Source: Gemmatimonas sp. (GTDB taxonomy: Bacteria; Gemmatimonadota; Gemmatimonadetes; Gemmatimonadales; Gemmatimonadaceae). Taken from it: DNA of 64,000 bases. The stretch lies in assembly GCA_023910675.1 (NCBI GenBank), contig JAAVWC010000009.1, positions 1 to 64,000 of the forward strand, in the 5' to 3' direction. Positions 1 through 64,000 of this stretch are shown here, one piece after another (position 1 is the first letter of the stretch; every line of letters begins with the position of its first letter). The notes below the pieces were generated by a model that made no database searches, was not told the origin of the DNA, and saw only the letters and a list, made by a program, of their open reading frames with translations. The position numbers and the translations under genes are program-made.

Positions 1-458
1 ATGGCGGCCGACTTCTCGCCTTCGATGGTGCGGCGAGCCTGCTCGATCATCTCTTCCTGCTGCTGCTTGGTCTGCGCGACGAGATCGGCACGCATCTTTT
101 CGGCCGTCGCGCGGCTTTCGGCGATGATCTGCTGCGCTTCGTTGCGCGCGTTCTCGAGCTGTGCGCGCTGCTGCGCGAGCAACTGCTCGGATTCGGCGCG
201 ATCGCGCTTGGCGCCCTCAATCGCGTCTTCGAGCGCCTTTTCACGCGCCTCGACGGCAGCGAAGAGCGGCTTGAAGGCGAACTTGGAGAGCACGACGAGC
301 AACAGCACGAAGATGACCAGCGTCCACGCCATCACGCCGGTGGCCGGCGCGAGGAGATCGACCGGGCCTTCGGCCGCTTCGTTGGCAAACGCGGGGGTCG
401 CTGAAAGCATCAGCGAGGCAGCAAGCACGCCAGCACGGCGGGCAGAAAAAGCGAACAT
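1..458 (-). CDS. atpF: ATP synthase F0 subunit b (3' end outside window)
   Basis: Peripheral stalk subunit b of the F-type ATP synthase, linking the membrane F0 part to F1. Translation from the ATG at 458 gives a signal-peptide-like start (MFAFSARRAGVLAASLML), then one strong membrane helix around residues 45-60 (VMAWTLVIFVLLLVVLSKF), then a long charged helix rich in E, K, R, Q and A, which is the classic b-subunit layout. The reading frame stays open to the window edge, so the C-terminus is missing. It follows atpE by 65 bp on the same strand. The extra hydrophobic segment before the usual membrane helix suggests a cleaved signal sequence; this is inference. Confidence 0.9.
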   Translation of the reverse strand, partial: MFAFSARRAGVLAASLMLSATPAFANEAAEGPVDLLAPATGVMAWTLVIFVLLLVVLSKFAFKPLFAAVEAREKALEDAIEGAKRDRAESEQLLAQQRAQLENARNEAQQIIAESRATAEKMRADLVAQTKQQQEEMIEQARRTIEGEKSAA

Positions 459-523
459 GGAAGAGTCCACGAAGAAAGAGAGTGCGGCGGGGCGCCCGTT
501 CGGACGCCCCGCACGCGATCAGA

Positions 524-802
524 TCAGAACGTGATCTTGCCCTGGATCGAATAGCCGATCACGACGCCGAACAGCGCGGCGCCTTCGATGAGGGCGGCCA
601 GGATGAGCGCAGCCGTCTGGATGCGGCCGGCCACTTCGGGCTGACGCGCCATGCCTTCAACCGCCGAACCACCGATGCGGCCGATACCCATGCCAGCGCC
701 GATCACCGCGCCACCGGCGGCAATGCCAGCGCCGATCATCGCCATGCCCTTCGGATCCTGAACAACCGGGGCAGCAGCCTGCAGGAGACCCATGATTTCC
801 AT
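524..802 (-). CDS. atpE: ATP synthase F0 subunit c (proteolipid ring)
   Basis: Forms the proton-driven c-ring. The 92-residue hairpin has two membrane helices joined by the polar loop RQPE (residues 53-56). The ion-binding carboxylate is E73 in LIEGAALFG. The residues after it (G, A) are not the S/T expected in sodium-type rings, so proton coupling is likely. The ATG at 802 was chosen because TGGAG lies just upstream at normal spacing; the open frame extends 17 codons further but that part looks non-coding. It sits between atpB and atpF in the usual order. Confidence 0.95.
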   Translation of the reverse strand: MEIMGLLQAAAPVVQDPKGMAMIGAGIAAGGAVIGAGMGIGRIGGSAVEGMARQPEVAGRIQTAALILAALIEGAALFGVVIGYSIQGKITF

Positions 803-901
803 CGTATAACTCCAGAAAGAAAGTCGTGTTGGTCCTTCACTCCCGACGGACACTCTGGTCCGCGTTGTCCGCCAACGAACCCGAAGGTTCAGCGGAGATC
901 A

Positions 902-917
902 CCGGTCGCTCGACCGG
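902..917 (-). promoter_or_regulatory. Small inverted repeat between atpB and atpE
   Basis: CCGGTCG and CGACCGG, 7-bp arms separated by 2 bp, lie in the 186-bp gap between atpB and atpE. No T-run follows on the minus strand, so it is more likely an mRNA processing or stability hairpin that helps set the high atpE dosage than a terminator. Function is inferred only from position. Confidence 0.3.
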
Positions 918-988
918 CTACATGACCACTGCATTGGGAGAAGCGCAGTAATCGTTTGAAAACTCAAAACCCTAACTCTTGACTGCTC

Positions 989-1954
989 CTAGTGGTGCGC
1001 TTCCCGGATCTGTCCGATGAACACGCTGGCCAGGAGCGTAAAGATGAACGCCTGCAGGAACGCGACGAACAGTTCGAGCATGCTGATCGCGGTGGCCATG
1101 AGCACCGGCACCGGCGTGATCGCCCAGCTCTTGAACGAGAAGATCAGCCCCATGATGGCCAGGAGCACGATGTGCCCGGCGGTCATGTTGGCAAACAAAC
1201 GAATGGTGAGCGCGAACGGCTTGGAAAGCTTGCCGACGATTTCGACCGGCGTCATGACGAAGAACATCAAGACGCGCATGACGATCGGCAGATCCTTGTT
1301 CCAGTAGAAAATCGTGTTCAGGTAGCCGAGGCCGTTGGCGCGGATACCCGCGACTTCCACCACGATGGCCGTGACGATGGCGAGCGTCGCCGTGACCGAC
1401 ACATTCCCCGTGGCCGTGGCGCCCCACGGCAGCATGCCGAACAGATTGCAAACGAGAATGAAGAAGAAGAGGGTGAGTGCGAACGGCACAAACCCTTCTC
1501 CATGGTGCCCCACGTTGGGGAGCACGACTTCGTTGCGGAGATACAGCGCCATGGCCTCAATGGCTCCCGCGAAGCCGCGGGAGCGCCCTTCGGTGGCATG
1601 CTGCTTCTGCGACGCGTTACCGGCTGTGATGAGCAGCAGCGCCACGACGGTGGCCGCCATGAGCATGAACACGACGTGCTTGGTGGGCGACAGGTCGAGC
1701 GTCACGGGGCCAATGTGCACGGGGGCCCACTGCGGCAGCTCGATTTCCTTGGCCAGGTGCGAATTGGGCCACGGGATTTCGAGGTGACGACCGTCGGTGA
1801 TGTGCGGCGTAATGAAATCCACCGGCGCATCGGCCGCCGGCGCGGCAGCGTGCTCGGTGGTAGCCGCATGCTCCTGCGCACGCACCGAAAGCGGCGCGAG
1901 CACGAGCAAGGCAACACAAGCGAGGCGGGACAACGAACGGATCATCGACTGCAT
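989..1954 (-). CDS. atpB: ATP synthase F0 subunit a
   Basis: Stator channel subunit that passes protons to the c-ring. The essential arginine is R252 in RLFANMTAGH, followed by the conserved final helices. The 321-residue protein is longer than the roughly 270 residues of E. coli AtpB because of a signal-like N-terminus (residues 1-26, ending SVRAQ) and an Ala/His-rich periplasmic stretch before the first helix at about residue 92. It follows the AtpI-like gene by 11 bp and precedes atpE. M4 is an alternative start. Confidence 0.95.
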   Translation of the reverse strand: MQSMIRSLSRLACVALLVLAPLSVRAQEHAATTEHAAAPAADAPVDFITPHITDGRHLEIPWPNSHLAKEIELPQWAPVHIGPVTLDLSPTKHVVFMLMAATVVALLLITAGNASQKQHATEGRSRGFAGAIEAMALYLRNEVVLPNVGHHGEGFVPFALTLFFFILVCNLFGMLPWGATATGNVSVTATLAIVTAIVVEVAGIRANGLGYLNTIFYWNKDLPIVMRVLMFFVMTPVEIVGKLSKPFALTIRLFANMTAGHIVLLAIMGLIFSFKSWAITPVPVLMATAISMLELFVAFLQAFIFTLLASVFIGQIREAHH

Positions 1955-1965
1955 CCGGGAAGTAA

Positions 1966-2364
1966 TCAGTTCAGGAAGAGCGGCTCGACGAGTGTCGAGA
2001 CGAAGTAGAACAGCACCAGCGACAACAGCGCCGGCCCTTCAACCAACCCGAGCGCCTTGATCCCGAGGAACGCCCAGAACGCTACTGAGGCAAAGCGCAG
2101 CAACACGCCCAAGCCCCACCCCGCAATCACCTGCTGCCGCGCAACGAGTCGCGCAATGGCGAAGGTGAACGTCTGTACGACAACTGCCAGCCACGCACTG
2201 GCCTGGACCGACTGGACCGACGCCGCGTCGGTCCAGATGAACCGCTGCATGATGAAGGCACTGACCACCACGATGGTGCCCTGCGCCGCCGTAAAGCCCA
2301 GCAGCGACCGCAGCATTCCCATCGGTGCAACGACCGGCCCCGTCGGCATGGCGTTTCCCGTCAT
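1966..2364 (-). CDS. AtpI-like small membrane protein of the ATP synthase operon
   Basis: A 132-residue integral membrane protein with about four hydrophobic segments (around 22-42, 60-75, 83-102 and 110-130) and few charges. Its position directly before atpB and after the AtpZ-like gene is that of AtpI, which assists c-ring assembly or magnesium supply in other bacteria. Sequence similarity to the AtpI family is weak by eye, so the name rests mostly on position and topology. Its ATG overlaps the upstream stop (ATGA), indicating translational coupling. Confidence 0.6.
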   Translation of the reverse strand: MTGNAMPTGPVVAPMGMLRSLLGFTAAQGTIVVVSAFIMQRFIWTDAASVQSVQASAWLAVVVQTFTFAIARLVARQQVIAGWGLGVLLRFASVAFWAFLGIKALGLVEGPALLSLVLFYFVSTLVEPLFLN

Positions 2365-2651
2365 GATTTGGGTGTCGAGTCGTTGGTGTGATGGTGCGAG
2401 TTACGCGGTGACGTAAGTCGCCGGTAGCTCAAGTAGAATGTGCCGCCCCCGCCAACCAGCACGCCGCCCAACAGGAACAACGGCGCCGTACCGAGCCGCC
2501 GGTCGAGCCACCCGCCGACCCACACGAACAGCAGGATGGACACGCAGAGCTGCATACCGAGCCCGGCTAACGCCCACGGTGACACCTCGCCGTCCTGCAG
2601 CCCTTTCGGTGGCTTGGAATCACGCATGGGACTTTTGGGTGTTTCATCCAT
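2361..2651 (-). CDS. AtpZ/AtpI-family F0F1-ATPase accessory protein
   Basis: A 96-residue protein with a charged, proline-rich cytoplasmic N-terminus, then two membrane helices (about 27-46 and 56-77) separated by the short loop GGWLDRRLGTAP. The pattern of a small helical hairpin with G-W-L-D in the turn is typical of the AtpZ/AtpQ family encoded first in many atp operons and proposed to take part in Mg2+/Ca2+ handling or complex assembly. It is the first gene of the operon here. The final four bases overlap the next start. Confidence 0.7.
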   Translation of the reverse strand: MDETPKSPMRDSKPPKGLQDGEVSPWALAGLGMQLCVSILLFVWVGGWLDRRLGTAPLFLLGGVLVGGGGTFYLSYRRLTSPRNSHHHTNDSTPKS

Positions 2652-2667
2652 TCGGGGCGGAAGCTAG

Positions 2668-2693
2668 ACGCTTGTGAAATTTTTCGCAAGCGT
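2668..2693. promoter_or_regulatory. Inverted repeat in the divergent promoter region of the atp operon
   Basis: ACGCTTG and CAAGCGT, 7-bp arms, flank an AT-rich centre, 17 bp upstream of the first atp gene start. The region 2652-2922 separates two divergent genes and holds no coding sequence, so promoters for both directions must lie here. The repeat could be an operator or part of the mRNA leader. No clear -35/-10 pair could be fixed by eye. Confidence 0.3.
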
Positions 2694-2922
2694 ACTTTTT
2701 GACCGAAACCGAACACACACCGACATCGGTCCGAACCGGCCGAACGCCAACACCCACTGTCACTTAGGTCGACGTGACGCTCTAAATCTGCTATTGACAG
2801 CCTGAATACCCGTCGATAACGTGGCTTAGTATCGAAATGTGATGCCCGATCGTCCAACCGTATGCAGGGCCTACGGATTCACGTTGTGGCATCGCTCCCC
2901 CGACATTTCGCCCCATACCCTG

Positions 2923-3372
2923 ATGCTTTCGCGCATCACTGTTCCACTGCTGGCAGCTGCCGGGCTCGTTTTCGCGTGTGGTCCGCGAACGCCGAGCCCT
3001 GTCGCGAGCGCTCGTCCAAAAGCAGGAAAGGACGCGGGAGTCACGTCGCACGTGATGGTCGATACCGCCAAGGGAACGGTCCGGTTCGCCATCGAAGTGG
3101 CCAACGAATCGGGAAAGCGGGTCGAACTGCTCTTCCCCAACGGTCGCACGCACGATTTCGCGGTGCTCGACAGCGCGGGACACGAAGTGTGGCGCTGGAG
3201 CGAGGGACGGATGTTCACGCAGGGCTTGCGCAACCGCCTGCTCGATGCGCACGACTCCACGGTATACGACGAACGGTGGGAGCCGCCTGCTCCGGGACGC
3301 TACACCCTCGTCGCGCAGCTCAACAGCGACAACTACCCCGTACGCCAGCGCGTCGATTTCGCATTGCGATAA
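2923..3372 (+). CDS. Lipoprotein with BsuPI-like domain
   Basis: A 149-residue predicted lipoprotein. The N-terminus MLSRITVPLLAAAGLVFACG is a short signal with a cysteine at residue 19. The body (about 40-149) carries patterns of the BsuPI intracellular-proteinase-inhibitor-like beta domain: the VRFAIEVANESGKRVEL strand, the D-F-AVLD-AGHEVWRWS motif and the Y-TLVAQLNSD-YPV end. Such domains occur in secreted or envelope proteins of unclear role. The ATG at 2923 was chosen over earlier in-frame starts because it begins at the signal peptide. A hairpin terminator follows. Confidence 0.7.
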   Translation: MLSRITVPLLAAAGLVFACGPRTPSPVASARPKAGKDAGVTSHVMVDTAKGTVRFAIEVANESGKRVELLFPNGRTHDFAVLDSAGHEVWRWSEGRMFTQGLRNRLLDAHDSTVYDERWEPPAPGRYTLVAQLNSDNYPVRQRVDFALR

Positions 3373-3438
3373 GCGCACGCGACGCACGCAGCAATCGCGC
3401 GACACGGATTCGCGCGCTACTTTCTAGGTCACACGCAC

Positions 3439-3470
3439 AACGGACGCCCGACGGCGTCCGTTATTGTTTG
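3439..3470 (+). terminator. Rho-independent terminator
   Basis: A perfect 10-bp stem (AACGGACGCC, loop CGAC, GGCGTCCGTT) followed by a T-rich stretch, 66 bp after the lipoprotein gene. It also argues against the TTG at 3464 as the moxR start, because that codon overlaps the hairpin. Confidence 0.7.
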
Positions 3471-3508
3471 CAGGCTCCCGTGCTGCCACGACCTTCCAAC
3501 CCACGCCT

Positions 3509-4507
3509 GTGACTTCGGCTTCAGAGACTTCGTCTCCCGACGCGAACGACATTGCGCTGCTCGAGCGACTTGCTCAGGCACGCACGCAGCTCACGCAGCA
3601 GATCGCGCAACGCATCGTAGGGCAGCACCATGTGGTCGACGATCTCGTCACGGCACTGTTGGCCGGCGGTCATGCCGTGCTGGTCGGCGTCCCGGGCCTC
3701 GCCAAAACGCTGCTCGTGCAAACCGTCGCACAAGCACTCGACCTGACCTTCTCGCGCGTGCAATTCACGCCCGATCTCATGCCGAGTGACATCACCGGCA
3801 CTGAGCTCATGGAAGAAGAGCCTGGCACGGGAAAGCGCGCGTTCCGCTTTGCGCCCGGTCCGGTGTTCGGCAACATGGTCCTTGCCGACGAAATCAACCG
3901 AGCCCCACCGAAGACGCAGGCCGCACTGCTGCAGGCGATGCAGGAACGTACCGTGACGGTAGCGGGTCGCACCTACGATTTGCCACGTCCATTTTTCGTG
4001 CTCGCCACGCAGAACCCGGTGGAACAGGAAGGCACGTATCCGCTCCCCGAAGCGCAGTTGGACCGCTTCATGTTCGAGTTGAACATCGGCTATCCCACGC
4101 GTGAGGAGGAGGAGCAGATCGTGCGCTCCACCACGGGTGATACGCAGGGGAAGATCACGCCGGTGCTGGGTGGTGAGGAGCTGTTGCAGCTGCAGCGGTT
4201 GGTGCGCCGGTTACCGGCGCCGCCGAGTCTGGTGAGCTACGCAGTGGCGCTGGTGCGCAGCACTCGGCCCGACGCACCGGAAGCGACAGCGAAGGTCAAG
4301 AAGTACGTGAGCTGGGGCGCCGGTCCGCGTGCATCGCAGTACCTCGTGCTCGGCGCGAAGGCGCGTGCGGCGATGGACGGGCGGGCGATGCCGGATATCG
4401 CGGACGTGAAGAGCGTGGCGAAGTCGGTGTTGCGTCACCGCCTCGTGGTGAATTTTCAGGCGGAAGCGGATGGGATTCCGACGGAGTCGTTGATCGATAT
4501 GCCGTGA
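3509..4507 (+). CDS. MoxR-family AAA ATPase
   Basis: MoxR ATPases act as chaperones that assemble or activate partner complexes, often with VWA-domain proteins. Seen here (332 residues from the GTG at 3509): Walker A GVPGLAKT at about 60-67, Walker B LADEINRAPPKTQAALLQAM with the catalytic D-E near 127-128, sensor 1 ATQNPVEQEGTYPLPEAQLDRF, and a C-terminal lid. The usual DUF58 and VWA neighbours are absent in this window. The start is uncertain: no good ribosome site is visible, and GTG 3509 was chosen because the upstream TTG lies inside a terminator. Confidence 0.88.
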   Translation: MTSASETSSPDANDIALLERLAQARTQLTQQIAQRIVGQHHVVDDLVTALLAGGHAVLVGVPGLAKTLLVQTVAQALDLTFSRVQFTPDLMPSDITGTELMEEEPGTGKRAFRFAPGPVFGNMVLADEINRAPPKTQAALLQAMQERTVTVAGRTYDLPRPFFVLATQNPVEQEGTYPLPEAQLDRFMFELNIGYPTREEEEQIVRSTTGDTQGKITPVLGGEELLQLQRLVRRLPAPPSLVSYAVALVRSTRPDAPEATAKVKKYVSWGAGPRASQYLVLGAKARAAMDGRAMPDIADVKSVAKSVLRHRLVVNFQAEADGIPTESLIDMP

Positions 4508-4536
4508 ACCGCCGGCGTCATTTGCCGGGGTGTTTC

Positions 4537-4568
4537 ACGGGCGGTGTTCCTTCGGGAACGCCGCCCGT
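4537..4568 (+). terminator. Strong hairpin after moxR
   Basis: A 14-bp stem with one G-T pair (ACGGGCGGTGTTCC / GGAACGCCGCCCGT) closed by the very stable tetraloop TTCG. No T-run follows, so termination would be weak or factor-assisted, but the structure is unlikely by chance. Confidence 0.6.
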
Positions 4569-4684
4569 TGTGCATCTGTCACGCTGCCGCCGTACCAGAA
4601 TTTGGGATGCGGGGGAGCGCACGTTGACGATAACATTGGGGGCTGCCCAGATGACAGCGAGATGACAGCGGGACGAGATGTTTT

Positions 4685-7600
4685 GTGCCGTCCGCGCTGT
4701 TTTCCGCTCTCGCGCTTAGCCTGCTCATGCCGACACCACTCTCGTCCGCCGCCGGATTGGCCAACATGTACACGCCACGGGTCGATGGTCAGCCACTGCA
4801 CCATGTCACGATGGAGATGGCGACCGAGCGCACGGGCGAGGTGGAGTTCGCCGATACCGGCATCGTCCCGATCACGCTCAGAACGCTTGGCGACACGTGC
4901 ATCCTGATTGGTACGCAGCAGCTGACAATGCAGAGCGCGCTGCTCAGCATGCTCGTGCTGCGTCTGGCGTATTCGCCGCAGATGATGGTGCGTCGTGATC
5001 AACTCTTGCGCGAACTGTGGCCAGATCAGGAGGAGGTGCGTCAACGAGGCAATCTCCGGCAGGCGCTGTACAAGCTGCGCGGTATGGGCGTGCGCACGGC
5101 GATCCGCGGTGACATGGTGTGTCTGGATGAGGCGCAGCTGCAGCGAACGTTTGCGCTCACGCCCACAGTGGAGCTGTTCGAACGCGACGTCACGCGAGGC
5201 GCCGAACCGTACGGGTTGTTCCTTCCTGGCGTGACCGCCCCGACGCCGGAGTTGCGCGAGTGGCTCGATCAGACCCGCGAGGCGCTGCACGGGGATATCC
5301 GCCGTGTGCTCGCGGATGTGTTGCGTGCGCGACGCGAACGTGCGGATTGGAGTGGCATGCACGTCGTGGCGCGCTGGTTGCTGGAGATCGATCCGCTCAA
5401 CGAAGACGGTACGCTGGGATTGGCCGAGTGCGTCGCGATGACCGGATCGAAAGTGGAAGCGGTCGGCATTCTCGATCGCTATCTCGCGGAGGTGGGGACC
5501 AGCACCGGAGAGATCCGTCTTCCGGCGAGTGTGCTCCGCAAGCGTTTTGTGGAGCAGCCGGCGCGTCGGCGTTCGGTTGCCCTGGTGACGGACAAGCATT
5601 TCGTGGGGCGAGACACGGAGCGAAGTGAGCTGACGATGTCGTTGCGCCGCGCACGCTGGCATGACGGCAGCGCGGTGCTCGTGCACGGACCGCCGGGTAT
5701 TGGGAAGTCGCGCTTGATGAGCGAAGTGCTGAAGGTGGCGCAGCTGGAGGGATACCACGATGTGGTCGTCGAGAGCCGCGAGAGCATCTCGATCCGGCCG
5801 CTGGGAGCGCTCATCGAAGCGATTCCCCAGTTGCTGAGTGCGCCCGGGGCGATTGGGTGTGCGCCAGAGAGCCTCGTCGTGCTGCGCAAGCTGATCGGCC
5901 ATGAGGGCAAGGCGGACGCGGAACCGGAGGCGCCGGAAGCAGACGTGCTGGCGGCGGAGCTGTCGCCGGCGGAACGCATCGAACACGCCATGCGCACGAT
6001 GCGCGCGCAATCCATCCGGCATGCGGTCGTGGACCTGTTCGCTGCGGTTTCTGAAGAGCGCCCGATTTTTCTGTTGGCCGAGGATGTGCATTGGCTCGAC
6101 AACGATTCGTGGGAAGTACTTTCGGATGTGATCCAGCGGGTGAACGAGATGCGCGTGTACATCGTGCTGACGGGTCGTTTCAGCACGGTGAAGGAGGAGC
6201 GTCCGGCGCGGATTCCGGTGCCGCTCACCTTTCGGCGATTGGCCCCGATGGCCGAGGGGGCGTTGCTGGAGCTGATACGCCAGGTGGCCGACGAACACGG
6301 TGTCGAGGTACCGCCTGCCGTCGACACGTGGATCATCGGCGGGTGCGAAGGCAACCCGTTGATGTTGCGGGCGCTTCTGGAGCATTGGGTGGTGACCGGT
6401 CAGGCGGTCGGGGTGCCACCGATGTTGATGGCGCTCATCGATCACCGGATCGACCGCTTGAACGGTCACGCGCAGCGGGCGTTGCAGGCGATTGGCTTGC
6501 TGAATCGGTTCGCGTCGCTCGAGCGCGTCAAGTTGGTGTTGGAGTTGCCGGTTCACGAGTTGATTCACGCGATCGAGCAGCTCGAGCTCTCGGGATGTTT
6601 GAGCACGAGCCAGTCCTCACTGATCATCACCCACGACCTGGTGCGTCAGGTGGGAATGCGCCGGATGTCCCCGTTATTGGACGCGGCCCTGCGCGCGGCA
6701 ATTGGCGACACGCTTGAGGCGGAGTATGGGAGGACGGGGGATCTAATCGTGCTGAATGAAGCCCTTGTCAATACCGAATTCAGCGACCGTCCGGATGTTC
6801 TGAGCAGGTTTATCCGGAAGCACGAAGAAGCGCTAATTGAAGGCGGTCGGCCAAGCAACGTCTTGCGGGCAATCGAGACTCTGTCGGTAACGATGCCTGA
6901 GATTTTAGAGGAGAGACAGTTTGAGATTCTCCAGTCTCGACTTCATAACCAATCGGGGAAATACCGTCGCTCGCTGACGAATCATCTTGGAGCGCTAAAC
7001 ATCCCCCAAGACATACGAGGAGTTAGCGTGCCCGAAGTTGAGGAGTTGATCGCTATGATTGATGCAGGGTATCGGGCGGATCCACTCATTGATCGCGACG
7101 AGCTTGCTCGATGCGCCAGATTTATCGCTGGGCAGGCGCACCTACCTCTTAGCACACGCGTAAGGGCAGCCGAAGTTGGGCTCACAATCGCGGCGAACAC
7201 GTGTGATAGCACAATTGCAGCCATCTGTTACTCTACACTCAAGACGGAACTCTCAGGCGAAGGACTCGAGGAGAAGTCGCAAAAGCTGGGACTGCTCTAT
7301 CATGCAGTGTTCGGCGATCTGTCGATCGCTGAGAAAATCGCTGTAAACGTGCTGAAGCGAAGTAACCGTCGCGCTGCATCGACCGAAGTTGCTCTCGACG
7401 TTGGCCGAGCCGCCTTCGCGCTTCGACTTTGCGGCGACTTCGAAAATTCGATGACCGCGTTCAAGAAGCATTTTGAGATGTCGCGCGAACTCCAGACGCC
7501 GAGACTAGGCCTGTATTCAGCTTGGCAACTTGCGCAAATAGAACTTGAGCGTGGAAACAGGGATGAGGTAAGCGAGTGGAATCGAAAACTTGGTGAAATC

Positions 7601-8023
7601 CTCGAGGATGATGAGGATCCCATTTCATCAAGTTTTGTGCACGCGCACTTCTGTCGCTGCGCTATAGAAGATCGCAATAAATCGACGGCCTTGAAGTTCC
7701 TTTCTCTAGTAAAGGCAAATCAGCCAAAGCTCGCGCCTCCGAAGGCCTCGGCCTACGTGGTAGCTCTGGAACTCGGTGTTGAGCTGATTTCTGCCAGGTG
7801 GGCACCTAGCGAACCGATCATCGAAGCTGCCTTGGACAGACACCGGCGTACATCCAGATTCGGGACTTCTGATTACCTCACCGCTACAATCGCCGAATCG
7901 ATGGTACGGGCCGGCAAGAGTCAGCAAGCAAAAGTCTTCATTTCTACCTACGTTAGTAGCGAACGTCGCGAGAAAGCACCTCTGTCACGCGCTCTAGCCA
8001 ACGAAGTCAAGAAACTCGAGTAA
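4685..8023 (+). CDS. BTAD/SARP-type regulator with AAA ATPase and TPR-like C-terminus
   Basis: Large one-component regulator (1112 residues from the GTG at 4685; ATG 4766 or 4811 are alternative starts). Order of parts: a winged-helix DNA-binding region (about 65-150, with the R-GNLRQALYKLR motif of SARP proteins), a bacterial transcriptional activation (BTAD) helical region (about 155-290), an AAA ATPase with Walker A GPPGIGKS near 336-343 and LAEDVHWLD near 463-471, then a long helical TPR-like repeat region (about 680-1112). From roughly base 6720 the GC content and codon use drop sharply compared with the first 2 kb, as if the C-terminal half came from another source. It ends 2 bp from the convergent HD-GYP gene. 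Target and signal are unknown. Confidence 0.8.
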   Translation: MPSALFSALALSLLMPTPLSSAAGLANMYTPRVDGQPLHHVTMEMATERTGEVEFADTGIVPITLRTLGDTCILIGTQQLTMQSALLSMLVLRLAYSPQMMVRRDQLLRELWPDQEEVRQRGNLRQALYKLRGMGVRTAIRGDMVCLDEAQLQRTFALTPTVELFERDVTRGAEPYGLFLPGVTAPTPELREWLDQTREALHGDIRRVLADVLRARRERADWSGMHVVARWLLEIDPLNEDGTLGLAECVAMTGSKVEAVGILDRYLAEVGTSTGEIRLPASVLRKRFVEQPARRRSVALVTDKHFVGRDTERSELTMSLRRARWHDGSAVLVHGPPGIGKSRLMSEVLKVAQLEGYHDVVVESRESISIRPLGALIEAIPQLLSAPGAIGCAPESLVVLRKLIGHEGKADAEPEAPEADVLAAELSPAERIEHAMRTMRAQSIRHAVVDLFAAVSEERPIFLLAEDVHWLDNDSWEVLSDVIQRVNEMRVYIVLTGRFSTVKEERPARIPVPLTFRRLAPMAEGALLELIRQVADEHGVEVPPAVDTWIIGGCEGNPLMLRALLEHWVVTGQAVGVPPMLMALIDHRIDRLNGHAQRALQAIGLLNRFASLERVKLVLELPVHELIHAIEQLELSGCLSTSQSSLIITHDLVRQVGMRRMSPLLDAALRAAIGDTLEAEYGRTGDLIVLNEALVNTEFSDRPDVLSRFIRKHEEALIEGGRPSNVLRAIETLSVTMPEILEERQFEILQSRLHNQSGKYRRSLTNHLGALNIPQDIRGVSVPEVEELIAMIDAGYRADPLIDRDELARCARFIAGQAHLPLSTRVRAAEVGLTIAANTCDSTIAAICYSTLKTELSGEGLEEKSQKLGLLYHAVFGDLSIAEKIAVNVLKRSNRRAASTEVALDVGRAAFALRLCGDFENSMTAFKKHFEMSRELQTPRLGLYSAWQLAQIELERGNRDEVSEWNRKLGEILEDDEDPISSSFVHAHFCRCAIEDRNKSTALKFLSLVKANQPKLAPPKASAYVVALELGVELISARWAPSEPIIEAALDRHRRTSRFGTSDYLTATIAESMVRAGKSQQAKVFISTYVSSERREKAPLSRALANEVKKLE

Positions 8024-8025
8024 CC

Positions 8026-9357
8026 CTAAGCGACGGCAGGGGTCTTAACTCGCTTACGTACTAACTCAAGTATCTGAGTGAGGGAATGAACCCTGCCGTT
8101 GTCAGCTGAGTTGAACAGACGATTGAACTCAGTAGATGACAGAAGAGCGTCGCAAATTTGAGGGTCAAACTGAATTCCTCGGAATTTGACCAACTCAGCA
8201 CGCACTTCCACTTCACCGAGTGCCTTTCGGTACGGCCGATCTGTTGTCATTGCGTCAATGGTGTCCGCGAACATGATGATTCGGGAGCCGAGCGGGATAT
8301 CCTTTCCCTTAAGCTGATCAGGATATCCGCTCCCGTCCCAATTCTCATGGTGATGTCGAACGGCAGGTACAATGTCCTGTAGTTCAGAGATCTTTGCTAC
8401 CAGCTCCGCGCTCTTGATGGGATGCAGTTCCATGATGGCTCGTTCTTCCGAAGTGAGCCGACCTGGCTTCATGAGAATTGGAGCAAATATCTCATGGATT
8501 TTTCCGACATCGTGTAACAAGGCGGCTTTCGAAACCATTTCGATTTCCTTCGCCGATAGTCCGACGACTTCAGCAATAATCCTCGAGAAGCGACGAACGC
8601 GCTGCGAGTGACCTGAAGTGTACGGGTCGCGAAACTCGACCGTTTGAACGAATAGCCCTAGAAGCTCTTTATTTGTCGTCTCAAGCTGGTGCTTAGACTG
8701 GTACATGTTTCGCATGCCCCATACAAGGGCGCAAAGCACACCGACGCCCCAAACGTCCCAATCCACGTACGCACGAGCGAACCCATATACTGCGGCGATG
8801 GAAAAGATATCATAAGCAATGCCTGCCACATTGCCTTCGTACCAAAGGCGCAAGATGCTTTTGCTCTCAGCGATGCCGATTGCGACAGCGACGGCAAGCG
8901 TGTTGATCAGCAGAAAAACCACGACCGCACTGATGTGCGGCAGACCATGGAAGGCTGGATCAACTTGAAGTGCTTTCCCGCCTAGACAAAGATAAACCAC
9001 AATCGATGACGCACCGGCAAGCACAGTTTGACCAACGTTAAAAATGCGTTTCAACGCCGGCTTGGGCTTCATTAACTCCGAGAGAAGCGAGCCTGCACCC
9101 ACCAAAGCAACAGTCGACCAAGAAGGGTAGAGGACAAACGCTGATAAATAGGGCACAAATGAAACAGTGCCGAATGTGCTTCCCTGGACACGGTAACGAA
9201 TAACCGTTCCTACAAAGGCGACGCCGACAAGCCAAGCTGCGCCGCCAAGCAATTCAGGGTTTACCGACGGTCCCAATAGGTACAAGCCAACAAGCGCGCC
9301 CGCCGAAGCGAGCACGATCGCATGCACATACGCGACGACGCTTGTTTTCATGGTCAT
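8026..9357 (-). CDS. Membrane-bound HD-GYP phosphodiesterase
   Basis: Likely degrades cyclic-di-GMP or a related nucleotide. Residues 1-215 form about eight membrane segments (a sensor-like or MASE-type region); residues 228-443 are an HD-GYP domain with H-D at 282-283 (ALLHDVGKI), HHENWDGSGYP at 336-346 and the DTIDAMTTDRPYR motif at 365-377. All expected metal ligands are present by eye. Base composition is lower in GC than the window average and matches the 3' half of the convergent regulator. Start ATG 9357 (or 9351) has no strong ribosome site; a short ORF with a perfect one lies 34 bp upstream, so coupling is possible. Confidence 0.85.
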   Translation of the reverse strand: MTMKTSVVAYVHAIVLASAGALVGLYLLGPSVNPELLGGAAWLVGVAFVGTVIRYRVQGSTFGTVSFVPYLSAFVLYPSWSTVALVGAGSLLSELMKPKPALKRIFNVGQTVLAGASSIVVYLCLGGKALQVDPAFHGLPHISAVVVFLLINTLAVAVAIGIAESKSILRLWYEGNVAGIAYDIFSIAAVYGFARAYVDWDVWGVGVLCALVWGMRNMYQSKHQLETTNKELLGLFVQTVEFRDPYTSGHSQRVRRFSRIIAEVVGLSAKEIEMVSKAALLHDVGKIHEIFAPILMKPGRLTSEERAIMELHPIKSAELVAKISELQDIVPAVRHHHENWDGSGYPDQLKGKDIPLGSRIIMFADTIDAMTTDRPYRKALGEVEVRAELVKFRGIQFDPQICDALLSSTEFNRLFNSADNGRVHSLTQILELVRKRVKTPAVA

Positions 9358-9391
9358 AGGAATTTGACCCCGCCAGACGTCTTACTTTAGG

Positions 9392-9463
9392 TCAACCCCA
9401 AAGCTTCATATCGGCCAGAACTACCGACCAAAGCGCATTCACGAGCTGGGCCAAGAATTCCAT
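9392..9463 (-). CDS. Short ORF (23 aa) with perfect Shine-Dalgarno sequence
   Basis: Not a recognised gene. The minus strand reads GGAGGTGA, a full match to the 16S anti-SD sequence, then 6 bases, then ATG. The peptide begins MEFLAQLVNALWSVVLADM and ends KLWG. It is hydrophobic with two Trp and two acidic residues and could form one amphipathic or membrane helix. It sits 34 bp before the HD-GYP gene on the same strand. Possibilities: a leader peptide coupling translation, a small membrane protein, or a signalling peptide for the nearby TPR-containing regulator. Function is not known. Confidence 0.5.
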   Translation of the reverse strand: MEFLAQLVNALWSVVLADMKLWG

Positions 9464-9634
9464 GAAACGTCACCTCCCATACGGTCAGTCACGCGTGTCC
9501 CGCTCGGGACGCCACGTGCTTGGACTAGGTTGGCTCCGCTCGTACTACTGGCCTGCCCGCTCAGCTCCGCTCTAGACGGCTGACGGGGACGTTGGGGGTA
9601 TCGTCGTGTCGATGACGAAAGGGGTAAAGGGCGA
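9464..9634. other. Non-coding leader region with hairpin
   Basis: No gene seen. On the minus strand, upstream of the short ORF, GTCCC and GGGAC form a 5-bp stem around GAGC (about 9500-9513). This, together with the strong ribosome site, makes the stretch a likely 5' leader for the short ORF and HD-GYP gene. No clear sigma-70 promoter could be fixed. Confidence 0.3.
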
Positions 9635-9650
9635 ACACGGGGTCCCGTGT
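9635..9650 (-). terminator. Possible terminator after the hypothetical gene
   Basis: ACACGGG and CCCGTGT arms with a very short loop, followed on the minus strand by two short T-runs (CCCTTTACCCCTTTC). It lies just 5 bp past the end of the minus-strand gene at 9656. Confidence 0.4.
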
Positions 9651-9655
9651 CCTAG

Positions 9656-10573
9656 TTATCGCTCCAGGTGCACCCACCGGTTGGTCGCGTCGAGCACCGA
9701 CAACACGGCGCTCGTTTCCGCGCTCTCCCGGACTTCACAGCTCCCGGTCAAACAGACTGGCTCGCGACCCACGCGCGCCGAGACGCTTACGAACACGAAC
9801 TCGCGGTCGAAGGCGTCCACCAGCTTGGCCCCCTCTAACGCAAGGCTGCGCTCTCCACCCGGCGTGCTCTTCATCGCCGAGCTGATTGCCTGCAACGTGG
9901 CCCGCGCGGCCAGCTCGACGCGCGATCGCTCCGTCTCCTGCCCTTCCGCTTCCCCAAAGACCTCCTGCCCGTCTCGCGACAACGTCACCCGGCACAACAC
10001 ACCGCGCGACCGGGACCGACGCACCTCGACATCCTCGAAAATCAGCAACCGACGCCCAGCCGCCACGTCAGGCAGGGTCGCCGAAGAGATAGACGACCGA
10101 GTGCGCGCGGGGGCACTGACCTCCTCCATCGTGACAGGTCGCGCCACCGGCGGAACCCCCGGGGGGACCGGCGCCGTGTAGCCACCGGCAAACGACCCCG
10201 TAAAGGCCGGTGCCGGTGGCCCTGACGTGGGCGTGGCCACCCCACCCGAAACGGCGCTCAAACCAGACACGACCGTGGCCTCGGCAGGCGTGTCCATGAC
10301 CCGCGGCACGTCGAGCGTGGTGGCAATGGAGATCTTGCGGTGGTTGACCCGCAGCCCGAGGTGCGCCACGAGGGCACTCTCGATGTTCCGCACCGTGTTC
10401 TTGGGCAGGACCTGGTCGGTCGTCAACACATGGATTTCGTCGACCCCGCCCATCTCACTAGGGACAATACGCACGGAAATCACGCCGGGAAGCGTGGCGA
10501 TCAGTTCCTCGGCGCGGCGGATGGGTAGGACACTACCGGCGATACTGCCTGAGGCAGGTGACGGGATGGTCAT
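9656..10573 (-). CDS. Hypothetical protein with two small alpha/beta domains
   Basis: Not recognised. From ATG 10573 the protein is 305 residues; a TTG start at 10684 would add 37. Residues about 15-90 form an alpha/beta unit (LPGVISVRIVPSEMGGVDEI, then KNTVRNIESALVAHLGLRVN-RKISIA) resembling small domains found in many hypothetical proteins. A Pro/Ala/Gly-rich linker follows, then a region about 175-250 (VLCRVTLSRDGQEVFGEAEG) and a C-terminal half with VELAARATLQAI. No signal peptide or membrane segment. It is followed by a terminator-like hairpin and preceded by the sigma-54 activator on the same strand. Confidence 0.65.
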   Translation of the reverse strand: MTIPSPASGSIAGSVLPIRRAEELIATLPGVISVRIVPSEMGGVDEIHVLTTDQVLPKNTVRNIESALVAHLGLRVNHRKISIATTLDVPRVMDTPAEATVVSGLSAVSGGVATPTSGPPAPAFTGSFAGGYTAPVPPGVPPVARPVTMEEVSAPARTRSSISSATLPDVAAGRRLLIFEDVEVRRSRSRGVLCRVTLSRDGQEVFGEAEGQETERSRVELAARATLQAISSAMKSTPGGERSLALEGAKLVDAFDREFVFVSVSARVGREPVCLTGSCEVRESAETSAVLSVLDATNRWVHLER

Positions 10574-10735
10574 ACCAATGTTGGCGGGAATGGACAGATC
10601 AGGCTCCGAAGCATGGGCCAACGGCGTGGAAGGGTCCGCTTGTCTTATCGGAGCGAATATGTGACCAAAGCCGCTTTGCGGCAAGGCTCAAAATCGCCCA
10701 ACGTCTTGTCCCGCATGAAGGTAAGGCTCCAGGCC

Positions 10736-12409
10736 TCAAGCTTCGTCTCGTCCATCATCCCCGCCATCCTCGGGGCCCGCGAAATCCTCCCCTTCATACT
10801 CCCGGAGTTTCCGGTACAGTGTTCGCTCACCAATGCCCAGCATTTCGGCCGCTTTCCGGCGGTTTCCGGCAGTATCCCGAAGCGCCGCGCGAATGGCGAC
10901 CCGCTCGATTTCGGCCATCGTCATCCCGGGCCCAAGCGTGATGACCGTCGCCGGCGGCGCTTCGTCACGCGGTTCGATGCCACGCACCATGCTGTAGCCG
11001 TTCGAAGGCAGAATCTCCGTGAGTCCGGCCACCGGCGCGGGCACCGGGCGTACATCTCCAACCCACGAGGGCTGCGGCGCTGGTCGCGTCTCCACATCCA
11101 TGCGACGGCGCAGCTCTTCGACTTGCAACTTGAGTTCGACGAGCGATCGCACGATGAATTCAAGTTCGCGTCCCTGTGCGCGTTCACTGCCCTGCACCAA
11201 CGGTCCCACATGCACCGGGAGCAAGCGACGACCACCACTGTCGCGAATGGCGCGCGGAATGTCATCGGCGACGATCTCGCGACCATGAGCGAGCACGACC
11301 ATGCTCTCGACAAGATTGCGCAACTCGCGCACGTTGCCCGGCCACGGATACTCCACGAGTAAGCCGAGTGCGTCACCGGAAATGCCGAAGAACTCGCGGT
11401 CATGCATCGCGCTGAACTCGGTGACGAACTTGCGCACGAGGAGCGGAATATCTTCGCGACGTTCACGCAGCGGTGGCAGATACACGCTGAGCACGTTGAG
11501 CCGATAGAAGAGATCGGCACGGAACGCCCCCTCGTCCACGTGTTCGCGAAGCGGCCGATTCGTGGCGGCCACGACGCGTACATCCACCGGAATGGTTTGC
11601 ACGCCGCCGACACGCGTGACTTCACGCTCCTCGAGCACGCGCAGCAACTTCACCTGCGTAGCCGGCGGAATTTCGCCGATCTCATCGAGGAACAGCGTGC
11701 CGGTATCGGCCAGCTCGAAGCGCCCAAGCCGTCGTTCAGCCGCGCCGGTGAATGACCCCTTCTCGTGACCGAAGAGTTCGCTTTCGAGCAACGTCTCGGG
11801 GAGCGCGCCGACATTCACCGCAATGAACGGCTTGCCGCGCCGCGGACTCAGGCGATGCACCGCACGCGCAACGAGCTCTTTACCAGTGCCGCTCTCGCCT
11901 TCGATGAGCACGGTGCTGGTGACCGGCGCGATCTGCTCGATCTTGACCAACACTTCGCGAATGGCCGCGGACTCGCCAACCAAGCCGGTGTCCGCCGCCA
12001 GCATGTAGCGCTCGAGCCGACGACGGATGCTATCGACGACATCATCAATGACAACCGGCTTGGACCACGTCTCGGCGTATCCGATCTCGCGCAGCCGCTC
12101 GAGCATGAGCGGATCGTTCACATCGGTGAAGCCGATCACCGCGACATTATCCCACAACAGCTGCCGCACGAGGGCGACGTTGGCCGAATCGAGCAACGCC
12201 CCCGTGAGCACGAGCACCAGCGGACGCGCGCGCCGCAGATCGCCGCGCACGTCGTCCATGGGTGAAATCGTGACCGTCTGCACGCCCTGCGCTTCCAAGG
12301 CCGCATTGAGCCGGACCGCCGGCTCGACATCGGTCATGAGAATGGCCACGACGCCGGCGGCGGCGTCGTCCATGCCACCACGCCGCGCCGCGGTGGGGCG
12401 TGCGCGCAT
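10736..12409 (-). CDS. Sigma-54-dependent transcriptional activator with degenerate receiver
   Basis: NtrC-family activator that remodels RNA polymerase-sigma54 (557 residues). The N-terminal third looks like a receiver fold, but the phosphoacceptor position in [10 protein letters not shown] lacks the usual aspartate, so phosphorylation control is doubtful. The AAA+ domain has Walker A GESGTGKE near 172-180, the sigma-54 contact loop as GSFTGA near 217, and Walker [10 protein letters not shown]. The C-terminus carries a Fis-type helix-turn-helix ([20 protein letters not shown]). ATG 12409 was chosen; it lies 3 bp after the gcvT stop, with AAGG upstream inside gcvT, so the two are translationally linked. 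Confidence 0.88.
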
Positions 12410-12411
12410 GC

Positions 12412-13524
12412 TCACGCCTTCCCTGCGCGCTTGTAGAACGGGAGCTTCACGACGCGCGCGGGAATCTTCTTGCCACGAATATCCACTTCGAACGTGGCGC
12501 CCTCGACTGCCGCAGCCGTGGGCAGATAACACGTACCGACGGGAATACCGAGCGTGGGGCTCATCGTGCCGCTGCACACCTCACCGATGTGCACGCCACC
12601 GTACACCACACCGTACCCGTGGCGCGGGAACGCGCGCTCTTCGAAGGTGAAGCCCACGAGCTTGCGGTCGGTCCCGTCCTGATGCTGACGCACCAGCACA
12701 TCCTTGCCCAGGAACGGCTCGGCCTTGCTCAGCTTGACGAGCCAGCCGAGTCCGGCTTCGAGCGGTGTCGTGCGATCGTCGAGCTCGTTGCCGTAGAGAC
12801 ACATGCCGGCTTCCAGACGCAGTGAGTCGCGGCACCCCAGGCCGGCGGGCGTTACGCCGCCCACGTTCATGACCGCGTTCCACACGTGCTCCGCCTTCGT
12901 GTGATCGAAGTACAACTCGAAGCCGACCTCACCGGTGTAGCCGGTGCGCGAGATGATGCACGGCACGCCGGCGACATTTCCTTCGGTGAACCAGTAGTAC
13001 TTGATGCCGTCGAGCGGCACATCGGCGAGCGACGCGACGATGGCGGGCGCATTGGGGCCTTGAATGGCCAGCAGCGCCGTCTCGTCGGAGATGTCGGTCA
13101 TGGTGCAATCGAACGCGCCAATGTGCGCCTGCAGGTGCGCGAGATCCTTGTCGCGGTTGCTGGCGTTGATGACGAGCATGAGGTGATCGGCAAAGCGATA
13201 CACGAGCAGGTCGTCGACGATGGTCGCATCGTCGCGCAGCAGCGTGCTGTACTGCACCTGCCCGATCCCAAGCGCGGCGACATCGTTGCTGGTGACACTC
13301 GACACGAAGCGAATGGCGTCGGGTCCGCGCACGATGACTTCGCCCATGTGCGACACGTCGAACATGCCGCAGCTCTCGCGGACGGCTTTGTGTTCGACGG
13401 TGATGCCGGTGGGGTACTGCACCGGCATTTCGTAGCCGGCGAAGGGGACGATCTTCGCGCCGAGGGCGACGTGAACGTCGTGAAGCGGCGTACGCTTGAG
13501 CGCGCCGGAGTTGTCAGCAGTCAT
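12412..13524 (-). CDS. gcvT: Aminomethyltransferase (glycine cleavage T protein)
   Basis: T-protein transfers the aminomethyl carbon from the H-protein to tetrahydrofolate. The 370-residue length is standard. Visible family features: the start LKRTPLHDVHVALGAKIVPF, AGYEMPVQY, the MFDVSHMGEV region, the folate-binding central part with SRTGYTGEVGFELY, GLGCRDSLRLEAGMCLYG, and the C-terminal barrel with GYVY-like VVYGGVHIGEVCSGTMSP. No gcvH or gcvP is in this window. It is followed at 3 bp by the sigma-54 activator. Confidence 0.95.
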   Translation of the reverse strand: MTADNSGALKRTPLHDVHVALGAKIVPFAGYEMPVQYPTGITVEHKAVRESCGMFDVSHMGEVIVRGPDAIRFVSSVTSNDVAALGIGQVQYSTLLRDDATIVDDLLVYRFADHLMLVINASNRDKDLAHLQAHIGAFDCTMTDISDETALLAIQGPNAPAIVASLADVPLDGIKYYWFTEGNVAGVPCIISRTGYTGEVGFELYFDHTKAEHVWNAVMNVGGVTPAGLGCRDSLRLEAGMCLYGNELDDRTTPLEAGLGWLVKLSKAEPFLGKDVLVRQHQDGTDRKLVGFTFEERAFPRHGYGVVYGGVHIGEVCSGTMSPTLGIPVGTCYLPTAAAVEGATFEVDIRGKKIPARVVKLPFYKRAGKA

Positions 13525-13528
13525 GGGC

Positions 13529-13564
13529 GGAAAAGAAGCGGGCGCACCCGATGTGAGTGCGCCC
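13529..13564 (-). terminator. Terminator between peroxiredoxin and gcvT
   Basis: GGGCGCAC and GTGCGCCC, 8-bp perfect arms with a 9-base loop, followed on the minus strand by GCTTCTTTTCC. It ends the argF-peroxiredoxin transcript before gcvT. Confidence 0.7.
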
Positions 13565-13636
13565 CTCTAAAATGCCGGAAGTGGCAGACATGTGCCAGCC
13601 ATTGCGGCAGACGGTCAGGTCACGTTCAGGGCTCGA

Positions 13637-14095
13637 TCAGCGGATGACCGCCATGACCTCTTCTGCATGTCCCGCCGGCTTGACCTTCTCGAACACCTTG
13701 ACGATCTGCCCCTTGGGGTCGATGACGAAGGTGGTGCGCTCGACGCCCATGTACTTCTTGCCGTACATGGACTTCTCCTTCCAAATATCGTAGGCCTGCA
13801 GCGCGACCTTTTCTTCGTCGGCGACGAGCGTGAAGGGCAGCTCGTACTTTGTCTTGAACTTGACGTGCGACTTGACGGAGTCGGGGCTGATGCCGAGGAT
13901 GACGGCTTTTTTCTGGTCGAAGCGCGGGAAGAGATCGCGGAATTCGCAGGCCTGGGTGGTGCAGCCGGAAGTGTCGTCCTTGGGGTAGCCGTAGAGCACG
14001 ACCCACTGGCCGCGCAGCGACGAGAGCGTGAGCGTGTCGCCGGTGTCGGTGGGGAGCGTGAAATCGGGGGCCAGTTGGCCGGCAGCGATGGGCAT
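13637..14095 (-). CDS. bcp: Thiol peroxidase of the PrxQ/Bcp family
   Basis: Reduces peroxides with a catalytic cysteine. In the 152-residue protein the peroxidatic Cys is C45 and the resolving Cys C50 (TSGCTTQACEF), five residues apart in the same helix as in atypical two-Cys PrxQ proteins. The P-x-x-x-T/S-x-x-C motif is present as PKDDTSGC. No signal peptide, so cytoplasmic. It lies 50 bp after argF on the same strand. Confidence 0.95.
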   Translation of the reverse strand: MPIAAGQLAPDFTLPTDTGDTLTLSSLRGQWVVLYGYPKDDTSGCTTQACEFRDLFPRFDQKKAVILGISPDSVKSHVKFKTKYELPFTLVADEEKVALQAYDIWKEKSMYGKKYMGVERTTFVIDPKGQIVKVFEKVKPAGHAEEVMAVIR

Positions 14096-14145
14096 GGGTG
14101 TGTGCAGAACGGGAAGTGGTAACGAGCGGAAGATGTGGCGCGGGC

Positions 14146-15084
14146 TTACAGCGACACGTTGCCCATGAGGGCGGCCATGATGGCCTTCTGGATATGCAGC
14201 CGGCTTTCAGCTTCGTCCCACACTACACTTTGCGGGCCGTCGATGACCTCGGCGGTGACTTCTTCGCCGCGATGTGCGGGGAGACAGTGCAGGAAGATGG
14301 CGTGCTTGTTCGCCTTGGCCATGAGCGCGCTATCGACTTGGTAGAGGGCAAACGCGAGCGCCCGCTTGGTCTGTTCCTCTTCCTGCCCCATGGAGGCCCA
14401 GACGTCGGTGGTGACCACGTCGGCACCGTTGACGGCCTCGTTGGGGTCGCGCAGCAGCTGCACGTTGGCGCCACGCTCGGCGGCCAGCGCCATGAACGAT
14501 TCGTCGGGATCGTAGCCTTCGGGGCAGGCGACGCGGAGGCCGAAGCCCAGGTGCGTGGCGGCTTCGATCCAGGAGTTGGCCATATTGTTGCCGTCGCCAA
14601 TCCAGGCCACCGTCTTGCCGCGAATGTCGCCCAGGTGCTGCTGCACGGTAAGCACGTCGGCGAGCACCTGGCACGGATGCGAGAGATCGGTGAGGCCGTT
14701 GATGATGGGGATGCTCGCATGCTCGGCGAGCTCGACCACATCGTCGTGCGCGAAGGTGCGGATCATGATCCCCTGCACGTAGCGCGAGAGCACGCGGGCA
14801 GTATCGCCGATGGGCTCGCCGCGGCCGATCTGCACGTCACGGGGCGACAGGAAATGCGCGGTGCCGCCCAGCTGAATGGCGCCGATCTCGAAGGACATGC
14901 GCGTCCGCGTGGACGACTTCATGAACAGCATGGCGAGCGCTTTCCCCGTGAGCGGCCTGTCCGTGTACCGACCCGTTCGCATACGCTCGGCGAGGTCGAG
15001 CAGGGCGAACGTTTCAGCGGGCGAGAAGTCGGCGATGTTGAGGAAGTCTCGGTGCGGGCGCTCGGCCCCGGACGGTGCGTGCAT
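14146..15084 (-). CDS. argF: Ornithine carbamoyltransferase
   Basis: Makes citrulline from ornithine and carbamoyl phosphate in arginine synthesis. The 312-residue length is standard. Carbamoyl-phosphate binding motif SSTRTR at 57-62, HPCQ in DLSHPCQVLAD, ornithine-side loop VWASMGQE, and HCLPAHRG at 266-273. These match ornithine rather than acetylornithine or aspartate enzymes. ATG 15084 was chosen because it begins just before the conserved DFLNIADFSP; the open frame upstream is non-coding. Confidence 0.93.
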   Translation of the reverse strand: MHAPSGAERPHRDFLNIADFSPAETFALLDLAERMRTGRYTDRPLTGKALAMLFMKSSTRTRMSFEIGAIQLGGTAHFLSPRDVQIGRGEPIGDTARVLSRYVQGIMIRTFAHDDVVELAEHASIPIINGLTDLSHPCQVLADVLTVQQHLGDIRGKTVAWIGDGNNMANSWIEAATHLGFGLRVACPEGYDPDESFMALAAERGANVQLLRDPNEAVNGADVVTTDVWASMGQEEEQTKRALAFALYQVDSALMAKANKHAIFLHCLPAHRGEEVTAEVIDGPQSVVWDEAESRLHIQKAIMAALMGNVSL

Positions 15085-15403
15085 GGTTATGCGACCCAGG
15101 CTGGGGAGCACGTTGACCGGTCCCCGGTGGGAAAAGCAGACGGCGCGGCTGAAGGGCCGCGCCGAGCGAAGGCGGGAATTTATGCGGGGACTAGGGCGAG
15201 GGGAACGGCCCCTTCGATCCTCGGCGACCATGAATCGAATCGCAGGGCTTTGCCTGTATGCGCCCGGCTCCTCAATCATGTCACGTACCGCTCCTTCGTA
15301 CGCGACCCGTCGTGCGGGAGGCGGAGGGCGACCAACACGCGTCGAACACGTCCTTGCTGTGAGTATGGACGGCCTGGAGAAGGCACGCGAGTGCAAGCGA
15401 TGC
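15085..15403. other. Intergenic region with GC-rich hairpin
   Basis: No gene supported. GGCGCGGC (15142-15149) and GCCGCGCC (15156-15163) form an 8-bp stem in the leader of argF on the minus strand. There is no T-run, so this could be a leader structure. The rest of the stretch shows nothing recognisable. Confidence 0.3.
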
Positions 15404-15977
15404 TCAGTTGCCTCGCGTCAGACGAGCCCGCCAATTGGTCAGCACGAGCAGCGGTTCATCGCGCCCCACACCGTACCCGATGACGACATGGCGCCCATCG
15501 GGCGACACGTCGAGCGCGATGTCGTCGCGCGCGCGAAGGGCGTCGAGCATTGGCGCTGGCACCACCGTGCGCCGCGTACCCGGGGCTCCATCGGTACCGA
15601 GTACAACGGCCTGTACTTCGCGCGCGATGCGCAGCGCGTCGGGCACTGGCAACTGACGCTCGCGCTCCAAGCGCGCGCAGCGTCTCCCCACGCACGTACG
15701 GCATCACGTAGTACAACAACCCGTCCGCCGCACCGCTGTCCAACAGCGGGAGGATGTGCGGGTGCTGCAGCTTCGCCGTCGTCTTGATCTTGGCGAGGAA
15801 GCGCTCACGGCCTAGCGCAGCCCCGAGGTCGGGGTGCAGCACCTTGATGGCGACTTCGCGCTCGTGCTTGAGATCGTGCGCGAGATACACCGTGGCCATG
15901 CCGCCGGCGCCGAGTTCGCGCTCGACGCGATAGCTACGGCCAAGGGCGGCGGTGAGGCGTTGCTGGATGCTGTTCAC
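15404..15977 (-). pseudogene. Decayed Ser/Thr kinase-propeller gene
   Basis: A broken relative of the intact kinase at 17465-20137. From a GTG at 15977 it encodes an N-lobe (YRVERELGAGGMATVYLAHD, VAIKVLHPD) up to GETL near 15675, where the frame shifts. The next frame continues with LERERQLPVPDALRIAREV to about 15616 and then jumps straight to a C-terminal tail (LDVSPDGRHVVIGYG ... LVLTNWRARL) that corresponds to the last propeller strand of the intact protein. The kinase C-lobe, membrane segment and most of the propeller are deleted. It cannot be an active kinase. Confidence 0.8.
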
Positions 15978-16002
15978 CTGCGCGAGATGCGCCGTTGACA
16001 GA

Positions 16003-16394
16003 ACGATGGAGAGCGTCAGTTTCTGCCAGTCGCTCCATGAGGGAGGGCACCGATATCGCCGTGATGCCACCGGGCATGGGCCAGCTGTCATCGCCGCCGT
16101 GCACCACGTACATGGCCTTGGGCTTCCGCGTCGCGATCGCGGTACGGAGCCCCGTTGAGGCGACGGGCGCTCGAGAATGTCGACGTAACGGTTGACTGTT
16201 GAGGCGCTGCGTTCAAGGCTGCCGGCGAGCCGCGCCGTGTTGAGCGGCGTGCCATACGTGTGGGCCCGCATCCGCCAGAGCCGCCCAATGGTGGGGGCCG
16301 ACAGGCCAGGTGCAAACAGGGGCACGTAGCGCTCGAGGAACGTGCGCATGAGGTCGAGCCGTTGGCGGACGATCTCGAGGGGGGACCGGAGCAT
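16003..16394 (-). pseudogene. Remnant of an AAA ATPase with DUF4143 C-terminus
   Basis: The stretch starting at 16394 encodes a DUF4143-type winged region: LFAPGLSAPTIGRLWRMRAH, then LNTARLAGSLERSASTVNRY and VDILE. After a frameshift near 16170 another frame reads RKPKAMYVVHGGDDSW ... GGITAISVPSLMERLAE, the usual C-terminal end of the family. The ATPase domain and the middle of DUF4143 are missing. Such ATPases are common, often mobile accessory genes; this copy is dead. Confidence 0.7.
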
Positions 16395-16456
16395 TGCAAA
16401 TCATACCTGCGATGTTCGATTTGAAAATATGCCGTAAACCTTTACCAAGTAGCGGT

Positions 16457-16590
16457 TTAACTGGTTACCCTGCTGCTCTTCGAGGGGGGCCGCCAGCGCA
16501 AACCCGGAAAGCGCGCCATGCCACAATCTGTGGTGACCCATTCCGCGCCGGATTCAATCGCGAGCGCTGCGTGATACGCGTGTGCCACGG
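16457..16590 (-). pseudogene. C-terminal remnant of a VapC-type PIN toxin
   Basis: The minus strand reads HAALAIESGAEWVTTDCGMA then RFPGLRW up to a stop at 16457. This is the end of a PIN ribonuclease domain: H-x-AALAIE-GA is the penultimate helix, and TTD-x-x-x-ARFPGLRW the final acidic-loop strand of VapC toxins. The N-terminal two thirds with the first catalytic acids are absent, and a small tandem repeat abuts the break point. Confidence 0.65.
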
Positions 16591-16613
16591 GATTGCCACG
16601 GGATTGCCACGGG
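16581..16613. repeat. 11-bp tandem repeat
   Basis: Two exact copies of ATTGCCACGGG (16592-16602, 16603-16613) preceded by a near copy TGTGCCACGGG. It lies at the broken end of the VapC remnant and may have arisen by slippage. Confidence 0.7.
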
Positions 16614-16737
16614 CGGCGCCGCAGCGGCAAATGCCTGCGAAAAGCGCCCGGTGATGAGCCCCCAGGGAGGAGCGACTCCAAACGAGGATGGCGCCGAATC
16701 GCCTCGGCGGAGGCCAGCACGTTGCTATATTCCCATT

Positions 16738-16932
16738 ATGGACCGAGTCGTCGTAGTGCATCCCAGCCACGAGTCGGCTGCGCAAGCGGACCGGGCGGCG
16801 CTCCGGGAGCAGTCGCCGCAAGCGCGATTGGACCGCCTACTGCGGATGCAGCAAGCCTACCGGGAGCGATTGGGTGATGCTGGACGCGGACTTACGCGAG
16901 TTGCTCGCATTGTTGATCGCCAACCAGGTTGA
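16738..16932 (+). CDS. Small protein upstream of nucleotidyltransferase (possible antitoxin)
   Basis: A 64-residue charged protein, MDRVVVVHPSHESAAQADRA followed by REQSPQARLDRLLRMQQAYR. The motif S-P-x-x-R-L-x-x-L-x-x-x-Q-x-x-Y-R resembles small partners often encoded just before DUF6036-type nucleotidyltransferases. Its 3' end overlaps the next gene by about 56 bp in another frame. A TA-like role is inferred from the pairing only. Confidence 0.5.
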   Translation: MDRVVVVHPSHESAAQADRAALREQSPQARLDRLLRMQQAYRERLGDAGRGLTRVARIVDRQPG

Positions 16933-17329
16933 ATTCCTGGTCGCGGGCGGTCACGCCGTCGCCTTTCACGGCTATCCGCGCTTCACTGAAGATCTGGATT
17001 TGTACGTGCGGCCGAGCCCGGAGAATGCGGCGCGCGTGATGGCCGCGTTGCAGACGCTCGGGTTTGGCAACGTCGGGATTGCGGCAGAGGACTTTGTCGC
17101 CGATGACCGCGTGATTCAACTTGGGCGCGCCCCGAATCGCGTGGACCTGCTGACGCGGCTCTGGGGGATCGATTTTGACGGGGCGTGGGCTCGCCGCGTG
17201 ACCGGCACGCTGGATGAGATCCCAGTCTCGATGCTCTCCAAGACGGATCTCATTCGCAACAAGCGCGCAACCGCGCGTCCTCAGGATCTCGCGGATGCGG
17301 CGGCGCTGGAAGCGCTGGACGAACCCTGA
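16877..17329 (+). CDS. Minimal nucleotidyltransferase (DUF6036-like)
   Basis: A 150-residue protein from ATG 16877. The N-terminal half has the nucleotidyltransferase pattern: VAGGHAVAFHGYPRFTEDLD, where GG and the later D-L-D supply the nucleotide and metal site. The C-terminal half has LSKTDLIRNKRATARPQDLA, typical of DUF6036/AbiEii-like proteins that often act in toxin-antitoxin pairs. The upstream small gene overlaps it and is probably its partner. It lies inside a zone of decayed accessory genes, including a VapC remnant. Confidence 0.75.
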   Translation: MLDADLRELLALLIANQVEFLVAGGHAVAFHGYPRFTEDLDLYVRPSPENAARVMAALQTLGFGNVGIAAEDFVADDRVIQLGRAPNRVDLLTRLWGIDFDGAWARRVTGTLDEIPVSMLSKTDLIRNKRATARPQDLADAAALEALDEP

Positions 17330-17370
17330 TAGGCTGACGCCGGGACCGTCAGCCGCACGGTCTCCCGACC

Positions 17371-17468
17371 GGCGCGAGATGCGCGTCGGCGATGCCGCCG
17401 GCGCCGAGTTCGCGGTCTACGCGATCGCGGTCGGCGAGGGCGGTGGTGAGGCGGGCGAGCACGCTCAC
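17371..17468 (-). pseudogene. 5' fragment of a third kinase copy
   Basis: Directly after the intact kinase gene, the minus strand reads LARLTTALADRDRVDRELGA then GGIADAHLAP, a copy of the kinase N-terminus that breaks off in the glycine loop. Its GTG overlaps the TGA of the intact gene (GTGA), so the array once held at least one more coupled kinase gene. Confidence 0.75.
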
Positions 17469-20137
17469 TGTTTCACCTTGGCCAGCAGCTCGGGGATCCA
17501 GTTCTGCACGTAGACCACGGGCGGCACGGCGGGCGCTGGCGGCTCCTTGATCATGAGGAATCGCCCATCAGGGGAGACGTCGTACTGCGGCCGATTGCGC
17601 GCGCGCGCGTAGCCGTCGAGACGAAACAGGGCGGTTGGTTCACCCATCGTGCGCAGCGGATCGGTGACCATGGGAACCTGCATGAGCGTTCCGTTCCCGA
17701 CGTAGTAGAGCGTGCGCCCGTCCTTCGACCATCGCGGTTCTTCGCCGCCGTCGCGCGACACCAAGCGGCGTGTGCGGGCATAGGGGAAGTCCACGATGTA
17801 CACGTTGGGAAGACCGGATGCATTCGACATGAACGCGATGGTACGGCAGTCGGGACTCAGTGCGAGCTGAATGTCCTGCGCCGGGCTGCTCGCGACCGTC
17901 AACGTGGTGGTATCTCCAGCTACATTCGCATAGATGTTCGACAGACCGACAGGATCGTCGGTGCGGAATGCCAGCGAGCCGTTGTCGCACATCTCCGCCT
18001 CCCACAAGGCACCGGTGCTCGGCCCGTAGTCGCGCAGCTTCGTGGGCAGCGTACGCGCGGCCGCGTCACTCTCGAAGACGGCGTTCGTTCGCCCCAATGG
18101 GGCCGGCTTGGGCATCGATCCGACGAAGATCATCCGCTCGCCGTTCGGCGTCCAGGTGGGACGCCACGCGATGTTCCCCACGGCGCGGACCGGGGTGCGC
18201 GATCCGTCAGATTCACGCAGCCAGAGAACCGTCGCAGCGCCACGTACGCTGACACCGATGCGTCCATCCTTGGGCGCAACGGCCGGATACTCGAACCATT
18301 CGCGCCAGCTCGAGTCGACGGGTGTTGCCTTCCCTCCGCGATCCACCCACACCAGCTCGCGCTTGGCATCACCAGATCTGGTGAGCGAATAGAGTACATC
18401 GCCTGTCGTGGACATTGCGAACTGCCCCGGGGCAACGCGATCGATAATCGGCTTGAGATCGCCCGTGAGCACACCACGCCTCGCATCGAACGGTCCGGCG
18501 AACAAACCACCGTCGCGCGGAGTCGTGAGTACCAGGCCGCTCTGCTCGTGGTACCACGCACCGGCCACGTCGGGAATCGCGAGGCTCAGTGAATCCTTGA
18601 CGAGATCGTAGAAGAACGCATCGACCTTGAGAGAACAGTTCGATTCGCAGGCGACGATCAGGAGCCCCTTTCCGCCGGGCAACGCCTCGATGTGCGGAAG
18701 CTGACCGTTCCACTCGCGCGGCACGTTGAGCGCATTGGATACGCCGCCACTGGCGGAGATCCGGCGCACGCCGCCGCTGTCGCCCGCCGTGAAGACGATG
18801 GTGTTGTCGGAGAGCCACGCACCGGCGTAGTAGAATCGGTTCGTGGCACCGGTTACCAACCGAATACTCGTTCCGCCTTCGACGGCAATCTTGCTGAGCG
18901 TGGCGTCGCTGGAGAAGTAGCCGATCCAGCGTCCGTCTGGTGAGAAGAACGGACTGCGGCCACCTTCGGTCCCGACGATCGGCACGGCATCCTGTTCGGC
19001 CCGACGCTTGCGAAAGAGCGACCATCCCGCCGACGTGGAGTCGGCGAATACAATTGTCTCGCCATCGGGCGAAAGCGCCATCTGCGTGGAGATGAATTGC
19101 GCGCCCGGTGAGGTGGCAACGGGTACTGCCGTATTCCACAAGACCACGCGCTGCCGACTCGGCCTGCTGTCATTACCGGAGCCTGCCGTAACTCGCGCCG
19201 CTGCCCACGACGCTGCGGCCGTCGCGAGCATCGCGAGCGACACGGCGACGAGCATGCTTTTGCGGGACGTGCGAGTTGGAGCTGAGAGTTGCTGCGTGTT
19301 GACGGCCGACGTGTCCTGCCGCAGCGCACTCGCGAACTCCCGAGCAGAGGCGAACCGGTCGGCAGGAAGTTTCGCGAGCGCCTGCAACACCGCCGCTTCC
19401 ACTGCCTGTGGTACGGTCTTGCGAACGCGGGTCAACGGTTCGGGCTCGCTGGTCATCACGCGCGCCATGATTGCCTGCACACTGGCCCCCGTGAACGGCG
19501 GCGCGCCGGTAAGCATCTCGAAGGTCACGGCCGCGAGCGCATAGATGTCGCTGCGCGCGTCGACGACGCGTTCCCCGGACGCCTGCTCGGGGCTCATATA
19601 CTGCGGCGTGCCGAGCGACAGTCCCGTCTGCGTCATGCGCTGTCCGCCGGCCTGCTGGACGGCGAGCGCGATGCCGAAGTCGGCCACCAGCGCGTGCCCG
19701 TCCTGCAGGAGAATGTTCTCCGGCTTGATGTCACGATGCACGACGCCCTGCCTGTGGGCGTGCTCGAGCGCGTCGGCCACCTCGACGGCGATGCGAATGG
19801 CCTCTGGAATGGCGAGCTGCGTTTCGCGTTCGAGTTTCGTGCGAAGCGTTTCACCGGTCACGAACGGCATGACGTAGTACAGCAGACCGTCTGCGGCACC
19901 CGAGTCGAGCAACGGCAGAATATGGGGATGCTGCAGCCGCGCCGTCGTCTTGATTTCGGTCAGGAAGCGGTCGGCGCCGAGCACTGCACCGAGGTCGGGG
20001 TGCAATACTTTGATCGCGACGTCGCGCTCGTGCTTGAGGTCGTGCGCGAGATACACGGTGGCCATGCCGCCGGCGCCGAGTTCGCGGTCGACGCGGTAGC
20101 GGTCGGCGAGGGCGGTGGTCAGTCGATCGAGGATCAT
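17465..20137 (-). CDS. Membrane Ser/Thr protein kinase with extracytoplasmic TolB-like propeller
   Basis: An 890-residue PknB-type kinase. Domain order: kinase (about 8-270) with glycine loop LGAGGMATVYLA, invariant Lys in VAIKVLH, catalytic HRDIKPENIL and VADFGIA; a membrane helix near 290-310 (MLVAVSLAMLATAAASW); then a beta-propeller built of TolB/PD40-type repeats (LSPDGETIVFADS, FFSPDGRWIGYF, YDVSPDGRFLMIKE). The propeller probably senses something outside the inner membrane; this is inference. ATG 20137 overlaps the GDSL gene stop (ATGA), so both are made together. Two decayed relatives lie downstream. Confidence 0.9.
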   Translation of the reverse strand: MILDRLTTALADRYRVDRELGAGGMATVYLAHDLKHERDVAIKVLHPDLGAVLGADRFLTEIKTTARLQHPHILPLLDSGAADGLLYYVMPFVTGETLRTKLERETQLAIPEAIRIAVEVADALEHAHRQGVVHRDIKPENILLQDGHALVADFGIALAVQQAGGQRMTQTGLSLGTPQYMSPEQASGERVVDARSDIYALAAVTFEMLTGAPPFTGASVQAIMARVMTSEPEPLTRVRKTVPQAVEAAVLQALAKLPADRFASAREFASALRQDTSAVNTQQLSAPTRTSRKSMLVAVSLAMLATAAASWAAARVTAGSGNDSRPSRQRVVLWNTAVPVATSPGAQFISTQMALSPDGETIVFADSTSAGWSLFRKRRAEQDAVPIVGTEGGRSPFFSPDGRWIGYFSSDATLSKIAVEGGTSIRLVTGATNRFYYAGAWLSDNTIVFTAGDSGGVRRISASGGVSNALNVPREWNGQLPHIEALPGGKGLLIVACESNCSLKVDAFFYDLVKDSLSLAIPDVAGAWYHEQSGLVLTTPRDGGLFAGPFDARRGVLTGDLKPIIDRVAPGQFAMSTTGDVLYSLTRSGDAKRELVWVDRGGKATPVDSSWREWFEYPAVAPKDGRIGVSVRGAATVLWLRESDGSRTPVRAVGNIAWRPTWTPNGERMIFVGSMPKPAPLGRTNAVFESDAAARTLPTKLRDYGPSTGALWEAEMCDNGSLAFRTDDPVGLSNIYANVAGDTTTLTVASSPAQDIQLALSPDCRTIAFMSNASGLPNVYIVDFPYARTRRLVSRDGGEEPRWSKDGRTLYYVGNGTLMQVPMVTDPLRTMGEPTALFRLDGYARARNRPQYDVSPDGRFLMIKEPPAPAVPPVVYVQNWIPELLAKVKQ

Positions 20138-21444
20138 TCCTTGTGCGCTCGCGAACGGAAGAGCGCGAGATCCACGGCGCGCGCCATCGCGGCGTACCCC
20201 GCCGCACTCGGATGCAGATGGTCGCCCACGTCGTACGCGGGCAGCATGCGCGTGGTATCGGCGGGGTCCCACAGCGCCCGTTCAAAATCGATGACGCCGT
20301 CGAACTCGCCGCTGGTGCGCACCCACCGATTGAATGCGGCATGCTTGGCATGTCGCAGTGCGGGAGCGGGACGATCGAGCCCCCCGATGGGCGTCAGCGT
20401 GGCGCCGTAGATGCGCACGCCACGCTCGCGAGCGCGCGCAATGAGCTGACGGTGACCGGCGATGAGCTCTTCCACGCTGACCTCGTTGCGCGGGTCAGCG
20501 GCACCGGAACCACGTGTGATATCGTTGATCCCCTCGAGCATCACGATGTGCGTTACTCCCGCGATCATCAGCACATCGCGATCGAAGCGTGCCAACGCGC
20601 TCGGCCCGGTTACGGTCGAGAGCACGCGATTGCCACTGATGCCCGCGTTCACAATACCCAGTGCCGGTCTGCCGCGAACCAGCATGCGCTCAGCGAGGCG
20701 ATCGGGCCACCGTGCGTTACTGTCGACGGGCGCACCGTAGCCGTCGGTGATGCTGTTGCCGAAAGCGACCACGACACCGCTCGCGCGCGCATTCACGACA
20801 TCGAGGCCGGCCACGAAGGCCCATGCTGTCAACGTCGTGTCGGGAGTGAAGGTGGCGGCGCCAGCGAAGTCGCCCGGTGCAGACACCCAGCTGGTCTGCA
20901 CGGACAAACTGTGTCGGGTGGTGGCGCGTGCCGAGTCCGCGATGGCGAGACTGATCATCACGTCGGCGCGGTCAGGCAACTCGAGCGAGATGGGGTCGCT
21001 CACGAGATAGCCGCCGGGACGCACCACCACCGCACTCCGCGTGTCGAAGGTCACGACACGATCGGTCGCGGGGTCGATGGCGGGACCTACCGCCGCGCCA
21101 CCTGTCCGCCGCGCGATGTGCACCGCGCGCAAAATGAGGGGGCGGTCTCCGTATTCGTTGGACAAGCGCAGACGAACTCGCGAGCCGCCAATGGAAATGC
21201 GCGCGACCTGCCGGAGTGTGCGATTGACGACGGTGTAGACCGGATCGACGGCTGGTGCCGCTGGCGGTGCAGCAGCCGCTTGGAGACTTGGCGCCCACGT
21301 GCCCAGCCACCGTTCCTTCGCGATGAGAGCACGTCGCTGCGCCGCCGCGGGAGCAGCACCGAGGTGCGCGAGAAGCACGAGGAGCAGCAGCGACACGCGT
21401 GCCGTCGTGTGCGGCGAAATGAGACGAGCGATCTCAGCATTCAT
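20134..21444 (-). CDS. Secreted SGNH/GDSL-family esterase
   Basis: A 436-residue predicted exported hydrolase. Signal peptide about 1-35 (LLLLVLLAHLGAAPAAAQ), then a beta-rich domain typical of rhamnogalacturonan-esterase-like SGNH proteins, then the catalytic domain: block I GNSITDGYGAP with the nucleophile Ser, block III EGINDI, and block V DHLHPSAAGY with the Asp-His pair. Substrate unknown, probably an acyl group on a carbohydrate. ATG 21444 was chosen as the start of the signal peptide. Translationally coupled to the kinase downstream. Confidence 0.87.
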   Translation of the reverse strand: MNAEIARLISPHTTARVSLLLLVLLAHLGAAPAAAQRRALIAKERWLGTWAPSLQAAAAPPAAPAVDPVYTVVNRTLRQVARISIGGSRVRLRLSNEYGDRPLILRAVHIARRTGGAAVGPAIDPATDRVVTFDTRSAVVVRPGGYLVSDPISLELPDRADVMISLAIADSARATTRHSLSVQTSWVSAPGDFAGAATFTPDTTLTAWAFVAGLDVVNARASGVVVAFGNSITDGYGAPVDSNARWPDRLAERMLVRGRPALGIVNAGISGNRVLSTVTGPSALARFDRDVLMIAGVTHIVMLEGINDITRGSGAADPRNEVSVEELIAGHRQLIARARERGVRIYGATLTPIGGLDRPAPALRHAKHAAFNRWVRTSGEFDGVIDFERALWDPADTTRMLPAYDVGDHLHPSAAGYAAMARAVDLALFRSRAHKE

Positions 21445-21563
21445 AAGCACCGAAAGATGCACGCTCGTGCACCCTTGCGCTGCTTTCCACGCACCATGGC
21501 CTGCGGAGGGCGTGCGCCCGCCCATCGGGAACGCGCACTGAAGCTTTCCAGTTAACGGAAACC

Positions 21564-22961
21564 CTACAGGATGTACTTCCGCAGGTCTTCGTCCTCGCTG
21601 ATGGAGCGCAGCCGCTCGCGCACCATTTCGGCGTTCACCATCACGGCGTCCTTGCCGCGGTCCGGCAGCTCGTAGAGCACCTCTTCGAGCAGCGTGGTCA
21701 TCACGGTGTGCAGGCGACGCGCGCCGATGTTCTCCATGCGCTCGTTCACACGCGCCGCCACCTTCGCGAGTTCCGCGATGCCATCGGGCGTGAATTCGAG
21801 ACTTGCTCCTTCGGCTTCCACGAGCGCCGCATACTGCTTGGTGAGCGCGTTCTCGGGCTCCGTCATGATGCGCACGAAGTCGGCCTCGGTGAGCGCCTTG
21901 AGCTCCACGCGAATGGGGAAGCGCCCTTGGAGCTCGGGGATGAGATCACTGGGCTTGCTCACGTGAAACGCGCCGGCCGCCACGAAGAGAATGTGGTCGG
22001 TCTTCACCATGCCGTACTTGGTCTGCACGTTCGAGCCTTCGACAATAGGGAGCAGGTCGCGCTGCACCCCTTCGCGCGACACGTCGGGGCCCCCGCCCTG
22101 CCCGCGCTCGCCGGCGATCTTGTCGATCTCGTCGAGGAACACGATGCCCATGGCTTCCGTGCGCTCGAGCGCGTCGCCGGTGAGGTCGTCGAGATCGATG
22201 AGCTTGTCGAGCTCCTCGTCGAGCAGAATGCGCCGCGCTTCGCTCACCTTCACGGTGCGACGCTTCTTTTTCTTGGGCATCATGTCGCGGAACCATTCCG
22301 CCACACTGTCCATCCCCTCGGGCGCGCCGGGCATGGCCGACCCGGGCATGACGGGACCGCTTTGCGTGACCTCGATTTCGACCTCGCGCCCGTCGAGCTG
22401 TCCGTCGAGCAGCAGCGCCTTGAGCTTGTCGCGCGTGCGCTTGTGCCGCTCGAGCGCCGCGTCGTGCTCGACCTTGGCGTCGGGCGATGCTTCGGCGGCA
22501 AGCGCCGGCGGCGTGGGCAGCAACAGGTCGAGAATGCGCTCGTCCACCTTCTCGATGGCGAGATCCTCCACCTCGGCCTCACGCTCCGTGCGCACCATGT
22601 CGATGGCGTTCTCGATGAGATCGCGCACCATGCTCTCCACATCGCGCCCCACGTAGCCGACTTCGGTGAACTTGGAGGCCTCGACCTTGACGAACGGCGC
22701 GCCAGACAGCTTGGCCAGACGCCGCGCAATTTCCGTTTTGCCGACGCCGGTGGGCCCGATGAGGATGATGTTGTTGGGCGAGATCTCTTCGCGGATGGAC
22801 TCCGGCGCGCGCTGACGACGCCACCGGTTTCGCAGCGCGATGGCCACCGACTTCTTGGCGTCGGCCTGCCCCACGATATAGCGATCGAGCTCGGCGACGA
22901 TCTGCCGCGGCGTAAGATCGGCGAGACGCGCGATGGCTTGTTGTGTCCGTGGGCTCGCCAT
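21564..22961 (-). CDS. hslU: ATP-dependent protease ATPase subunit HslU
   Basis: Hexameric AAA+ unfoldase that feeds HslV. The 465-residue protein has N-terminal [17 protein letters not shown], Walker A GPTGVGKT, the pore motif in [20 protein letters not shown], the long helical I-domain, Walker [12 protein letters not shown], and sensor [20 protein letters not shown]. The C-terminus [10 protein letters not shown] is the tail that inserts into HslV and activates it. It starts at the hslV stop, so both are one unit. Confidence 0.97.
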
Positions 22962-23506
22962 TACGCGGTCGGCTCCAGCACCGTGATGTTGGTGTTGGTG
23001 TAAATGCAGATTTCGCCGGCGATGGTGAGCGCCTTGGTGACGATCTCGCGCGGCGTGAGCGCGGTTTCGCGCAGCAGGGCGCGTGCGGCGGCCTGTGCAT
23101 ACGCGCCGCCCGACCCGATGGCGAGAATGCCGTCGTCGGGCTCGATGAGCTCACCGTTGCCACTCAGCATGAAACCGTTGTTGGCGTCGGCAACAATGAG
23201 CATGGCTTCGAGGCGACGGAGCACGCGATCGCTGCGCCATTCCTTGGCGAGTTCGACGGCGGCGCGTGGCAGGTTGCCGGGATAGCGCTCGAGCTTTTCC
23301 TCGAACTTCTCGAAAAGCGTGAGCGCGTCGGCGACCGACCCCGCGAAGCCGGCGAGGACCCGCCCGCCCTTGAGCTGACGCACTTTGACGGCGGAGTTCT
23401 TGGCAACGGTGTCCCCAATGGACACCTGCCCGTCGCCGCCAATGGCGACGCGTCCGTCGCGGCGGACCGCGAGGATGGTGGTGGCGCGGATTTGCGGGAG
23501 TGGCAT
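22961..23506 (-). CDS. hslV: ATP-dependent protease peptidase subunit HslV
   Basis: Threonine peptidase of the HslUV proteasome-like complex. The mature N-terminus is expected at T9 ([20 protein letters not shown]) after an 8-residue leader MPLPQIRA; the leader is longer than the single Met of E. coli HslV and must be removed to expose the catalytic Thr. Also visible: [23 protein letters not shown] and [14 protein letters not shown]. Overlaps hslU. Confidence 0.96.
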
Positions 23507-23526
23507 GCGGGAAAGATATTACACCT

Positions 23527-24087
23527 ATGCCTGCCCTCGAAGCCCGCCACTGGACGGCTGACGACGTTCGTGCACTCCCCGACGAGCTGGGAAAGCGGTT
23601 CGAATGCGTGGACGGTGAGCTGTTGGTGAGCCCGAATCCTCACCTGCCACATCAGTCGGCAGTCGGCTTCTTGTTGCAAATCCTTGCTCCGTTTGCCCGG
23701 CAGCATGCGATCGGCGCCGTGTTCATGGCCCCCGGCGATATCGAACTCGACCGGTTCACGCTCGTGCAACCCGACGTATTCGTGCTACCGCTCGTCAGCG
23801 GTCGTCGGCCGCGCACCGCCGAGGAAATCGGGCATCCGTTGCTGTTCATCGAGGTGCTCTCACCGAGCACGGCGCGCTACGACCGCGTGGTAAAGCGCGG
23901 ACGCTATCAGCGGGCAAACATCGAGTACTGGATAGTCGACCTCGAGGCGCGGCTGCTCGAGCGATGGCCGCCGGATGCTGACCGGCCGTTCATTCACACC
24001 GCGCACGTGACATGGGAGCTACCAAACGTGCCGGAGCTCACAGTCGACCTGTCCGCGCTGTTCATTGATGCGTTGGGTGATCCCTGA
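23527..24087 (+). CDS. Uma2-family (DUF820) putative endonuclease
   Basis: A 186-residue protein of the Uma2 family, a PD-(D/E)XK-fold group common in accessory regions. Seen: start W-T-A-D-D-V-R-A-L-P, FECVDGELLVSP, LVQPDVFVLP (the D of the nuclease core), LFIEVLSPSTARYDR (the E-x-L motif) and KRGRYQRANIEYWIVD. Activity is not proven for most members. ATG 23527 was chosen as the first plausible start after the divergent hslV start, only 20 bp away, so promoters overlap. Confidence 0.85.
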   Translation: MPALEARHWTADDVRALPDELGKRFECVDGELLVSPNPHLPHQSAVGFLLQILAPFARQHAIGAVFMAPGDIELDRFTLVQPDVFVLPLVSGRRPRTAEEIGHPLLFIEVLSPSTARYDRVVKRGRYQRANIEYWIVDLEARLLERWPPDADRPFIHTAHVTWELPNVPELTVDLSALFIDALGDP

Positions 24088-24115
24088 TCGCCCTTCCGAC
24101 TTTCACAGGCTATTC

Positions 24116-25099
24116 GTGACCGCGCCCATTCTCTACACCGACGTCCTTGCGGCACGCGACCGCCTCCGCCCGTTCTTCGCACCGTCGCCGGTACGTGAGT
24201 ATCCGCTGCTGAACGAGCTCGTTGGCTACGGCATTTCGGTGTTCGTGAAGCACGAGAATCACTTGCCCACCGGCAGCTTCAAGGTGCGCAACGGGACGTC
24301 GTCCATTACTGCGCTGACCGCCGAGCAGGCCGCGCGAGGGGTGATTGCCGCCACCACCGGCAATCACGGTCTGGGGCTCGCGTGGGCTGGTGCGGCGCGC
24401 GGGGTGTCGGTCACGATCTGCGTGCCCAAGGGGAATAACCCGGAGAAGAACGACGGCATTCGCTCTTTCGGGGCCACGCTCATCGAGGCTGGCTATCGTT
24501 ACGACGAAACCGTCGCGGCCTGTCGCGCCATTGCCGAGCAGGAGCAACGGACCATTGTGCACTCCACCAACCATCGCGAGGTACTGACCGGCGCGGGGAC
24601 GATGAGCGCGGAGTTCCTCGAGCAGGTGCCGGAGCTGGATGCCATGGTCATTGCGCTCGGGGGAGGTTCGCAGGCGGTGGGCGCGTTGGTGGTGGGCGCC
24701 GAGGTGCGGCCCTCGCTCAAGGTGTACGCGGTGCAGAGTCAGGGCGCGAGCGCGCAGCATGATGCGTGGCACGACGGCGACGCCAGGAGCGAAGCGCCAG
24801 TGGAGACATTCGCCGAGGGGATCGCGACCGGCTCGACGTACGAGCTCACCTTCGAGACGTTGCGCGCGGGGCTCGCCGACTTCGTGCTGTCGAGCGACAA
24901 GATGATTGCGCAGGCAGTGCGAGACTTCTGGCGCACCACGCACAACCTGGCGGAAGGCTCTGGCGCTACGGGGCTGGCAGGACTGCGACTCTTGGCGCCG
25001 CGGCTCGCCGGTCAGCGCGTGGGGATCGTGATGTGCGGCGGCAATCTCGATGCGCAGCGGGCGGTGGTGATTTTGGGGGGCGGAACGCCGGGGCTTTGA
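24116..25099 (+). CDS. PLP-dependent threonine/serine dehydratase-like enzyme
   Basis: Fold-type II PLP enzyme (327 residues from the GTG at 24116; an ATG at 24068 overlaps the Uma2 gene). The PLP lysine lies in HENHLPTGSFKVRNG. ATTGNHGLGLAWAG is the asparagine loop, and the glycine-rich phosphate loop is ALGGGSQAVGAL. It ends without the ACT regulatory domain of biosynthetic IlvA, so a catabolic threonine dehydratase or serine racemase-like role is likely. Start chosen because MTAPILYTDVLAARDRL resembles family N-termini. Confidence 0.85.
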   Translation: MTAPILYTDVLAARDRLRPFFAPSPVREYPLLNELVGYGISVFVKHENHLPTGSFKVRNGTSSITALTAEQAARGVIAATTGNHGLGLAWAGAARGVSVTICVPKGNNPEKNDGIRSFGATLIEAGYRYDETVAACRAIAEQEQRTIVHSTNHREVLTGAGTMSAEFLEQVPELDAMVIALGGGSQAVGALVVGAEVRPSLKVYAVQSQGASAQHDAWHDGDARSEAPVETFAEGIATGSTYELTFETLRAGLADFVLSSDKMIAQAVRDFWRTTHNLAEGSGATGLAGLRLLAPRLAGQRVGIVMCGGNLDAQRAVVILGGGTPGL

Positions 25100-25381
25100 G
25101 ATTCGAAACGGACCGAAATTTGCCCGGCGTTCACCTCGGTTTTTGGCGGAGTGACCGCAGGTTGTTGCGCCTGCGCCTATTAGATGTAGAGCGCACGCAA
25201 CACACTGTCCGAGACCAACTCGGACGGAACAATACAAGGCGTTTTACTGGAACGACTTACAGAACCAGGACGGAATTTGCTAGGCTTGCCAATACGGCAT
25301 AAGCATTGCACTATACCTCGACAGTTGAATCAACGCACCTTTCGGGCGTCGGTAATTTCAACCCCTATTTTCAGGCATCAT

Positions 25382-26062
25382 ATGAAGAACTTCCGCAGCA
25401 TGGCCCTCACGCTGGCAATGGCGTCCATCGCCACGCCTCTTACCGCGTCGGCGCAGATCTGGACGCAGTGGACGTCGTCCACTAGCGCAACGGTGAGCGG
25501 AACGCTTGGCAGTGCGAGCGTCACCTACACGGGCGCGCGGCTCGGCGAGCAGTTGTTTGACGGAACTGGCTCTGTCGGCTCCACCAATTTTTTCAGTCCC
25601 TCTGGAGCGTACACGCAGAACTCGCTGAGCGCACCGCCACTGGGCTTCATTCAGTTCAACGCGGCGGTTTCGAACGTCACCATTTCGTTCAGTCAGGCGG
25701 TCGTCAATCCCTATTTCGCCTTCATCAGCGTTGGCCAGAGTTCGCTTCCGGTTACCTATACGTTCCAAGATGCACCGACCGTCACGGTACTTTCGAACAA
25801 TAGCACCGCCTGCGCGTACTTCGGCTGCGGCGCCTTCACCACCGGCCCCGGCTCGATCACCGGCTACGAATTCTCCGGTACCGTCCAACTGACCGGCACC
25901 TTCAACTCGATCACGTTCAGCGCGACCTCTGAGGGCTGGCACGGCTTTACTGTTGGCGCCGAGCAAGTGAGCACGGCCGTACCCGAGCCGTCTGCATTCG
26001 CGCTCGTTGGCGTCGGCTTGCTTGGCCTGCTTGGCGCCGCTCGCCGCCGCCGGGACGCGTAA
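25382..26062 (+). CDS. PEP-CTERM sorting domain protein
   Basis: A 226-residue exported protein of unknown function. Signal peptide 1-24 (MKNFRSMALTLAMASIATPL, TASA). The body is rich in S, T, G and N with beta-strand patterns and few charges, like other PEP-CTERM proteins. The C-terminus is a full PEP-CTERM tripartite signal: VPEP motif, hydrophobic helix FALVGVGLLGLLGA, and basic tail ARRRRDA. Such proteins are cut by an exosortase and linked to exopolysaccharide secretion; no exosortase is in this window. It has its own terminator, and an A/T-rich upstream region (25100-25381) fits a separate promoter. Confidence 0.88.
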   Translation: MKNFRSMALTLAMASIATPLTASAQIWTQWTSSTSATVSGTLGSASVTYTGARLGEQLFDGTGSVGSTNFFSPSGAYTQNSLSAPPLGFIQFNAAVSNVTISFSQAVVNPYFAFISVGQSSLPVTYTFQDAPTVTVLSNNSTACAYFGCGAFTTGPGSITGYEFSGTVQLTGTFNSITFSATSEGWHGFTVGAEQVSTAVPEPSAFALVGVGLLGLLGAARRRRDA

Positions 26063-26079
26063 CTGCGTTTCGAAAGAAG

Positions 26080-26114
26080 GCGGCCGGTCCTTATGTGGAC
26101 CGGCCGCTTTTTTG
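26080..26114 (+). terminator. Strong Rho-independent terminator
   Basis: GCGGCCGGTCC, loop TTATGT, GGACCGGCCGC, then TTTTTTG. A perfect 11-bp stem with a six-T tail, 17 bp after the PEP-CTERM stop. Confidence 0.95.
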
Positions 26115-26151
26115 TCCCCTCAAAATACCGACGACCCGCATCGATGGCCAA

Positions 26152-26737
26152 TCACGCCTGCGGGTGCGCCTGCCGGTACACCCTCTTGAGCCGCTCCACG
26201 CTCGTATGCGTTTAGATCTGCGTCGTGCTAATGCTCGCGTGCCTCAGCAGTTCCTGCACCGCACGCAAGACGACCAGCTTTCACGCCGCCCAGTTGCAGC
26301 AACAGCGCGTCACGCTTGACCAGGTAGTTGCGCGAGGCGCGTTGCGCGTGGTCACCGAGCGGCACGAGGCGTTCCTTGCCCCCCTTGCCGCGCACCTTCA
26401 CTTGCTGCAACACGAGATCGAGCTCGGGCAAATCGATACCGCACAGCTCCGACAAACGCCGCCCGCTCGAGTAGAACAGCTCAAGCATGGCCAGATTGCG
26501 CACATCGGTGAACTCCAGACTCTGCGCGCGCGTGGTGGCATGCTGCATGAGCGTCTCGGCCTGCTGCTTATCGAGGTACGCCGGTAGTGTACGCGGGAGT
26601 CGCGGTGAGCGGACCGCGCGCAGGATTGATGTCGACTCGCTCGTCGCGGTGCATCCACCGATAAAGGCTGCGCACCGCTGACAGCTGACGCGCAATGCTG
26701 ACGCGCAATGCTGACGCGCAATGCTGACGCGCAATGC
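26152..26737 (-). pseudogene. Decayed duplicate of the xerC recombinase gene
   Basis: Nearly the same DNA as the intact xerC at 27011-27967 over most of its length, so a fairly recent copy. Damage: the N-terminal 80 codons are gone; a 13-bp unit present once in xerC is repeated four times at the broken end; an internal 167-bp block coding for the H-x-x-R catalytic box is deleted exactly between two GCACCGCGCGCA repeats of the intact gene; and the catalytic tyrosine codon is now TAA (26212-26214 on the plus strand). It cannot make a working recombinase. Confidence 0.9.
26685..26736. repeat. Four tandem copies of a 13-bp unit
   Basis: CTGACGCGCAATG is repeated at 26685, 26698, 26711 and 26724. 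The intact xerC has one copy at the matching place, so this is an expansion in the dead copy. Confidence 0.95.
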
Positions 26738-26877
26738 GGCGCGTGGCGTGTGCGTTCTCAAAATTCTGTCGCGGTTTTTCTCTAAACTCTGTCGCAGGCT
26801 GAGCCATACGCCCCACGTTTGCGCCGTTCCCACGGGACCGGACCCGTGTCATCGGGAGGTGCAGGAGGATACTCAGC

Positions 26878-27006
26878 ATGTTGGATCGACACGCCGTGCA
26901 GGCGTTACTCAAGACCGGACACTTAAACTCACCACCCGCAACTGATCAGCTTCGGGTTGTGGGTTCAGGTTTTGCGTTTTGGGTGTATCGCGCGGGTGGC
27001 TGCTAA
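26878..27006 (+). mobile_element. Possible 5' remnant of an IS21-like transposase gene
   Basis: A short reading frame preceded by GGAGGTGCAGGAGG, a strong ribosome site. It starts MLDRHAVQALLKTGH, similar to the first residues of IstA-type IS21 transposases (helix before the DNA-binding motif), and then runs into unrelated sequence and stops at 27006. The flanking upstream stretch has two CTGTCGC repeats (about 26765-26795), which could be part of an IS end. Only a trace, so the family call is tentative. Confidence 0.35.
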
Positions 27007-27010
27007 CGCT

Positions 27011-27967
27011 TTACGCCCGCGGGTGGGCCCGCCGGTACACCTTCTTGAGTCGCTCCACGCTCGTATGCGTGTAGATCTGGGTCGTGCTAATGCTCGCGTG
27101 CCCCAGCAGCTCCTGCACCGCGCGCAGATCGGCACCGCCGTCGACCATGTGCGTGGCGAACGTGTGCCGCAACGAGTGCGTGGTGAGATCGGCCCCTTCC
27201 CCAACGGCGTCGAGCAACGACACCATGGCGTGCTGCACGGCGCGCGTGCTGATGCGGGTACCCCGCTCACTCAGAAACACCGCACCGCGCGCAAGACGGC
27301 CAGCTTTCACGCCGCCCAGTTGCAGCAACAGCGCGTCACGCTTGACCAGGTAGTTGCGCAAGGCGCGTTGCGCGTGGTCACCGAGCGGTACGAGGCGTTC
27401 CTTGCGCCCCTTGCCGCGCACCTTCACTTGCTGCGACACGAGATCGAGCTCGGGCAAATCGATACCGCACAGCTCCGACAAACGCAGCCCGCTCGAGTAG
27501 AACAGCTCGAGCATGGCCAGATTGCGCACATCGGTGAACTCCAGACTCTGCGCGCGCGTGGTGGCATGCTGCATGAGCGTCTCGGCCTGCTGCCTGTCGA
27601 GGTACGCCGGCAGTGTACGCGGGAGTCGCGGAGAACCGACCGCGCGCGCAGGATTGATGTCGACCCGCTCGTCGCGGTGCATCCATCGATAAAAGCTGCG
27701 CACCGCCGACAGCTGACGCGCAATGCTGCGCTTGGCGAGCCCGCGCCGCGTGAGATGGGCCATGTAGCCGCGGATACTCGTGCGCGATAGCTCGTTCCAG
27801 TCCCAGCCGCCAATGCCGTGCGTCTGCGCCAGCCACGTGGAGAACTCCGTGAGGTCGCGCGTGTACGCCGAGACGGTCTTGGCCGAGAGGTCGCGCTCCT
27901 TGGCGAGATGGGTGAGGAACTCCCCGATCTCGGTGGGGAGCGGCGCGACCTCCGGCGTGTCGCTCAT
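27011..27967 (-). CDS. xerC: Tyrosine recombinase XerC
   Basis: Resolves chromosome dimers at dif together with XerD. The 318-residue protein has an N-terminal SAM-like core-binding domain (about 12-95) and the catalytic domain with R162, K186 (VRGKGRKE), H264 and R267 (HSLRHTFATHM), H290 (LLGHASIS) and Y299 (TQIYTHTS), all present. Its place after trmFO and before hslV is that of xerC/codV in Firmicutes-type clusters, supporting XerC rather than XerD. Start overlaps the trmFO stop. Confidence 0.9.
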   Translation of the reverse strand: MSDTPEVAPLPTEIGEFLTHLAKERDLSAKTVSAYTRDLTEFSTWLAQTHGIGGWDWNELSRTSIRGYMAHLTRRGLAKRSIARQLSAVRSFYRWMHRDERVDINPARAVGSPRLPRTLPAYLDRQQAETLMQHATTRAQSLEFTDVRNLAMLELFYSSGLRLSELCGIDLPELDLVSQQVKVRGKGRKERLVPLGDHAQRALRNYLVKRDALLLQLGGVKAGRLARGAVFLSERGTRISTRAVQHAMVSLLDAVGEGADLTTHSLRHTFATHMVDGGADLRAVQELLGHASISTTQIYTHTSVERLKKVYRRAHPRA

Positions 27968-29322
27968 TACGCCAGCGACGCCACCGCCGCCAGTCCATGC
28001 TCGTCGCGCCAGGCCTGCATGACCGACAGGCCCCGTTCCGCAAAGAGTTCGCGCTTCTTCGTCTTGTCCTTGAGCACCTTGGCCGGCACGCCTTCGAGAT
28101 CGTCGAGCAATCCGAAGTTGGCGTTCATGGGCTGGAAGTGCTTGGGGTCGGCCTCGCGCAGGTACCGATAGAGCGCGCCCATCATGGTGGTGGGCGGCGG
28201 CACCACGGGCTCCTCTCCACGCACCATGCGCGAGAGATTAATGCCGGCGAGCAACCCGGTCGCACTACTTTCGGTGTATCCCTCGACGCCGGTGATCTGC
28301 CCCGCAAAGAGCGTGGTGGGCGCGTCGCGCAGCGCGAGATGCGGCGAGAGCGCCGCCGGCGCGTTCACATACGAGTTGCGGTGAATGCTGCCGAAGCGCA
28401 AGAACTCCGCGTCGGCCAGTCCCGGAATCATGCGGAACACCCGTGCCTGCTCAGGAATGCGCAGCCGCGTCTGAAAACCCACGAGGTTCCACATGCGTCC
28501 TGCACGATCTTCCTGGCGCAGCTGTACCACCGCGTGCGGGCGCGAGCTGCTACGGGGATCCTGCAGTCCAATGGGCCTCATCGGGCCGAAGCGCAGCGAC
28601 TCACGGCCACGACGCGCCATCTCTTCGACGGGCATGCACCCCTCGAAGTACGGCACGCTGTCGAATTCGTGCGCTGTGAACTGGTCGGCGGTGGTAAGCG
28701 CGTCGATGAACGCTTCGTACTCGTCCTTGGAGAAGGCGCAGTTGAGATACGCCCCTTCTTCACTCGCCCCTTCCATCGTTTCCTTGCCCCAGCGCGACGC
28801 GCGGAAGACAACGTCCTGATTGATGGATTCGAGCGAGACCACCGGCGCGATCGCGTCGTAGAACGCCAGCGACTCCACGCCCAGCCGGGTACGAATACGT
28901 TCCGCGAACGCATCGCTCGTGAGCGGGCCGGTGGCGATGATCCCGACTTCGGGGAGCTCCGTCACTTCGTCGCGCGAGACCGTAATGCGCGGGTGCGCAT
29001 GAATGCGATCGTGCACCCCCTGCGAAAAGATTTCGCGATCGACGGTGAGCGCGCTGCCGCCAGGTACGCGCGCGTCGTCGGCACAGGCGAGAATGAGCGA
29101 GCCCAACGTGCGCATTTCCGCCTTGAGCAAGCCGTGCGCGTTGGAGGGCTCGGTGCTCTTGAACGTATTGGAGCAGACGAGCTCGCCGAGCTTTTGTGTG
29201 CGGTGCGCCGCCGTACCGCGCACGCCTCGCATTTCGTGAATGACGACGTCGTGCCCGCGTTCGGCGAGCTGCCACGCCGCTTCGCTCCCCGCGAGCCCGC
29301 CGCCAACTACATGGATACTCAC
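27967..29322 (-). CDS. trmFO: Methylenetetrahydrofolate-tRNA-(uracil-5-)-methyltransferase
   Basis: Folate- and FAD-dependent enzyme that makes m5U54 in tRNA. N-terminal dinucleotide motif VVGGGLAGSEAAWQLAERGH (residues 4-23), EMRGVRGTAAHRTQKLGELV, the CS cysteine region (LVCSNTFKS), GCMPVEEMARRG and ITGVEGYTESSATGLLAGIN near the C-terminus. Length 451 is standard. Overlaps topA (ATGA-type) upstream and xerC downstream, consistent with one operon. Confidence 0.96.
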   Translation of the reverse strand: MSIHVVGGGLAGSEAAWQLAERGHDVVIHEMRGVRGTAAHRTQKLGELVCSNTFKSTEPSNAHGLLKAEMRTLGSLILACADDARVPGGSALTVDREIFSQGVHDRIHAHPRITVSRDEVTELPEVGIIATGPLTSDAFAERIRTRLGVESLAFYDAIAPVVSLESINQDVVFRASRWGKETMEGASEEGAYLNCAFSKDEYEAFIDALTTADQFTAHEFDSVPYFEGCMPVEEMARRGRESLRFGPMRPIGLQDPRSSSRPHAVVQLRQEDRAGRMWNLVGFQTRLRIPEQARVFRMIPGLADAEFLRFGSIHRNSYVNAPAALSPHLALRDAPTTLFAGQITGVEGYTESSATGLLAGINLSRMVRGEEPVVPPPTTMMGALYRYLREADPKHFQPMNANFGLLDDLEGVPAKVLKDKTKKRELFAERGLSVMQAWRDEHGLAAVASLA

Positions 29323-31799
29323 GCCACCTCAGCCACTTCGGCGGCTTCGTCTGGCGACGCGACATCCCACTCGTTCGTGCACTTGAGGCACTTCCGGAAG
29401 GTGCCGCGCGTCTTGTTGCTCTTGGCTTCGGCGCCCACGTAGCCACACTCCGGGCACACCTCGGCGACGGGCTTGTCCCACACGACGAAGTCGCAGTTGG
29501 GATAGTTCTCGCAGCCGTAGAACGCCTTGCCGCGCTTCTTGGAGCGACGCTCGGCGATTTCCCCACCATCCTTGGGACACTTGACGCCCGTGGGCATGCT
29601 GCGCGTGCCGCGACACTTGGGGAACTTGCTGCACCCCAGGAAATCGCCGGAGCGCCCATGGCGGATGACCATGGGTTCGCCGCACTCCTGACACATGTAC
29701 TTCGTGAGTTCGGCCGGCTTCTTCTCACCCTTGATGGGGCGCGTGTACTTGCAGACCTTGGGGTGATTTTCGCACGCGACGAACGGCCCGAAGAAGCCAC
29801 CCTTGGCGACGAGCTTGCCGCCACATTCGGGGCAGCGTTCCGTGGCCAGTGCCGACAGATCGTACGCTTCGCCGATCAGCTGCGGCAGATCGTCGTCGTG
29901 CAGATTCTTCTTGATCTTCGACCACTCTTCGCCGAGGACCTCGATCCAGTTCGCGTCGCCGTCGGCGATCTTGTCGAGCTCGAGCTCCATCTTCGCCGTG
30001 AAGTGCACGTCGAAGAGGTCGGGGAATTTCTTCACCATGACCTTTTCGACGGTCTCCCCCAACTCCGACGGGAAGAAGCGACGCTGTTCGAGCGCCACAT
30101 AGCGGCGCTCGGCGAGCACCGAAATGATGCTCGCGTACGTGGACGGACGACCGATGCCGAGTCGCTCGAGCTCCTTCACGAGCGACGCTTCGGAGAAACG
30201 CGGCGGCGGCTCGGTGAAGTGCTGGGTGGGCGTAATGGCCTTGACCGGCACCTTCTCGCCCATCTCGAGGAACGGGAGCGCCTGCTCGTCTTCGAGCGCC
30301 TTGGAGTCGCCCTCTTCGCGGGCTTCGCGATAGAGCGCGAGGAAGCCCTGGAACTTGATGACGGAGCCGGTGGCGCGGAACAGACACTGACGGCCCTTGG
30401 TGGCGATGTCGAAGTCGACCGTGGTGGTATCGAACACGGCCGGCGACATCTGCGACGCCATGAAGCGCTGCCAGATGAGCTGATAGAGCTTGAACTGATC
30501 GGCGGTGAGGTACTTCTGCACCTGCTCCGGCCGACGAGTGGGATCGGTGGGACGTACGCCTTCGTGGGCGTCCTGCGCGTTGGCCTTGCCGCTGGGATAG
30601 AGCTGCGGCTGCGGCGACAGATAGTCTTCGCCGAACTGCGTCCGCAGGGCTTCACGCGCGGTGTTGGCGGCGTCTTCACTCACACGCGTGGAGTCGGTAC
30701 GCATGTAGGTGATGAGACCGGTGGCGCCGTCGATGCCGACATCGATGCCTTCGTACAGATCCTGCGCGAGCCGCATGGTGCGCTTGGAGCCGTAGCCGAG
30801 CTTCTTGGCGGCTTCCTGCTGCAGCGTGGACGTGGTGAACGGCGCCGCCGGGTTCTTGCGACGCTCGCGCCGCTTGACCTCGGTGACTTCGAATTCCTTG
30901 CGCCCCTTGAGATCGGCGAGAATGGCGTCGGCTTCGGCGCCGGTCGAAATCTCGGGCTTCTTGCCGTCGACATGGTGCAGCTTGGCCGAGAACGGCTGCT
31001 GCCCCTTTTGCAGGTCGGCGGCAATGCTCCAGTACTCGACGGGCGTGAACGCGCGGATTTCGCGCTCACGTTCGACGATGAGACGCAGCGCGACGGTTTG
31101 CACGCGGCCGGCGCTGAGTCCCTTTTTCACGGTCTTCCAGAGCACCGGGCTGGCCTTGTAGCCCACCAGTCGGTCGAGCACGCGCCGCGCCTGCTGGGCT
31201 TCGACTTTCTTGTTGTCGATATCCATGGGCTTGGCCATGGACTTATGGACGGCGTCCTTGGTGATCTCGTGGAACATCACGCGGCGAATGGGCGCCGAGA
31301 CGGCGTGCCGCTTGGGCTGCGTGAAGTACTGTTCGACGTGCCAACCGATGGCTTCGCCTTCGCGATCAGGGTCGGTCGCGATGAAGATCTCGCGCGCGCC
31401 TTTCGCGATTTTCTTCAAATCCGTAAGGATGTCTTCCTTTCCTTCGATGGTCACGTATTCGGGCGCGAATCCGTGATCGATATCGATACCGAGCTTTTTG
31501 GCCGGCAAATCACGGACGTGACCGACGGTAGCGCGCACGGTGTAGCCGCGCCCCAGATACTTGCCGATGGTTTTGGCCTTGGCCGGAGACTCGACGATAA
31601 CGAGCGACGTACCGCCAGCGGGCGCCGGCTCGAGATCTTCTTCGATCTCCACCGGCGCGGCTTTGCGGGCCGTCACTTTTTTCACCGCGCTCTTTTTGGC
31701 CGCCGCCTTCTTGGCGGGGGCTTTCTTTGCGGCCGTTTTGGTCGCGGACTTGGCCGCGACCTTCTTGGCCGTCTTGGTTGCTGCCTTTTTTGTTGGCAT
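29319..31799 (-). CDS. topA: DNA topoisomerase I with histone-like N-terminal tail
   Basis: Type IA topoisomerase that relaxes negative supercoils. The 826-residue protein starts with an unusual 50-residue Lys/Ala tail (TKKAATKTAKKVAAKSATK...) like histone H1 or bacterial HU-extension proteins. Then comes the TOPRIM domain (LVIVESPAKAKTI ... DPDREGEAIGWH), the active-site tyrosine in ITYMRTDSTRVS, and four C-terminal Cys4 zinc ribbons (CPECGGKL, CQECGEPM, CPKDGGEI, CPECGYVG). The tail probably adds DNA affinity; this is inference. In operon with smg (upstream, 4 bp) and trmFO. Confidence 0.96.
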   Translation of the reverse strand: MPTKKAATKTAKKVAAKSATKTAAKKAPAKKAAAKKSAVKKVTARKAAPVEIEEDLEPAPAGGTSLVIVESPAKAKTIGKYLGRGYTVRATVGHVRDLPAKKLGIDIDHGFAPEYVTIEGKEDILTDLKKIAKGAREIFIATDPDREGEAIGWHVEQYFTQPKRHAVSAPIRRVMFHEITKDAVHKSMAKPMDIDNKKVEAQQARRVLDRLVGYKASPVLWKTVKKGLSAGRVQTVALRLIVEREREIRAFTPVEYWSIAADLQKGQQPFSAKLHHVDGKKPEISTGAEADAILADLKGRKEFEVTEVKRRERRKNPAAPFTTSTLQQEAAKKLGYGSKRTMRLAQDLYEGIDVGIDGATGLITYMRTDSTRVSEDAANTAREALRTQFGEDYLSPQPQLYPSGKANAQDAHEGVRPTDPTRRPEQVQKYLTADQFKLYQLIWQRFMASQMSPAVFDTTTVDFDIATKGRQCLFRATGSVIKFQGFLALYREAREEGDSKALEDEQALPFLEMGEKVPVKAITPTQHFTEPPPRFSEASLVKELERLGIGRPSTYASIISVLAERRYVALEQRRFFPSELGETVEKVMVKKFPDLFDVHFTAKMELELDKIADGDANWIEVLGEEWSKIKKNLHDDDLPQLIGEAYDLSALATERCPECGGKLVAKGGFFGPFVACENHPKVCKYTRPIKGEKKPAELTKYMCQECGEPMVIRHGRSGDFLGCSKFPKCRGTRSMPTGVKCPKDGGEIAERRSKKRGKAFYGCENYPNCDFVVWDKPVAEVCPECGYVGAEAKSNKTRGTFRKCLKCTNEWDVASPDEAAEVAEVA

Positions 31800-31803
31800 C
31801 AGC

Positions 31804-32232
31804 TCAGTGAATCAGGGGACGCTCGCCGCCCATGGCGCCATCATCGAGCCCGACGTCATCCGCCACGGCGCGGATGTCCGCCAGAGTGATGCGGCCGTCA
31901 ACATGGACGAGGGCACGCTCCACCAGGTGTTCGAAGTCGTTCAGAGTCACGGCGCCTGAGTTGTACAACATGAGGAGATATCCCCAGGCGTCCGTAGAAA
32001 ACCGGCCGCGTTCGTGTGGTCCCTGCACCCGCAGCGATGGCACACGTTCACTGTCGGCACCGTTCCATGCAGGCGACGGTTCATTATCGCGGTAGAGCAA
32101 GGAAAGAATCTCACCGATTTGTCGCCGGTCGTATCCTTTTGCCGAAAGGTACGCTTCCACCTCCACGACATCCGTGTCGGCGGCGAACCGTTCCCGCAAC
32201 TCGTTCAAGACCGGCGTCCAGCGATCGTCCAT
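31804..32232 (-). CDS. smg: Smg/DUF494-family protein
   Basis: A 142-residue acidic protein. The N-terminus has V-E-x-Y-L-x-x-K-G-Y-D-x-x-Q-I-x-x-x-L, and the C-terminal half has FSTDAWGYLLMLYNSGAVTL then ERALVHVDGRITLADI, the diagnostic pattern of the DUF494/Smg family (E-L-L-x-x-L-x-x-L-G-x-L-x-x-x-x-R-E-x-V-I-D). Its function is not established, but the gene is often found between dprA and topA, as here before topA. Confidence 0.85.
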   Translation of the reverse strand: MDDRWTPVLNELRERFAADTDVVEVEAYLSAKGYDRRQIGEILSLLYRDNEPSPAWNGADSERVPSLRVQGPHERGRFSTDAWGYLLMLYNSGAVTLNDFEHLVERALVHVDGRITLADIRAVADDVGLDDGAMGGERPLIH

Positions 32233-32235
32233 TTC

Positions 32236-32784
32236 CTAACCTATCCTCGGCGTCCCCTCATGGGCAAGCGCCACGACAGAATCTGTAACCTGTTGCGATG
32301 TAAGAACTTCGACGTTAACCACCAGGTCGGCCCTATTATAGAGGGCACTTCTGGCCTCCCAGAGCTGGCGCATCCGGGCCGGTGGATCGGCATGTTGTAA
32401 CAGCGGCCGGATAATGCGCGATCGGGCAATTCGACGCATCGCTTCCTCGGGGGATACCCGGAGATGGACGATTCGTCCCGGCGGCCTGAGCAGGTCGATG
32501 ACGCCGGCGTTGGTAATCCAGCCGCCGCCGGGCGCCAATACCATTGGCGGCGCAGCCGCAAGTTCCTGTGTGAGAGATACTTCCAGCTCACGGAATACCG
32601 ACTCGCCCTGCTCGGCGAAGAATCTCGACACCGACCGGCCCACCCGGCGCTCGATCTCGACATCGAAGTCGAGGAAGGGGCGGCCCAGCCGCTTGGCGAC
32701 GACCCGCCCGATGGTGGATTTCCCGGCGCCTGGGAGCCCCACCAGCACGAGGTGCCCGTCGATCTGGGCTCGGGATAGGCTCAT
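32236..32784 (-). CDS. aroK: Shikimate kinase
   Basis: Phosphorylates shikimate at the 3-OH in aromatic amino-acid synthesis. The 182-residue protein has Walker A GLPGAGKS (residues 16-23), the shikimate-binding D-F-D-V-E-I-E-R with R-R, the F-R-E-L-E motif and the PGGGWITNAG loop. Start ATG 32784 gives the standard length; the earlier open frame lies over aroC and looks non-coding. It follows aroC by 43 bp, so two consecutive-pathway genes are linked (chorismate synthase then shikimate kinase). Confidence 0.93.
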   Translation of the reverse strand: MSLSRAQIDGHLVLVGLPGAGKSTIGRVVAKRLGRPFLDFDVEIERRVGRSVSRFFAEQGESVFRELEVSLTQELAAAPPMVLAPGGGWITNAGVIDLLRPPGRIVHLRVSPEEAMRRIARSRIIRPLLQHADPPARMRQLWEARSALYNRADLVVNVEVLTSQQVTDSVVALAHEGTPRIG

Positions 32785-32827
32785 GAGCGAGGACGGCGCA
32801 GGGGGGCGACTGGAGCGTCGGGGATGG

Positions 32828-34024
32828 TCAGCGTTCGAGGCGCTCGTCGAGCCGCGCGAGGTATGCCGCCAGGTTCCGCTGGGTCTCCGGCAGCGAATCA
32901 CCACCGAACTTCTCGAGCAGCGCGTCGGCCAGCACGTACGCGGCCATCGCTTCGGCGATGACGCCCATGGCGGGGACGGCGGTGACGTCGCTCCGTTCGG
33001 CGACGGCCTGCGCCGCCTGCCCAGTCGCCAGGTCGACGGTGCCGAGGGGACGCATGAGCGTGGAGATGGGCTTCATGGCCACGCGAATGACGAGCGGTTC
33101 GCCGGTGGTCATACCGCCTTCGGTACCGCCTGCGCGGTTCGTGCGGCGCCGCACATGGCCGGCGCGCGTGCGTCCGGGCGCGGCCTCGATTTCGTCGTGC
33201 ACCTCGGCGCCCCTGCGGCGCGCCGTTTCGAAACCCAGTCCGATTTCGACGCCTTTGACGGCGGGGATGGAGAGCATTGCCTGGCCGAGCCGTCCGTCAA
33301 TCCGCTTGTCCCAGGACACGTGCGACCCGAGCCCCACCGGGAGACCGGTCATGACGACTTCGCAGATCCCGCCCAGCGTGTTCCCCTCTTTTTTGGCGGC
33401 GTCGATGCGTTCGATCATCAGCGCTTCGGCGACGGGATCGAGGGTGCGCAGCGGTGACGCGTCGGAGGCGGCGTTGAGGTCGTCGGGGAGGGTGTCGGGA
33501 CGTGTCGCGTCGACGCCGCCGAGGTGCACCAGGTGCGAGCCGATGTACACGCCGACTTCGCGCAGCAGCACACGGCAGACGGCGCCGGCGGCTACGCGCG
33601 CGGTGGTCTCGCGCGCGGACGCACGTTCGAGAATGTCACGCGCGTCGCTGCGGTCGTACTTGAGAATGCCGGTGAGGTCGGCGTGTCCCGGCCGGACCCG
33701 CGTGACCTGTCGTTTGCGGGGCCCCTCGCCGTCGGCGTCGCGGGGCGCGGGGTCCATGATCTCCTGCCAGTTCTTCCAGTCGCTGTTGCGAATGAGCATG
33801 GAGATGGGCGAGCCGAGCGTTTCGCCCGCGCGCACACCGGAGAGGAGCTCGATGCGATCGGTTTCGATCTGCATGCGGCGACCGCGCCCGTAGCCCTGCT
33901 GACGGCGCGCGAGGTCGACGTCGACATCGGCGGCGAGCAGCGGCACACCGGCCGGCACGCCTTCGAGCAGCGAGACGAGCGCGGGACCGTGCGATTCGCC
34001 GGCGGTAGTGAATCGGAGAGGCAT
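32828..34024 (-). CDS. aroC: Chorismate synthase
   Basis: Last step of the shikimate pathway, needing reduced FMN. Visible family signatures: GESHGPALVSLLEGVPAGVP near the N-terminus, R-R-Q-x-G-Y-G-R-G-R-R-M, R-P-G-H-A-D-L-T-G, the SARETTARVAAGAVCR-like motif, and RTNRAGGTEGGMTTGEPLVI near the C-terminus. Length 398 is normal for the longer Gram-positive-like type. First gene of the aroC-aroK-smg-topA-trmFO-xerC unit; a large palindrome lies in its leader. Confidence 0.96.
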   Translation of the reverse strand: MPLRFTTAGESHGPALVSLLEGVPAGVPLLAADVDVDLARRQQGYGRGRRMQIETDRIELLSGVRAGETLGSPISMLIRNSDWKNWQEIMDPAPRDADGEGPRKRQVTRVRPGHADLTGILKYDRSDARDILERASARETTARVAAGAVCRVLLREVGVYIGSHLVHLGGVDATRPDTLPDDLNAASDASPLRTLDPVAEALMIERIDAAKKEGNTLGGICEVVMTGLPVGLGSHVSWDKRIDGRLGQAMLSIPAVKGVEIGLGFETARRRGAEVHDEIEAAPGRTRAGHVRRRTNRAGGTEGGMTTGEPLVIRVAMKPISTLMRPLGTVDLATGQAAQAVAERSDVTAVPAMGVIAEAMAAYVLADALLEKFGGDSLPETQRNLAAYLARLDERLER

Positions 34025-34324
34025 TGGGGCAACCTACCCAAGCGCCCCACGTATCGGGAGCGGGCTGCCGAGTGACGGAGAGTTCAGATCTGTGAACTGA
34101 GCGCTCAGAACTCAGATCTCCGAACTGAGTTCTGGATAGGCGTGAGAGTCGAGCAACGCAGAGGCGAGCGGCGAGGACCTGCGGTTGGGGAAACCGCCAC
34201 CGCGGGGCCTCGCTGCTCGCCTCTGCGTTGCTCGACTCTCACGCCTATCAAAGGCTGAGTTCTGAGTTCTCGGTCTCGAGTCTTGGTCTGGGTCGCAGAT
34301 GTCAGTTCTCAGTCAGAAAGAATG
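34025..34324. other. Leader region of the aroC operon
   Basis: No gene. About 175 bp of this 300-bp stretch (34097-34270) is a set of nested and alternative inverted repeats described separately. The part next to aroC (34025-34090) shows nothing recognisable besides a purine-poor leader. Confidence 0.6.
34097..34270. repeat. Large palindromic element with alternative pairings
   Basis: Core: 42-bp arms 34135-34176 and 34208-34249, inverted copies with one mismatch, around a 31-base centre that is itself partly self-complementary. Flanks: CTGAGCGCTCAG (34097-34108) is a perfect 12-bp palindrome; CAGAACTCAG (34106-34115) can pair perfectly with CTGAGTTCTG at 34125-34134 or with the same motif at 34255-34264, so two mutually exclusive folds exist. 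It lies upstream of aroC and beyond the terminator of the next minus-strand gene. Could be a palindromic insertion (MITE or REP-like) or a structured mRNA leader. Confidence 0.9.
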
Positions 34325-34348
34325 AAGGGCCCCGTTTCCAGGGCCCTT
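34325..34348 (-). terminator. Terminator after the pilus-locus lipoprotein gene
   Basis: AAGGGCCC and GGGCCCTT, perfect 8-bp arms with an 8-base loop, followed on the minus strand by CATTCTTTCTG. Ends the pilM-Q-lipoprotein transcript, 27 bp past its last stop. Confidence 0.75.
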
Positions 34349-34375
34349 CGTCCTTCAGCAATCAGCAACGGGTGC

Positions 34376-36769
34376 TTATTGGCAGGTCGTCGTGAAGTTG
34401 TCCGGTAGGGCGACCAGCGTGACCCCGCGCAGCGTGGCGCCGACCAGGACCAGCTGACCGTTGGGTCGGACCGTGGCGCGCACGGGGCCGATGATCGGAT
34501 CGCGGATGGGGATCGAGGCGATCTTGCGGTAGCAGTAGGTGTCAAACACATCCACCACTGGCTCGCTCGAGGCCACGAACGCGAGGCGCGAACGGAGCGG
34601 GGTCGAATTGGCGCCCGTGTTGAGCGGGTGGAAGTCCAATCCGCCACCACTCGGCCGGCTTTGCAGAATACCCTGCAGGCGGAGCGAGTTGTCGAACAGG
34701 TAGGTCGAGTCACCCTTCACCGCGTTGAGCTCACCGTCGAAGTTGATCCCGACACCCTGAATGCGGGCGAAGGTGTTCGCGATGAAGTCGGTCACGTCAA
34801 TCGGCCGCGACACACCGCGGTCGATGACCGGTAGCGGCGGGATCGTTTCGAAACCACGCGTGACATCGTACGTCAGCGCGCGGCTGCCGAGCACCGGTCC
34901 ACCTTCGCCAAAGACGGCGCGACGGAAGTTGCCGGAACTGCGGACGAACGTGGTGTCGCGGAAGGCCAACTGATCGAGGCGGGCCACGATTGAGTAGTTG
35001 AACGTCGACCCGTCCAGACGCGTCACCAGCTGGCGTGCCGGCAACAGAATGGAGTCGGCCCCCACACCGCTCGCGGCGAAGCGCTCGATTTCCAGCGTGT
35101 CGGAGCGGTTCTGCGACTGCCCCATCGCCTGCTCGAAGAAGAAGTGCGACGACTGCCGCTGCAGATTTTCCCAGCGGATCGTCCCCTGATTCGGGAACGG
35201 TGTGCTCTGGCCCGGGGTGGGCGTGGTCGAGTAGACCAGCACCACATCGCCACAGGCGCTGCCGGCGGTCAGCGGGCCCGAGCAGGTCGAGGCGATGAAC
35301 TGCGGGCGATCGCTGAAGTCGTACAACGTACGCTGCGTGATGATTTGATCGGTGTTCGCTGCCCGGGTGCTCGTGATGGAGTACACGACGATGTTCGGCA
35401 GCGGATACCGGTAGACTTCGCGGCCGGTGGGACCGGCGTTGAGGTTCACGTAGCTGATGTTCGTACCACCGGAGTTCGCGACCAGCAGCGTGTCGCCCAT
35501 GCCGCCGTCGCGATTGCGTGGCCACGGCGCGATACCCCACGGGCGGGAGCCCACGGCGATCGGCGCACGGAACGTTGTGTCGGACAGGTTGAACACTTCG
35601 AGCCAGTTGCGCTCGATGTTGGTGAGGTACAGACGATCGGTGCGCGGCACGTACAGCGCATCGGCCACCTGGCCGCCACCTGGGAGCGGGTTCGTGTAGC
35701 CCGCCACCACCTGCACGGTGTCAGTGCGCAGATTACCCGACCCGAAACGAGCCACGTCACGGCGTCCGTTCGCATTGCGGGCGAAGCCGGCAATGGTCAC
35801 GGGCGCGGGGAACGAGGTGACCGGAATTCGCGAGCGGAACGTTCGCACCAAGGTAGAGAACGTGCCGGTGGAGCCGACGGAGTCGGCCACGACCAACTGA
35901 CCGGTGAGCGTGCGCACCTCGTAGCCGATCGTCGAAATACCGACGGGGTCGGTCGCTTCGACGAAAATCGTGTCGCTCACTTCGACGCGCGGGTTGACCC
36001 CGGTGCGCACCACCGGACGGGTGTCCGCGTTGGCCGGGCTCTGGACCGCGTACGAGACGGGCGAACCGAGCACGCGCTGGTTGAGCGAATCGGTCACGAA
36101 CGGCGTGACGGTAATGATCGCGCCGCGCACCGAATCGGGGATGGTGAGCGTGTCCAGTACCGCGATCGAGTCGCGGAGCGGCGAAGAGTATGTCAGCGAA
36201 TCACGGACGGTGAACGCACCAGTGATCTGATAGCCGATCGTGCGCACCTTGTAACGCGCCTTGCCCGAGAGCGACAGCACCAGTGCTTTGCCACTCACCA
36301 CCGGTGAGTTGGCCACGGGGCTCGTGATGATGGCCTTCGGCGGCTCGAGGTTGCCCACGGTGAGCACCATGAGGGCCGTGTCGGACACGTTGCCCGCGCC
36401 GTCGGTGGCGACCGTACGCGCGTTGACCGTCGCGCCAAGCGGCGCGTTGCTCGGTACCTTCACGTTGACGGCCAGCGTGATCGAGGTGACCGCCGACGTC
36501 ATCACGGTGTCGTACTGGGCTGTGATGCCACCGGCAAGCAGGAGGCGAACCCGCTTGAGACCGATGTTGTCAGCGGCGTTGATGGTCACCGACAGCAGCG
36601 TGTCGGCGACGGGGTTACCCTTGGCAATCGTCACGCGGGGCTTCACCGTGTCGGCGAAGGGCGGATCGATGACCTCGTCGCCGCTGCAGGCGCCCAGGGC
36701 CACCGCCGCCACCAACGCGGCCGTGACCTGGCGCATGCACGACCGGGATGCGAAGAAAGTTGCGTCCAT
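34376..36769 (-). CDS. Large lipoprotein with Ig-like N-terminus and propeller-like C-terminus
   Basis: A 797-residue predicted lipoprotein encoded directly after pilQ (21 bp gap). Signal RQVTAALVAAVALGACSGDE with the lipobox cysteine at residue 28. Residues about 40-330 have four to five Ig-like or bacterial-Big-type beta repeats (TVNARTVATDGAGNVSDTAL style). Residues about 360-797 have a YVTN/NHL-type pattern: ADALYVPRTDRLYLTNIERN, VGSRPWGIAPWPRN, MGDTLLVANSGG and the end ATVRPNGQLVLVG. A surface role in pilus function is plausible from location but not shown. Start 36769 has AAGGA upstream. Confidence 0.75.
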   Translation of the reverse strand: MDATFFASRSCMRQVTAALVAAVALGACSGDEVIDPPFADTVKPRVTIAKGNPVADTLLSVTINAADNIGLKRVRLLLAGGITAQYDTVMTSAVTSITLAVNVKVPSNAPLGATVNARTVATDGAGNVSDTALMVLTVGNLEPPKAIITSPVANSPVVSGKALVLSLSGKARYKVRTIGYQITGAFTVRDSLTYSSPLRDSIAVLDTLTIPDSVRGAIITVTPFVTDSLNQRVLGSPVSYAVQSPANADTRPVVRTGVNPRVEVSDTIFVEATDPVGISTIGYEVRTLTGQLVVADSVGSTGTFSTLVRTFRSRIPVTSFPAPVTIAGFARNANGRRDVARFGSGNLRTDTVQVVAGYTNPLPGGGQVADALYVPRTDRLYLTNIERNWLEVFNLSDTTFRAPIAVGSRPWGIAPWPRNRDGGMGDTLLVANSGGTNISYVNLNAGPTGREVYRYPLPNIVVYSITSTRAANTDQIITQRTLYDFSDRPQFIASTCSGPLTAGSACGDVVLVYSTTPTPGQSTPFPNQGTIRWENLQRQSSHFFFEQAMGQSQNRSDTLEIERFAASGVGADSILLPARQLVTRLDGSTFNYSIVARLDQLAFRDTTFVRSSGNFRRAVFGEGGPVLGSRALTYDVTRGFETIPPLPVIDRGVSRPIDVTDFIANTFARIQGVGINFDGELNAVKGDSTYLFDNSLRLQGILQSRPSGGGLDFHPLNTGANSTPLRSRLAFVASSEPVVDVFDTYCYRKIASIPIRDPIIGPVRATVRPNGQLVLVGATLRGVTLVALPDNFTTTCQ

Positions 36770-36790
36770 GAGTGATTTATCCTTGGCGCC

Positions 36791-39037
36791 TTAGCGACCG
36801 GGCGGCGGCGTAACGCCTTCGTCCAGGATGTGGGGCGTGACGAGGATGAGCAGGTCGCGCTTGGATTCGTTCTTTCGGTTCTGGGAGAACAACTTGCCGA
36901 CGAACGGCAGGTTCATGAGCACCGGGATGCCGCTGCGGAAGCGCGTCGTTTCGGTGACCGTGAGTCCACCGATGACCGCGGCCTCGCCGTCAGCCACCAG
37001 CACCTGCGATTCCGCACGTTGCCGGTTGAAGATGACGCCCACGTCGGTCTCCGAGATCTCGGCGCTCGAGTTCTCCGCCTTGATGTTCATGAGCACCATC
37101 TTGTTATTCGTGATCTGCGGCGTCACCGAGAGCTTGATACCGGCTTCTTCCTTCGACACCGCGGCGCGGGGGAAGAACGCGGCCGCATTCGGCGCCTGCG
37201 CGCCGGCACCGCCACCACCGCCACCACCGCCACCACCGCCACCCTGGCCGCCCTGGCCGCCAGCGTCGATCACGCGGATGGGGATTTCCTGACCGACGAA
37301 GATTTCCGCGCTGCGATTGTTGAGAATCGTGATGCTCGGCTCCGACTGAACGTCGGCGAGCGACGACGTCTGCAGCGCATTGAGGAACGCGGTGAGCTGG
37401 TAGCGACCGAGCGCCGTGCTGTAGATGAGATTGAGCGCATTCGGCTTGATCGCGTTGTTCGCGTTGGCGATACCGGCAATCGCGTTACCGCCGAGGGCGA
37501 TGCGCGCCGGCCCCTGGAAGGGCGTGCCGCCGCCCCGGGCATCAGGCACCCCGTCACCATCGGTATCGATGGCCGTGAGCGTTGACGGGTCGGTGCGCGG
37601 CACGAGCTGCTGGAAGAACTGCTTGTTGCCGGTACCGAGGTCGTACGCGAGCCCGATGTCCTGGATACCGGTACGATTGACGAAGATGATTTTGGCCTTG
37701 ATGGCGACCTGCGGCGTGCGCACGTCGAGCTGCTGAATACGCGTGACGATCTCGGGCAACCGCGAGGGCACTTCGGTGATGATGAGCTTGTTGGTGGCGC
37801 TATCCGACGCGACCGAGCCGCGCACAACACACCCCTGCCCGCCCATTTGCTGCTGATTACCCTGCCCGCCACCACCACCGCCCTGATTCATCGGCATACC
37901 GAGATCGCGACCGGTGGCCATCGTGCTGAGTCCCGTGCAATCACGGGCCAGCAGCGCCTGCACCGTGTTGCGGAGCACCGCAGCCTTGGCGTAGTTGATG
38001 TCGACAATCTGCGTGATCAGCGGCTCGAGCGCCTGATTGGAGGCCAGGTTGCGATAGCTGTCGACGGAGATGATGCCGCTGGCATCTTCGGTGGCCGCGA
38101 GTCCCTGCGACTGCAGGATGGCTTGGAGGGCCACATCCCACGGCTTGTCGGCGATATCGGCAGTCACCGTGCCCTCGACATCCTTGCCGACGACGATCGT
38201 GCGCCCCGAGAAGGTGGCGAACGCGGCAATCACATCGCGGATGTTCGTGCCGTCATACGAGACCGTGATCCGCGGCTTCTGCGGCTGACGACGGGCGGCG
38301 CTGATCGACGCTTCCGATGCCGGCGTGCGCGCCGTGAGCATCCCTTCAGAGCGCACATCGAGCGCCGGCGTTTCAGCCGTGGTCACCACCGGCGTGACCA
38401 CCGGCGTGACCACCGGCGTGACCACTGGCGCCGCAACGGGCGCCGCAGCGGGCGCGCGGACCGCGACCGCGTGGCTCTCGCGCTTGCGGGCCGAGTCGGC
38501 GGGCGCCGACGATGCCGGCACGGCCACCGGAGATTCAAGGCTTCCCGTCGCGACCGCCGTCACGTGCGATGACTGACGCGCCGTCCCCCAGCGGGCAAAC
38601 TGCCCGGCGGGCGCCTCGATGTTGATGCGCAGGCTGTTGCCGTCACGTTCCACGGTGTACTTGTGCGCGGCATCGAGATCGATGACCACGCGCGCCGTGT
38701 CGGTGCGGAACTGCGAGAGACGGACATTGCGAACGGCACCACGCGCCTTGCCGTCGTAGTTGGACGGGATGGCGAGGTTGGCACCGCCGAGATCCACGAC
38801 AATGCGGCTCGGGCCGCTGAGCGTGAAGTGATTCAGCGTGACGGCCGCATCGACATCGAGCACGATGGCCGTGCCGTTCGGCGCGGGTGCCACTTCAATG
38901 GCGCGTACGCGTCCGCGAATCGTCGCGTCGTCATTGGTGATGGCCGTGGTGGCCGAGGGGGCGGTGTGTGCCGCAGGGGTGAGCGCCGTGCCCACCAGCA
39001 TCGCGGCCATCACCGCAACGGTCGTCGGTCCCATCAT
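36791..39037 (-). CDS. pilQ: Type IV pilus secretin PilQ
   Basis: Outer-membrane gated ring through which the pilus passes. Signal peptide 1-25; AMIN domain about 40-145 that binds peptidoglycan (VAPAPNGTAIVLDVDAAVTL, LSGPSRIVVDLGGA); a linker with VVTP repeated four times (12-bp DNA repeat near 38380-38430); secretin/TonB short domain (ITVSYDGTNIRDVIAAFATF); N-domains; and the secretin core ending in LLILVTPHILDEG. Two low-complexity loops stand out: a Gly/Gln stretch near 395-410 and a run of about 12 Gly near 610. Start overlaps pilP (ATGA). Confidence 0.93.
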   Translation of the reverse strand: MMGPTTVAVMAAMLVGTALTPAAHTAPSATTAITNDDATIRGRVRAIEVAPAPNGTAIVLDVDAAVTLNHFTLSGPSRIVVDLGGANLAIPSNYDGKARGAVRNVRLSQFRTDTARVVIDLDAAHKYTVERDGNSLRINIEAPAGQFARWGTARQSSHVTAVATGSLESPVAVPASSAPADSARKRESHAVAVRAPAAAPVAAPVVTPVVTPVVTPVVTTAETPALDVRSEGMLTARTPASEASISAARRQPQKPRITVSYDGTNIRDVIAAFATFSGRTIVVGKDVEGTVTADIADKPWDVALQAILQSQGLAATEDASGIISVDSYRNLASNQALEPLITQIVDINYAKAAVLRNTVQALLARDCTGLSTMATGRDLGMPMNQGGGGGGQGNQQQMGGQGCVVRGSVASDSATNKLIITEVPSRLPEIVTRIQQLDVRTPQVAIKAKIIFVNRTGIQDIGLAYDLGTGNKQFFQQLVPRTDPSTLTAIDTDGDGVPDARGGGTPFQGPARIALGGNAIAGIANANNAIKPNALNLIYSTALGRYQLTAFLNALQTSSLADVQSEPSITILNNRSAEIFVGQEIPIRVIDAGGQGGQGGGGGGGGGGGGAGAQAPNAAAFFPRAAVSKEEAGIKLSVTPQITNNKMVLMNIKAENSSAEISETDVGVIFNRQRAESQVLVADGEAAVIGGLTVTETTRFRSGIPVLMNLPFVGKLFSQNRKNESKRDLLILVTPHILDEGVTPPPGR

Positions 39038-39552
39038 GGAATCCTCACTTTCGTCGTGTCGCTGCTCAGCGGCAGCGTCTCCTGCCGATTGAATCCGAAT
39101 TCCTCGATTGTGAACTGCACCGCCTTCTGGCGGATCCCGCTGACGCGCAAGCGGCCAAGCTGCTGACCCACTCGCACGCGATATTGCGTCTTCGAATACG
39201 AGTCGCGGAGAATCGCGACGGAGTTGTTCCCATCTGGATCGAACGCGACGGCCGTCAGGCGCAGATCACTGAGCAACGGCCGCACGTCGCTGCTCGACAT
39301 GAGCGACTTGTACGGGTCCCGGCGTCCGCCACCGCTATAGGCGAAGGCTTCGCGCTGAATGGTGATTTCCGAGGGGGTCGTCGCCTTCTTGGGTTCCGCC
39401 TTGACCACGGTGGCCGCCGACGGCGCGGTGGCCGCGCCGACCGTACCCGCCAATTCACCGCGGATCGGGCGGACCGCCGTCTGTGCACCGAGCGACGTGG
39501 TCAGCGAACCGCTGACCGCCGCCAGGAGCGCGAGGAGAGCGTGGCGAATCAT
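39034..39552 (-). CDS. pilP: Type IV pilus assembly protein PilP
   Basis: A 172-residue periplasmic protein with a signal peptide (about 1-24) that links the inner-membrane PilNO complex to PilQ. Seen: the RRDPYKSLM motif (pilot-type F-x-Y-x-x-x-R-D-P-F pattern) in YSGGGRRDPYKSLM, then a small beta domain (LSDLRLTAVAFDPDGNNSVA, YRVRVGQQLGRLRVSGIRQK) typical of PilP. Overlaps pilO and pilQ by 4 bp each. Confidence 0.85.
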   Translation of the reverse strand: MIRHALLALLAAVSGSLTTSLGAQTAVRPIRGELAGTVGAATAPSAATVVKAEPKKATTPSEITIQREAFAYSGGGRRDPYKSLMSSSDVRPLLSDLRLTAVAFDPDGNNSVAILRDSYSKTQYRVRVGQQLGRLRVSGIRQKAVQFTIEEFGFNRQETLPLSSDTTKVRIP

Positions 39553-40166
39553 GAGGAGCGCTCCTTGGTTGTGCGTGGCGGCGTCGTCTTCTCGACGTAC
39601 GTCTGCAGCGTGATCGTGGCCGCGAGCGCGCCCTTTTCGGAGGTGCGGATCTGGCCGCGCTGCACATTCGACGAACCCGCGGTGATGTTGAAGTTCACCG
39701 GCGCGACGATGCGGGGGAGCGATCCCACGTTGGCGAGGAACTCACCGAACTGGTGATAGCCCCCGATGATCGTGACCGTGTAGCGATAGGTGTCGAAACG
39801 CTGGCCGGGAATGACCGCTTCCGGCGTCACGCCACCGACGTCGAGTCCGGCGCGGCGGGCAGCCGTGCTGACCTCTTCGAGGAGGGCCGGCACTTCGTTG
39901 CCCGTCGGGACGAGGCGACGCATGACGGTGAGCGCCGAGCGGTTCTGCGCCGCCTGCGAGCGCAACTCCTCGATGCTGCCACTCGAGAACTCGCGTGCGG
40001 CCTTCTGATTGGCATCTTCGAGTTCGGCGACGTGCGTCTCGTCGAGCGTGAGCTGCTCGTTCTTGGCCGCATACGGATACATCCAGTACAGCACCGCGAG
40101 GGCGACCGCCGCGAAGCCGATCAGCAGCTTGACCTGGTCTCGCTGGTTGGTTGGTAGGGAAGCCAT
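39549..40166 (-). CDS. pilO: Type IV pilus inner-membrane protein PilO
   Basis: A 205-residue protein: short cytoplasmic N-terminus, one membrane helix (LLIGFAAVALAVLYWMYPYA), a coiled coil (LDETHVAELEDANQKAAREF) and a ferredoxin-like periplasmic fold with VPTGNEVPALLEEVSTAARR and RYTVTIIGGYHQFGEFLANV. This is the PilO pattern. ATG 40166 was chosen because it begins 7 bp after pilN and gives the usual N-terminus. Confidence 0.92.
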   Translation of the reverse strand: MASLPTNQRDQVKLLIGFAAVALAVLYWMYPYAAKNEQLTLDETHVAELEDANQKAAREFSSGSIEELRSQAAQNRSALTVMRRLVPTGNEVPALLEEVSTAARRAGLDVGGVTPEAVIPGQRFDTYRYTVTIIGGYHQFGEFLANVGSLPRIVAPVNFNITAGSSNVQRGQIRTSEKGALAATITLQTYVEKTTPPRTTKERSS

Positions 40167-40173
40167 GGCGAAC

Positions 40174-40941
40174 TCAGCGAACAGGGACGACAAGCGGCGT
40201 CGTACGTACGACACCCGGGGGAGGAACTTCGAATTCGGCGCTCAGCTCGAACTGCGTGACATCCTTGCCTTCGACGATCACGATCTCCGACTTGGCGAGC
40301 GTGACCTTCTGGATGAAGGGCGAGCTTTCGAGCTGACGCATGAACATCGTGAGGGCTTGGATGTCGACCGTCTGCCCAACGAGGCGGAAACCGAGCGGCG
40401 GATTCACGACTAGCGTATCGGTTGCGGCTTCGTCGGCGGCCTTTTTCTTGGCGGCCGCACCGGCGGCGGCCGGAGCTTCTGCGGTTTGCACGGAATCAAC
40501 ACCCGGTGGCAACGGTGCCTTCGAGGTCTGCTCCATCGTGGTCAGCCACGTGTAAGCCGGCAGCGCGCGACTGACCTCGTCGAGGATGTGCGCCCACGTG
40601 TAGCGGTTGTCGTCGATCGTGCGGATGATCTGCAGCTGGCGGATGACCGAGTCGCGCTCGGCCGTGAGCTTCCGACGCGCTGAGAGCACCGTGGCGTACC
40701 GGGTCGAGTCACGGACCGCGCGCTCCATGCGCCCTTCGACTTCCGTCGCACGGGCACTCTGGGCGCTGAACAGCAAAGCGACGGCCGCGACGGCCACAAC
40801 CACCGACGCCGCAGCGCCGACGAGGAACGGATCACGGATGGTCGATCTGATGGCGCCGAAGGCCCCGCCGAGTGCAAAGCCGCCCGAGGCGCTCTTGCGT
40901 CCCTTCTTGGTGCCGGGGAGGAGATTGATTTCCAACATCAT
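40174..40941 (-). CDS. pilN: Type IV pilus inner-membrane protein PilN
   Basis: A 255-residue protein starting MMLEINLLPGTKKGRK, where INLLP is the segment that binds PilM. One membrane helix follows (VGAAASVVVAVAAVALLFSA), then a periplasmic coiled coil and a fold with TYAWTT-like YTWAHILDEVSRALPAYTWL and the VGQTVDIQALTMFMRQLESS motif. An Ala/Lys-rich insert (AAAGAAAKKKAADEAATD) lies in the middle. Confidence 0.92.
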   Translation of the reverse strand: MMLEINLLPGTKKGRKSASGGFALGGAFGAIRSTIRDPFLVGAAASVVVAVAAVALLFSAQSARATEVEGRMERAVRDSTRYATVLSARRKLTAERDSVIRQLQIIRTIDDNRYTWAHILDEVSRALPAYTWLTTMEQTSKAPLPPGVDSVQTAEAPAAAGAAAKKKAADEAATDTLVVNPPLGFRLVGQTVDIQALTMFMRQLESSPFIQKVTLAKSEIVIVEGKDVTQFELSAEFEVPPPGVVRTTPLVVPVR

Positions 40942-40960
40942 GGGTCGTTTCCTCGGGCGC

Positions 40961-42004
40961 TCAGGCAACGGCGCGCAACGCGAGTCCCACCGGCAGCATC
41001 AGCAGCGGTGCGACTTCGTCGGTGGACAGGAACTCGAACGCGCCTTCACGCACGGCGAGCTTGGCGAGCGCATTGGCCGGCTGCACCGGGAGACGCAGAC
41101 GATCAGAGAGCCACGGCAGCAGACCCGGCACACGGGAACCGCCGCCACAGGCGTACACGGCGCGGATCGTGCCGAAGTTGCGTTGTGCCGTGGAGAGAAA
41201 CGTGGCCGCGCGCTCCATGCCAATGGCGATTTCTTCGCCGCGCATCGACACGACCCCATCGAGCATGGCGTTGCGATCGAAACCGCGCAGCAGATCCTCG
41301 GCGTCTTCGGCACTGATCCCGTTCTCGCGCTGCAGATCTTCGCGGAACCGACGCGTGCCGACGCCGAGATCGCGCGTCAGAATCGGTACACCCTCGTCGA
41401 GGATGTTCAGGTTGGTCGCTTCGTTCCCGATGTTGAGCAGCGCGATGGTCCCGTTCAGCGCTTCGGGATAGTTGGCTTCGAACGCGTTATGCAGGGCAAA
41501 CGCATCCACGTCGATCACCGTCGGCTCAGCGTCGGCTTCGATGAGCAGCGCCTGCTTGGCTTCGACCAGATCGCGCTTGGCGGCGACGAGCAGCACGCTC
41601 ATGTCGAGGCCATCGCCGTTGGGATCGAGAACCTGAAAGTCCAGTTCGACGGAGTCCATGTCGAAGGGCACATGCTGCTCTGCTTCCCATCGCATGAGCT
41701 CACGCGCCTGCTGTTCCTTGACCCGTTCCATCTGGATCTTCTTCACGATGACGTCGCGGCCGCCGACGGCGGCCACAATGCTCTTGGTTTTGAGGCCCGT
41801 CGCCGCGATCGTCTGCCGGATGGCGTCGGCCACGAGACCGTGGTCCATGACTTCGCCTTCGACGATCGCTGTGTCGGCCAGTGGTGTGATGACCACTTTT
41901 GCCAGTTCGGGGACCGGGCCGCTGTGGTCAATGACCACGGCTTTGATCAGCCCTGAGCCAACGTCGAGCCCTACAGTGATTTTCTTCCGGCCGAAGAGCG
42001 CCAT
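40961..42004 (-). CDS. pilM: Type IV pilus actin-like ATPase PilM
   Basis: A 347-residue cytoplasmic actin-like protein that anchors PilN. Seen: phosphate-1 loop ITVGLDVGSGLIKAVVIDHS, the second loop in DVDAFALHNAFE, GTIALLNIGNEATNLNIL, and a C-terminal adenosine motif VYACGGGSRVPGLLPWL. Starts the pilMNOPQ run; the 223-bp gap before it (42005-42227) has no gene and is probably where its promoter lies. Confidence 0.94.
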   Translation of the reverse strand: MALFGRKKITVGLDVGSGLIKAVVIDHSGPVPELAKVVITPLADTAIVEGEVMDHGLVADAIRQTIAATGLKTKSIVAAVGGRDVIVKKIQMERVKEQQARELMRWEAEQHVPFDMDSVELDFQVLDPNGDGLDMSVLLVAAKRDLVEAKQALLIEADAEPTVIDVDAFALHNAFEANYPEALNGTIALLNIGNEATNLNILDEGVPILTRDLGVGTRRFREDLQRENGISAEDAEDLLRGFDRNAMLDGVVSMRGEEIAIGMERAATFLSTAQRNFGTIRAVYACGGGSRVPGLLPWLSDRLRLPVQPANALAKLAVREGAFEFLSTDEVAPLLMLPVGLALRAVA

Positions 42005-42227
42005 GGGACGGGGGGTTGCACAGTGGTTTGCACTCTTCGCCCCCTGCCGCTCAGCGGATCAGGAGACAGATTGACTTGCCGAAAACCGGCGTGTCACCCT
42101 TGAAACGACCCGAGCCTCACGAGGTAACGCTGTCCTCAGGGAGGCAGGCCGGTACGAAGGCCTACTTCGTGACGGTGTCGGCTCTTGTCAGGGGAATGTT
42201 CAGTCGGCGGTTTGGGCGGCTCTGCGG

Positions 42228-43253
42228 TTATCGCGACAGCGACTGCCAGAGGGAAAACGGGCGTAGCGCGGGGCGCGCCACGGTCGCCAGTGCCATCTGA
42301 ATGGCGCACCGATCGTAGAAAATGCGGCTGGCAGCCCCCAGCTCGGCCCCACCGCCGTTCGGGTCGACGACTACGACCGCCCCACGCACGAGCAATTGCG
42401 CCGCCCGCGCATCGAGGGGGCCGCGCACCGCCAGCACGCCCTCGATGGTCACGGTGCCGCGCATGGTGAGCGGCCCTTCGACCACCACCAGCCCGCGCCA
42501 GAGTGTCGGCCCCTCGATGACCACCGACAGTCCGGTCAGCACGAGCGCCTGCCACCCGTTGCGCACGGGAAAGGGAGTGGGCCCCGTGAGCGAAACGATC
42601 GAGGCCCGCCGCGAAACACGCGGCAGCGTCGACGCGATGGAGTCCGCGAGCCCCGGCGGGTCGGCAACGTGTGGTGGTTGCCCAGGCCAAGCCGTCACCG
42701 GGTCACCGGAGACCGCCCGCGCCGCAAGGGCCGCGACGCTGGACGTGTCACGCACCATCCCGCACGGGCTTGCTGGGGTGGGCACATCGAGCCCTGACAG
42801 CAGCGTGCCTTGCTGACCCGTTACACTCCCGGTCACGGTGAGCGCGGCGGGGATGGGCCAATGTGGCGCGTGCAGCCAAACGGCACGCAGCAATTCGCGC
42901 TGTATAGGCCCGCGCCGAGCAGTTCCTGGAATACCGGCGCGCGTGCGCAGAATGGCCACCAGGGGGTGGGTTCGCTGCCATTCAACGTCAACGGGCCGCC
43001 CGCCGGCGGTGACCACACGGCGTGTTGCGATTCCTCCTGGCGGTGTCGCCCACACGGAATCGACCTCCCAGTGCGCCAACGCGAGCGCCTGCCCTTCCTC
43101 TGCAGCGTCGAGCGCCGCACTCCCCGTTTCTGCGAGGCGGACCGCCCGTGCGCTCTGCCACCCATCATTGACGAGCGCGAACGCCAGCAAACTTCCCGTG
43201 GCGACGGCGAGCAGTACGAAGGGAAGTACAAATCCGCGACGATCCGGGGTCAT
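42228..43253 (-). CDS. Minor pilin-like protein (PilX/GspK-like type)
   Basis: A 341-residue protein with a class III prepilin-type start: RRG then FVLPFVLLAVATGSLLAFAL, cleavage expected after G7. Position 5 after cleavage is Pro-Phe rather than the usual Glu, as sometimes seen in GspK/PilX-type tip proteins. The large globular part lacks clear homology; the C-terminal third (VVIEGPTLWRGLVVVEGPLT, VTIEGVLAVRGPL) has a repeated beta-rung pattern like a small beta-helix. Its place with two other minor-pilin-like genes supports a priming or tip role. Confidence 0.65.
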   Translation of the reverse strand: MTPDRRGFVLPFVLLAVATGSLLAFALVNDGWQSARAVRLAETGSAALDAAEEGQALALAHWEVDSVWATPPGGIATRRVVTAGGRPVDVEWQRTHPLVAILRTRAGIPGTARRGPIQRELLRAVWLHAPHWPIPAALTVTGSVTGQQGTLLSGLDVPTPASPCGMVRDTSSVAALAARAVSGDPVTAWPGQPPHVADPPGLADSIASTLPRVSRRASIVSLTGPTPFPVRNGWQALVLTGLSVVIEGPTLWRGLVVVEGPLTMRGTVTIEGVLAVRGPLDARAAQLLVRGAVVVVDPNGGGAELGAASRIFYDRCAIQMALATVARPALRPFSLWQSLSR

Positions 43254-43307
43254 GGTTGTCTCCGGTCGGAGGCCGTCGCGCGGAACGCAACGAGCGTCGA
43301 AGCGCTG

Positions 43308-44138
43308 TCAACGCGCCCCCCCCCCCAATCCAGAGACGCGACGCGGCGCGCGCAGGGAAAGCTCGACGCCCGCGATACGCTCGGCGATGCTGTCGGCGAG
43401 TGGCGCGAGTACGGCAACCGGCATCTCGCCTGAGGTCATCGCGCGTAGGCGGATTCCGCCGTCTGCCGCAGACGCGAACGGACCGGCCGCTGGCTGCAGT
43501 CCATCCCACAGTGCGCCGTCACGCTGACGGCGTCCCAGCCACCATGCACCGGCACTACGATAGTGCTGCAGGCGCGTATCTCGGCGCACGAGAACGGGCG
43601 CGCCTGGCAACAGCGTGAGGGTGGAATCGGCCAGCGAGAGTCGCCACTGCGGCACAGCGGCGCGCTCATTGGCAAGGCATGGTGCGTGCGCGACCGACGT
43701 TGGGGTTTCGCGTAGCCGCGAAGTGCGGTCGACCGGTGGCTCCCCTGCGGCAACCGAGGGTTGCCACCCCCGGACATCGTCACCGACGCGAAGGGTGCTC
43801 ACCCACTGGTCGGCTGTTCCTGCGGGTACCGCGACGAGTAGATTGGCCGTGTTACGTCCTTCGCACACGATGAGGACGCCGAGGTGGCTCCGCACCTCGA
43901 GGAGCGTATCGGTCACCACCACGAGATCGCGCCCATCGAGCGGCTCCAACTCGGCCGTCAGCAGGAGGCGTGCGTGCCGGAGCTCGCGTGTGGTGGAGAG
44001 GACCGCCGACTGCATGCGCGCGACGCGGGCCACGTGGATGAGCAGTAGCGCGGCAGTGGCCGCTGCCAGAAGCGCAAGCGGCAGCGCCACGAGCAACTCG
44101 ACGAGCGTGCTACCCTGTCGTGGACGCGGCTGTCTCAT
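43308..44138 (-). CDS. Minor pilin-like protein (PilW/GspJ type)
   Basis: A 276-residue protein with prepilin start RQG then STLVELLVALPLALLAAATA; Glu5 after cleavage is present (S-T-L-V-E). The rest is a globular domain with no strong match by eye. Its ATG overlaps the upstream gene stop (ATGA). PilW-like by size and order. Confidence 0.7.
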   Translation of the reverse strand: MRQPRPRQGSTLVELLVALPLALLAAATAALLLIHVARVARMQSAVLSTTRELRHARLLLTAELEPLDGRDLVVVTDTLLEVRSHLGVLIVCEGRNTANLLVAVPAGTADQWVSTLRVGDDVRGWQPSVAAGEPPVDRTSRLRETPTSVAHAPCLANERAAVPQWRLSLADSTLTLLPGAPVLVRRDTRLQHYRSAGAWWLGRRQRDGALWDGLQPAAGPFASAADGGIRLRAMTSGEMPVAVLAPLADSIAERIAGVELSLRAPRRVSGLGGGAR

Positions 44139-44524
44139 TCACACCATCCGGCTGTACCGGAACGCCGACGCCGCGCGCTGTCGGCCCCCAATCCACTAGG
44201 CTGCCACTGCGCCTGCAGCTGAAGGGCATGGACGCCGCCGGTGACGGTGACGTCGCTCTGCAGGACGGTACGCGGACCGACGTTGCGCGTGCGGCGTCCC
44301 GCGCCGGCGAGACACGGTGCCCACCAGATCCGTGCGTCCATACGCTGCTGCTCGCCAAGCACGAACTCGCGTTGCCTCGCGTCATCGACGACTTGCGAGG
44401 TGGTCGACGCCAGCAGGAGGACAAGCGTGCTCCCCCCAGAGAGCAGCACGAGGGAGACACAACATTCCACGAGCACACGACCAGCGCGTGCGGCGGTGAT
44501 GGAAGCGCTTGAGATTCGAGACAT
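44135..44524 (-). CDS. Minor pilin-like protein (PilV/GspI type)
   Basis: A 129-residue protein with prepilin-like start ARAG then RVLVECCVSLVLLSGGSTLV; Glu5 after cleavage is present (R-V-L-V-E). The two adjacent Cys inside the membrane helix are unusual. Short globular part with one Cys (WWAPCLAGAG). First of the three coupled minor-pilin genes. Confidence 0.65.
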   Translation of the reverse strand: MSRISSASITAARAGRVLVECCVSLVLLSGGSTLVLLLASTTSQVVDDARQREFVLGEQQRMDARIWWAPCLAGAGRRTRNVGPRTVLQSDVTVTGGVHALQLQAQWQPSGLGADSARRRRSGTAGWCE

Positions 44525-44581
44525 GGCGACATCTTACGTCACCAGCCGCGCCGCTATGTCATCAAAAGCGTGCGCGTTGTA

Positions 44582-45784
44582 TCAATCGACCGCAGCGCTC
44601 GATTCCGGCGTAGTCGAACACAGACTACTCGCGTGAAGCGGCAACAGAATGACGAACGCCGCGCCACCTTCGCGGGCACGCTGCACCCAGATCGTGCCCC
44701 CCAGATTCTCGATCGTACTGGCGACGATGGCGAGCCCTAGGCCCGTGCCCTTCCCCGGCTGCTTCGTGGAGAAGAACGGTTCAAAGATGCGTTCCGCGTC
44801 TTCGGGCGCGACGCCAGTGCCGGAGTCGGCCATGACCACCTGAAGAAACTTTGGTGGAGACTCGGGACGCGCCAGCCATGCGAGTGCGCGCTTGCTCGGG
44901 CGATGCGCCCACTTTTGCGGGAGCGGATCGGTGCGGCGCTTCTCGATACCGTCACCGAACGCCGTCGCGTCGTTGATCCGGGAGCGAATGACGATTTCGC
45001 CGTCACGATCCATCGCGTCAACGGCGTTGAGCATCAGGTTGACGAACACCTGCTCCAGATCGTGCCGCTCCGCGTAGACCGCTCCGGTGGGGGCTTCGAG
45101 CTGCCGGTTGACGTTCAAACGTCGCGTGATGCCTTGATCCCCGAGCAGTCGCAAGACGTCTTCGATGACATTGTCGACGACGATCGGCTTCGGCGTGAGG
45201 CGCCGCGGGCGCGCATAATCGAGCAGGCCGCGCATAATGCGATCGATGCGCGTGATCTCGCGTTCGAGAGCGTCGATCGGCTCGGTGGTCCCGGGGACAT
45301 TCTTGGTTCGCATACGCAGCACATGTGCGTAGTTCGCAATCGCCGACACGGGATTCCCGATCTCGTGCGAAATGCCGGCGGCGATCCGCCCCATGGTGGC
45401 CAGCTTTTCAACCCGCATGCGGGACTGCGAGGCCGCAGCCATCTGCTCCGTCATGCGATTGATGCTCGACGCCAGCTGATCGAATTCCGAGGTGAGCGCT
45501 GCCGGGACCGCCTTGGTCACGTCGCCGCGCGCAATGGCATCGGCGGCGGCGACTGAATGCTGCAGCGGCACCTCGATGAGATCCGCGACTTGCCGTTGCA
45601 ATACGCTCGCCGAGAAGAGCGCGATGAGAAAGACCAGCAGCACCACGATCGGCCACCGGACCGTCGCCGGGAGCGATTCGGTAAGCCACATGGTGGTGAT
45701 GATCGCGACGATCAATCCGGCACTGGCAACTATGAGGACGCGTTGCAGGCGGTCATGAATACTCGGACGTTTATTTTCGGGCAC
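44582..45784 (-). CDS. Membrane sensor histidine kinase
   Basis: A 400-residue kinase. Two membrane helices (about 17-35 and 43-62) with almost no periplasmic loop, a HAMP domain (about 63-118), HisKA box AAGISHEIGNPVSAIANYAH with the phospho-His near 140, and a HATPase domain with N box NLMLNAVDAM, G1 ADSGTGVAPED, F box FEPFFSTKQPGKGTGLGLAI. A 38-residue insert (RSRINDATAFGDG ... WLARPES) between N and G1 boxes is unusual. It has no adjacent receiver gene; the next regulator is the PilR-like gene, 2 kb away. Confidence 0.9.
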   Translation of the reverse strand: MPENKRPSIHDRLQRVLIVASAGLIVAIITTMWLTESLPATVRWPIVVLLVFLIALFSASVLQRQVADLIEVPLQHSVAAADAIARGDVTKAVPAALTSEFDQLASSINRMTEQMAAASQSRMRVEKLATMGRIAAGISHEIGNPVSAIANYAHVLRMRTKNVPGTTEPIDALEREITRIDRIMRGLLDYARPRRLTPKPIVVDNVIEDVLRLLGDQGITRRLNVNRQLEAPTGAVYAERHDLEQVFVNLMLNAVDAMDRDGEIVIRSRINDATAFGDGIEKRRTDPLPQKWAHRPSKRALAWLARPESPPKFLQVVMADSGTGVAPEDAERIFEPFFSTKQPGKGTGLGLAIVASTIENLGGTIWVQRAREGGAAFVILLPLHASSLCSTTPESSAAVD

Positions 45785-45871
45785 ACGTGGAGGATGCCGT
45801 CAGCGCGTCCATTCGGCAACTGCAGGCGCGCAGCGGTGACCGCGTTCCACGCCAGGGCGTCGCAGCGGATA

Positions 45872-45900
45872 GGGAAAAGGGCCGGGCAATCGCCCGACCC
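45872..45900 (-). terminator. Terminator after first pilA copy
   Basis: GGGTCGGGC, loop GATT, GCCCGGCCC, then TTTTCCC on the minus strand; one G-T pair in a 9-bp stem. Confidence 0.8.
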
Positions 45901-45934
45901 TCTCCGTCATTGACGTGCTATGTGCGCGACGCGC

Positions 45935-46312
45935 TTATTTGCAGGTCGTGCCGCCCGGCTCGCCTTCGGCGAGCGTGGCCGGTGTCGAGGCGCCGACGCC
46001 GATGACGCAGGTGGACCCCGAAGCGTTGGCATGCGTGGCCTGAGCCGCCCAACCGGTGGCCGTCTGCGCGGTCATGCTGAGCGTGACGCCCGACGAACCC
46101 GTCGGCGCGGTGTAGCCGACGTACGTGTTGTTGTCCGCGAAGAACGCTTCGGCCGCCGAAACCATGTTCTTGAGATCCGACTTCATGGCGGTGATGTACG
46201 CCTTCTTCTTCGTGTCCGCGAACTTCGGGATCGCGATCGCGGCCAGGATGCCGATGATCACGACGACGATGAGCAGTTCGATGAGGGTGAAACCCTTGCG
46301 CGTCTTGTTCAT
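45935..46312 (-). CDS. pilA: Type IV pilin, copy 1
   Basis: Major-pilin type protein (125 residues). Prepilin signal MNKTRKG, then FTLIELLIVVVIIGILAAIA; Glu5 and the N-methyl-Phe are present. Body: KKKAYITAMKSDLKNMVSAA and a small C-terminal domain with a disulfide pair (GSTCVIGVG ... GGTTCK). The encoded protein is identical to copy 2 at 46696-47073, and the DNA differs at only two positions seen by eye. Upstream sequence differs completely from copy 2: a TATAAT box instead of a sigma-54 site. ATG 46312 is the prepilin start. Confidence 0.93.
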   Translation of the reverse strand: MNKTRKGFTLIELLIVVVIIGILAAIAIPKFADTKKKAYITAMKSDLKNMVSAAEAFFADNNTYVGYTAPTGSSGVTLSMTAQTATGWAAQATHANASGSTCVIGVGASTPATLAEGEPGGTTCK

Positions 46313-46407
46313 GAGAATTCCAGAGTGGGGGGAAAGGTGAGCCATTGCGACTCTCCGATGCCTCCCAGTGGCAGGGTGCATGCCGCACGGCTAAAACATG
46401 TTAAACC

Positions 46408-46413
46408 ATTATA
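46408..46413 (-). promoter_or_regulatory. -10 box upstream of pilA copy 1
   Basis: A perfect TATAAT on the minus strand, 96 bp before the pilin ATG, in an A/T-rich stretch. A TGGAAA 16 bp further up is a poor -35 match. This suggests sigma-70-type transcription of copy 1, in contrast to copy 2. Confidence 0.45.
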
Positions 46414-46505
46414 TCACAGCATCTTCCATTTTCCATTCTCTAGGAATGTGTGATTTCCAATTCGTGAACTGCAAGACATCTTGCAGCCTGCAAGGCATGT
46501 CCTCG

Positions 46506-46620
46506 CACCGTGTAGCCGACGTAGGTGTTGTTGTCCGCGAAGAACGCATCGGTCGAGGAGCCTATGGTCTTGCGGGCCGACTTCATGGCCGTGACATACG
46601 CCGGATCGAACGTGCCGAAA
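46506..46620 (-). pseudogene. Middle fragment of a third, diverged pilA copy
   Basis: The minus strand reads YVTAMKSARKTIGSSTDAFF then ADNNTYVGYTVRG, aligning with residues about 34-66 of the flanking pilins (YITAMKSDLKNMVSAAEAFF, ADNNTYVGYTAPT). Both ends are lost. It lies exactly between the two intact copies. Confidence 0.85.
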
Positions 46621-46628
46621 AGGCAAAG

Positions 46629-46650
46629 GGGCCGAGCTTTCGCCCGACCC
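46629..46650 (-). terminator. Terminator after second pilA copy
   Basis: GGGTCGGGC, loop GAAA, GCTCGGCCC with two G-T pairs, then CTTTGCCTTTT on the minus strand. It is similar in sequence to the terminator after copy 1, so was duplicated with the gene. Confidence 0.7.
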
Positions 46651-46695
46651 CCCCCCCACACGTGCTGTATGGACCTGTTTCGTCGCGCGACGCGC

Positions 46696-47073
46696 TTATT
46701 TGCAGGTCGTGCCGCCCGGCTCGCCTTCGGCGAGCGTGGCCGGTGTCGAGGCGCCGACGCCGATGACGCAGGTGGACCCCGAAGCGTTGGCATGCGTGGC
46801 CTGAGCCGCCCAACCGGTGGCCGTCTGCGCGGTCATGCTGAGCGTGACGCCCGACGAACCCGTCGGCGCGGTGTAGCCGACGTACGTGTTGTTGTCCGCG
46901 AAGAACGCTTCGGCCGCCGAAACCATGTTCTTGAGATCCGACTTCATGGCGGTGATGTACGCCTTCTTCTTCGTGTCCGCGAACTTCGGGATCGCGATCG
47001 CGGCCAGGATGCCGATGATCACGACGACGATGAGCAGTTCGATGAGGGTAAAGCCCTTGCGCGTCTTGTTCAT
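46696..47073 (-). CDS. pilA: Type IV pilin, copy 2
   Basis: Same 125-residue pilin as copy 1 (FTLIELLIVVVIIGILAAIA start after MNKTRKG, two C-terminal Cys). Near-identity over the whole 378 bp while flanks differ points to recent duplication or gene conversion. A sigma-54 -24/-12 promoter lies 72 bp upstream of the ATG, with leader AAGG-free but GGAGAGACTC just before ATG giving a ribosome site (GGAGAG). This is the copy expected to respond to PilR. Confidence 0.93.
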   Translation of the reverse strand: MNKTRKGFTLIELLIVVVIIGILAAIAIPKFADTKKKAYITAMKSDLKNMVSAAEAFFADNNTYVGYTAPTGSSGVTLSMTAQTATGWAAQATHANASGSTCVIGVGASTPATLAEGEPGGTTCK

Positions 47074-47390
47074 TGAGTCTCTCCAGGGTGGGGGGATGTT
47101 CAGGAGGGCGCCGTTCGCGGCGGACTTCCCGACACCATAGCAGAAGGCAACGGCCTTGCCACGGTGGAGAAACCAATAAAAGTCATTACACCGCAATGAG
47201 TTACACCATTATGCCGCATGCATCATCATTTGTACGCCATCGCGTCTTGCATGAAATCGTGCAGCACGCGGCACTGGAAGAATCTGCCAGGAATTCTGCA
47301 GTGCCACCAGCGTGACGGTGCCCCGCTGCTTGTAACGCCGACGGTGCCAGCGAACGAACGTCAGCCCCAGACGCACAAACCGCCGCGCCA
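47074..47390. other. Intergenic region with the pilA promoter
   Basis: No gene. Contains the sigma-54 promoter (47146-47161). The stretch 47220-47390 could hold upstream activator sites for PilR and the 3' end of the upstream transcript; no clear repeat or terminator was found. Confidence 0.5.
47146..47161 (-). promoter_or_regulatory. Sigma-54 promoter of pilA copy 2
   Basis: The minus strand reads TGGCAAG GCCG TTGCC. It matches the -24/-12 consensus TGGCACG-N4-TTGCW at all core positions (GG and GC with correct 10-bp spacing). It sits 72 bp before the pilin ATG, next to the PilS/PilR genes that control sigma-54 pilin promoters in other bacteria. Confidence 0.8.
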
Positions 47391-47753
47391 TTACTGGCAC
47401 AGCGGTTCGGCGTTCGCTCCGCCACCGGAGCTGATGGCACACGAGAAATTTGGCAGTGCGTTGTGTGTGGCCGTCGCGGTCCATCCGTTCTGCGTCCCGT
47501 TGAAGGTCAGGATGACCCCGGCCGACCCCTGCGGCGGCGTGATGTTGGCGTAGCTGTTCTCGGAGCTGAATCGCGTCTCGGCGATCAACGCCAGATTGTG
47601 GAGGTCCGACTTCATGGCCGCGATGTAGGCACGACGCTTCGAATCGCCGAACTTCGAGATGGCCAGCGTCGCCAGCACGGCGAGGATGACGACGACCGCC
47701 AACAGCTCGATGATGGTGAACCCTCTGCGGGGGGCGGTGCAACGGTTCAACAC
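47391..47753 (-). CDS. Pilin-like protein with divergent sequence
   Basis: A 120-residue prepilin: signal MLNRCTAPRRG then FTIIELLAVVVILAVLATLA with Glu5. The helix continues AYIAAMKSDLHNLALIAETR, related to PilA but with a different C-terminal domain; two Cys near the end (NFSCAIS ... EPLCQ) suggest the same disulfide loop. It begins 3 bp after the pilR stop, so it is likely in the pilSR transcript. Confidence 0.88.
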   Translation of the reverse strand: MLNRCTAPRRGFTIIELLAVVVILAVLATLAISKFGDSKRRAYIAAMKSDLHNLALIAETRFSSENSYANITPPQGSAGVILTFNGTQNGWTATATHNALPNFSCAISSGGGANAEPLCQ

Positions 47754-47756
47754 GAC

Positions 47757-49140
47757 TCAGACGTCTCCATAGCGCGCCAGCTTCCGGTACAGGGTGGAGG
47801 GATCGATACCGAGCATGTCGGCGGCGCGGCTCTTGTTGCCGCCTTCATTCTGCAGTACCCACTGAATGTACGCCCGCTCGATGGCTTCGAGGGTGGGCGT
47901 GACGGGCGCACGCTCGCTGACCAGCGGCTCGGCACGACGCGCCGTGACCCGCTCGGGAAGCGCGTCCACCGTGATGGTGTCGCCCGGCGAAAGAATGACC
48001 GCGCGTTCGAGCGCGTTTTCGAGTTCGCGCACGTTGCCTGGCCAGCTGTAGGCCATCAGGGCATCGAGCGAATCCTCCGACAGGACCATGGCCTGCTCCT
48101 GACGCGCCAGCCCCGAACGGTACAGGAAGCTTTCGGCGAGCAACGGGATGTCGTCGGTGCGCTTACGCAGGGGCGGCAGATGCACCGCAATGACGTTGAG
48201 GCGGTAGAACAAGTCGGCGCGGAAGGCCCCGCGCTTGATCTCCTCCTCCAGGTCCCGGTTGGTCGCGGCCAATACGCGAGTGTTCACATTGATCGACTCC
48301 GTGGCCCCGACAGGAATCACCTCGCGCTGCTGCAGCACGCGCAGCAGCTTGACCTGCGTCGACGGTGTCGTTTCGCCGATTTCGTCGAGAAAGAAGGTGC
48401 CGTGATCGGCCGCGGCAAACAGACCCATCTTGTCCTTCACGGCGCCCGTGAATGAACCCTTCACGTGGCCGAACAGCTCACTCTCCAGCAGCGATTCCGG
48501 CAGTGCGCCGCAGTTGATGGAGAGAAAACTGTGGTCCACGCGTACGCTGAGATCGTGGATATAGCGCGCGATGACTTCCTTACCCGTTTCCCGACTCACC
48601 GGTGATGAGCACCGTCGAATCGGTCGGGGCCACCGTCTCCGCAAGTCGCAAGACCTCGAGCCAGCTCTTGCTGCGACCAATCGGCCGACGGCTGTCACTC
48701 TTGTCGCGACGACGGATCTCCTGCTTGAGCGAGTGATTCTCGACGCGCAGCTTGCGATGTTCGGCCGCGCGCTTGAGAATCGCGATCAGTTCATCGTTGC
48801 GAAACGGCTTCTGGATGTAGTAGAACGCCCCTTCGTTCACGGCCTGCATCGCCGACTGCAACGTGGCCTGTGCCGTCATGAGAATGACCGGCAGATCGCT
48901 GTCGACCTGTCGCGCATGACTCAACACCTGGACGCCGGTGATGTCGGGCATGCGCACGTCGGTGAGTACGATATCGGGGCGCAGCTCATCGATCTTTTCG
49001 ATTCCCTGCCGCCCGCCATGCGCCGTGAAGGGCCGAAACCCTTCGGTCTTGAGCAGGATGCGCAACGAATCGAGGATTCCCGATTCATCATCGACAATGA
49101 GGACGCGCGGTGCACCTTCGGACAAAGCAGGACCAGTCAC
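47757..49140 (-). pseudogene. pilR: PilR-type sigma-54 response regulator, frameshifted in Walker A
   Basis: Two reading frames together make one complete NtrC-type regulator. Frame 1 (from ATG 49140) encodes a receiver with phospho-Asp in IVLTDVRMPD and runs to a stop just after GESGNG. Frame 2 picks up at [10 protein letters not shown] and continues through GSFTGA, FLDEIGE and the C-terminal helix-turn-helix ([20 protein letters not shown]). The break is one extra base in AAA (plus-strand ttt, 48587-48589): removing one restores GESGTGKE. Either a sequencing error, a recent mutation or a slippage switch. Overlaps pilS (ATGA) upstream and the pilin-like gene downstream. Confidence 0.88.
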
Positions 49141-50873
49141 GCCGAAACTCCGGACGGGTTGAGTTGGAACGATGAGACGGGAGGCACGGTCGGGGTCACC
49201 GGCATCACAATGCAGAAGCGCGTTCCCTTGGGGAGGCGATCAACCAGCACCACCCCACGATGCGCTTCGACTGCGCGGTGTACGACCGGCAATCCCAAGC
49301 CGGTCCCGCCCACCTTGCCACTCACGAAGGGTTCGAAAACGCGATCCTTGAGTTCGAGCGGGATACCCGGCCCGTCATCGGTGACGGAGATGGCGATCAA
49401 CTCGCCGGTCACCGCGACGGACGATCCGTCCACGCCGTTGGGGGGACGACGGTCGACTTGGACGAAGACATGGCCATCGGCACCAACCGCTTGGATGGCA
49501 TTGAGTACGAGATTGAAGATCGCGCGATGCAGCAAGTCCTCGTCGCCTGCCAGACGCGGGAGGTCGGGGGCGATATCGACCTGCACCTGCACATCAGGCC
49601 CACGATCGGGATGCGCCGCCGCGAGCATGGCGGCCGTATGCGACAGGGCACCCACGTCGAGCGCGTCGAGTCGCGTGACCCGCGTGCGGGCGAAATCCAG
49701 GAAGTCGGCCAACAGGCGGCTCAGCCGGTCCGCTTCGCGCACGACGAGCCCGTGCAGGATGCCTTCGTCATCATCGTCGGTGGCAGCACGCACCACCCGG
49801 CGACGCGAGAGCTGCTCCGTAGCACTCCGGATCGACGCCAGCGGGTTCCGAATCTCGTGTGCGAGGGACGCGCTCAATTCGGCGACGGCCTGCAATCGCT
49901 CCGCCCGAATGTGCAGCGCCTGAATCCGCTTGCTATCGGAAATGTCCTGAAAGATGGCGGTGGCCGTGACGCTGCCATCGGGGCGAGTGCCGTCGGCCAC
50001 CGTCGTCGTCACGCCAATCTCGAACTCTTCGCCGTTACGGCGAATGATCCCTTCGGCGCGCGTCGTGCGCACCCCATCGCGGGCACTGCGTTCGAGCAAG
50101 TCGGCCAACTGCGGCGAGACGCCAAGCAGCGACGGTAGCAGCGGCCGTCCGGTAGAGGCGCGAAGGTCGAGCCCCAGCAGCTCCGACGCGGCCGGGTTGG
50201 CATACAGCAGCCGCCCCTGCGAGTCGATCGTAACGATGCCGGAGCGAATGGTGCGTAGAATTTCCGCTGCCTCCAGCTGGACCTTTACCAGCTGCGCCGC
50301 GAGCGCCTCACGTCCGGAACCCGCCTGCCGAAGTCGCAGGGCCACATACCCGGACCCGATCGCGACCACCGCAAAGACCGCCAGCTGGACCCCGACGCCC
50401 AGGAAGGGAGCCCCCGCCCCCGGCCGAAGCCAGAGCACATCCAGGGTGTACAACAGGCTGGCGGAGGCCGCGACGATCAGCCCGCCGCGGAAGGGGAGCA
50501 GCAGCGCCCCGCTCGCAATCACTAAGATGTAGAGCGCGGCGAACTGGGAGCTCCAGCCGCCCGTGATGTGCACGACGGCCGTGACCAGGAGCAGATCGAG
50601 GGCGCATTGGCCCACATAGAACGCGAGCCCCAGCGGGCGCTGCCGTTCGATCTCGACGTGCATGGCCGACCCGACCGTCGCCAGGATCGCCATCGCGAAG
50701 GCCAACGTCGCGATGAGGGTATCCGACGGGGCCGCTTCATTCCAGACGAACACCGCCGCCACGAGGATGGCACAGGCCAGGACGACCCGCGCAAGCCAGA
50801 CCCAACGGAGCATCCGCCGGGGCTCGAGTATCTCCTGACTGGGATCCTGCGGAAAAGGGGGGGTGTAGCGCAC
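49137..50873 (-). CDS. pilS: PilS-type sensor histidine kinase
   Basis: A 578-residue kinase that partners PilR. N-terminus with six membrane helices (about 27-180, including VVLACAILVAAVFVW, LLLVTAVVHITGGW and LAVFAVVAIGSGYV), as in PilS; a PAS domain (about 205-325, ILRTIRSGIVTIDSQGRLLY); HisKA ASLAHEIRNPLASIRSATEQ; HATPase with NLVLNAIQAV, VTDDGPGIP, FEPFVSGKVGGTGLGL. ATGA overlap with the regulator gene proves the pair. Confidence 0.9.
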   Translation of the reverse strand: MRYTPPFPQDPSQEILEPRRMLRWVWLARVVLACAILVAAVFVWNEAAPSDTLIATLAFAMAILATVGSAMHVEIERQRPLGLAFYVGQCALDLLLVTAVVHITGGWSSQFAALYILVIASGALLLPFRGGLIVAASASLLYTLDVLWLRPGAGAPFLGVGVQLAVFAVVAIGSGYVALRLRQAGSGREALAAQLVKVQLEAAEILRTIRSGIVTIDSQGRLLYANPAASELLGLDLRASTGRPLLPSLLGVSPQLADLLERSARDGVRTTRAEGIIRRNGEEFEIGVTTTVADGTRPDGSVTATAIFQDISDSKRIQALHIRAERLQAVAELSASLAHEIRNPLASIRSATEQLSRRRVVRAATDDDDEGILHGLVVREADRLSRLLADFLDFARTRVTRLDALDVGALSHTAAMLAAAHPDRGPDVQVQVDIAPDLPRLAGDEDLLHRAIFNLVLNAIQAVGADGHVFVQVDRRPPNGVDGSSVAVTGELIAISVTDDGPGIPLELKDRVFEPFVSGKVGGTGLGLPVVHRAVEAHRGVVLVDRLPKGTRFCIVMPVTPTVPPVSSFQLNPSGVSA

Positions 50874-50983
50874 GCAGCGAGAGGGACCGGAGTCGTGCAG
50901 ATTGCAACAGGGCCATGTGCCCTCGAGGTATTGCAGAATGCACTACCCTGACGAACAAGCCGCCAGCCCGTTTCCTTTGGGTC

Positions 50984-52345
50984 ATGCTAGTTGACGCTGC
51001 GTTGTCCTCCGAACTCGAGCTGTCCGCAGGGACCATCTCGGTCCGGCTGCTGTTCGTTCTCCTGCTGGTGCTCCTCAACGCCTTCTTCGTCGCCGCCGAG
51101 TTTGCGCTGGTGGCGGTCCGCCGGAGCAAGATCGATCAGATGGCGGCCGACGGTGACAAAAGCGCCGTCGTCGTCCAGCGCGCCCTGACGCAGCTGGACC
51201 GCTACATCTCGGGGACCCAGCTGGGGATCACCTTGGCCTCGCTCGCGCTGGGGTGGATTGGCGAGCCGGCGGTCGCGGTGGTGGTGGACCGGGCGCTGGC
51301 CCTCGCGGGGATCGCCCCGAAGCCGGGGGCGGTCCACACCGGCGCCGGCATCGCTGTGGCGTTCCTCGTCATCACCTTTTTGCACATCGTCCTCGGCGAA
51401 CTGGCCCCCAAGTCCATCGCGTTGGCCAAGCCGGAATCCGTGAGCCGGTGGGTGGTCCGCCCGCTGATGCTGTTTTCGCGCGTGATGTCGCCGTTCATCG
51501 CGATGCTCAACGGCACCGCCAACCGGATGCTGAGCTGGGTGGGGGTGCAGCCCGTGTCCGAAGGGGAACATGTGCACAGCCCCGAAGAGCTGCGCCTGCT
51601 CGTCATGCAGGCGCGCGCGCACGGCACCCTCGACGAGTCCGACTCGGCGATGCTCGCCGGCGTCTTTGACTTCCACAACAAGCGCGCCGTCGACGTGATG
51701 CGCCCGCGCACGGACATGGTGGCAATTGCCGCGGATGTGGAGCTCGAGGAACTTATTGAAACGCTGCGCCGCGAACGCTACTCGCGATACCCCGTGTACC
51801 GCGAAACGGCCGATGACATCGTCGGCGTGTTCCTCGCCAAGGACTTCTGGCTGTCGGACGCCCCCGAGACGTTTTCCCTGCGCGAACATCTGCGTGAGCC
51901 GTTGTTCGTCCCCGCCACGCGCGCGGCCGAGCGGGTGCTCGACGATCTGCGCAAAACGCGCGCGCACTTGGCCGTGGTTCTCGATGAATACGGCGGCACC
52001 GCGGGGATCGTGACGATGGAAGATCTCGTCGAAGAAGTCGTTGGCGATATTGCCGACGAATACGATCCGCTCTCGCGCGACGCGCTGCTCTTTGACGGCG
52101 TGTTGGAATTGGCCGGATCGATGTCGCTGGTCGATGTGCGATCGGACCACCGGCTCCCGATTCCCGAGGGAGACTGGAGCACCTTGGGGGGCTACGCATT
52201 TGCCGCGTTGGGGCGCCTGCCGAAAGTGGGCGATCGTGTCACCTATCCTGACGGTGACCTGGAAGTGGTGGCGATGGACGGACGTCGGGTGGCCGCCCTG
52301 CGCGTTCATCGCCGCGCCGATGCGGCAACAGAGGTAAAGGGATGA
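50984..52345 (+). CDS. CorC/HlyC-family membrane protein (DUF21-CBS)
   Basis: A 453-residue protein of the CNNM/CorC type, linked to magnesium or cobalt efflux. Order: DUF21 membrane domain (about 15-200; FVLLLVLLNAFFVAAEFALV, LGWIGEPAVAVVVD), a CBS pair (about 220-350; KRAVDVMRPRTDMVAIAADV, TRAHLAVVLDEYGGTAGIVT), then a CorC_HlyC domain at the C-terminus. ATG 50984 was chosen as it begins just before the first helix. The old name hemolysin for this family is misleading. Confidence 0.9.
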   Translation: MLVDAALSSELELSAGTISVRLLFVLLLVLLNAFFVAAEFALVAVRRSKIDQMAADGDKSAVVVQRALTQLDRYISGTQLGITLASLALGWIGEPAVAVVVDRALALAGIAPKPGAVHTGAGIAVAFLVITFLHIVLGELAPKSIALAKPESVSRWVVRPLMLFSRVMSPFIAMLNGTANRMLSWVGVQPVSEGEHVHSPEELRLLVMQARAHGTLDESDSAMLAGVFDFHNKRAVDVMRPRTDMVAIAADVELEELIETLRRERYSRYPVYRETADDIVGVFLAKDFWLSDAPETFSLREHLREPLFVPATRAAERVLDDLRKTRAHLAVVLDEYGGTAGIVTMEDLVEEVVGDIADEYDPLSRDALLFDGVLELAGSMSLVDVRSDHRLPIPEGDWSTLGGYAFAALGRLPKVGDRVTYPDGDLEVVAMDGRRVAALRVHRRADAATEVKG

Positions 52346-53163
52346 CCATGTGGACACCGATGATGCGATGGCTCGCGCGAGCGACCGGCCGTGCGATCCT
52401 CCTGGCCGGGTTTGCCTGCGGTGCCTCCGGCGAACGGATCGAAACCCGCGACGGTCAACCGGCCGTCGCGGTGGGGCGCGATACCATTGGGCCGGCGGCA
52501 CCGCCCGGCGCACCGGCACGGGAGTTTCCCGCGCCCCGGCGTGACGTCGCGTCAATCGTGGCGCCGCGTTGGACCGACGAGGATTCGCGCGACGACGCCG
52601 GCGAGTTCCGAACCGTTGTCCGGTTGGCGGGGATCCGCGCGGGCCAGACGGTCGCCGATATCGGCGCCGGCGATGGCTACTATGTCGCGCGCCTCTCGCC
52701 GCTGGTTGGCACGCGCGGCGCCGTTTACGGCCAGGACATCATTCCCGATTATCTGGGGCTGCTGCAGCGCCGTGTGCAGCGGGACCGGCTGACGAATGTG
52801 CGCGTCGTGCTGGGTGATGAGCACGACCCGCGACTTCCGGCTCGCAGTGTCGATGTTGCGCTCATGATTCACATGTACCATGAGATCGCACAGCCGTTCG
52901 CGCTGCTCTGGAATCTCGCCACCGCCATGCGTCCGGGTGGCACGCTCGTCATCCTCGATCTCGACCGGCCCACGTACGGGCACGGTACGCCGCCATCGTT
53001 GCTCACGTGCGAGCTGTCACGCGTGGGCTACACGCGCCGCTCGTTCACCAAAACGGGAAGCGCGGAGTACGTCGCCGTGTACGTGGCGCCGGACAGTGCA
53101 TCACGCCCGTCATCCGAGCAGGTGCGCGCCGCGCTGGCCTCCAAGCCATGTCGCGCGTCGTGA
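52342..53163 (+). CDS. SAM-dependent methyltransferase-like protein with signal peptide
   Basis: A 273-residue protein. Class I methyltransferase motif I VADIGAGDGYYVARLSP at about 109-125, acidic residue in VYGQDI, motif IV DVALMIHMYHEIAQP and MRPGGTLVILDLDRPTYG. The N-terminus (MRWLARATGRAILLAGFACG) looks like an export signal, possibly with a lipobox-like cysteine, which is odd because SAM is cytoplasmic. Related signal-bearing methyltransferase-like proteins exist in other Gram-negatives with unknown role. Overlaps the CorC gene (ATGA). Confidence 0.8.
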   Translation: MTMWTPMMRWLARATGRAILLAGFACGASGERIETRDGQPAVAVGRDTIGPAAPPGAPAREFPAPRRDVASIVAPRWTDEDSRDDAGEFRTVVRLAGIRAGQTVADIGAGDGYYVARLSPLVGTRGAVYGQDIIPDYLGLLQRRVQRDRLTNVRVVLGDEHDPRLPARSVDVALMIHMYHEIAQPFALLWNLATAMRPGGTLVILDLDRPTYGHGTPPSLLTCELSRVGYTRRSFTKTGSAEYVAVYVAPDSASRPSSEQVRAALASKPCRAS

Positions 53164-53194
53164 GTGGCGCCCGCCGGCTAACACGGAGCACGCG

Positions 53195-53632
53195 ATGAGC
53201 ACGAATGACGATGCGCTGGTCGTCGCGCCCGGTGTGCAGATCCCGCTCGCGGAGTTGCAGATCACGGCAATTTCCGGCGGCGGCCCTGGTGGCCAGCACG
53301 TGAACAAAAGCGCCACCCGCATTGCGGTGCAGTGGAATGCGCGAACAAGCCGTGCGCTGCGCGACGAGCAACGCGAGCGGCTGTTGGAAAAGCTGGCGTC
53401 GCGACTCGATACCGACGGCGCGCTGCGCATTGTCGCGGGCGAGTTTCGCAGCCAGCAGCAGAACCGGCGGGCTGCGCTCGAGCGGCTGCAGCAGCTGATT
53501 GCGCGCGCGCTGGTCGTCCCGCGGACGCGTCGCGCCACCAAACCGACGCGCGGGTCGGTGCTGGACCGGCTGTCCGAGAAAAAACAGCGCTCGGCCACCA
53601 AACAACAGCGCCGGCGCCCCGCAGACGACTGA
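53195..53632 (+). CDS. arfB: Peptidyl-tRNA hydrolase ArfB (ribosome rescue)
   Basis: Releases nascent chains from stalled ribosomes. The 145-residue protein has the catalytic GGQ in ISGGGPGGQHVNKSATRIAV and a basic C-terminal tail (RGSVLDRLSEKKQRSATKQQ) that enters the empty mRNA channel, as in E. coli YaeJ. No codon-recognition domain, so not RF1/RF2. Follows the methyltransferase-like gene by 31 bp. Confidence 0.92.
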   Translation: MSTNDDALVVAPGVQIPLAELQITAISGGGPGGQHVNKSATRIAVQWNARTSRALRDEQRERLLEKLASRLDTDGALRIVAGEFRSQQQNRRAALERLQQLIARALVVPRTRRATKPTRGSVLDRLSEKKQRSATKQQRRRPADD

Positions 53633-53682
53633 ACGTCGACAGGCAACCGGCGCAAGACGGCGCGAACGCGTGCGGACAGCGC

Positions 53683-54396
53683 TCAGAACACGATGATGTT
53701 CGCGCCGATGTAGTAAGTCACGAAATCGGCGCGCCCGCGCACCGGGACCGGTGTGGCGTTACTCTCGAATGCCGCCCTGACCCGGTCGGCCGTGAGGTAC
53801 TGCACGTCGTCGTGCCGCAAAAAGCGAGCGCCGATGTCGAGGCGCACCGGATGCGTCCCCTTGGTGAGCCGGATGTAACTCCCCACCGCGCCCCCGTATG
53901 CCCACACGGCATCACTGGCGTTGGTCGAGCTCGCGAACGGTGCCTGATTCTGCGAGCCCTCGACCGAACTTTCCGTCCAGAAGACCGAGAAGCCCCCGAG
54001 CGCCGTCGCGTACGGCGTGAACGTGCCGGATGGGCCGAGGAGCTGCGGGCCGACCACCAGCGACGCGATGTTGCTCGAGGTCCGAAGATCCAGCTGAATG
54101 AGCCCACCCGTCCCCGCGAGCGGAATACGGCGACGGCTATTGGCGTACGAGATGAACGAAAAGTCGCCGCGAAGATTGACGATCTTGTTCTCGTCGAGCG
54201 CCCCGAGGACGTAGGCGCCGAAGCCGTAGCCGTTGTTGGTGGTGGCCCCGAAGTCGCCTTTAGGCTCAGTCACCTGCAGGTGAACGCCGACCGACCCCCG
54301 TCCGGACGGTGCGGAGGCGGCGCGAGGATCTCGTTGGGCACTGAGTGCCAGCGGTGCCGCGCACAGAATGGCGGCGGAAAGACGGGCGATATGCAT
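53683..54396 (-). CDS. Outer membrane beta-barrel protein
   Basis: A 237-residue exported protein: signal 1-20 (LSAAILCAAPLALSAQ), then alternating hydrophobic/polar strands with Gly and aromatic ends (GVHLQVTEPKGDF, YGFGAYVLGALDEN, RADFVTYYIGANIIVF). Ends in F, as outer membrane barrels do. Not a recognised family; probably an 8-10-strand barrel. Convergent with arfB. Confidence 0.75.
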   Translation of the reverse strand: MHIARLSAAILCAAPLALSAQRDPRAASAPSGRGSVGVHLQVTEPKGDFGATTNNGYGFGAYVLGALDENKIVNLRGDFSFISYANSRRRIPLAGTGGLIQLDLRTSSNIASLVVGPQLLGPSGTFTPYATALGGFSVFWTESSVEGSQNQAPFASSTNASDAVWAYGGAVGSYIRLTKGTHPVRLDIGARFLRHDDVQYLTADRVRAAFESNATPVPVRGRADFVTYYIGANIIVF

Positions 54397-54517
54397 GCTC
54401 GTGTATACGCCGAGGCGTCGAAAAAGTGTCACATGGCGCGTGGACGCGGAGGGCGGGGCACTCTTTATCGCTTCGACACCTTGAATCCCGATACAAGTTT
54501 TCGCAATTGTTCGCATT
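54397..54517. other. Divergent promoter region
   Basis: Short A/T-richer stretch between the outer membrane protein gene (minus) and the following plus-strand ORF. No feature could be fixed. Confidence 0.3.
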
Positions 54518-54988
54518 ATGGCCCGGATGGTCCCACGCCAGCGGTTGGTATGGCTCGCGCTCCTGATTGGAGTGCTGGTCGCGGCGTGGCATCCGGTGAT
54601 GGCCATGCCCAGAGCCGCCGCCGTGCCAATGTGGCCCCCAGCTGAGCAGACGGGGTCGCCCGTGAGCAACCCGGCGGCCGTTGCCGGTGGGCGTGCCACA
54701 GCCAGCGCGGCCCCTACCCCGCTGCCGACGCTCGATGGGTCCGGTCCCAGGGGGCCGCATCTCCAGGAGCGGATCCCACTGGAGCGCCGCCACCCGTCGT
54801 GGCATCGCGGGGTGTCCCGTCGTCTCCCCCGGGGGATGAGCGGCCAGCTCTCGCTGCCGTCTGAGTCGGGAAGCATTCCGGCGCCGTTTCGGTTGTATTC
54901 GCAGCGGCTGGAGTGGCATGTTCTGCCGTTGCCGCTGGTGCATGGCGTGGGAGGCCGTTCGGCTCCCCCGCGCGCGCCGCCGCGCTGA
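54518..54988 (+). CDS. Hypothetical exported protein, Pro/Arg-rich
   Basis: A 156-residue frame (ATG 54518 or 54527) with a good signal peptide (RLVWLALLIGVLVAAWHPVM, A-M cut). The mature part is rich in Pro, Ala, Arg and Gly with no clear secondary structure and no family match. It precedes the type I secretion-like operon by 121 bp on the same strand. It may be a real small secreted protein, but base composition alone could also leave such a frame open. Confidence 0.4.
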   Translation: MARMVPRQRLVWLALLIGVLVAAWHPVMAMPRAAAVPMWPPAEQTGSPVSNPAAVAGGRATASAAPTPLPTLDGSGPRGPHLQERIPLERRHPSWHRGVSRRLPRGMSGQLSLPSESGSIPAPFRLYSQRLEWHVLPLPLVHGVGGRSAPPRAPPR

Positions 54989-55109
54989 CCTGACGAACTG
55001 CTGGATCCCATACCGGTGAGCGGGGTGCTGAGCCTCGGCCACCGGAGCACGCGCGCCTTCGTTCTGTTGGCGCCTGCCCTGCCCTTCCTCGGTCCATTGA
55101 CTCGCACGT

Positions 55110-57335
55110 ATGTCGGCACAGGCCACCCGCGTAAATCAACTCGTTACTGCTTCGCTCGGACTCGACGTCGAGCAATCCCGCTGGCGCGCCCTGACGCGAC
55201 AGATCTCTCAACAGGATCCGCTCGCCGGTCGCCTCCGCTCCGTGGGCGGCGCCGTCGATGTCGGCTATCTCGATCGCGAGCTGTCGCCGGATGACGTCCG
55301 GCGGGCAATCACGGAGGGGGAGCTGCCCCTCGTGCTGCTGTCGCATGACGACGCGGACGTGATTGTCCTCCACCGGAAGGATGCGGGAGACCAGACGCAG
55401 GCAAGCGTGGTCACCCGTAATGGTGTCACCACGCTGCTGGAGGCGACACCGGATCAGCTACCCGACATGGTCTGGAAGCGGCTCGGAGCGCGCGAAACCG
55501 TGCGCGCGCTGGCCCCCATGGCGCTTCGGTCCTCGACCGCGGCAGTGGGGGACTCGGTTCCGCACAGTCCCCTCGGCCATGGCCATCCGGACGGCGACGA
55601 GGAACACCGCACGCCGGTCCAGCGCACTTTCGCGCTGATGGCGCGCGAGCGACGGGAGATCTTGACGGTGTTCTTCTACGCGACGCTGGCGGGCGGTTTG
55701 AGCCTCATTCTGCCGCTGGCGGTCGGCGGCATCGTGCAACTGGTCCAGGGACGGTTGTTCCTGCAGCCGGTCATCGTGCTCATTTCGTTCGTCATCCTCG
55801 GCACCATCGTCGCCGGCGTCCTGCAAATCGGCATTCTGAAGGTGGTGGAGCGCATTCAGCAACGCGTCTTCGCACGCATGGCGCTGGAATTTGCCTTCCG
55901 CGTGCCGCGCATGAAGTACAGCGCGTCGATGGAGCAGAACCTTCCCGAACAGATGAACCGGCTGTTCGAAGCGGTGGCTATTCAGAAGGGCGTGCAGAAA
56001 CTGCTCATCGATGTCCCCACCGCCGTACTGACGGTGATGTTCGGCCTCATTCTGCTCACCGTCTACAGCCCGTGGTTCTCGCTGTTCGCGGTGGTGGTGC
56101 TGTTCATCCTGTACCTCATCATCAAGTGGACCGGGCCGGAAGGACTTGCCACGTCCATCGTGGAGTCGAAGTACAAGTACAAGGCCGTCCACTGGCTGGA
56201 AGAAATCGCCCGCGCCGTGCACGCGTTCAAGTACGCCGGCGATTCGACGCTGCCGGTCGAACGCATGGACGACGTCATCACGGGCTACCTCAAGTACCGC
56301 AAGAAGCATTTTGCGGTGCTGGTGAAGCAGACCATCGCCCTGATCGGATTCAAGACGTTCATCACCGCCGCGGTCCTCATTCTCGGGGCCACGCTGGTGC
56401 AGACCAACCGTCTGCTGCTTGGCCAGTTCGTGGCTGCCGAGGTGGTGATTGTCACGGTGCTTGCCGGCATCGAGAAGTTGATCACGAGCCTCGCCACCGT
56501 GTACGACGTGCTCACGTCCGTCGACAAGTCCGGCCACGTGGCAGACCTGCCGCTCGAGAGCCGCGGTGGTCTCGCTCCCATTCATTCACCGGGCGTCGGT
56601 ATCGCCATCGAGACCCGCGAACTCGCGTATCGGTATCCCGGCGCGCCCCTGCCGTCCGTCTCGGGGGTCACCCTGCGTATTGCCCCGGGTGAACGCGTGG
56701 GCATCATGGGCGTCGACGGGTCGGGCCGCAGCACCCTGCTCAAGCTCCTGGCCAGCCTCATCGACGACTACGACGGGACGATTCGCTATGACGGCATCAC
56801 GCTGCGCGACCTCGATCGCCCCGCGTTGCGCTCGCGGATCGGGCAGATGCTGTCGTGGACCGATCTCTTCGACGGGAGCGTCGAGGAGAACGTGAGCGTG
56901 GGACGCGCGCACATCACGCCGCTCGACGTGCGCGCCGCGCTCGACGATTTGCAACTCACCGACGAAATCCAGCAGTTGCCGCAAGGCCTTCAGACCGAGC
57001 TTTCCAACGGCGCGCGCAACCTGCCGACGCACCTCGCCAACAAGCTGCTCATCGCGCAGGGTATTGTCGGCAATCCGCGGCTGGTGGTCTTCGACGACTT
57101 CTTCCAGAACCTCGACGCGTCGTCGCGCGCGCTCATCATCCGCCTGCTCACGGACCGCTCGCGTCCATGGACGGTGCTGGCGGTCTCGAACGATCCGCTG
57201 CTGCTCGCCGAATTCGATCGGGTCGTGGTTGTACACGGCGGTCGGGTCGTGCGTGAGGGACCGTTCCAGTCGCTCCGACACGATCCCATCTGCCGCACCC
57301 TGCTCCACGAAACCCTCACGCTCAACGGAGACTGA
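55110..57335 (+). CDS. ABC exporter with degenerate ATPase motifs (type I secretion-like)
   Basis: A 741-residue fused permease-ATPase. Residues 1-175 are a cytoplasmic N-terminal domain without the Cys of a C39 peptidase; about 180-470 hold six membrane helices (LILPLAVGGIVQLVQGRLFL, VIVLISFVILGTIVAGVLQI); about 500-741 are the nucleotide-binding domain. Key residues are altered: Walker A GVDGSGRST has R540 for Lys; the LSGGQ signature is LSNGA; after Walker B (LVVFDD) the catalytic Glu is D663; the switch His is N694. It may bind ATP but hydrolyse it weakly or act in an altered way. In operon with HlyD- and TolC-type genes. Confidence 0.85.
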   Translation: MSAQATRVNQLVTASLGLDVEQSRWRALTRQISQQDPLAGRLRSVGGAVDVGYLDRELSPDDVRRAITEGELPLVLLSHDDADVIVLHRKDAGDQTQASVVTRNGVTTLLEATPDQLPDMVWKRLGARETVRALAPMALRSSTAAVGDSVPHSPLGHGHPDGDEEHRTPVQRTFALMARERREILTVFFYATLAGGLSLILPLAVGGIVQLVQGRLFLQPVIVLISFVILGTIVAGVLQIGILKVVERIQQRVFARMALEFAFRVPRMKYSASMEQNLPEQMNRLFEAVAIQKGVQKLLIDVPTAVLTVMFGLILLTVYSPWFSLFAVVVLFILYLIIKWTGPEGLATSIVESKYKYKAVHWLEEIARAVHAFKYAGDSTLPVERMDDVITGYLKYRKKHFAVLVKQTIALIGFKTFITAAVLILGATLVQTNRLLLGQFVAAEVVIVTVLAGIEKLITSLATVYDVLTSVDKSGHVADLPLESRGGLAPIHSPGVGIAIETRELAYRYPGAPLPSVSGVTLRIAPGERVGIMGVDGSGRSTLLKLLASLIDDYDGTIRYDGITLRDLDRPALRSRIGQMLSWTDLFDGSVEENVSVGRAHITPLDVRAALDDLQLTDEIQQLPQGLQTELSNGARNLPTHLANKLLIAQGIVGNPRLVVFDDFFQNLDASSRALIIRLLTDRSRPWTVLAVSNDPLLLAEFDRVVVVHGGRVVREGPFQSLRHDPICRTLLHETLTLNGD

Positions 57336-57338
57336 CCC

Positions 57339-58685
57339 ATGGCCGCCTCCGATCTCAATATCGAGCGCGAACTCAAGAACCTGCCACTCGAAACCACGAC
57401 GCTGCTCGGGCGCGCCGACAGTGGACGCATTGTTTCGCGCTGGCTCATCGGCATTCTCGTCGTGCTGGTGCTCATCATGTTCCTGCCGTGGCAGCAGAAC
57501 GTGCAGGGCACCGGGACGATCACGGCGCTCAGCCCCTCCGACCGCCCGCAGCAGTTGCCGACCCGCATCGATGGTCGCATCGAGGCGTGGTACGTGTCGG
57601 AAGGGCAATTCGTGAAGAAGGGCGACTCCATCGTCGTCATTTCGGAAATCAAGGAGGAGTACCTCAACCCGAACGTGCTGTCGCTGACCAAGCAGCAGCA
57701 GACCGCCAAGGAAGGCGCGATTGACGAGAAGCTGAACAAGGCGACCGCCCTCGACCAGCTCATCGTGCAGCTCGAACAGCAGCGCGAGTTCAAGCTGCAG
57801 CAGACGCAGAACAAGCTGTTGCAGTACCAGGCTGAAGTCCGACAGGCCACGCTTGAAGACTCGGTGGCGCGCGACCAGCTGCGCCGTCGGGAACGGCTGT
57901 TCCGCGACACGCTCGGCCTGGTCTCGGTCAACGACTTGCAGACCTTCCAGGTTCGTGTGCAATCGGCGGCCGCCAAGCTGGTGGAGAAGCAGCAGATGCT
58001 GGCGATTACGCAAACGGACATTGCGAGCATTCCCGCCGAATACGGCGAGAAGATCTCCAAGGCTCGTTCGGATCGAGCGGCCACCTTGTCCGAGGTCAGT
58101 GAGGGACGGTCGGATGTGGCCAAGCTCAAGGACAAAGTCGGCTCGCTGACGGTACGTAACAGCTTCTACGTCATCGAAGCCCCACAGGACGGTTATGTCG
58201 TGCGCGCCACGCGTGCCGGTCAGGGGGAAATCGTGAAGGCCGGCGAAGCCATTGTCACGGTGCAACCTGCGCATCCGCGCAAAGCGGTCGAACTGTACGT
58301 CAAGCCCATGGACGTCGCGCTGCTCAAGCCGGGACGCCATGTCCGCGTATTCTTCGACGGCTGGCCGGCCTTGCAGATTTCCGGCTGGCCGCAGGTTGCC
58401 GTGGGGACGTTCGGTGCGCAGGTGGCGGTCATCGATCAGTTCCCGAGCTCCGACGGGCGCTTCCGCGTGTTGCTGGTGCCGGACACCACGCACGACGAAC
58501 CGTGGCCGGCGCAGCTGCGCCTCGGCACTGGCGTTGAAGGGTGGGCGATGCTCGACAATGTCACCGTGGGTTGGGAAATCTGGCGTCAGCTGAACGGCTT
58601 CCCGCTTTCCATCAAGCCAGGGGATGCGTTGTCGGGCGACGCGGTCGCCGGCGACAAGGGCAAAGGCGGCGGGGGCAAGAAGTGA
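57339..58685 (+). CDS. HlyD-type membrane fusion protein
   Basis: A 448-residue periplasmic adaptor linking the ABC exporter to TolC. One N-terminal membrane helix (WLIGILVVLVLIMFLPW, about 33-50), a biotinyl-lipoyl domain (RIDGRIEAWYVSEGQFVKKG), a long coiled-coil hairpin (about 105-255, rich in Q, E, K, L), the second half-motif (YVIEAPQDGYVVRATRAGQG) and a beta-barrel. C-terminal tail is Gly/Lys-rich. Starts 3 bp after the ABC gene. Confidence 0.9.
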   Translation: MAASDLNIERELKNLPLETTTLLGRADSGRIVSRWLIGILVVLVLIMFLPWQQNVQGTGTITALSPSDRPQQLPTRIDGRIEAWYVSEGQFVKKGDSIVVISEIKEEYLNPNVLSLTKQQQTAKEGAIDEKLNKATALDQLIVQLEQQREFKLQQTQNKLLQYQAEVRQATLEDSVARDQLRRRERLFRDTLGLVSVNDLQTFQVRVQSAAAKLVEKQQMLAITQTDIASIPAEYGEKISKARSDRAATLSEVSEGRSDVAKLKDKVGSLTVRNSFYVIEAPQDGYVVRATRAGQGEIVKAGEAIVTVQPAHPRKAVELYVKPMDVALLKPGRHVRVFFDGWPALQISGWPQVAVGTFGAQVAVIDQFPSSDGRFRVLLVPDTTHDEPWPAQLRLGTGVEGWAMLDNVTVGWEIWRQLNGFPLSIKPGDALSGDAVAGDKGKGGGGKK

Positions 58686-60181
58686 CGTCGCTGCACAGAA
58701 GTGCGTTCGCACTACTGGTGACGTTGACGATTCCGTGGGCACGCGCGCAGTCGCAGGGGACGCCCCCGCGTGACAGCGCGCGACTGCGCACGAGCATGCT
58801 GGTGGGAACGATCGTAGACACGGCGGGCACGCCGTTCCCGTTCCCGGCCTTCGTCGATGTCGTTCTTGCCCACCATCCGGTATCGCAGCAGGCGCGTCTC
58901 GTCGCCGAGCAGGCACGCGCCGAGTTGCGCCAAGCGTGGGGGGCCTTCGACCCCAAGCTGGTCGCGTCGTGGGATCAGAAGCGCTTTGGCGGCACGGAGT
59001 ACTTCAAGTACTTCGACGCCGAGATGAAAATTCCACTTCCCATCGGCGCCGACGTGACATTGGCGTTCGACCGCACGATGGGCCGGTACTTCAACCCCGA
59101 CCGGCGTACGACTGGGGCCGGTACGTTTTCGGCCGGTATCTCGCTGCCACTCGGACAGCGCATCATCACCGACGAGCGCCGTACCGCGTTGCAGCAGGCA
59201 CGGGCGGCGCGCGACGCGGGTGACGCCGAGCGGGTAGGGCTGCTCAACAAGCTGCTGTTTTCGGCCGCCAAGGATTACGGCACGTGGTACGAGATGTGGC
59301 GCCGGCGCGCGATCGCCCAGGAAGGGGAGGCCCTGGCCGACTTCCGGTTGCAGGCGGTCCGGCAACGCGTGGCCAACGGCGAAAGCGCCCCGATCGACAC
59401 CATCGAGGCGATGCTCGAACTACAACGCCGTCAGGTCACCCGGTACGAGACCGAAGCGTCGTTCTTTGTCGCGACGCTCAATCTCACGGCGTACTTGTGG
59501 GACAGCGAAGGGCGGCCGGTGGCGCTCCCGGGAGATGCCAAGCCCGTCCTCGACGGCGTGGAACGGGGGGGCATTGATGCCACGCGACTGGCGGGGCTCA
59601 TCGATCAGGCCACACGGCGGAACCCCGACCTGCTCAAGGTGCAGGCCAAGGTGAAGCAGGCAGAGGCGGAGCGACTACTGGCTACGCAGGGGCTCATTCC
59701 GCTGGCCGAAGCCAAGTTGGCCGGATTGGCCCAGCGCGGTGCCGATGAGACGTTCTTCAGTCGTGATCGCCTGGACAACAACTACAAGGCTGCCCTGTCC
59801 GTCAGCACACCGGTGCTCTTTCTCAAGGAGCGAGGAAAGTTTGGGGCGACTGGCGCCAAGCTGGAATTCCAGGAGTACGAGCGGGACCGCTTGCAACGGG
59901 ATGTCGAGTTCGACGTGCGGGCGGCGATGTTCGACCTGACCAACCTTGAGCGGCTGCTCGACCGCCAAACCGCCAACGTGCGCAATGCGCGTTTACTTCG
60001 GGACGCCGAACAGGTCCGTTTCGAAAACGGCGAGAGCACCCTGCTCATTCTGAATCTCCGGGAACGCCTCGTCCTGGACGAAGCCGCCAAGCTGGCGTCG
60101 CTTCAGGGGAAGGTCGCAGCGGCGCGCGGTGCGCTGGCGCTGGCGACGGGTGACCGGACGCTGCTCATCATCTCGCGCTAA
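58682..60181 (+). CDS. TolC-family outer membrane efflux protein
   Basis: A 499-residue outer-membrane tunnel protein. Signal about 1-23 (FALLVTLTIPWARA), then two TolC-type repeats with long coiled helices (LVAEQARAELRQAWGAFDPK; LLKVQAKVKQAEAERLLATQ) and strands LVASWDQKRFGG and KAALSVSTPVLFLKERG. GTG 58682 overlaps the HlyD stop (GTGA). Completes a three-part exporter; no obvious secreted substrate with RTX repeats is in the window. Confidence 0.87.
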   Translation: MTSLHRSAFALLVTLTIPWARAQSQGTPPRDSARLRTSMLVGTIVDTAGTPFPFPAFVDVVLAHHPVSQQARLVAEQARAELRQAWGAFDPKLVASWDQKRFGGTEYFKYFDAEMKIPLPIGADVTLAFDRTMGRYFNPDRRTTGAGTFSAGISLPLGQRIITDERRTALQQARAARDAGDAERVGLLNKLLFSAAKDYGTWYEMWRRRAIAQEGEALADFRLQAVRQRVANGESAPIDTIEAMLELQRRQVTRYETEASFFVATLNLTAYLWDSEGRPVALPGDAKPVLDGVERGGIDATRLAGLIDQATRRNPDLLKVQAKVKQAEAERLLATQGLIPLAEAKLAGLAQRGADETFFSRDRLDNNYKAALSVSTPVLFLKERGKFGATGAKLEFQEYERDRLQRDVEFDVRAAMFDLTNLERLLDRQTANVRNARLLRDAEQVRFENGESTLLILNLRERLVLDEAAKLASLQGKVAAARGALALATGDRTLLIISR

Positions 60182-60190
60182 GTTACCTCC

Positions 60191-60511
60191 ATGGCTGAAC
60201 GGTTCTTTGAAGACGATCCCGAGTTCATGGACGAGCTCGACAAGGATTTTGACGACTCGCTGCTCGAGGACGGTGACGAGGACGAGGACGAGGAGAGCGA
60301 CGGTGTCGCCGACCTCTCGGGGCTCGTGCATTGCCCCTATTGCGGCGAGTCCGTGGAGATTGCTCTCGATCCGGGGTCGGGCGCCAATCAGCAGTACATC
60401 GAGGATTGTCAGGTGTGCTGCCGTCCGTGGCTCGTCTCGGTGAGTTACGACGAAGACGGGACCGCGCATGTGTTCGTGGACGCCAGCGACGATCACGACA
60501 GCGATGACTGA
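60191..60511 (+). CDS. CPXCG-motif small protein
   Basis: A 106-residue very acidic protein. The centre has HCPYCGESVEIALDPG and QQYIEDCQVCCRPWLVSV, the pattern of the Cys_rich_CPXG family, a probable zinc ribbon. N- and C-termini are Asp/Glu-rich. Function unknown in all members. Translationally coupled to the next gene (ATGA). Confidence 0.85.
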   Translation: MAERFFEDDPEFMDELDKDFDDSLLEDGDEDEDEESDGVADLSGLVHCPYCGESVEIALDPGSGANQQYIEDCQVCCRPWLVSVSYDEDGTAHVFVDASDDHDSDD

Positions 60512-61973
60512 TCCGCGCACTCCGACAGCCGACGACGTTCGTCGGCTGTTGTCGGAGGCGCTGCGGCGCCCCGCGCAGGAAGGGGCGCGCCTCATGGCGT
60601 TGCACTGGCTGCACCAGCTGGCCGCGGCGCGAGCGACGTGGCAGGCGTTGCAGGAGGCTGCGGACGGCCCGGGGCGCGGCCGTGACGTGGAACGCGCGAA
60701 CGCCTCCAGCGAGGCGCTGCATAAGGCGCGGGTGGCGCTCCGCCGCCTGCGCGCCACGGTACGCGAGAACGAGCGCGTGCTCGACGGCGCCATCGACAAT
60801 AAGCTGGCACGGGCGCTGAGTGCGTTAGGCCAGGCCACCAACGCCGTACGGGACGCCGACGTGCAGCGCGCGTGGCTCGAGACGGAAGAAGCGCGCCTTC
60901 CCGAAGGCGCGCGCGGTGAGGCGCAGCGCCTCCGCGAGTGGCTCGTTGGACGCACGTCGCATTCGACCGCCGCGGTGAACGACGCCTTCGCCCGTCACTT
61001 CGATCCGTTCGACGACCAGCTCTTTGCGCGACTGGGCAGCTATCGCCTCCTCCGCCGTGTCGGGAGCGACAGCACGCCCATGCCGTTTGCGCGGCATCTG
61101 GCCACACGCATTGCCCGGGCGGAGAACCGGCTGCGACGCGACATTGCACAGGTCATCGATGTGTCCTCGCAGGACGCCATGCACGAAGTGCGCATTCGCC
61201 TCAAGCGTCAACGCGCGCTGCTCTCGCCGTTTGCCCGTACGCGGCCGGCGATCGGGGCATGGTTCGACCTGGCCACGCGCGGGCAGGATCTGCTCGGTGC
61301 CATTCGCGACGCGGATCTGCTGGCGCGACGCGCGCGCAAGGCAGGGCTTCAGGTGCTCGAGGTCGCGCTCCGCGATATCGTGCTGGCGCACTTCGCGGTG
61401 TTTCAGCAGCACTGGTGCGACCGACTGGAGGAAGTACTGCGCACCATGGAAGCGGCCGTGAACGCGCTGCGTGCCGAAGGGATGCCCATGTCGCCGAATG
61501 GGCTTCCCATGGAGATCGAACGGAAGTATCTGCTACGCGCGTGTCCGCCAGCCGCGCGAACCGTACCGCCGGTGCGTATCGAGCAGGGGTGGATCCCCGG
61601 ACAGGCGCTCCGTGAACGGTTGCGGCGGCGCACCGCTCCTGATGGCAGCGTGACCTGCTGGCGCACCGTCAAGCTCGGGCCGGTCGAAGCGCGGGTGGAA
61701 GTCGAGGAAATCACGCCGCCCGAGATCTTCGACGCCATGTGGCCGCTCACGCGGAGTGCGCGCGTCCGCAAGGACCGCTATGTCATCCCCCACGGTGCCC
61801 ATACGTGGGAGATCGACGTCTTTCTCGATCGCCCGCTGGTGCTGGCGGAAGTCGAGCTTGGCGACCTTCACGAGGCGATCACGTTGCCACCGTGGCTCGC
61901 CCCGTATCTCGAGCGCGACGTGACGGGAGAGCCGGCGTATGTCAACGCCGTGCTGGCCCGCGCCGAAGCGTAG
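60507..61973 (+). CDS. CHAD-CYTH domain protein (reversed order)
   Basis: A 488-residue protein. Residues about 20-320 form a CHAD helical domain with two conserved His (EALHKARVALRRLRATVREN and DAMHEVRIRLKRQRALLSPF); about 340-488 form a CYTH tunnel domain starting MEIERKYLL and with RVRKDRY, the triphosphate-binding E-x-E-x-K pattern. CYTH is usually N-terminal and CHAD C-terminal, so the order here is swapped. CHAD binds polyphosphate; CYTH hydrolyses triphosphate or polyphosphate. Activity is inferred from families. Confidence 0.88.
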   Translation, partial: TDPRTPTADDVRRLLSEALRRPAQEGARLMALHWLHQLAAARATWQALQEAADGPGRGRDVERANASSEALHKARVALRRLRATVRENERVLDGAIDNKLARALSALGQATNAVRDADVQRAWLETEEARLPEGARGEAQRLREWLVGRTSHSTAAVNDAFARHFDPFDDQLFARLGSYRLLRRVGSDSTPMPFARHLATRIARAENRLRRDIAQVIDVSSQDAMHEVRIRLKRQRALLSPFARTRPAIGAWFDLATRGQDLLGAIRDADLLARRARKAGLQVLEVALRDIVLAHFAVFQQHWCDRLEEVLRTMEAAVNALRAEGMPMSPNGLPMEIERKYLLRACPPAARTVPPVRIEQGWIPGQALRERLRRRTAPDGSVTCWRTVKLGPVEARVEVEEITPPEIFDAMWPLTRSARVRKDRYVIPHGAHTWEIDVFLDRPLVLAEVELGDLHEAITLPPWLAPYLERDVTGEPAYVNAVLARAEA

Positions 61974-61975
61974 CC

Positions 61976-63191
61976 GTGTCGATGCTTGCCTCCCTTGCGC
62001 CGTTACGCGACCGCCGCGATCGGGTGGTCGGGTACGCCGTGAGTGCACACCCAGACGATGTGCGTGGCGGGGCCATCGGCCCCGATGCGGAGGCTCGGCA
62101 GATCGTCGAAATGGTACCGCAGCTGAGCCGTCTGGCGGCACGAAGCATCATCGTCCCGGTGACCCCCGCCGTGGTGCGCGAAGGGGCCATGACGCGCTTC
62201 GCCTCGGTTGATGCCGTATGGCTGATCGCCACCGAGGCGCTCGACGATCCGGTTACGCGCCGAGCAGGTCGATCGGCTTATTGGTGCCGGCTTTCATTTT
62301 GCACTGCAGGGCTACCCGGAGGGCGACCCGCTGCCCCTTTCGTTCACGGGGAGTACCATGGTGCTCGACGCGGCGCGGACCTCGCACGCCGCACTCGCGC
62401 ACCAGGTGCGCACCCTTTCGGAGGCCGGGTTGCGCCCACTGGTGCGCGGTGTCGATGATCGCGTCACCCGCCAGCGTGTGCTCGCCGCCGGCGTGCCGTT
62501 GTACGCCGGCCGGCAATTGACACGTGGCGCCGCCGTGGCGCCTGATCGGACGACGGAAGACAGCATCCTGCGCGCCATCACCATGCTGGCGGCCTTCAGT
62601 GACGGACGTCCACCCGATGCCGCGTTCGATGCGTTCGTGCGCGATGATCCACACGTCGCGGCGTCGCTCCTCAAGGCGATGTCGTCGGCAGCGCTTGGTG
62701 TTCGCGGCCCTCGCAGCGTATCGCATGCGTTGACGATGCTTGGACGCGATGCCATCATCGAGCGGTTGGTGGCGGTCACGGCACGTCTCATTGGCGAAGC
62801 GGCGCACGATCCTGAACTCGGCTTCGCCGCACTGCGACGGGCCAGGCTCTGCGAACGCATTGGTGTCGCGCTCGATACGGCGCCGCACCCGCGTGCGCGT
62901 GTCGTCGCAGGGCTGTTGTCGATGCTGGAATTCGCGTTCGCGGCACCGGCGCCGGTTCTCGCGCAACGGATCACGCTGCCATCGCCGCTGCGCGATGTCC
63001 TCGATGCACGCGAGAAGCCGCTGGGGCAGCTGCTCGACGTCGTCGATGCCATGGAGTACGGCTGGTGGGAGGATATGACGGCGCGTTGCCAGCGCCTCAG
63101 CATCCGGCCGCGAGTCGTGGCCGATGCGTGGCTCGAGACGTGGCGGAGCGCACGTGACGAGCTCGGACTGTCTCGCGCCGATTTCAACTGA
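61976..63191 (+). pseudogene. EAL-like/HDOD signalling protein with a frameshift
   Basis: Frame 1 starts GTG 61976 (or ATG 61982) and encodes a degenerate EAL-like N-terminus (VVGYAVSAHPDD ... IATEALDDPV). Near 62255 one base is extra; frame 2 then reads RAEQVDRLIGAGFHFALQGY and continues through ARTSHAALAHQVRTL into an HDOD domain (DPHVAASLLKAMSSAALGVR, SVSHALTMLGRDAIIERLVA) to 63191. The EAL signature itself is absent, as in YuxH-type proteins. Without the shift the protein would be about 405 residues. Either a sequencing error or a broken gene. Confidence 0.8.
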
Positions 63192-63210
63192 CGACTGGGT
63201 AGATTCCGTC

Positions 63211-63696
63211 ATGCCACACACCGCCCGCGAATATCTCGTGCACCGCTTTCGCGGTGACGCCCAGGTGCTCACCGATCGCGTTGCGGCCCTGCAGCGCGGT
63301 ACCAAGATCCCCGGCCCTGACGCCGCCACGTCTCGCCGCATGGCAGAGGCGTGTGAGGCGGTTGCCTCCATGGTCGAGTCGATTGCGCCGCACGAGCACG
63401 CGGCCGATGAACTGGATGCGATCGTCGCGCTCGTTCCGCTGCTCGAGCAGCGCGCGCGCGACGCCGGGATGCTGCCACCGATACGAGCGGTCTACACGGG
63501 CGCGGCCACGCGCATCCGCGAGGTGCAGACGGCGGAGGCCGCTGCCGCGAGCGGCTCGTCACTTCCCGGGGCGCAAGCGCACGACGATGTGCCGGACGAC
63601 ATGGTGGACGACGTCGACGTCGACGACGACGACATCGATGATGATGATCTCGATGCCTCGCCTGACGACCTGGACAACGGAGCCGCGCGGCCATGA
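63211..63696 (+). CDS. Hypothetical protein with acidic tail
   Basis: A 161-residue protein not recognised. First two thirds are helical and charged (MPHTAREYLVHRFRGDAQVL, RMAEACEAVASMVESIAPHE); the last 40 residues are almost all Asp, Glu, Val and Ile (DDVDVDDDDIDDDD). Its stop overlaps the next start (ATGA), pairing it with the Hsp15-like gene. Confidence 0.6.
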   Translation: MPHTAREYLVHRFRGDAQVLTDRVAALQRGTKIPGPDAATSRRMAEACEAVASMVESIAPHEHAADELDAIVALVPLLEQRARDAGMLPPIRAVYTGAATRIREVQTAEAAAASGSSLPGAQAHDDVPDDMVDDVDVDDDDIDDDDLDASPDDLDNGAARP

Positions 63697-64000
63697 GCCG
63701 GGGGCGTGCGGCGGCGCATGACGACACGGACGACGACGAGTCGTCGACGCCCGGTAAAGTCCGGCTGGACAAGTGGCTGTGGGCCGCGCGCTTTTTCAAA
63801 ACGCGGGCGCTCGCGGCCGAAGCCGTCGATGGCGGCAAGGTGGACGTGAACGGCGACCGTGCCAAACGCGCCAAGCCATTGCAGGTCGGCGATGAGGTCC
63901 GACTGCGGCAGGGACCAGTGGAGTGGGTGTTGACGGTCCGAGATGTCGCCGGGCGCCGAGGATCGGCGGAGATTGCGCGTGGCCTCTACGACGAAACGGA
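63693..64000 (+). CDS. Hsp15-like S4 RNA-binding protein (3' end outside window)
   Basis: The open frame runs to the edge. An acidic start is followed by a complete S4 domain: VRLDKWLWAARFFKTRALAA then EAVDGGKVDVNGDRAKRAKP and LQVGDEVRL, as in Hsp15/HslR, which recycles stalled 50S subunits carrying peptidyl-tRNA. Overlaps the upstream gene by 4 bp. Confidence 0.88.
   Translation, partial: MSRGRAAAHDDTDDDESSTPGKVRLDKWLWAARFFKTRALAAEAVDGGKVDVNGDRAKRAKPLQVGDEVRLRQGPVEWVLTVRDVAGRRGSAEIARGLYDET

Follow-up and report, generated by a model that had tools for sequence, protein, structure and literature searches.

In Bacillus, two sources describe the comQXPA locus as polymorphic: it falls into functional pherotype groups, and comQ clusters share 65-70% nucleotide identity with one another (PMC4008528, PMC4408185). 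The locus reported here resembles comQXPA in that a short peptide gene adjoins a membrane receptor gene (PMC4008528, PMC4408185). It differs in that the block has neither a ComQ-like modifying enzyme nor a histidine kinase. A predicted c-di-GMP phosphodiesterase takes the place of the membrane receptor, the peptide is Trp-ended and its ORF follows a structured RNA. Membership in comQXPA or agr was rejected, since a peptide-modifying or processing enzyme and a histidine kinase are both absent between the breakpoints described below.

As for streptococci, in ComR/ComS (XIP) and Rgg/SHP the peptide has a hydrophobic N-terminal part and an active C-terminal end, Trp-rich in XIP, and the receptor is of TPR type. 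Our peptide shares the approximate length, the hydrophobic N-terminal part and the Trp-rich end (XIP). The regulator, however, is a STAND ATPase and not a short HTH-TPR protein, and a membrane HD-GYP protein lies in between. RRNPP receptors are likewise short HTH-TPR proteins with an adjoining peptide gene; we do not count our regulator among them, as it is a STAND protein of 1070 residues and the peptide lies beyond the HD-GYP gene. In terms of RNA, RNAIII/hld and hok-type mRNAs are structured and enclose a very short hydrophobic ORF by long-range pairing. The present RNA has the same arrangement, with the difference that it is usually a single-copy locus feeding an HD-GYP gene.

A further difference from the streptococcal systems is that Gemmatimonadota is a diderm phylum. 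Among the matches listed, the open-licence literature showed no peptide signalling system from it and nothing on the present locus.

The window is the whole stretch of DNA analysed, 64,000 nucleotides from Gemmatimonas sp. Its relevant features are:

4811..8023, forward strand: STAND-type regulator, with a winged-helix and BTAD-like front, an AAA_16 ATPase and a helical C-terminal half
6740..8023, forward strand: low-GC sensor half of the regulator (GC change point 6740; C-half data against the flank tree, 413 lnL units)
8026..9357, reverse strand: membrane HD-GYP protein (HD_5 E 8e-34; HD and GYP motifs; structure model)
9392..9463, reverse strand: 23-codon peptide gene, MEFLAQLVNALWSVVLADMKLWG (ORF conserved in relatives, strong ribosome site)
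9461..9594, reverse strand: conserved structured RNA leader that ends at the peptide start codon (covariance model E 6.5e-30, the window leader being one of the 34 sequences in the model)

We lean slightly towards a peptide-signalling cassette, in which the Trp-ended peptide would be the signal, the HD-GYP membrane half the main receptor and the STAND helical half a relay to genes. We take a cell-to-cell signal, variable by lineage together with its receptors, to be the likely role of the peptide, the signalling part being what we infer. With more reserve, we suggest that a diderm phylum may have a new kind of bacterial quorum sensing here. A hitherto undescribed structured RNA would give rise to a Trp-ended micropeptide, and both a polytopic c-di-GMP phosphodiesterase and a STAND regulator would sense it. 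Species would change signalling group when the peptide tip and both sensors are swapped as a cassette whose breakpoints fall inside the peptide ORF and the regulator gene.

The trio is co-located in the genus, the family and f2, and also in other families of the class, with fewer regulator matches. The regulator is convergent in most loci of f1 and f2. It was unmatched in 10 of 80 loci, and in 12 of the 20 loci of f4/f7. RNA, peptide and HD-GYP are retained without a matched regulator in L091 and L092, and judged by sequence these three elements recur together in several families of the class. Most genus genomes searched have the locus at one place. The set has no second copy in this genome: no match to the HD-GYP membrane half was found elsewhere in it, and the regulator shows partial matches only. 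The HD-GYP gene is on record under Gemmatimonas aurantiaca and G. phototrophica, both cultured, and the system is therefore testable.

Peptides across relatives are hydrophobic and 14-28 residues long. At least one of the two final residues is Trp in 72 of 75 readable loci (missing in 3) and in 69 of 72 called peptides; in families f4/f7 the terminal Trp is missing in 3 of 17. The last residue itself varies (G 31, W 11, T 8, N 5 and others, of 72), and the window peptide ends in MKLWG. Across the 80 relatives, 61 ORF starts with a strong ribosome site lie just upstream of HD-GYP, 59 of them encoding Trp at one of the two final positions. Outside that place, the 942,810 bases examined have 3 such starts on the two strands together, none of them for a Trp-ended peptide. 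Merging nested starts leaves 59 ORFs, of which 57 have the Trp, in 58 loci. Such short ORFs upstream of HD-GYP are not a product of chance. The first-pass annotation had called the ORF a possible signal peptide, and it does look like a signal-type peptide gene. A Trp attenuation leader has a run of Trp codons ahead of a biosynthetic gene. We discarded this option: the Trp codon stands at the stop or beside it, any further Trp codons are scattered and form no run, and the gene downstream is HD-GYP.

The leader was detected in 67 of the 80 relatives. The next covariance-model match in this genome has E 0.8, and 91 of 295 class genomes have a leader match, with at most two per genome at E <= 0.01. 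A dispersed riboswitch is thus unsupported, with one clear copy here and at most two per genome across the class. Rfam gave no gathering match in the whole window, and between 9300 and 9750 just one chance match on the other strand (E 4.2). The first-pass annotation did not contain the structured RNA around the peptide ORF. The helices of the leader, all on the reverse strand, are:

9574..9588: 5' arm of the long-range helix P1, CCCCGTCAGCCGTCT, pairing with 9368-9382
9368..9382: 3' arm of P1, AGACGTCTGGCGGGG, 9 nt past the peptide stop and 10 nt ahead of the HD-GYP ATG
9528..9539: 5' strand of P3, GCGGAGCCAACC, covering the peptide ribosome site
9467..9478: 3' strand of P3, GGGAGGTGACGT, which is the peptide ribosome site
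9487..9520: P4 hairpin, located between the 5' and 3' strands of P3 and showing compensatory changes

P1 pairs at 14 of 15 positions, one being G-U, and the G-run of its 3' arm is likely the HD-GYP ribosome site. The 3' arm starts a median of 7 nt past the peptide stop codon (51 loci). A first test of P1 by gapped duplex energy was negative: the cognate arm was best in 5/67 loci and below all shuffles in 11/67, with a median z of -1.3. An ungapped test was designed after that outcome. In it, P1 scored higher than every one of the 60 shuffles at 42 of 67 loci and not above them at 25, with a median z of 3.8; the locus's own 3' arm outdid every arm taken from another lineage at only 20 of the 67. 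P3 is paired in 98.2% of cells on A1, its support being conservation and not covariation. In the case of P4, 8 of 10 pairs have changes on both sides (34 sequences). The covariation score of the leader is 0.235 versus 0.123 shuffled (reached in 0/500 shuffles); counted by pairs with double changes, covariation is not above shuffles (128/500). Folding the 67 leaders jointly yielded no structure at first, owing to a poor alignment. By sequence, helices that are conserved and covarying flank and enclose the peptide ORF, and both ribosome sites are covered by them.

Two other ideas on this region were dropped. Base pairing between the leader and the beginning of the peptide ORF, an idea formed by eye, had a median z of 0.05 and exceeded all shuffles in 0/67 loci. 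GAGCGG direct repeats were set aside as a regulator binding site; they are part of the RNA leader, and their spacing varies.

We envisage the following mechanism. The folded RNA would keep translation of both genes low, and opening of P3, perhaps by a ligand, a protein or temperature, would let ribosomes read the peptide ORF. A ribosome at the stop, so close to the P1 3' arm, would loosen P1 and allow HD-GYP to be translated. The hydrophobic N-terminal part may place the peptide in the membrane, and the MASE9-like domain would read its C-terminal residues, whether free or released, and thereby alter c-di-GMP hydrolysis. Either the peptide or HD-GYP would be what the STAND regulator responds to. 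Joint swapping of signal and sensors could then create a new signalling group, as with Bacillus pherotypes. If true, this would wire a peptide signal directly to c-di-GMP turnover, give MASE9-like domains a candidate ligand class, add a new RNA family gating a micropeptide and provide a natural set of signal and receptor alleles for specificity mapping.

The enclosing RNA would also suit a purely cis-acting leader peptide for arrest or coupling. Its translation alone, possibly involving a stall at the terminal Trp codon, would open P1 for HD-GYP, and the peptide would have no later role. The long-range arm shortly past the stop, the covered ribosome sites of both ORFs and the Trp codon at or next to the stop all agree with it. 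Against this, the last residue is free to vary, which is odd for an arrest motif, and the tips differ along with the HD-GYP membrane half in sister species whose leaders are 0.94-1.00 identical. We consider this reading rather unlikely, and it is the best placed of the alternatives.

In terms of the HD-GYP protein, the N-terminal half (9357-8689) is MASE9-like with about seven helices, and the HD-GYP domain spans 8688-8029. HD_5 is present in 46 of 46 homologues and MASE9 in 34 of 46 at E <= 0.01 (best 1.2e-11); the MASE9 score of the window protein, 21.1 bits, is under the Pfam cut-off of 24.3. H282, D283, H312, H336, H337, G344, Y345, P346 and D365 are invariant in the 46 sequences, and stricter text patterns failed on 11/46 in the HD stretch and 2/46 in the GYP stretch. 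PDB matches of the model include 9rbz and 4mcw. By domain and motifs this is an HD-GYP protein, and c-di-GMP hydrolysis is predicted. The domain order is that of MASE9-HD-GYP proteins; the difference is that here the membrane domain varies with the tip of a neighbouring peptide. We know of no ligand for MASE9, and the literature among the matches listed does not name it.

The regulator has an open frame from 4685; the start is likely 4811, because the alignments of most homologues begin near residue 60 of that longer frame. Pfam AAA_16 is found in the window protein (E 2e-19) and in 32 of 32 members. BTAD is present in 4/32 and Trans_reg_C in 3/32, and the window protein has neither by Pfam. 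The AlphaFold model has a mean pLDDT of 86. In it the C-half forms a solenoid made of helices only, with a block pLDDT of mostly 89-97, and is possibly TPR-like; the sole Pfam TPR match of the window protein, TPR_19, is in the BTAD-like region and not in the C-half. The top PDB matches are 6mfv (STAND with TPR; rank 1, E 9.7e-11), 2qen and 8bob (maltose system), all with low TM-scores. With a STAND/AAA ATPase core and a helical repeat, the regulator fits the STAND regulators that have a TPR sensor. MalT and the PH0952-like 6mfv share the ATPase core and C-terminal helical solenoid; unlike in those proteins, the sensor half here would be an exchanged allele block.

Trees of the regulator front half, the C-half, HD-GYP and the flank were compared for 18 genus loci. 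Rejection by the C-half data amounts to 413 lnL units for the flank tree, 385 for the front-half tree and only 51 for the HD-GYP tree; HD-GYP data reject the same flank and front-half trees by 239 and 187 units and the C-half tree by 42. Front-half data lie 56 units from the flank tree and more than 1000 from both cassette trees. The sensor-half and HD-GYP trees are similar to one another and reject the flank tree, which the front half nearly follows. The mutual rejection of C-half and HD-GYP (51 and 42 units) holds by AU and not by SH (p 0.15-0.17), and by AU the two would therefore not always be exchanged together. HD-GYP and, in Gemmatimonas, the regulator sensor half have a history unlike that of the flanks.

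In five of the six closest genus pairs, leader identity is 0.94-1.00, with 0.56-0.61 in the HD-GYP membrane half and 0.38-0.55 in the regulator sensor half. In L065/L067 and L073/L074, nucleotide identity is mostly 0.85-1.00 in the upstream gene and leader and 0.53-0.70 and 0.35-0.66 in the membrane and sensor halves, returning to 0.85-0.97 near 6340 or 0.79-0.91 near 5890. One breakpoint is inside the regulator and the other at the peptide ORF, with only the peptide, HD-GYP and the regulator half between them. The sensor half belongs to the block that is exchanged.

Where sister species have the same leader, their peptides differ in the C-terminal part. In two other clades, the peptide changes are mainly in the last five residues and the membrane half has diverged. 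Three g7 genomes have leaders at 0.99-1.00 and membrane-half DNA at 0.54-0.74, and their peptide differences are in the last five residues plus at most one other. In L106/L110 the tips are nearly unchanged though the membrane half has diverged (0.55-0.56). The f7 pair L191/L192 has peptides identical to residue 20, with protein identities of 0.40-0.72 in the HD-GYP membrane half, 0.80-1.00 in the HD half and 0.78-0.95 in the regulator C-half, so the smallest exchanged unit there would be the peptide tip with the membrane half. Peptide sites 1-12 fit the flank tree better (30 changes versus 37) and sites 13-23 the cassette trees (41-42 versus 45); over all 23 sites, the flank and front-half trees need fewest (75 versus 78-79). 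Peptide distances in the genus correlate with HD-GYP (r 0.63), with the non-exchanged upstream gene (0.65) and weakly with the regulator C-half (0.37), and the membrane half does no better than the HD half (partial r -0.01). C-half distances are nearer to the front half (0.62) than to HD-GYP (0.47). Among the pairs compared, no cassette was more alike than its flanks between species, so no recent transfer was caught.

Variation of the tip with the membrane half would also be expected if the peptide were a small membrane subunit, kept in the cell to tune the HD-GYP membrane domain through intracellular contact. Its strand and order are shared with HD-GYP, it is short and hydrophobic, and RNA, peptide and HD-GYP persist in L091 and L092, where no regulator was matched. 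Repeated replacement of whole alleles between sister species would be unusual for an internal subunit, however, and the regulator sensor half is usually within the variable block in the genus; we hold this to be improbable, more so than the cis-acting leader. A toxin/immunity or bacteriocin-type polymorphism, with a peptide that harms neighbours and a membrane protein that protects, is very improbable. The hypervariable allele block, the short hydrophobic peptide and the covered ribosome site, reminiscent of type I toxins, are set against conservation of the HD-GYP catalytic half and motifs within that block and against the fixed place in most genus genomes searched, unlike mobile toxin loci.

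The best single GC change points are 6740, inside the regulator gene, and 9481: GC falls from 0.64 to 0.53 at the first and goes back up at the second. It is 0.643 in the regulator front (4685-6720), 0.530 in 6721-8023, 0.519 in the HD-GYP gene, 0.514 in the short ORF and 0.64-0.66 in the flanks of this low-GC block. The dip (0.524) is the lowest among 2740-bp segments of the window (mean 0.644, sd 0.026), the next-lowest elsewhere being 0.615. Third-position GC of the regulator is 0.79 ahead of the boundary versus 0.55 behind. Base 6720 corresponds to about residue 636 of the regulator model, approximately where the predicted model enters the C-terminal helical solenoid.

The first-pass annotation had described a fall in GC and codon use within one open gene, near the start of a TPR-like region and running through HD-GYP and the short ORF. 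Computed values confirm it, and its base counts (29 of 60 at 7501-7560, 37 of 60 at 5401-5460) are exact. Its modular replacement holds insofar as the sensor half, HD-GYP and the variable peptide part behave as a unit exchanged against the background of the remaining locus, one breakpoint falling inside the regulator; the newly acquired enzyme and one-off chimera are not supported, as replacement is repeated between species. Among loci picked by an HD-GYP or regulator match, none had the same shift without HD-GYP. A single recent horizontal acquisition, making the regulator chimeric in this genome only, would account for the sharp GC change within one gene and is scarcely credible, as it is contradicted by a sensor half lower in GC than the front half in 21 of 21 genus loci checked and by the same genes standing together in relatives. 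The trio of regulator, convergent HD-GYP and short ORF, which the annotation had proposed to look for elsewhere, recurs in related families.

The locus consists of three genes:

4685-8023, plus strand, STAND regulator (Pfam AAA_16)
8026-9357, minus strand, membrane HD-GYP protein (Pfam HD_5 and HD)
9392-9463, minus strand, peptide gene (product MEFLAQLVNALWSVVLADMKLWG, ribosome site GGGAGGTGACG)

The AlphaFold model of the regulator (32 sequences; mean pLDDT 86, pTM 0.60) opens with a winged-helix-like part, followed by a helical region resembling BTAD and then the ATPase, and closes with an extended series of C-terminal helices. Among PDB entries 6mfv, a STAND-TPR protein, ranks first, followed by 2qen and 8bob (maltose system), with low TM-scores. 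In the HD-GYP model about seven helices precede the HD half, which resembles PDB 9rbz and 4mcw. The front half has a weak likeness to ECF S-components (E about 0.1), and MASE9 was matched in 34 of 46 HD-GYP homologues.

The sharp composition change reported in the first-pass annotation is real, with best GC change points at 6740 and 9481, and both base counts quoted there are exact. GC drops from 0.643 at 4685-6720 to 0.530 at 6721-8023; the HD-GYP gene has 0.519 and the short ORF 0.514. Values are again 0.65-0.66 in the leader, the structured RNA before the peptide ORF, and in the next gene. Among segments of 2740 bp across the window, which average 0.644 with an sd of 0.026, none is as low as this patch (0.524); elsewhere the lowest value is 0.615. 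The idea that the low-GC sensor half is private to this genome fails, since in 21 of 21 genus loci this half of the regulator (the C-half, from near 6740) is below the front half by 0.04-0.13. HD-GYP GC is likewise low in genus loci, except in L081, where an insertion lies in the stretch measured. The genus alleles of 6740-9481 remain lower in GC than their flanks or genomes.

By sequence comparison we established the gene set, the RNA helices and a pattern of exchange. Regulator and HD-GYP were each searched in 149 relatives, and 80 loci were fetched, selected by an HD-GYP hit or, in the genus, a regulator hit. The regulator was matched in 70 (contig ends truncate some of the remainder), convergent with and adjoining the HD-GYP in 68 of the 70; the loci L081 and L100 are convergent with a gap. 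In L081:8260-10670 (genome G007), this gap is occupied by a pair of ORFs of 255 and 546 aa on the minus strand, by eye an apparent IS21-type istB/istA pair. The ORF caller picked up the peptide in 72 loci out of 81, the window being one of the 81. Six of the nine misses have the HD-GYP at a contig end (L068, L080, L097, L127, L134, L135) and three (L125, L128, L138) were recovered with another filter, all Trp-ended, so the peptide is present in 75/75 readable loci. Of the 72 called peptides, 69 have Trp as last or penultimate residue; with the recovered loci this becomes 72 of 75, the exceptions being L112, L114 and L126. As a control, 61 strong-site short ORF starts lie directly upstream of HD-GYP (59 ORFs in 58 loci when nested starts are merged), 59 of these starts being Trp-ended; the rest of the 942,810 bases has three, none of which is Trp-ended.

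Twenty further loci represent other families of the class, one of them (L193) family f2. Under a filter that demanded a ribosome site and, in addition, either a near-terminal Trp or a stronger such site, the peptide was read in 17 and was Trp-ended in 14 of these; none was found in L187 and L190, both with distant HD-GYPs, and L193 stops before the HD-GYP. The regulator was matched in eight, convergent and adjacent in 8/8. HD-GYP protein records also exist under Gemmatimonas aurantiaca and G. phototrophica, of the window's genus.

As for exchange, the upstream gene and leader of two pairs of species sisters are 0.85-0.98 (L065/L067) and 0.85-1.00 (L073/L074) identical, except for a variable stretch near 10160-10240 in the latter (0.67-0.75). 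In both pairs identity falls to 0.53-0.70 in the HD-GYP membrane half (its MASE9-like N-terminal part); the HD half stands at 0.75-0.84 and the sensor half at 0.35-0.66, after which identity recovers to 0.85-0.97 near 6340 in the first pair and to 0.79-0.91 near 5890 in the second. In six close genus pairs the identity of the upstream gene is 0.80 or higher. Five of these pairs have leaders at 0.94-1.00, membrane halves at 0.56-0.61 and C-halves at 0.38-0.55; the sixth, the window and L064, has a common allele (membrane half 0.69, C-half 0.75). No recent identical transfer of the cassette (C-half, HD-GYP and peptide) was seen among the loci compared.

The regulator front half has the same history as the flanking genes, their distances correlating at 0.68-0.79. 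Correlation with the flanks is lower for the C-half (0.33-0.48) and the HD-GYP (0.42-0.48). The C-half is strongly divergent (mean distance 0.68), and its distances follow those of the front half (correlation 0.62) better than those of the HD-GYP (0.47). Trees of 18 genus loci were compared by AU and SH tests. Given the C-half data, the flank tree falls short by 413 lnL units, the front-half tree by 385 and the HD-GYP tree by 51; the HD-GYP data reject the flank, front-half and C-half trees by 239, 187 and 42, every p-AU being < 0.001. By SH, C-half and HD-GYP data do not reject each other's tree (51 units, p 0.15; 42 units, p 0.17), and thus the two cassette trees resemble each other without being identical. 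Front-half data differ from the flank tree by 56 units (p-AU 0.002, p-SH 0.30) and from both cassette trees by > 1000.

Besides the breakpoint inside the regulator there is a second one, located at the peptide ORF. There the DNA of L073 matches that of L074 through codon 11; from codon 12 onward the two differ, and L074 equals L072. Peptide sites 1-12 take 30 changes on the flank tree vs 37, and sites 13-23 take 41-42 on the cassette trees vs 45; over the whole peptide the smallest totals are those on the flank and front-half trees (75 vs 78-79). KTWG is common to L066, sister of the window species, and L067. Outside the genus, L094, L099 and L101 have leaders at 0.99-1.00, membrane-half DNA at 0.54-0.74 and peptides differing in the last five residues, with at most one difference elsewhere. 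L191 and L192 have the same peptide through residue 20, with protein identities of 0.40-0.72 in the membrane half, 0.80-1.00 in the HD half and 0.78-0.95 in the regulator C-half. Their variable unit is the peptide tip (its last residues) plus the membrane half only, and the membrane domain is therefore taken as the putative main receptor. Among 13 pairs, the last five residues are the same in three (L091/L092, L123/L124, L140/L143; membrane-half DNA 0.69-0.79) and unlike in ten (0.45-0.74). The tips of L106 and L110 differ by one residue, still with membrane halves at 0.55-0.56.

The leader is a conserved stretch of about 130 nt preceding the peptide start codon. Its structure came from RNAalifold, run on the same alignment of 34 leaders that was tested, with 90.1% of cells paired. 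The covariation score is 0.235 vs 0.123 shuffled (0/500), and at most 0.067 for the slid structure; for further pair types shuffles reach the observed value in 6/500, and relatedness inflates scores of this sort. Pairs with double changes are no more frequent than in shuffles (128/500); the double changes sit in helix P4. Helix P3, which masks the peptide ribosome site, is almost invariant in this alignment, so its support is conservation. In this genome the model derived from these leaders has one clear match (E 6.5e-30; the following one has E 0.8). Of the 80 fetched loci, 33 of which contributed to the model, 67 have one match each, and 91 of 295 class genomes are matched as well. With E allowed up to 0.05, matches lie in 14 of the 20 additional loci, and a stray one in L183. 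Rfam gave no match for the leader.

A long-range helix, P1, joins the leader start to the stretch between the peptide stop and the HD-GYP start. It exceeds all 60 shuffles in 42 of 67 loci (median z 3.8), a prior gapped-energy test having been uninformative. P1 sequences differ widely among lineages; compared with other lineages' arms, the own arm is best in 20/67 and in the top 5% in 36/67. The pairing is visible by eye in loci of families f4 and f7, such as L191 (15 positions), and in the 51 loci with strong P1 the 3' arm begins a median 7 nt past the stop codon. Pairing of the leader with the peptide ORF itself failed its control and was rejected.

In the model adopted here, the folded RNA would hold the ribosome sites of peptide and HD-GYP and so control translation, and its opening would allow synthesis of the peptide, then of HD-GYP. 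The peptide, which resembles ComS/SHP precursors, would be exported or exposed, and its tip would be recognised by the MASE9-like domain, with the membrane domain of HD-GYP acting as main receptor. Outputs would be c-di-GMP hydrolysis, the predicted HD-GYP activity, and the STAND regulator, with a presumed input and presumed target genes. Results against this model are that peptide distances in the genus follow not only HD-GYP (r 0.63) but the upstream gene too (0.65), that they show no preference for the membrane half over the HD half (partial r -0.01), and that the loci compared include no recent identical transfer.

Passages in two papers describe the comQXP pherotype block of Bacillus as polymorphic, with functional groups (PMC4008528, PMC4408185), and we likened the working of the cassette to it. 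The cassette is not a comQXP member, as it has neither a modifying enzyme nor a histidine kinase, nor is it RRNPP, since the regulator is of the STAND type and is not adjoined by the peptide gene. We found no publication on this locus in the open-licence literature, among the best matches listed.

Finally, some variations and neighbours were seen. The upstream gene (9656-10684, minus strand) has no Pfam match and a tblastn match in 68 of 80 loci; it tracks the species tree, stays beside the RNA leader and ends in ATNRW in several loci (by eye). L091 (G044) and L092 (G071) have RNA, HD-GYP and the same peptide, ending IWW, with the regulator unmatched. L082:3420-10020 (G009) has a tandem pair of long regulators next to a single HD-GYP. 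One genome carries two RNA/HD-GYP/regulator loci (G085:C75 and G085:C156), the second regulator being cut by a contig end.
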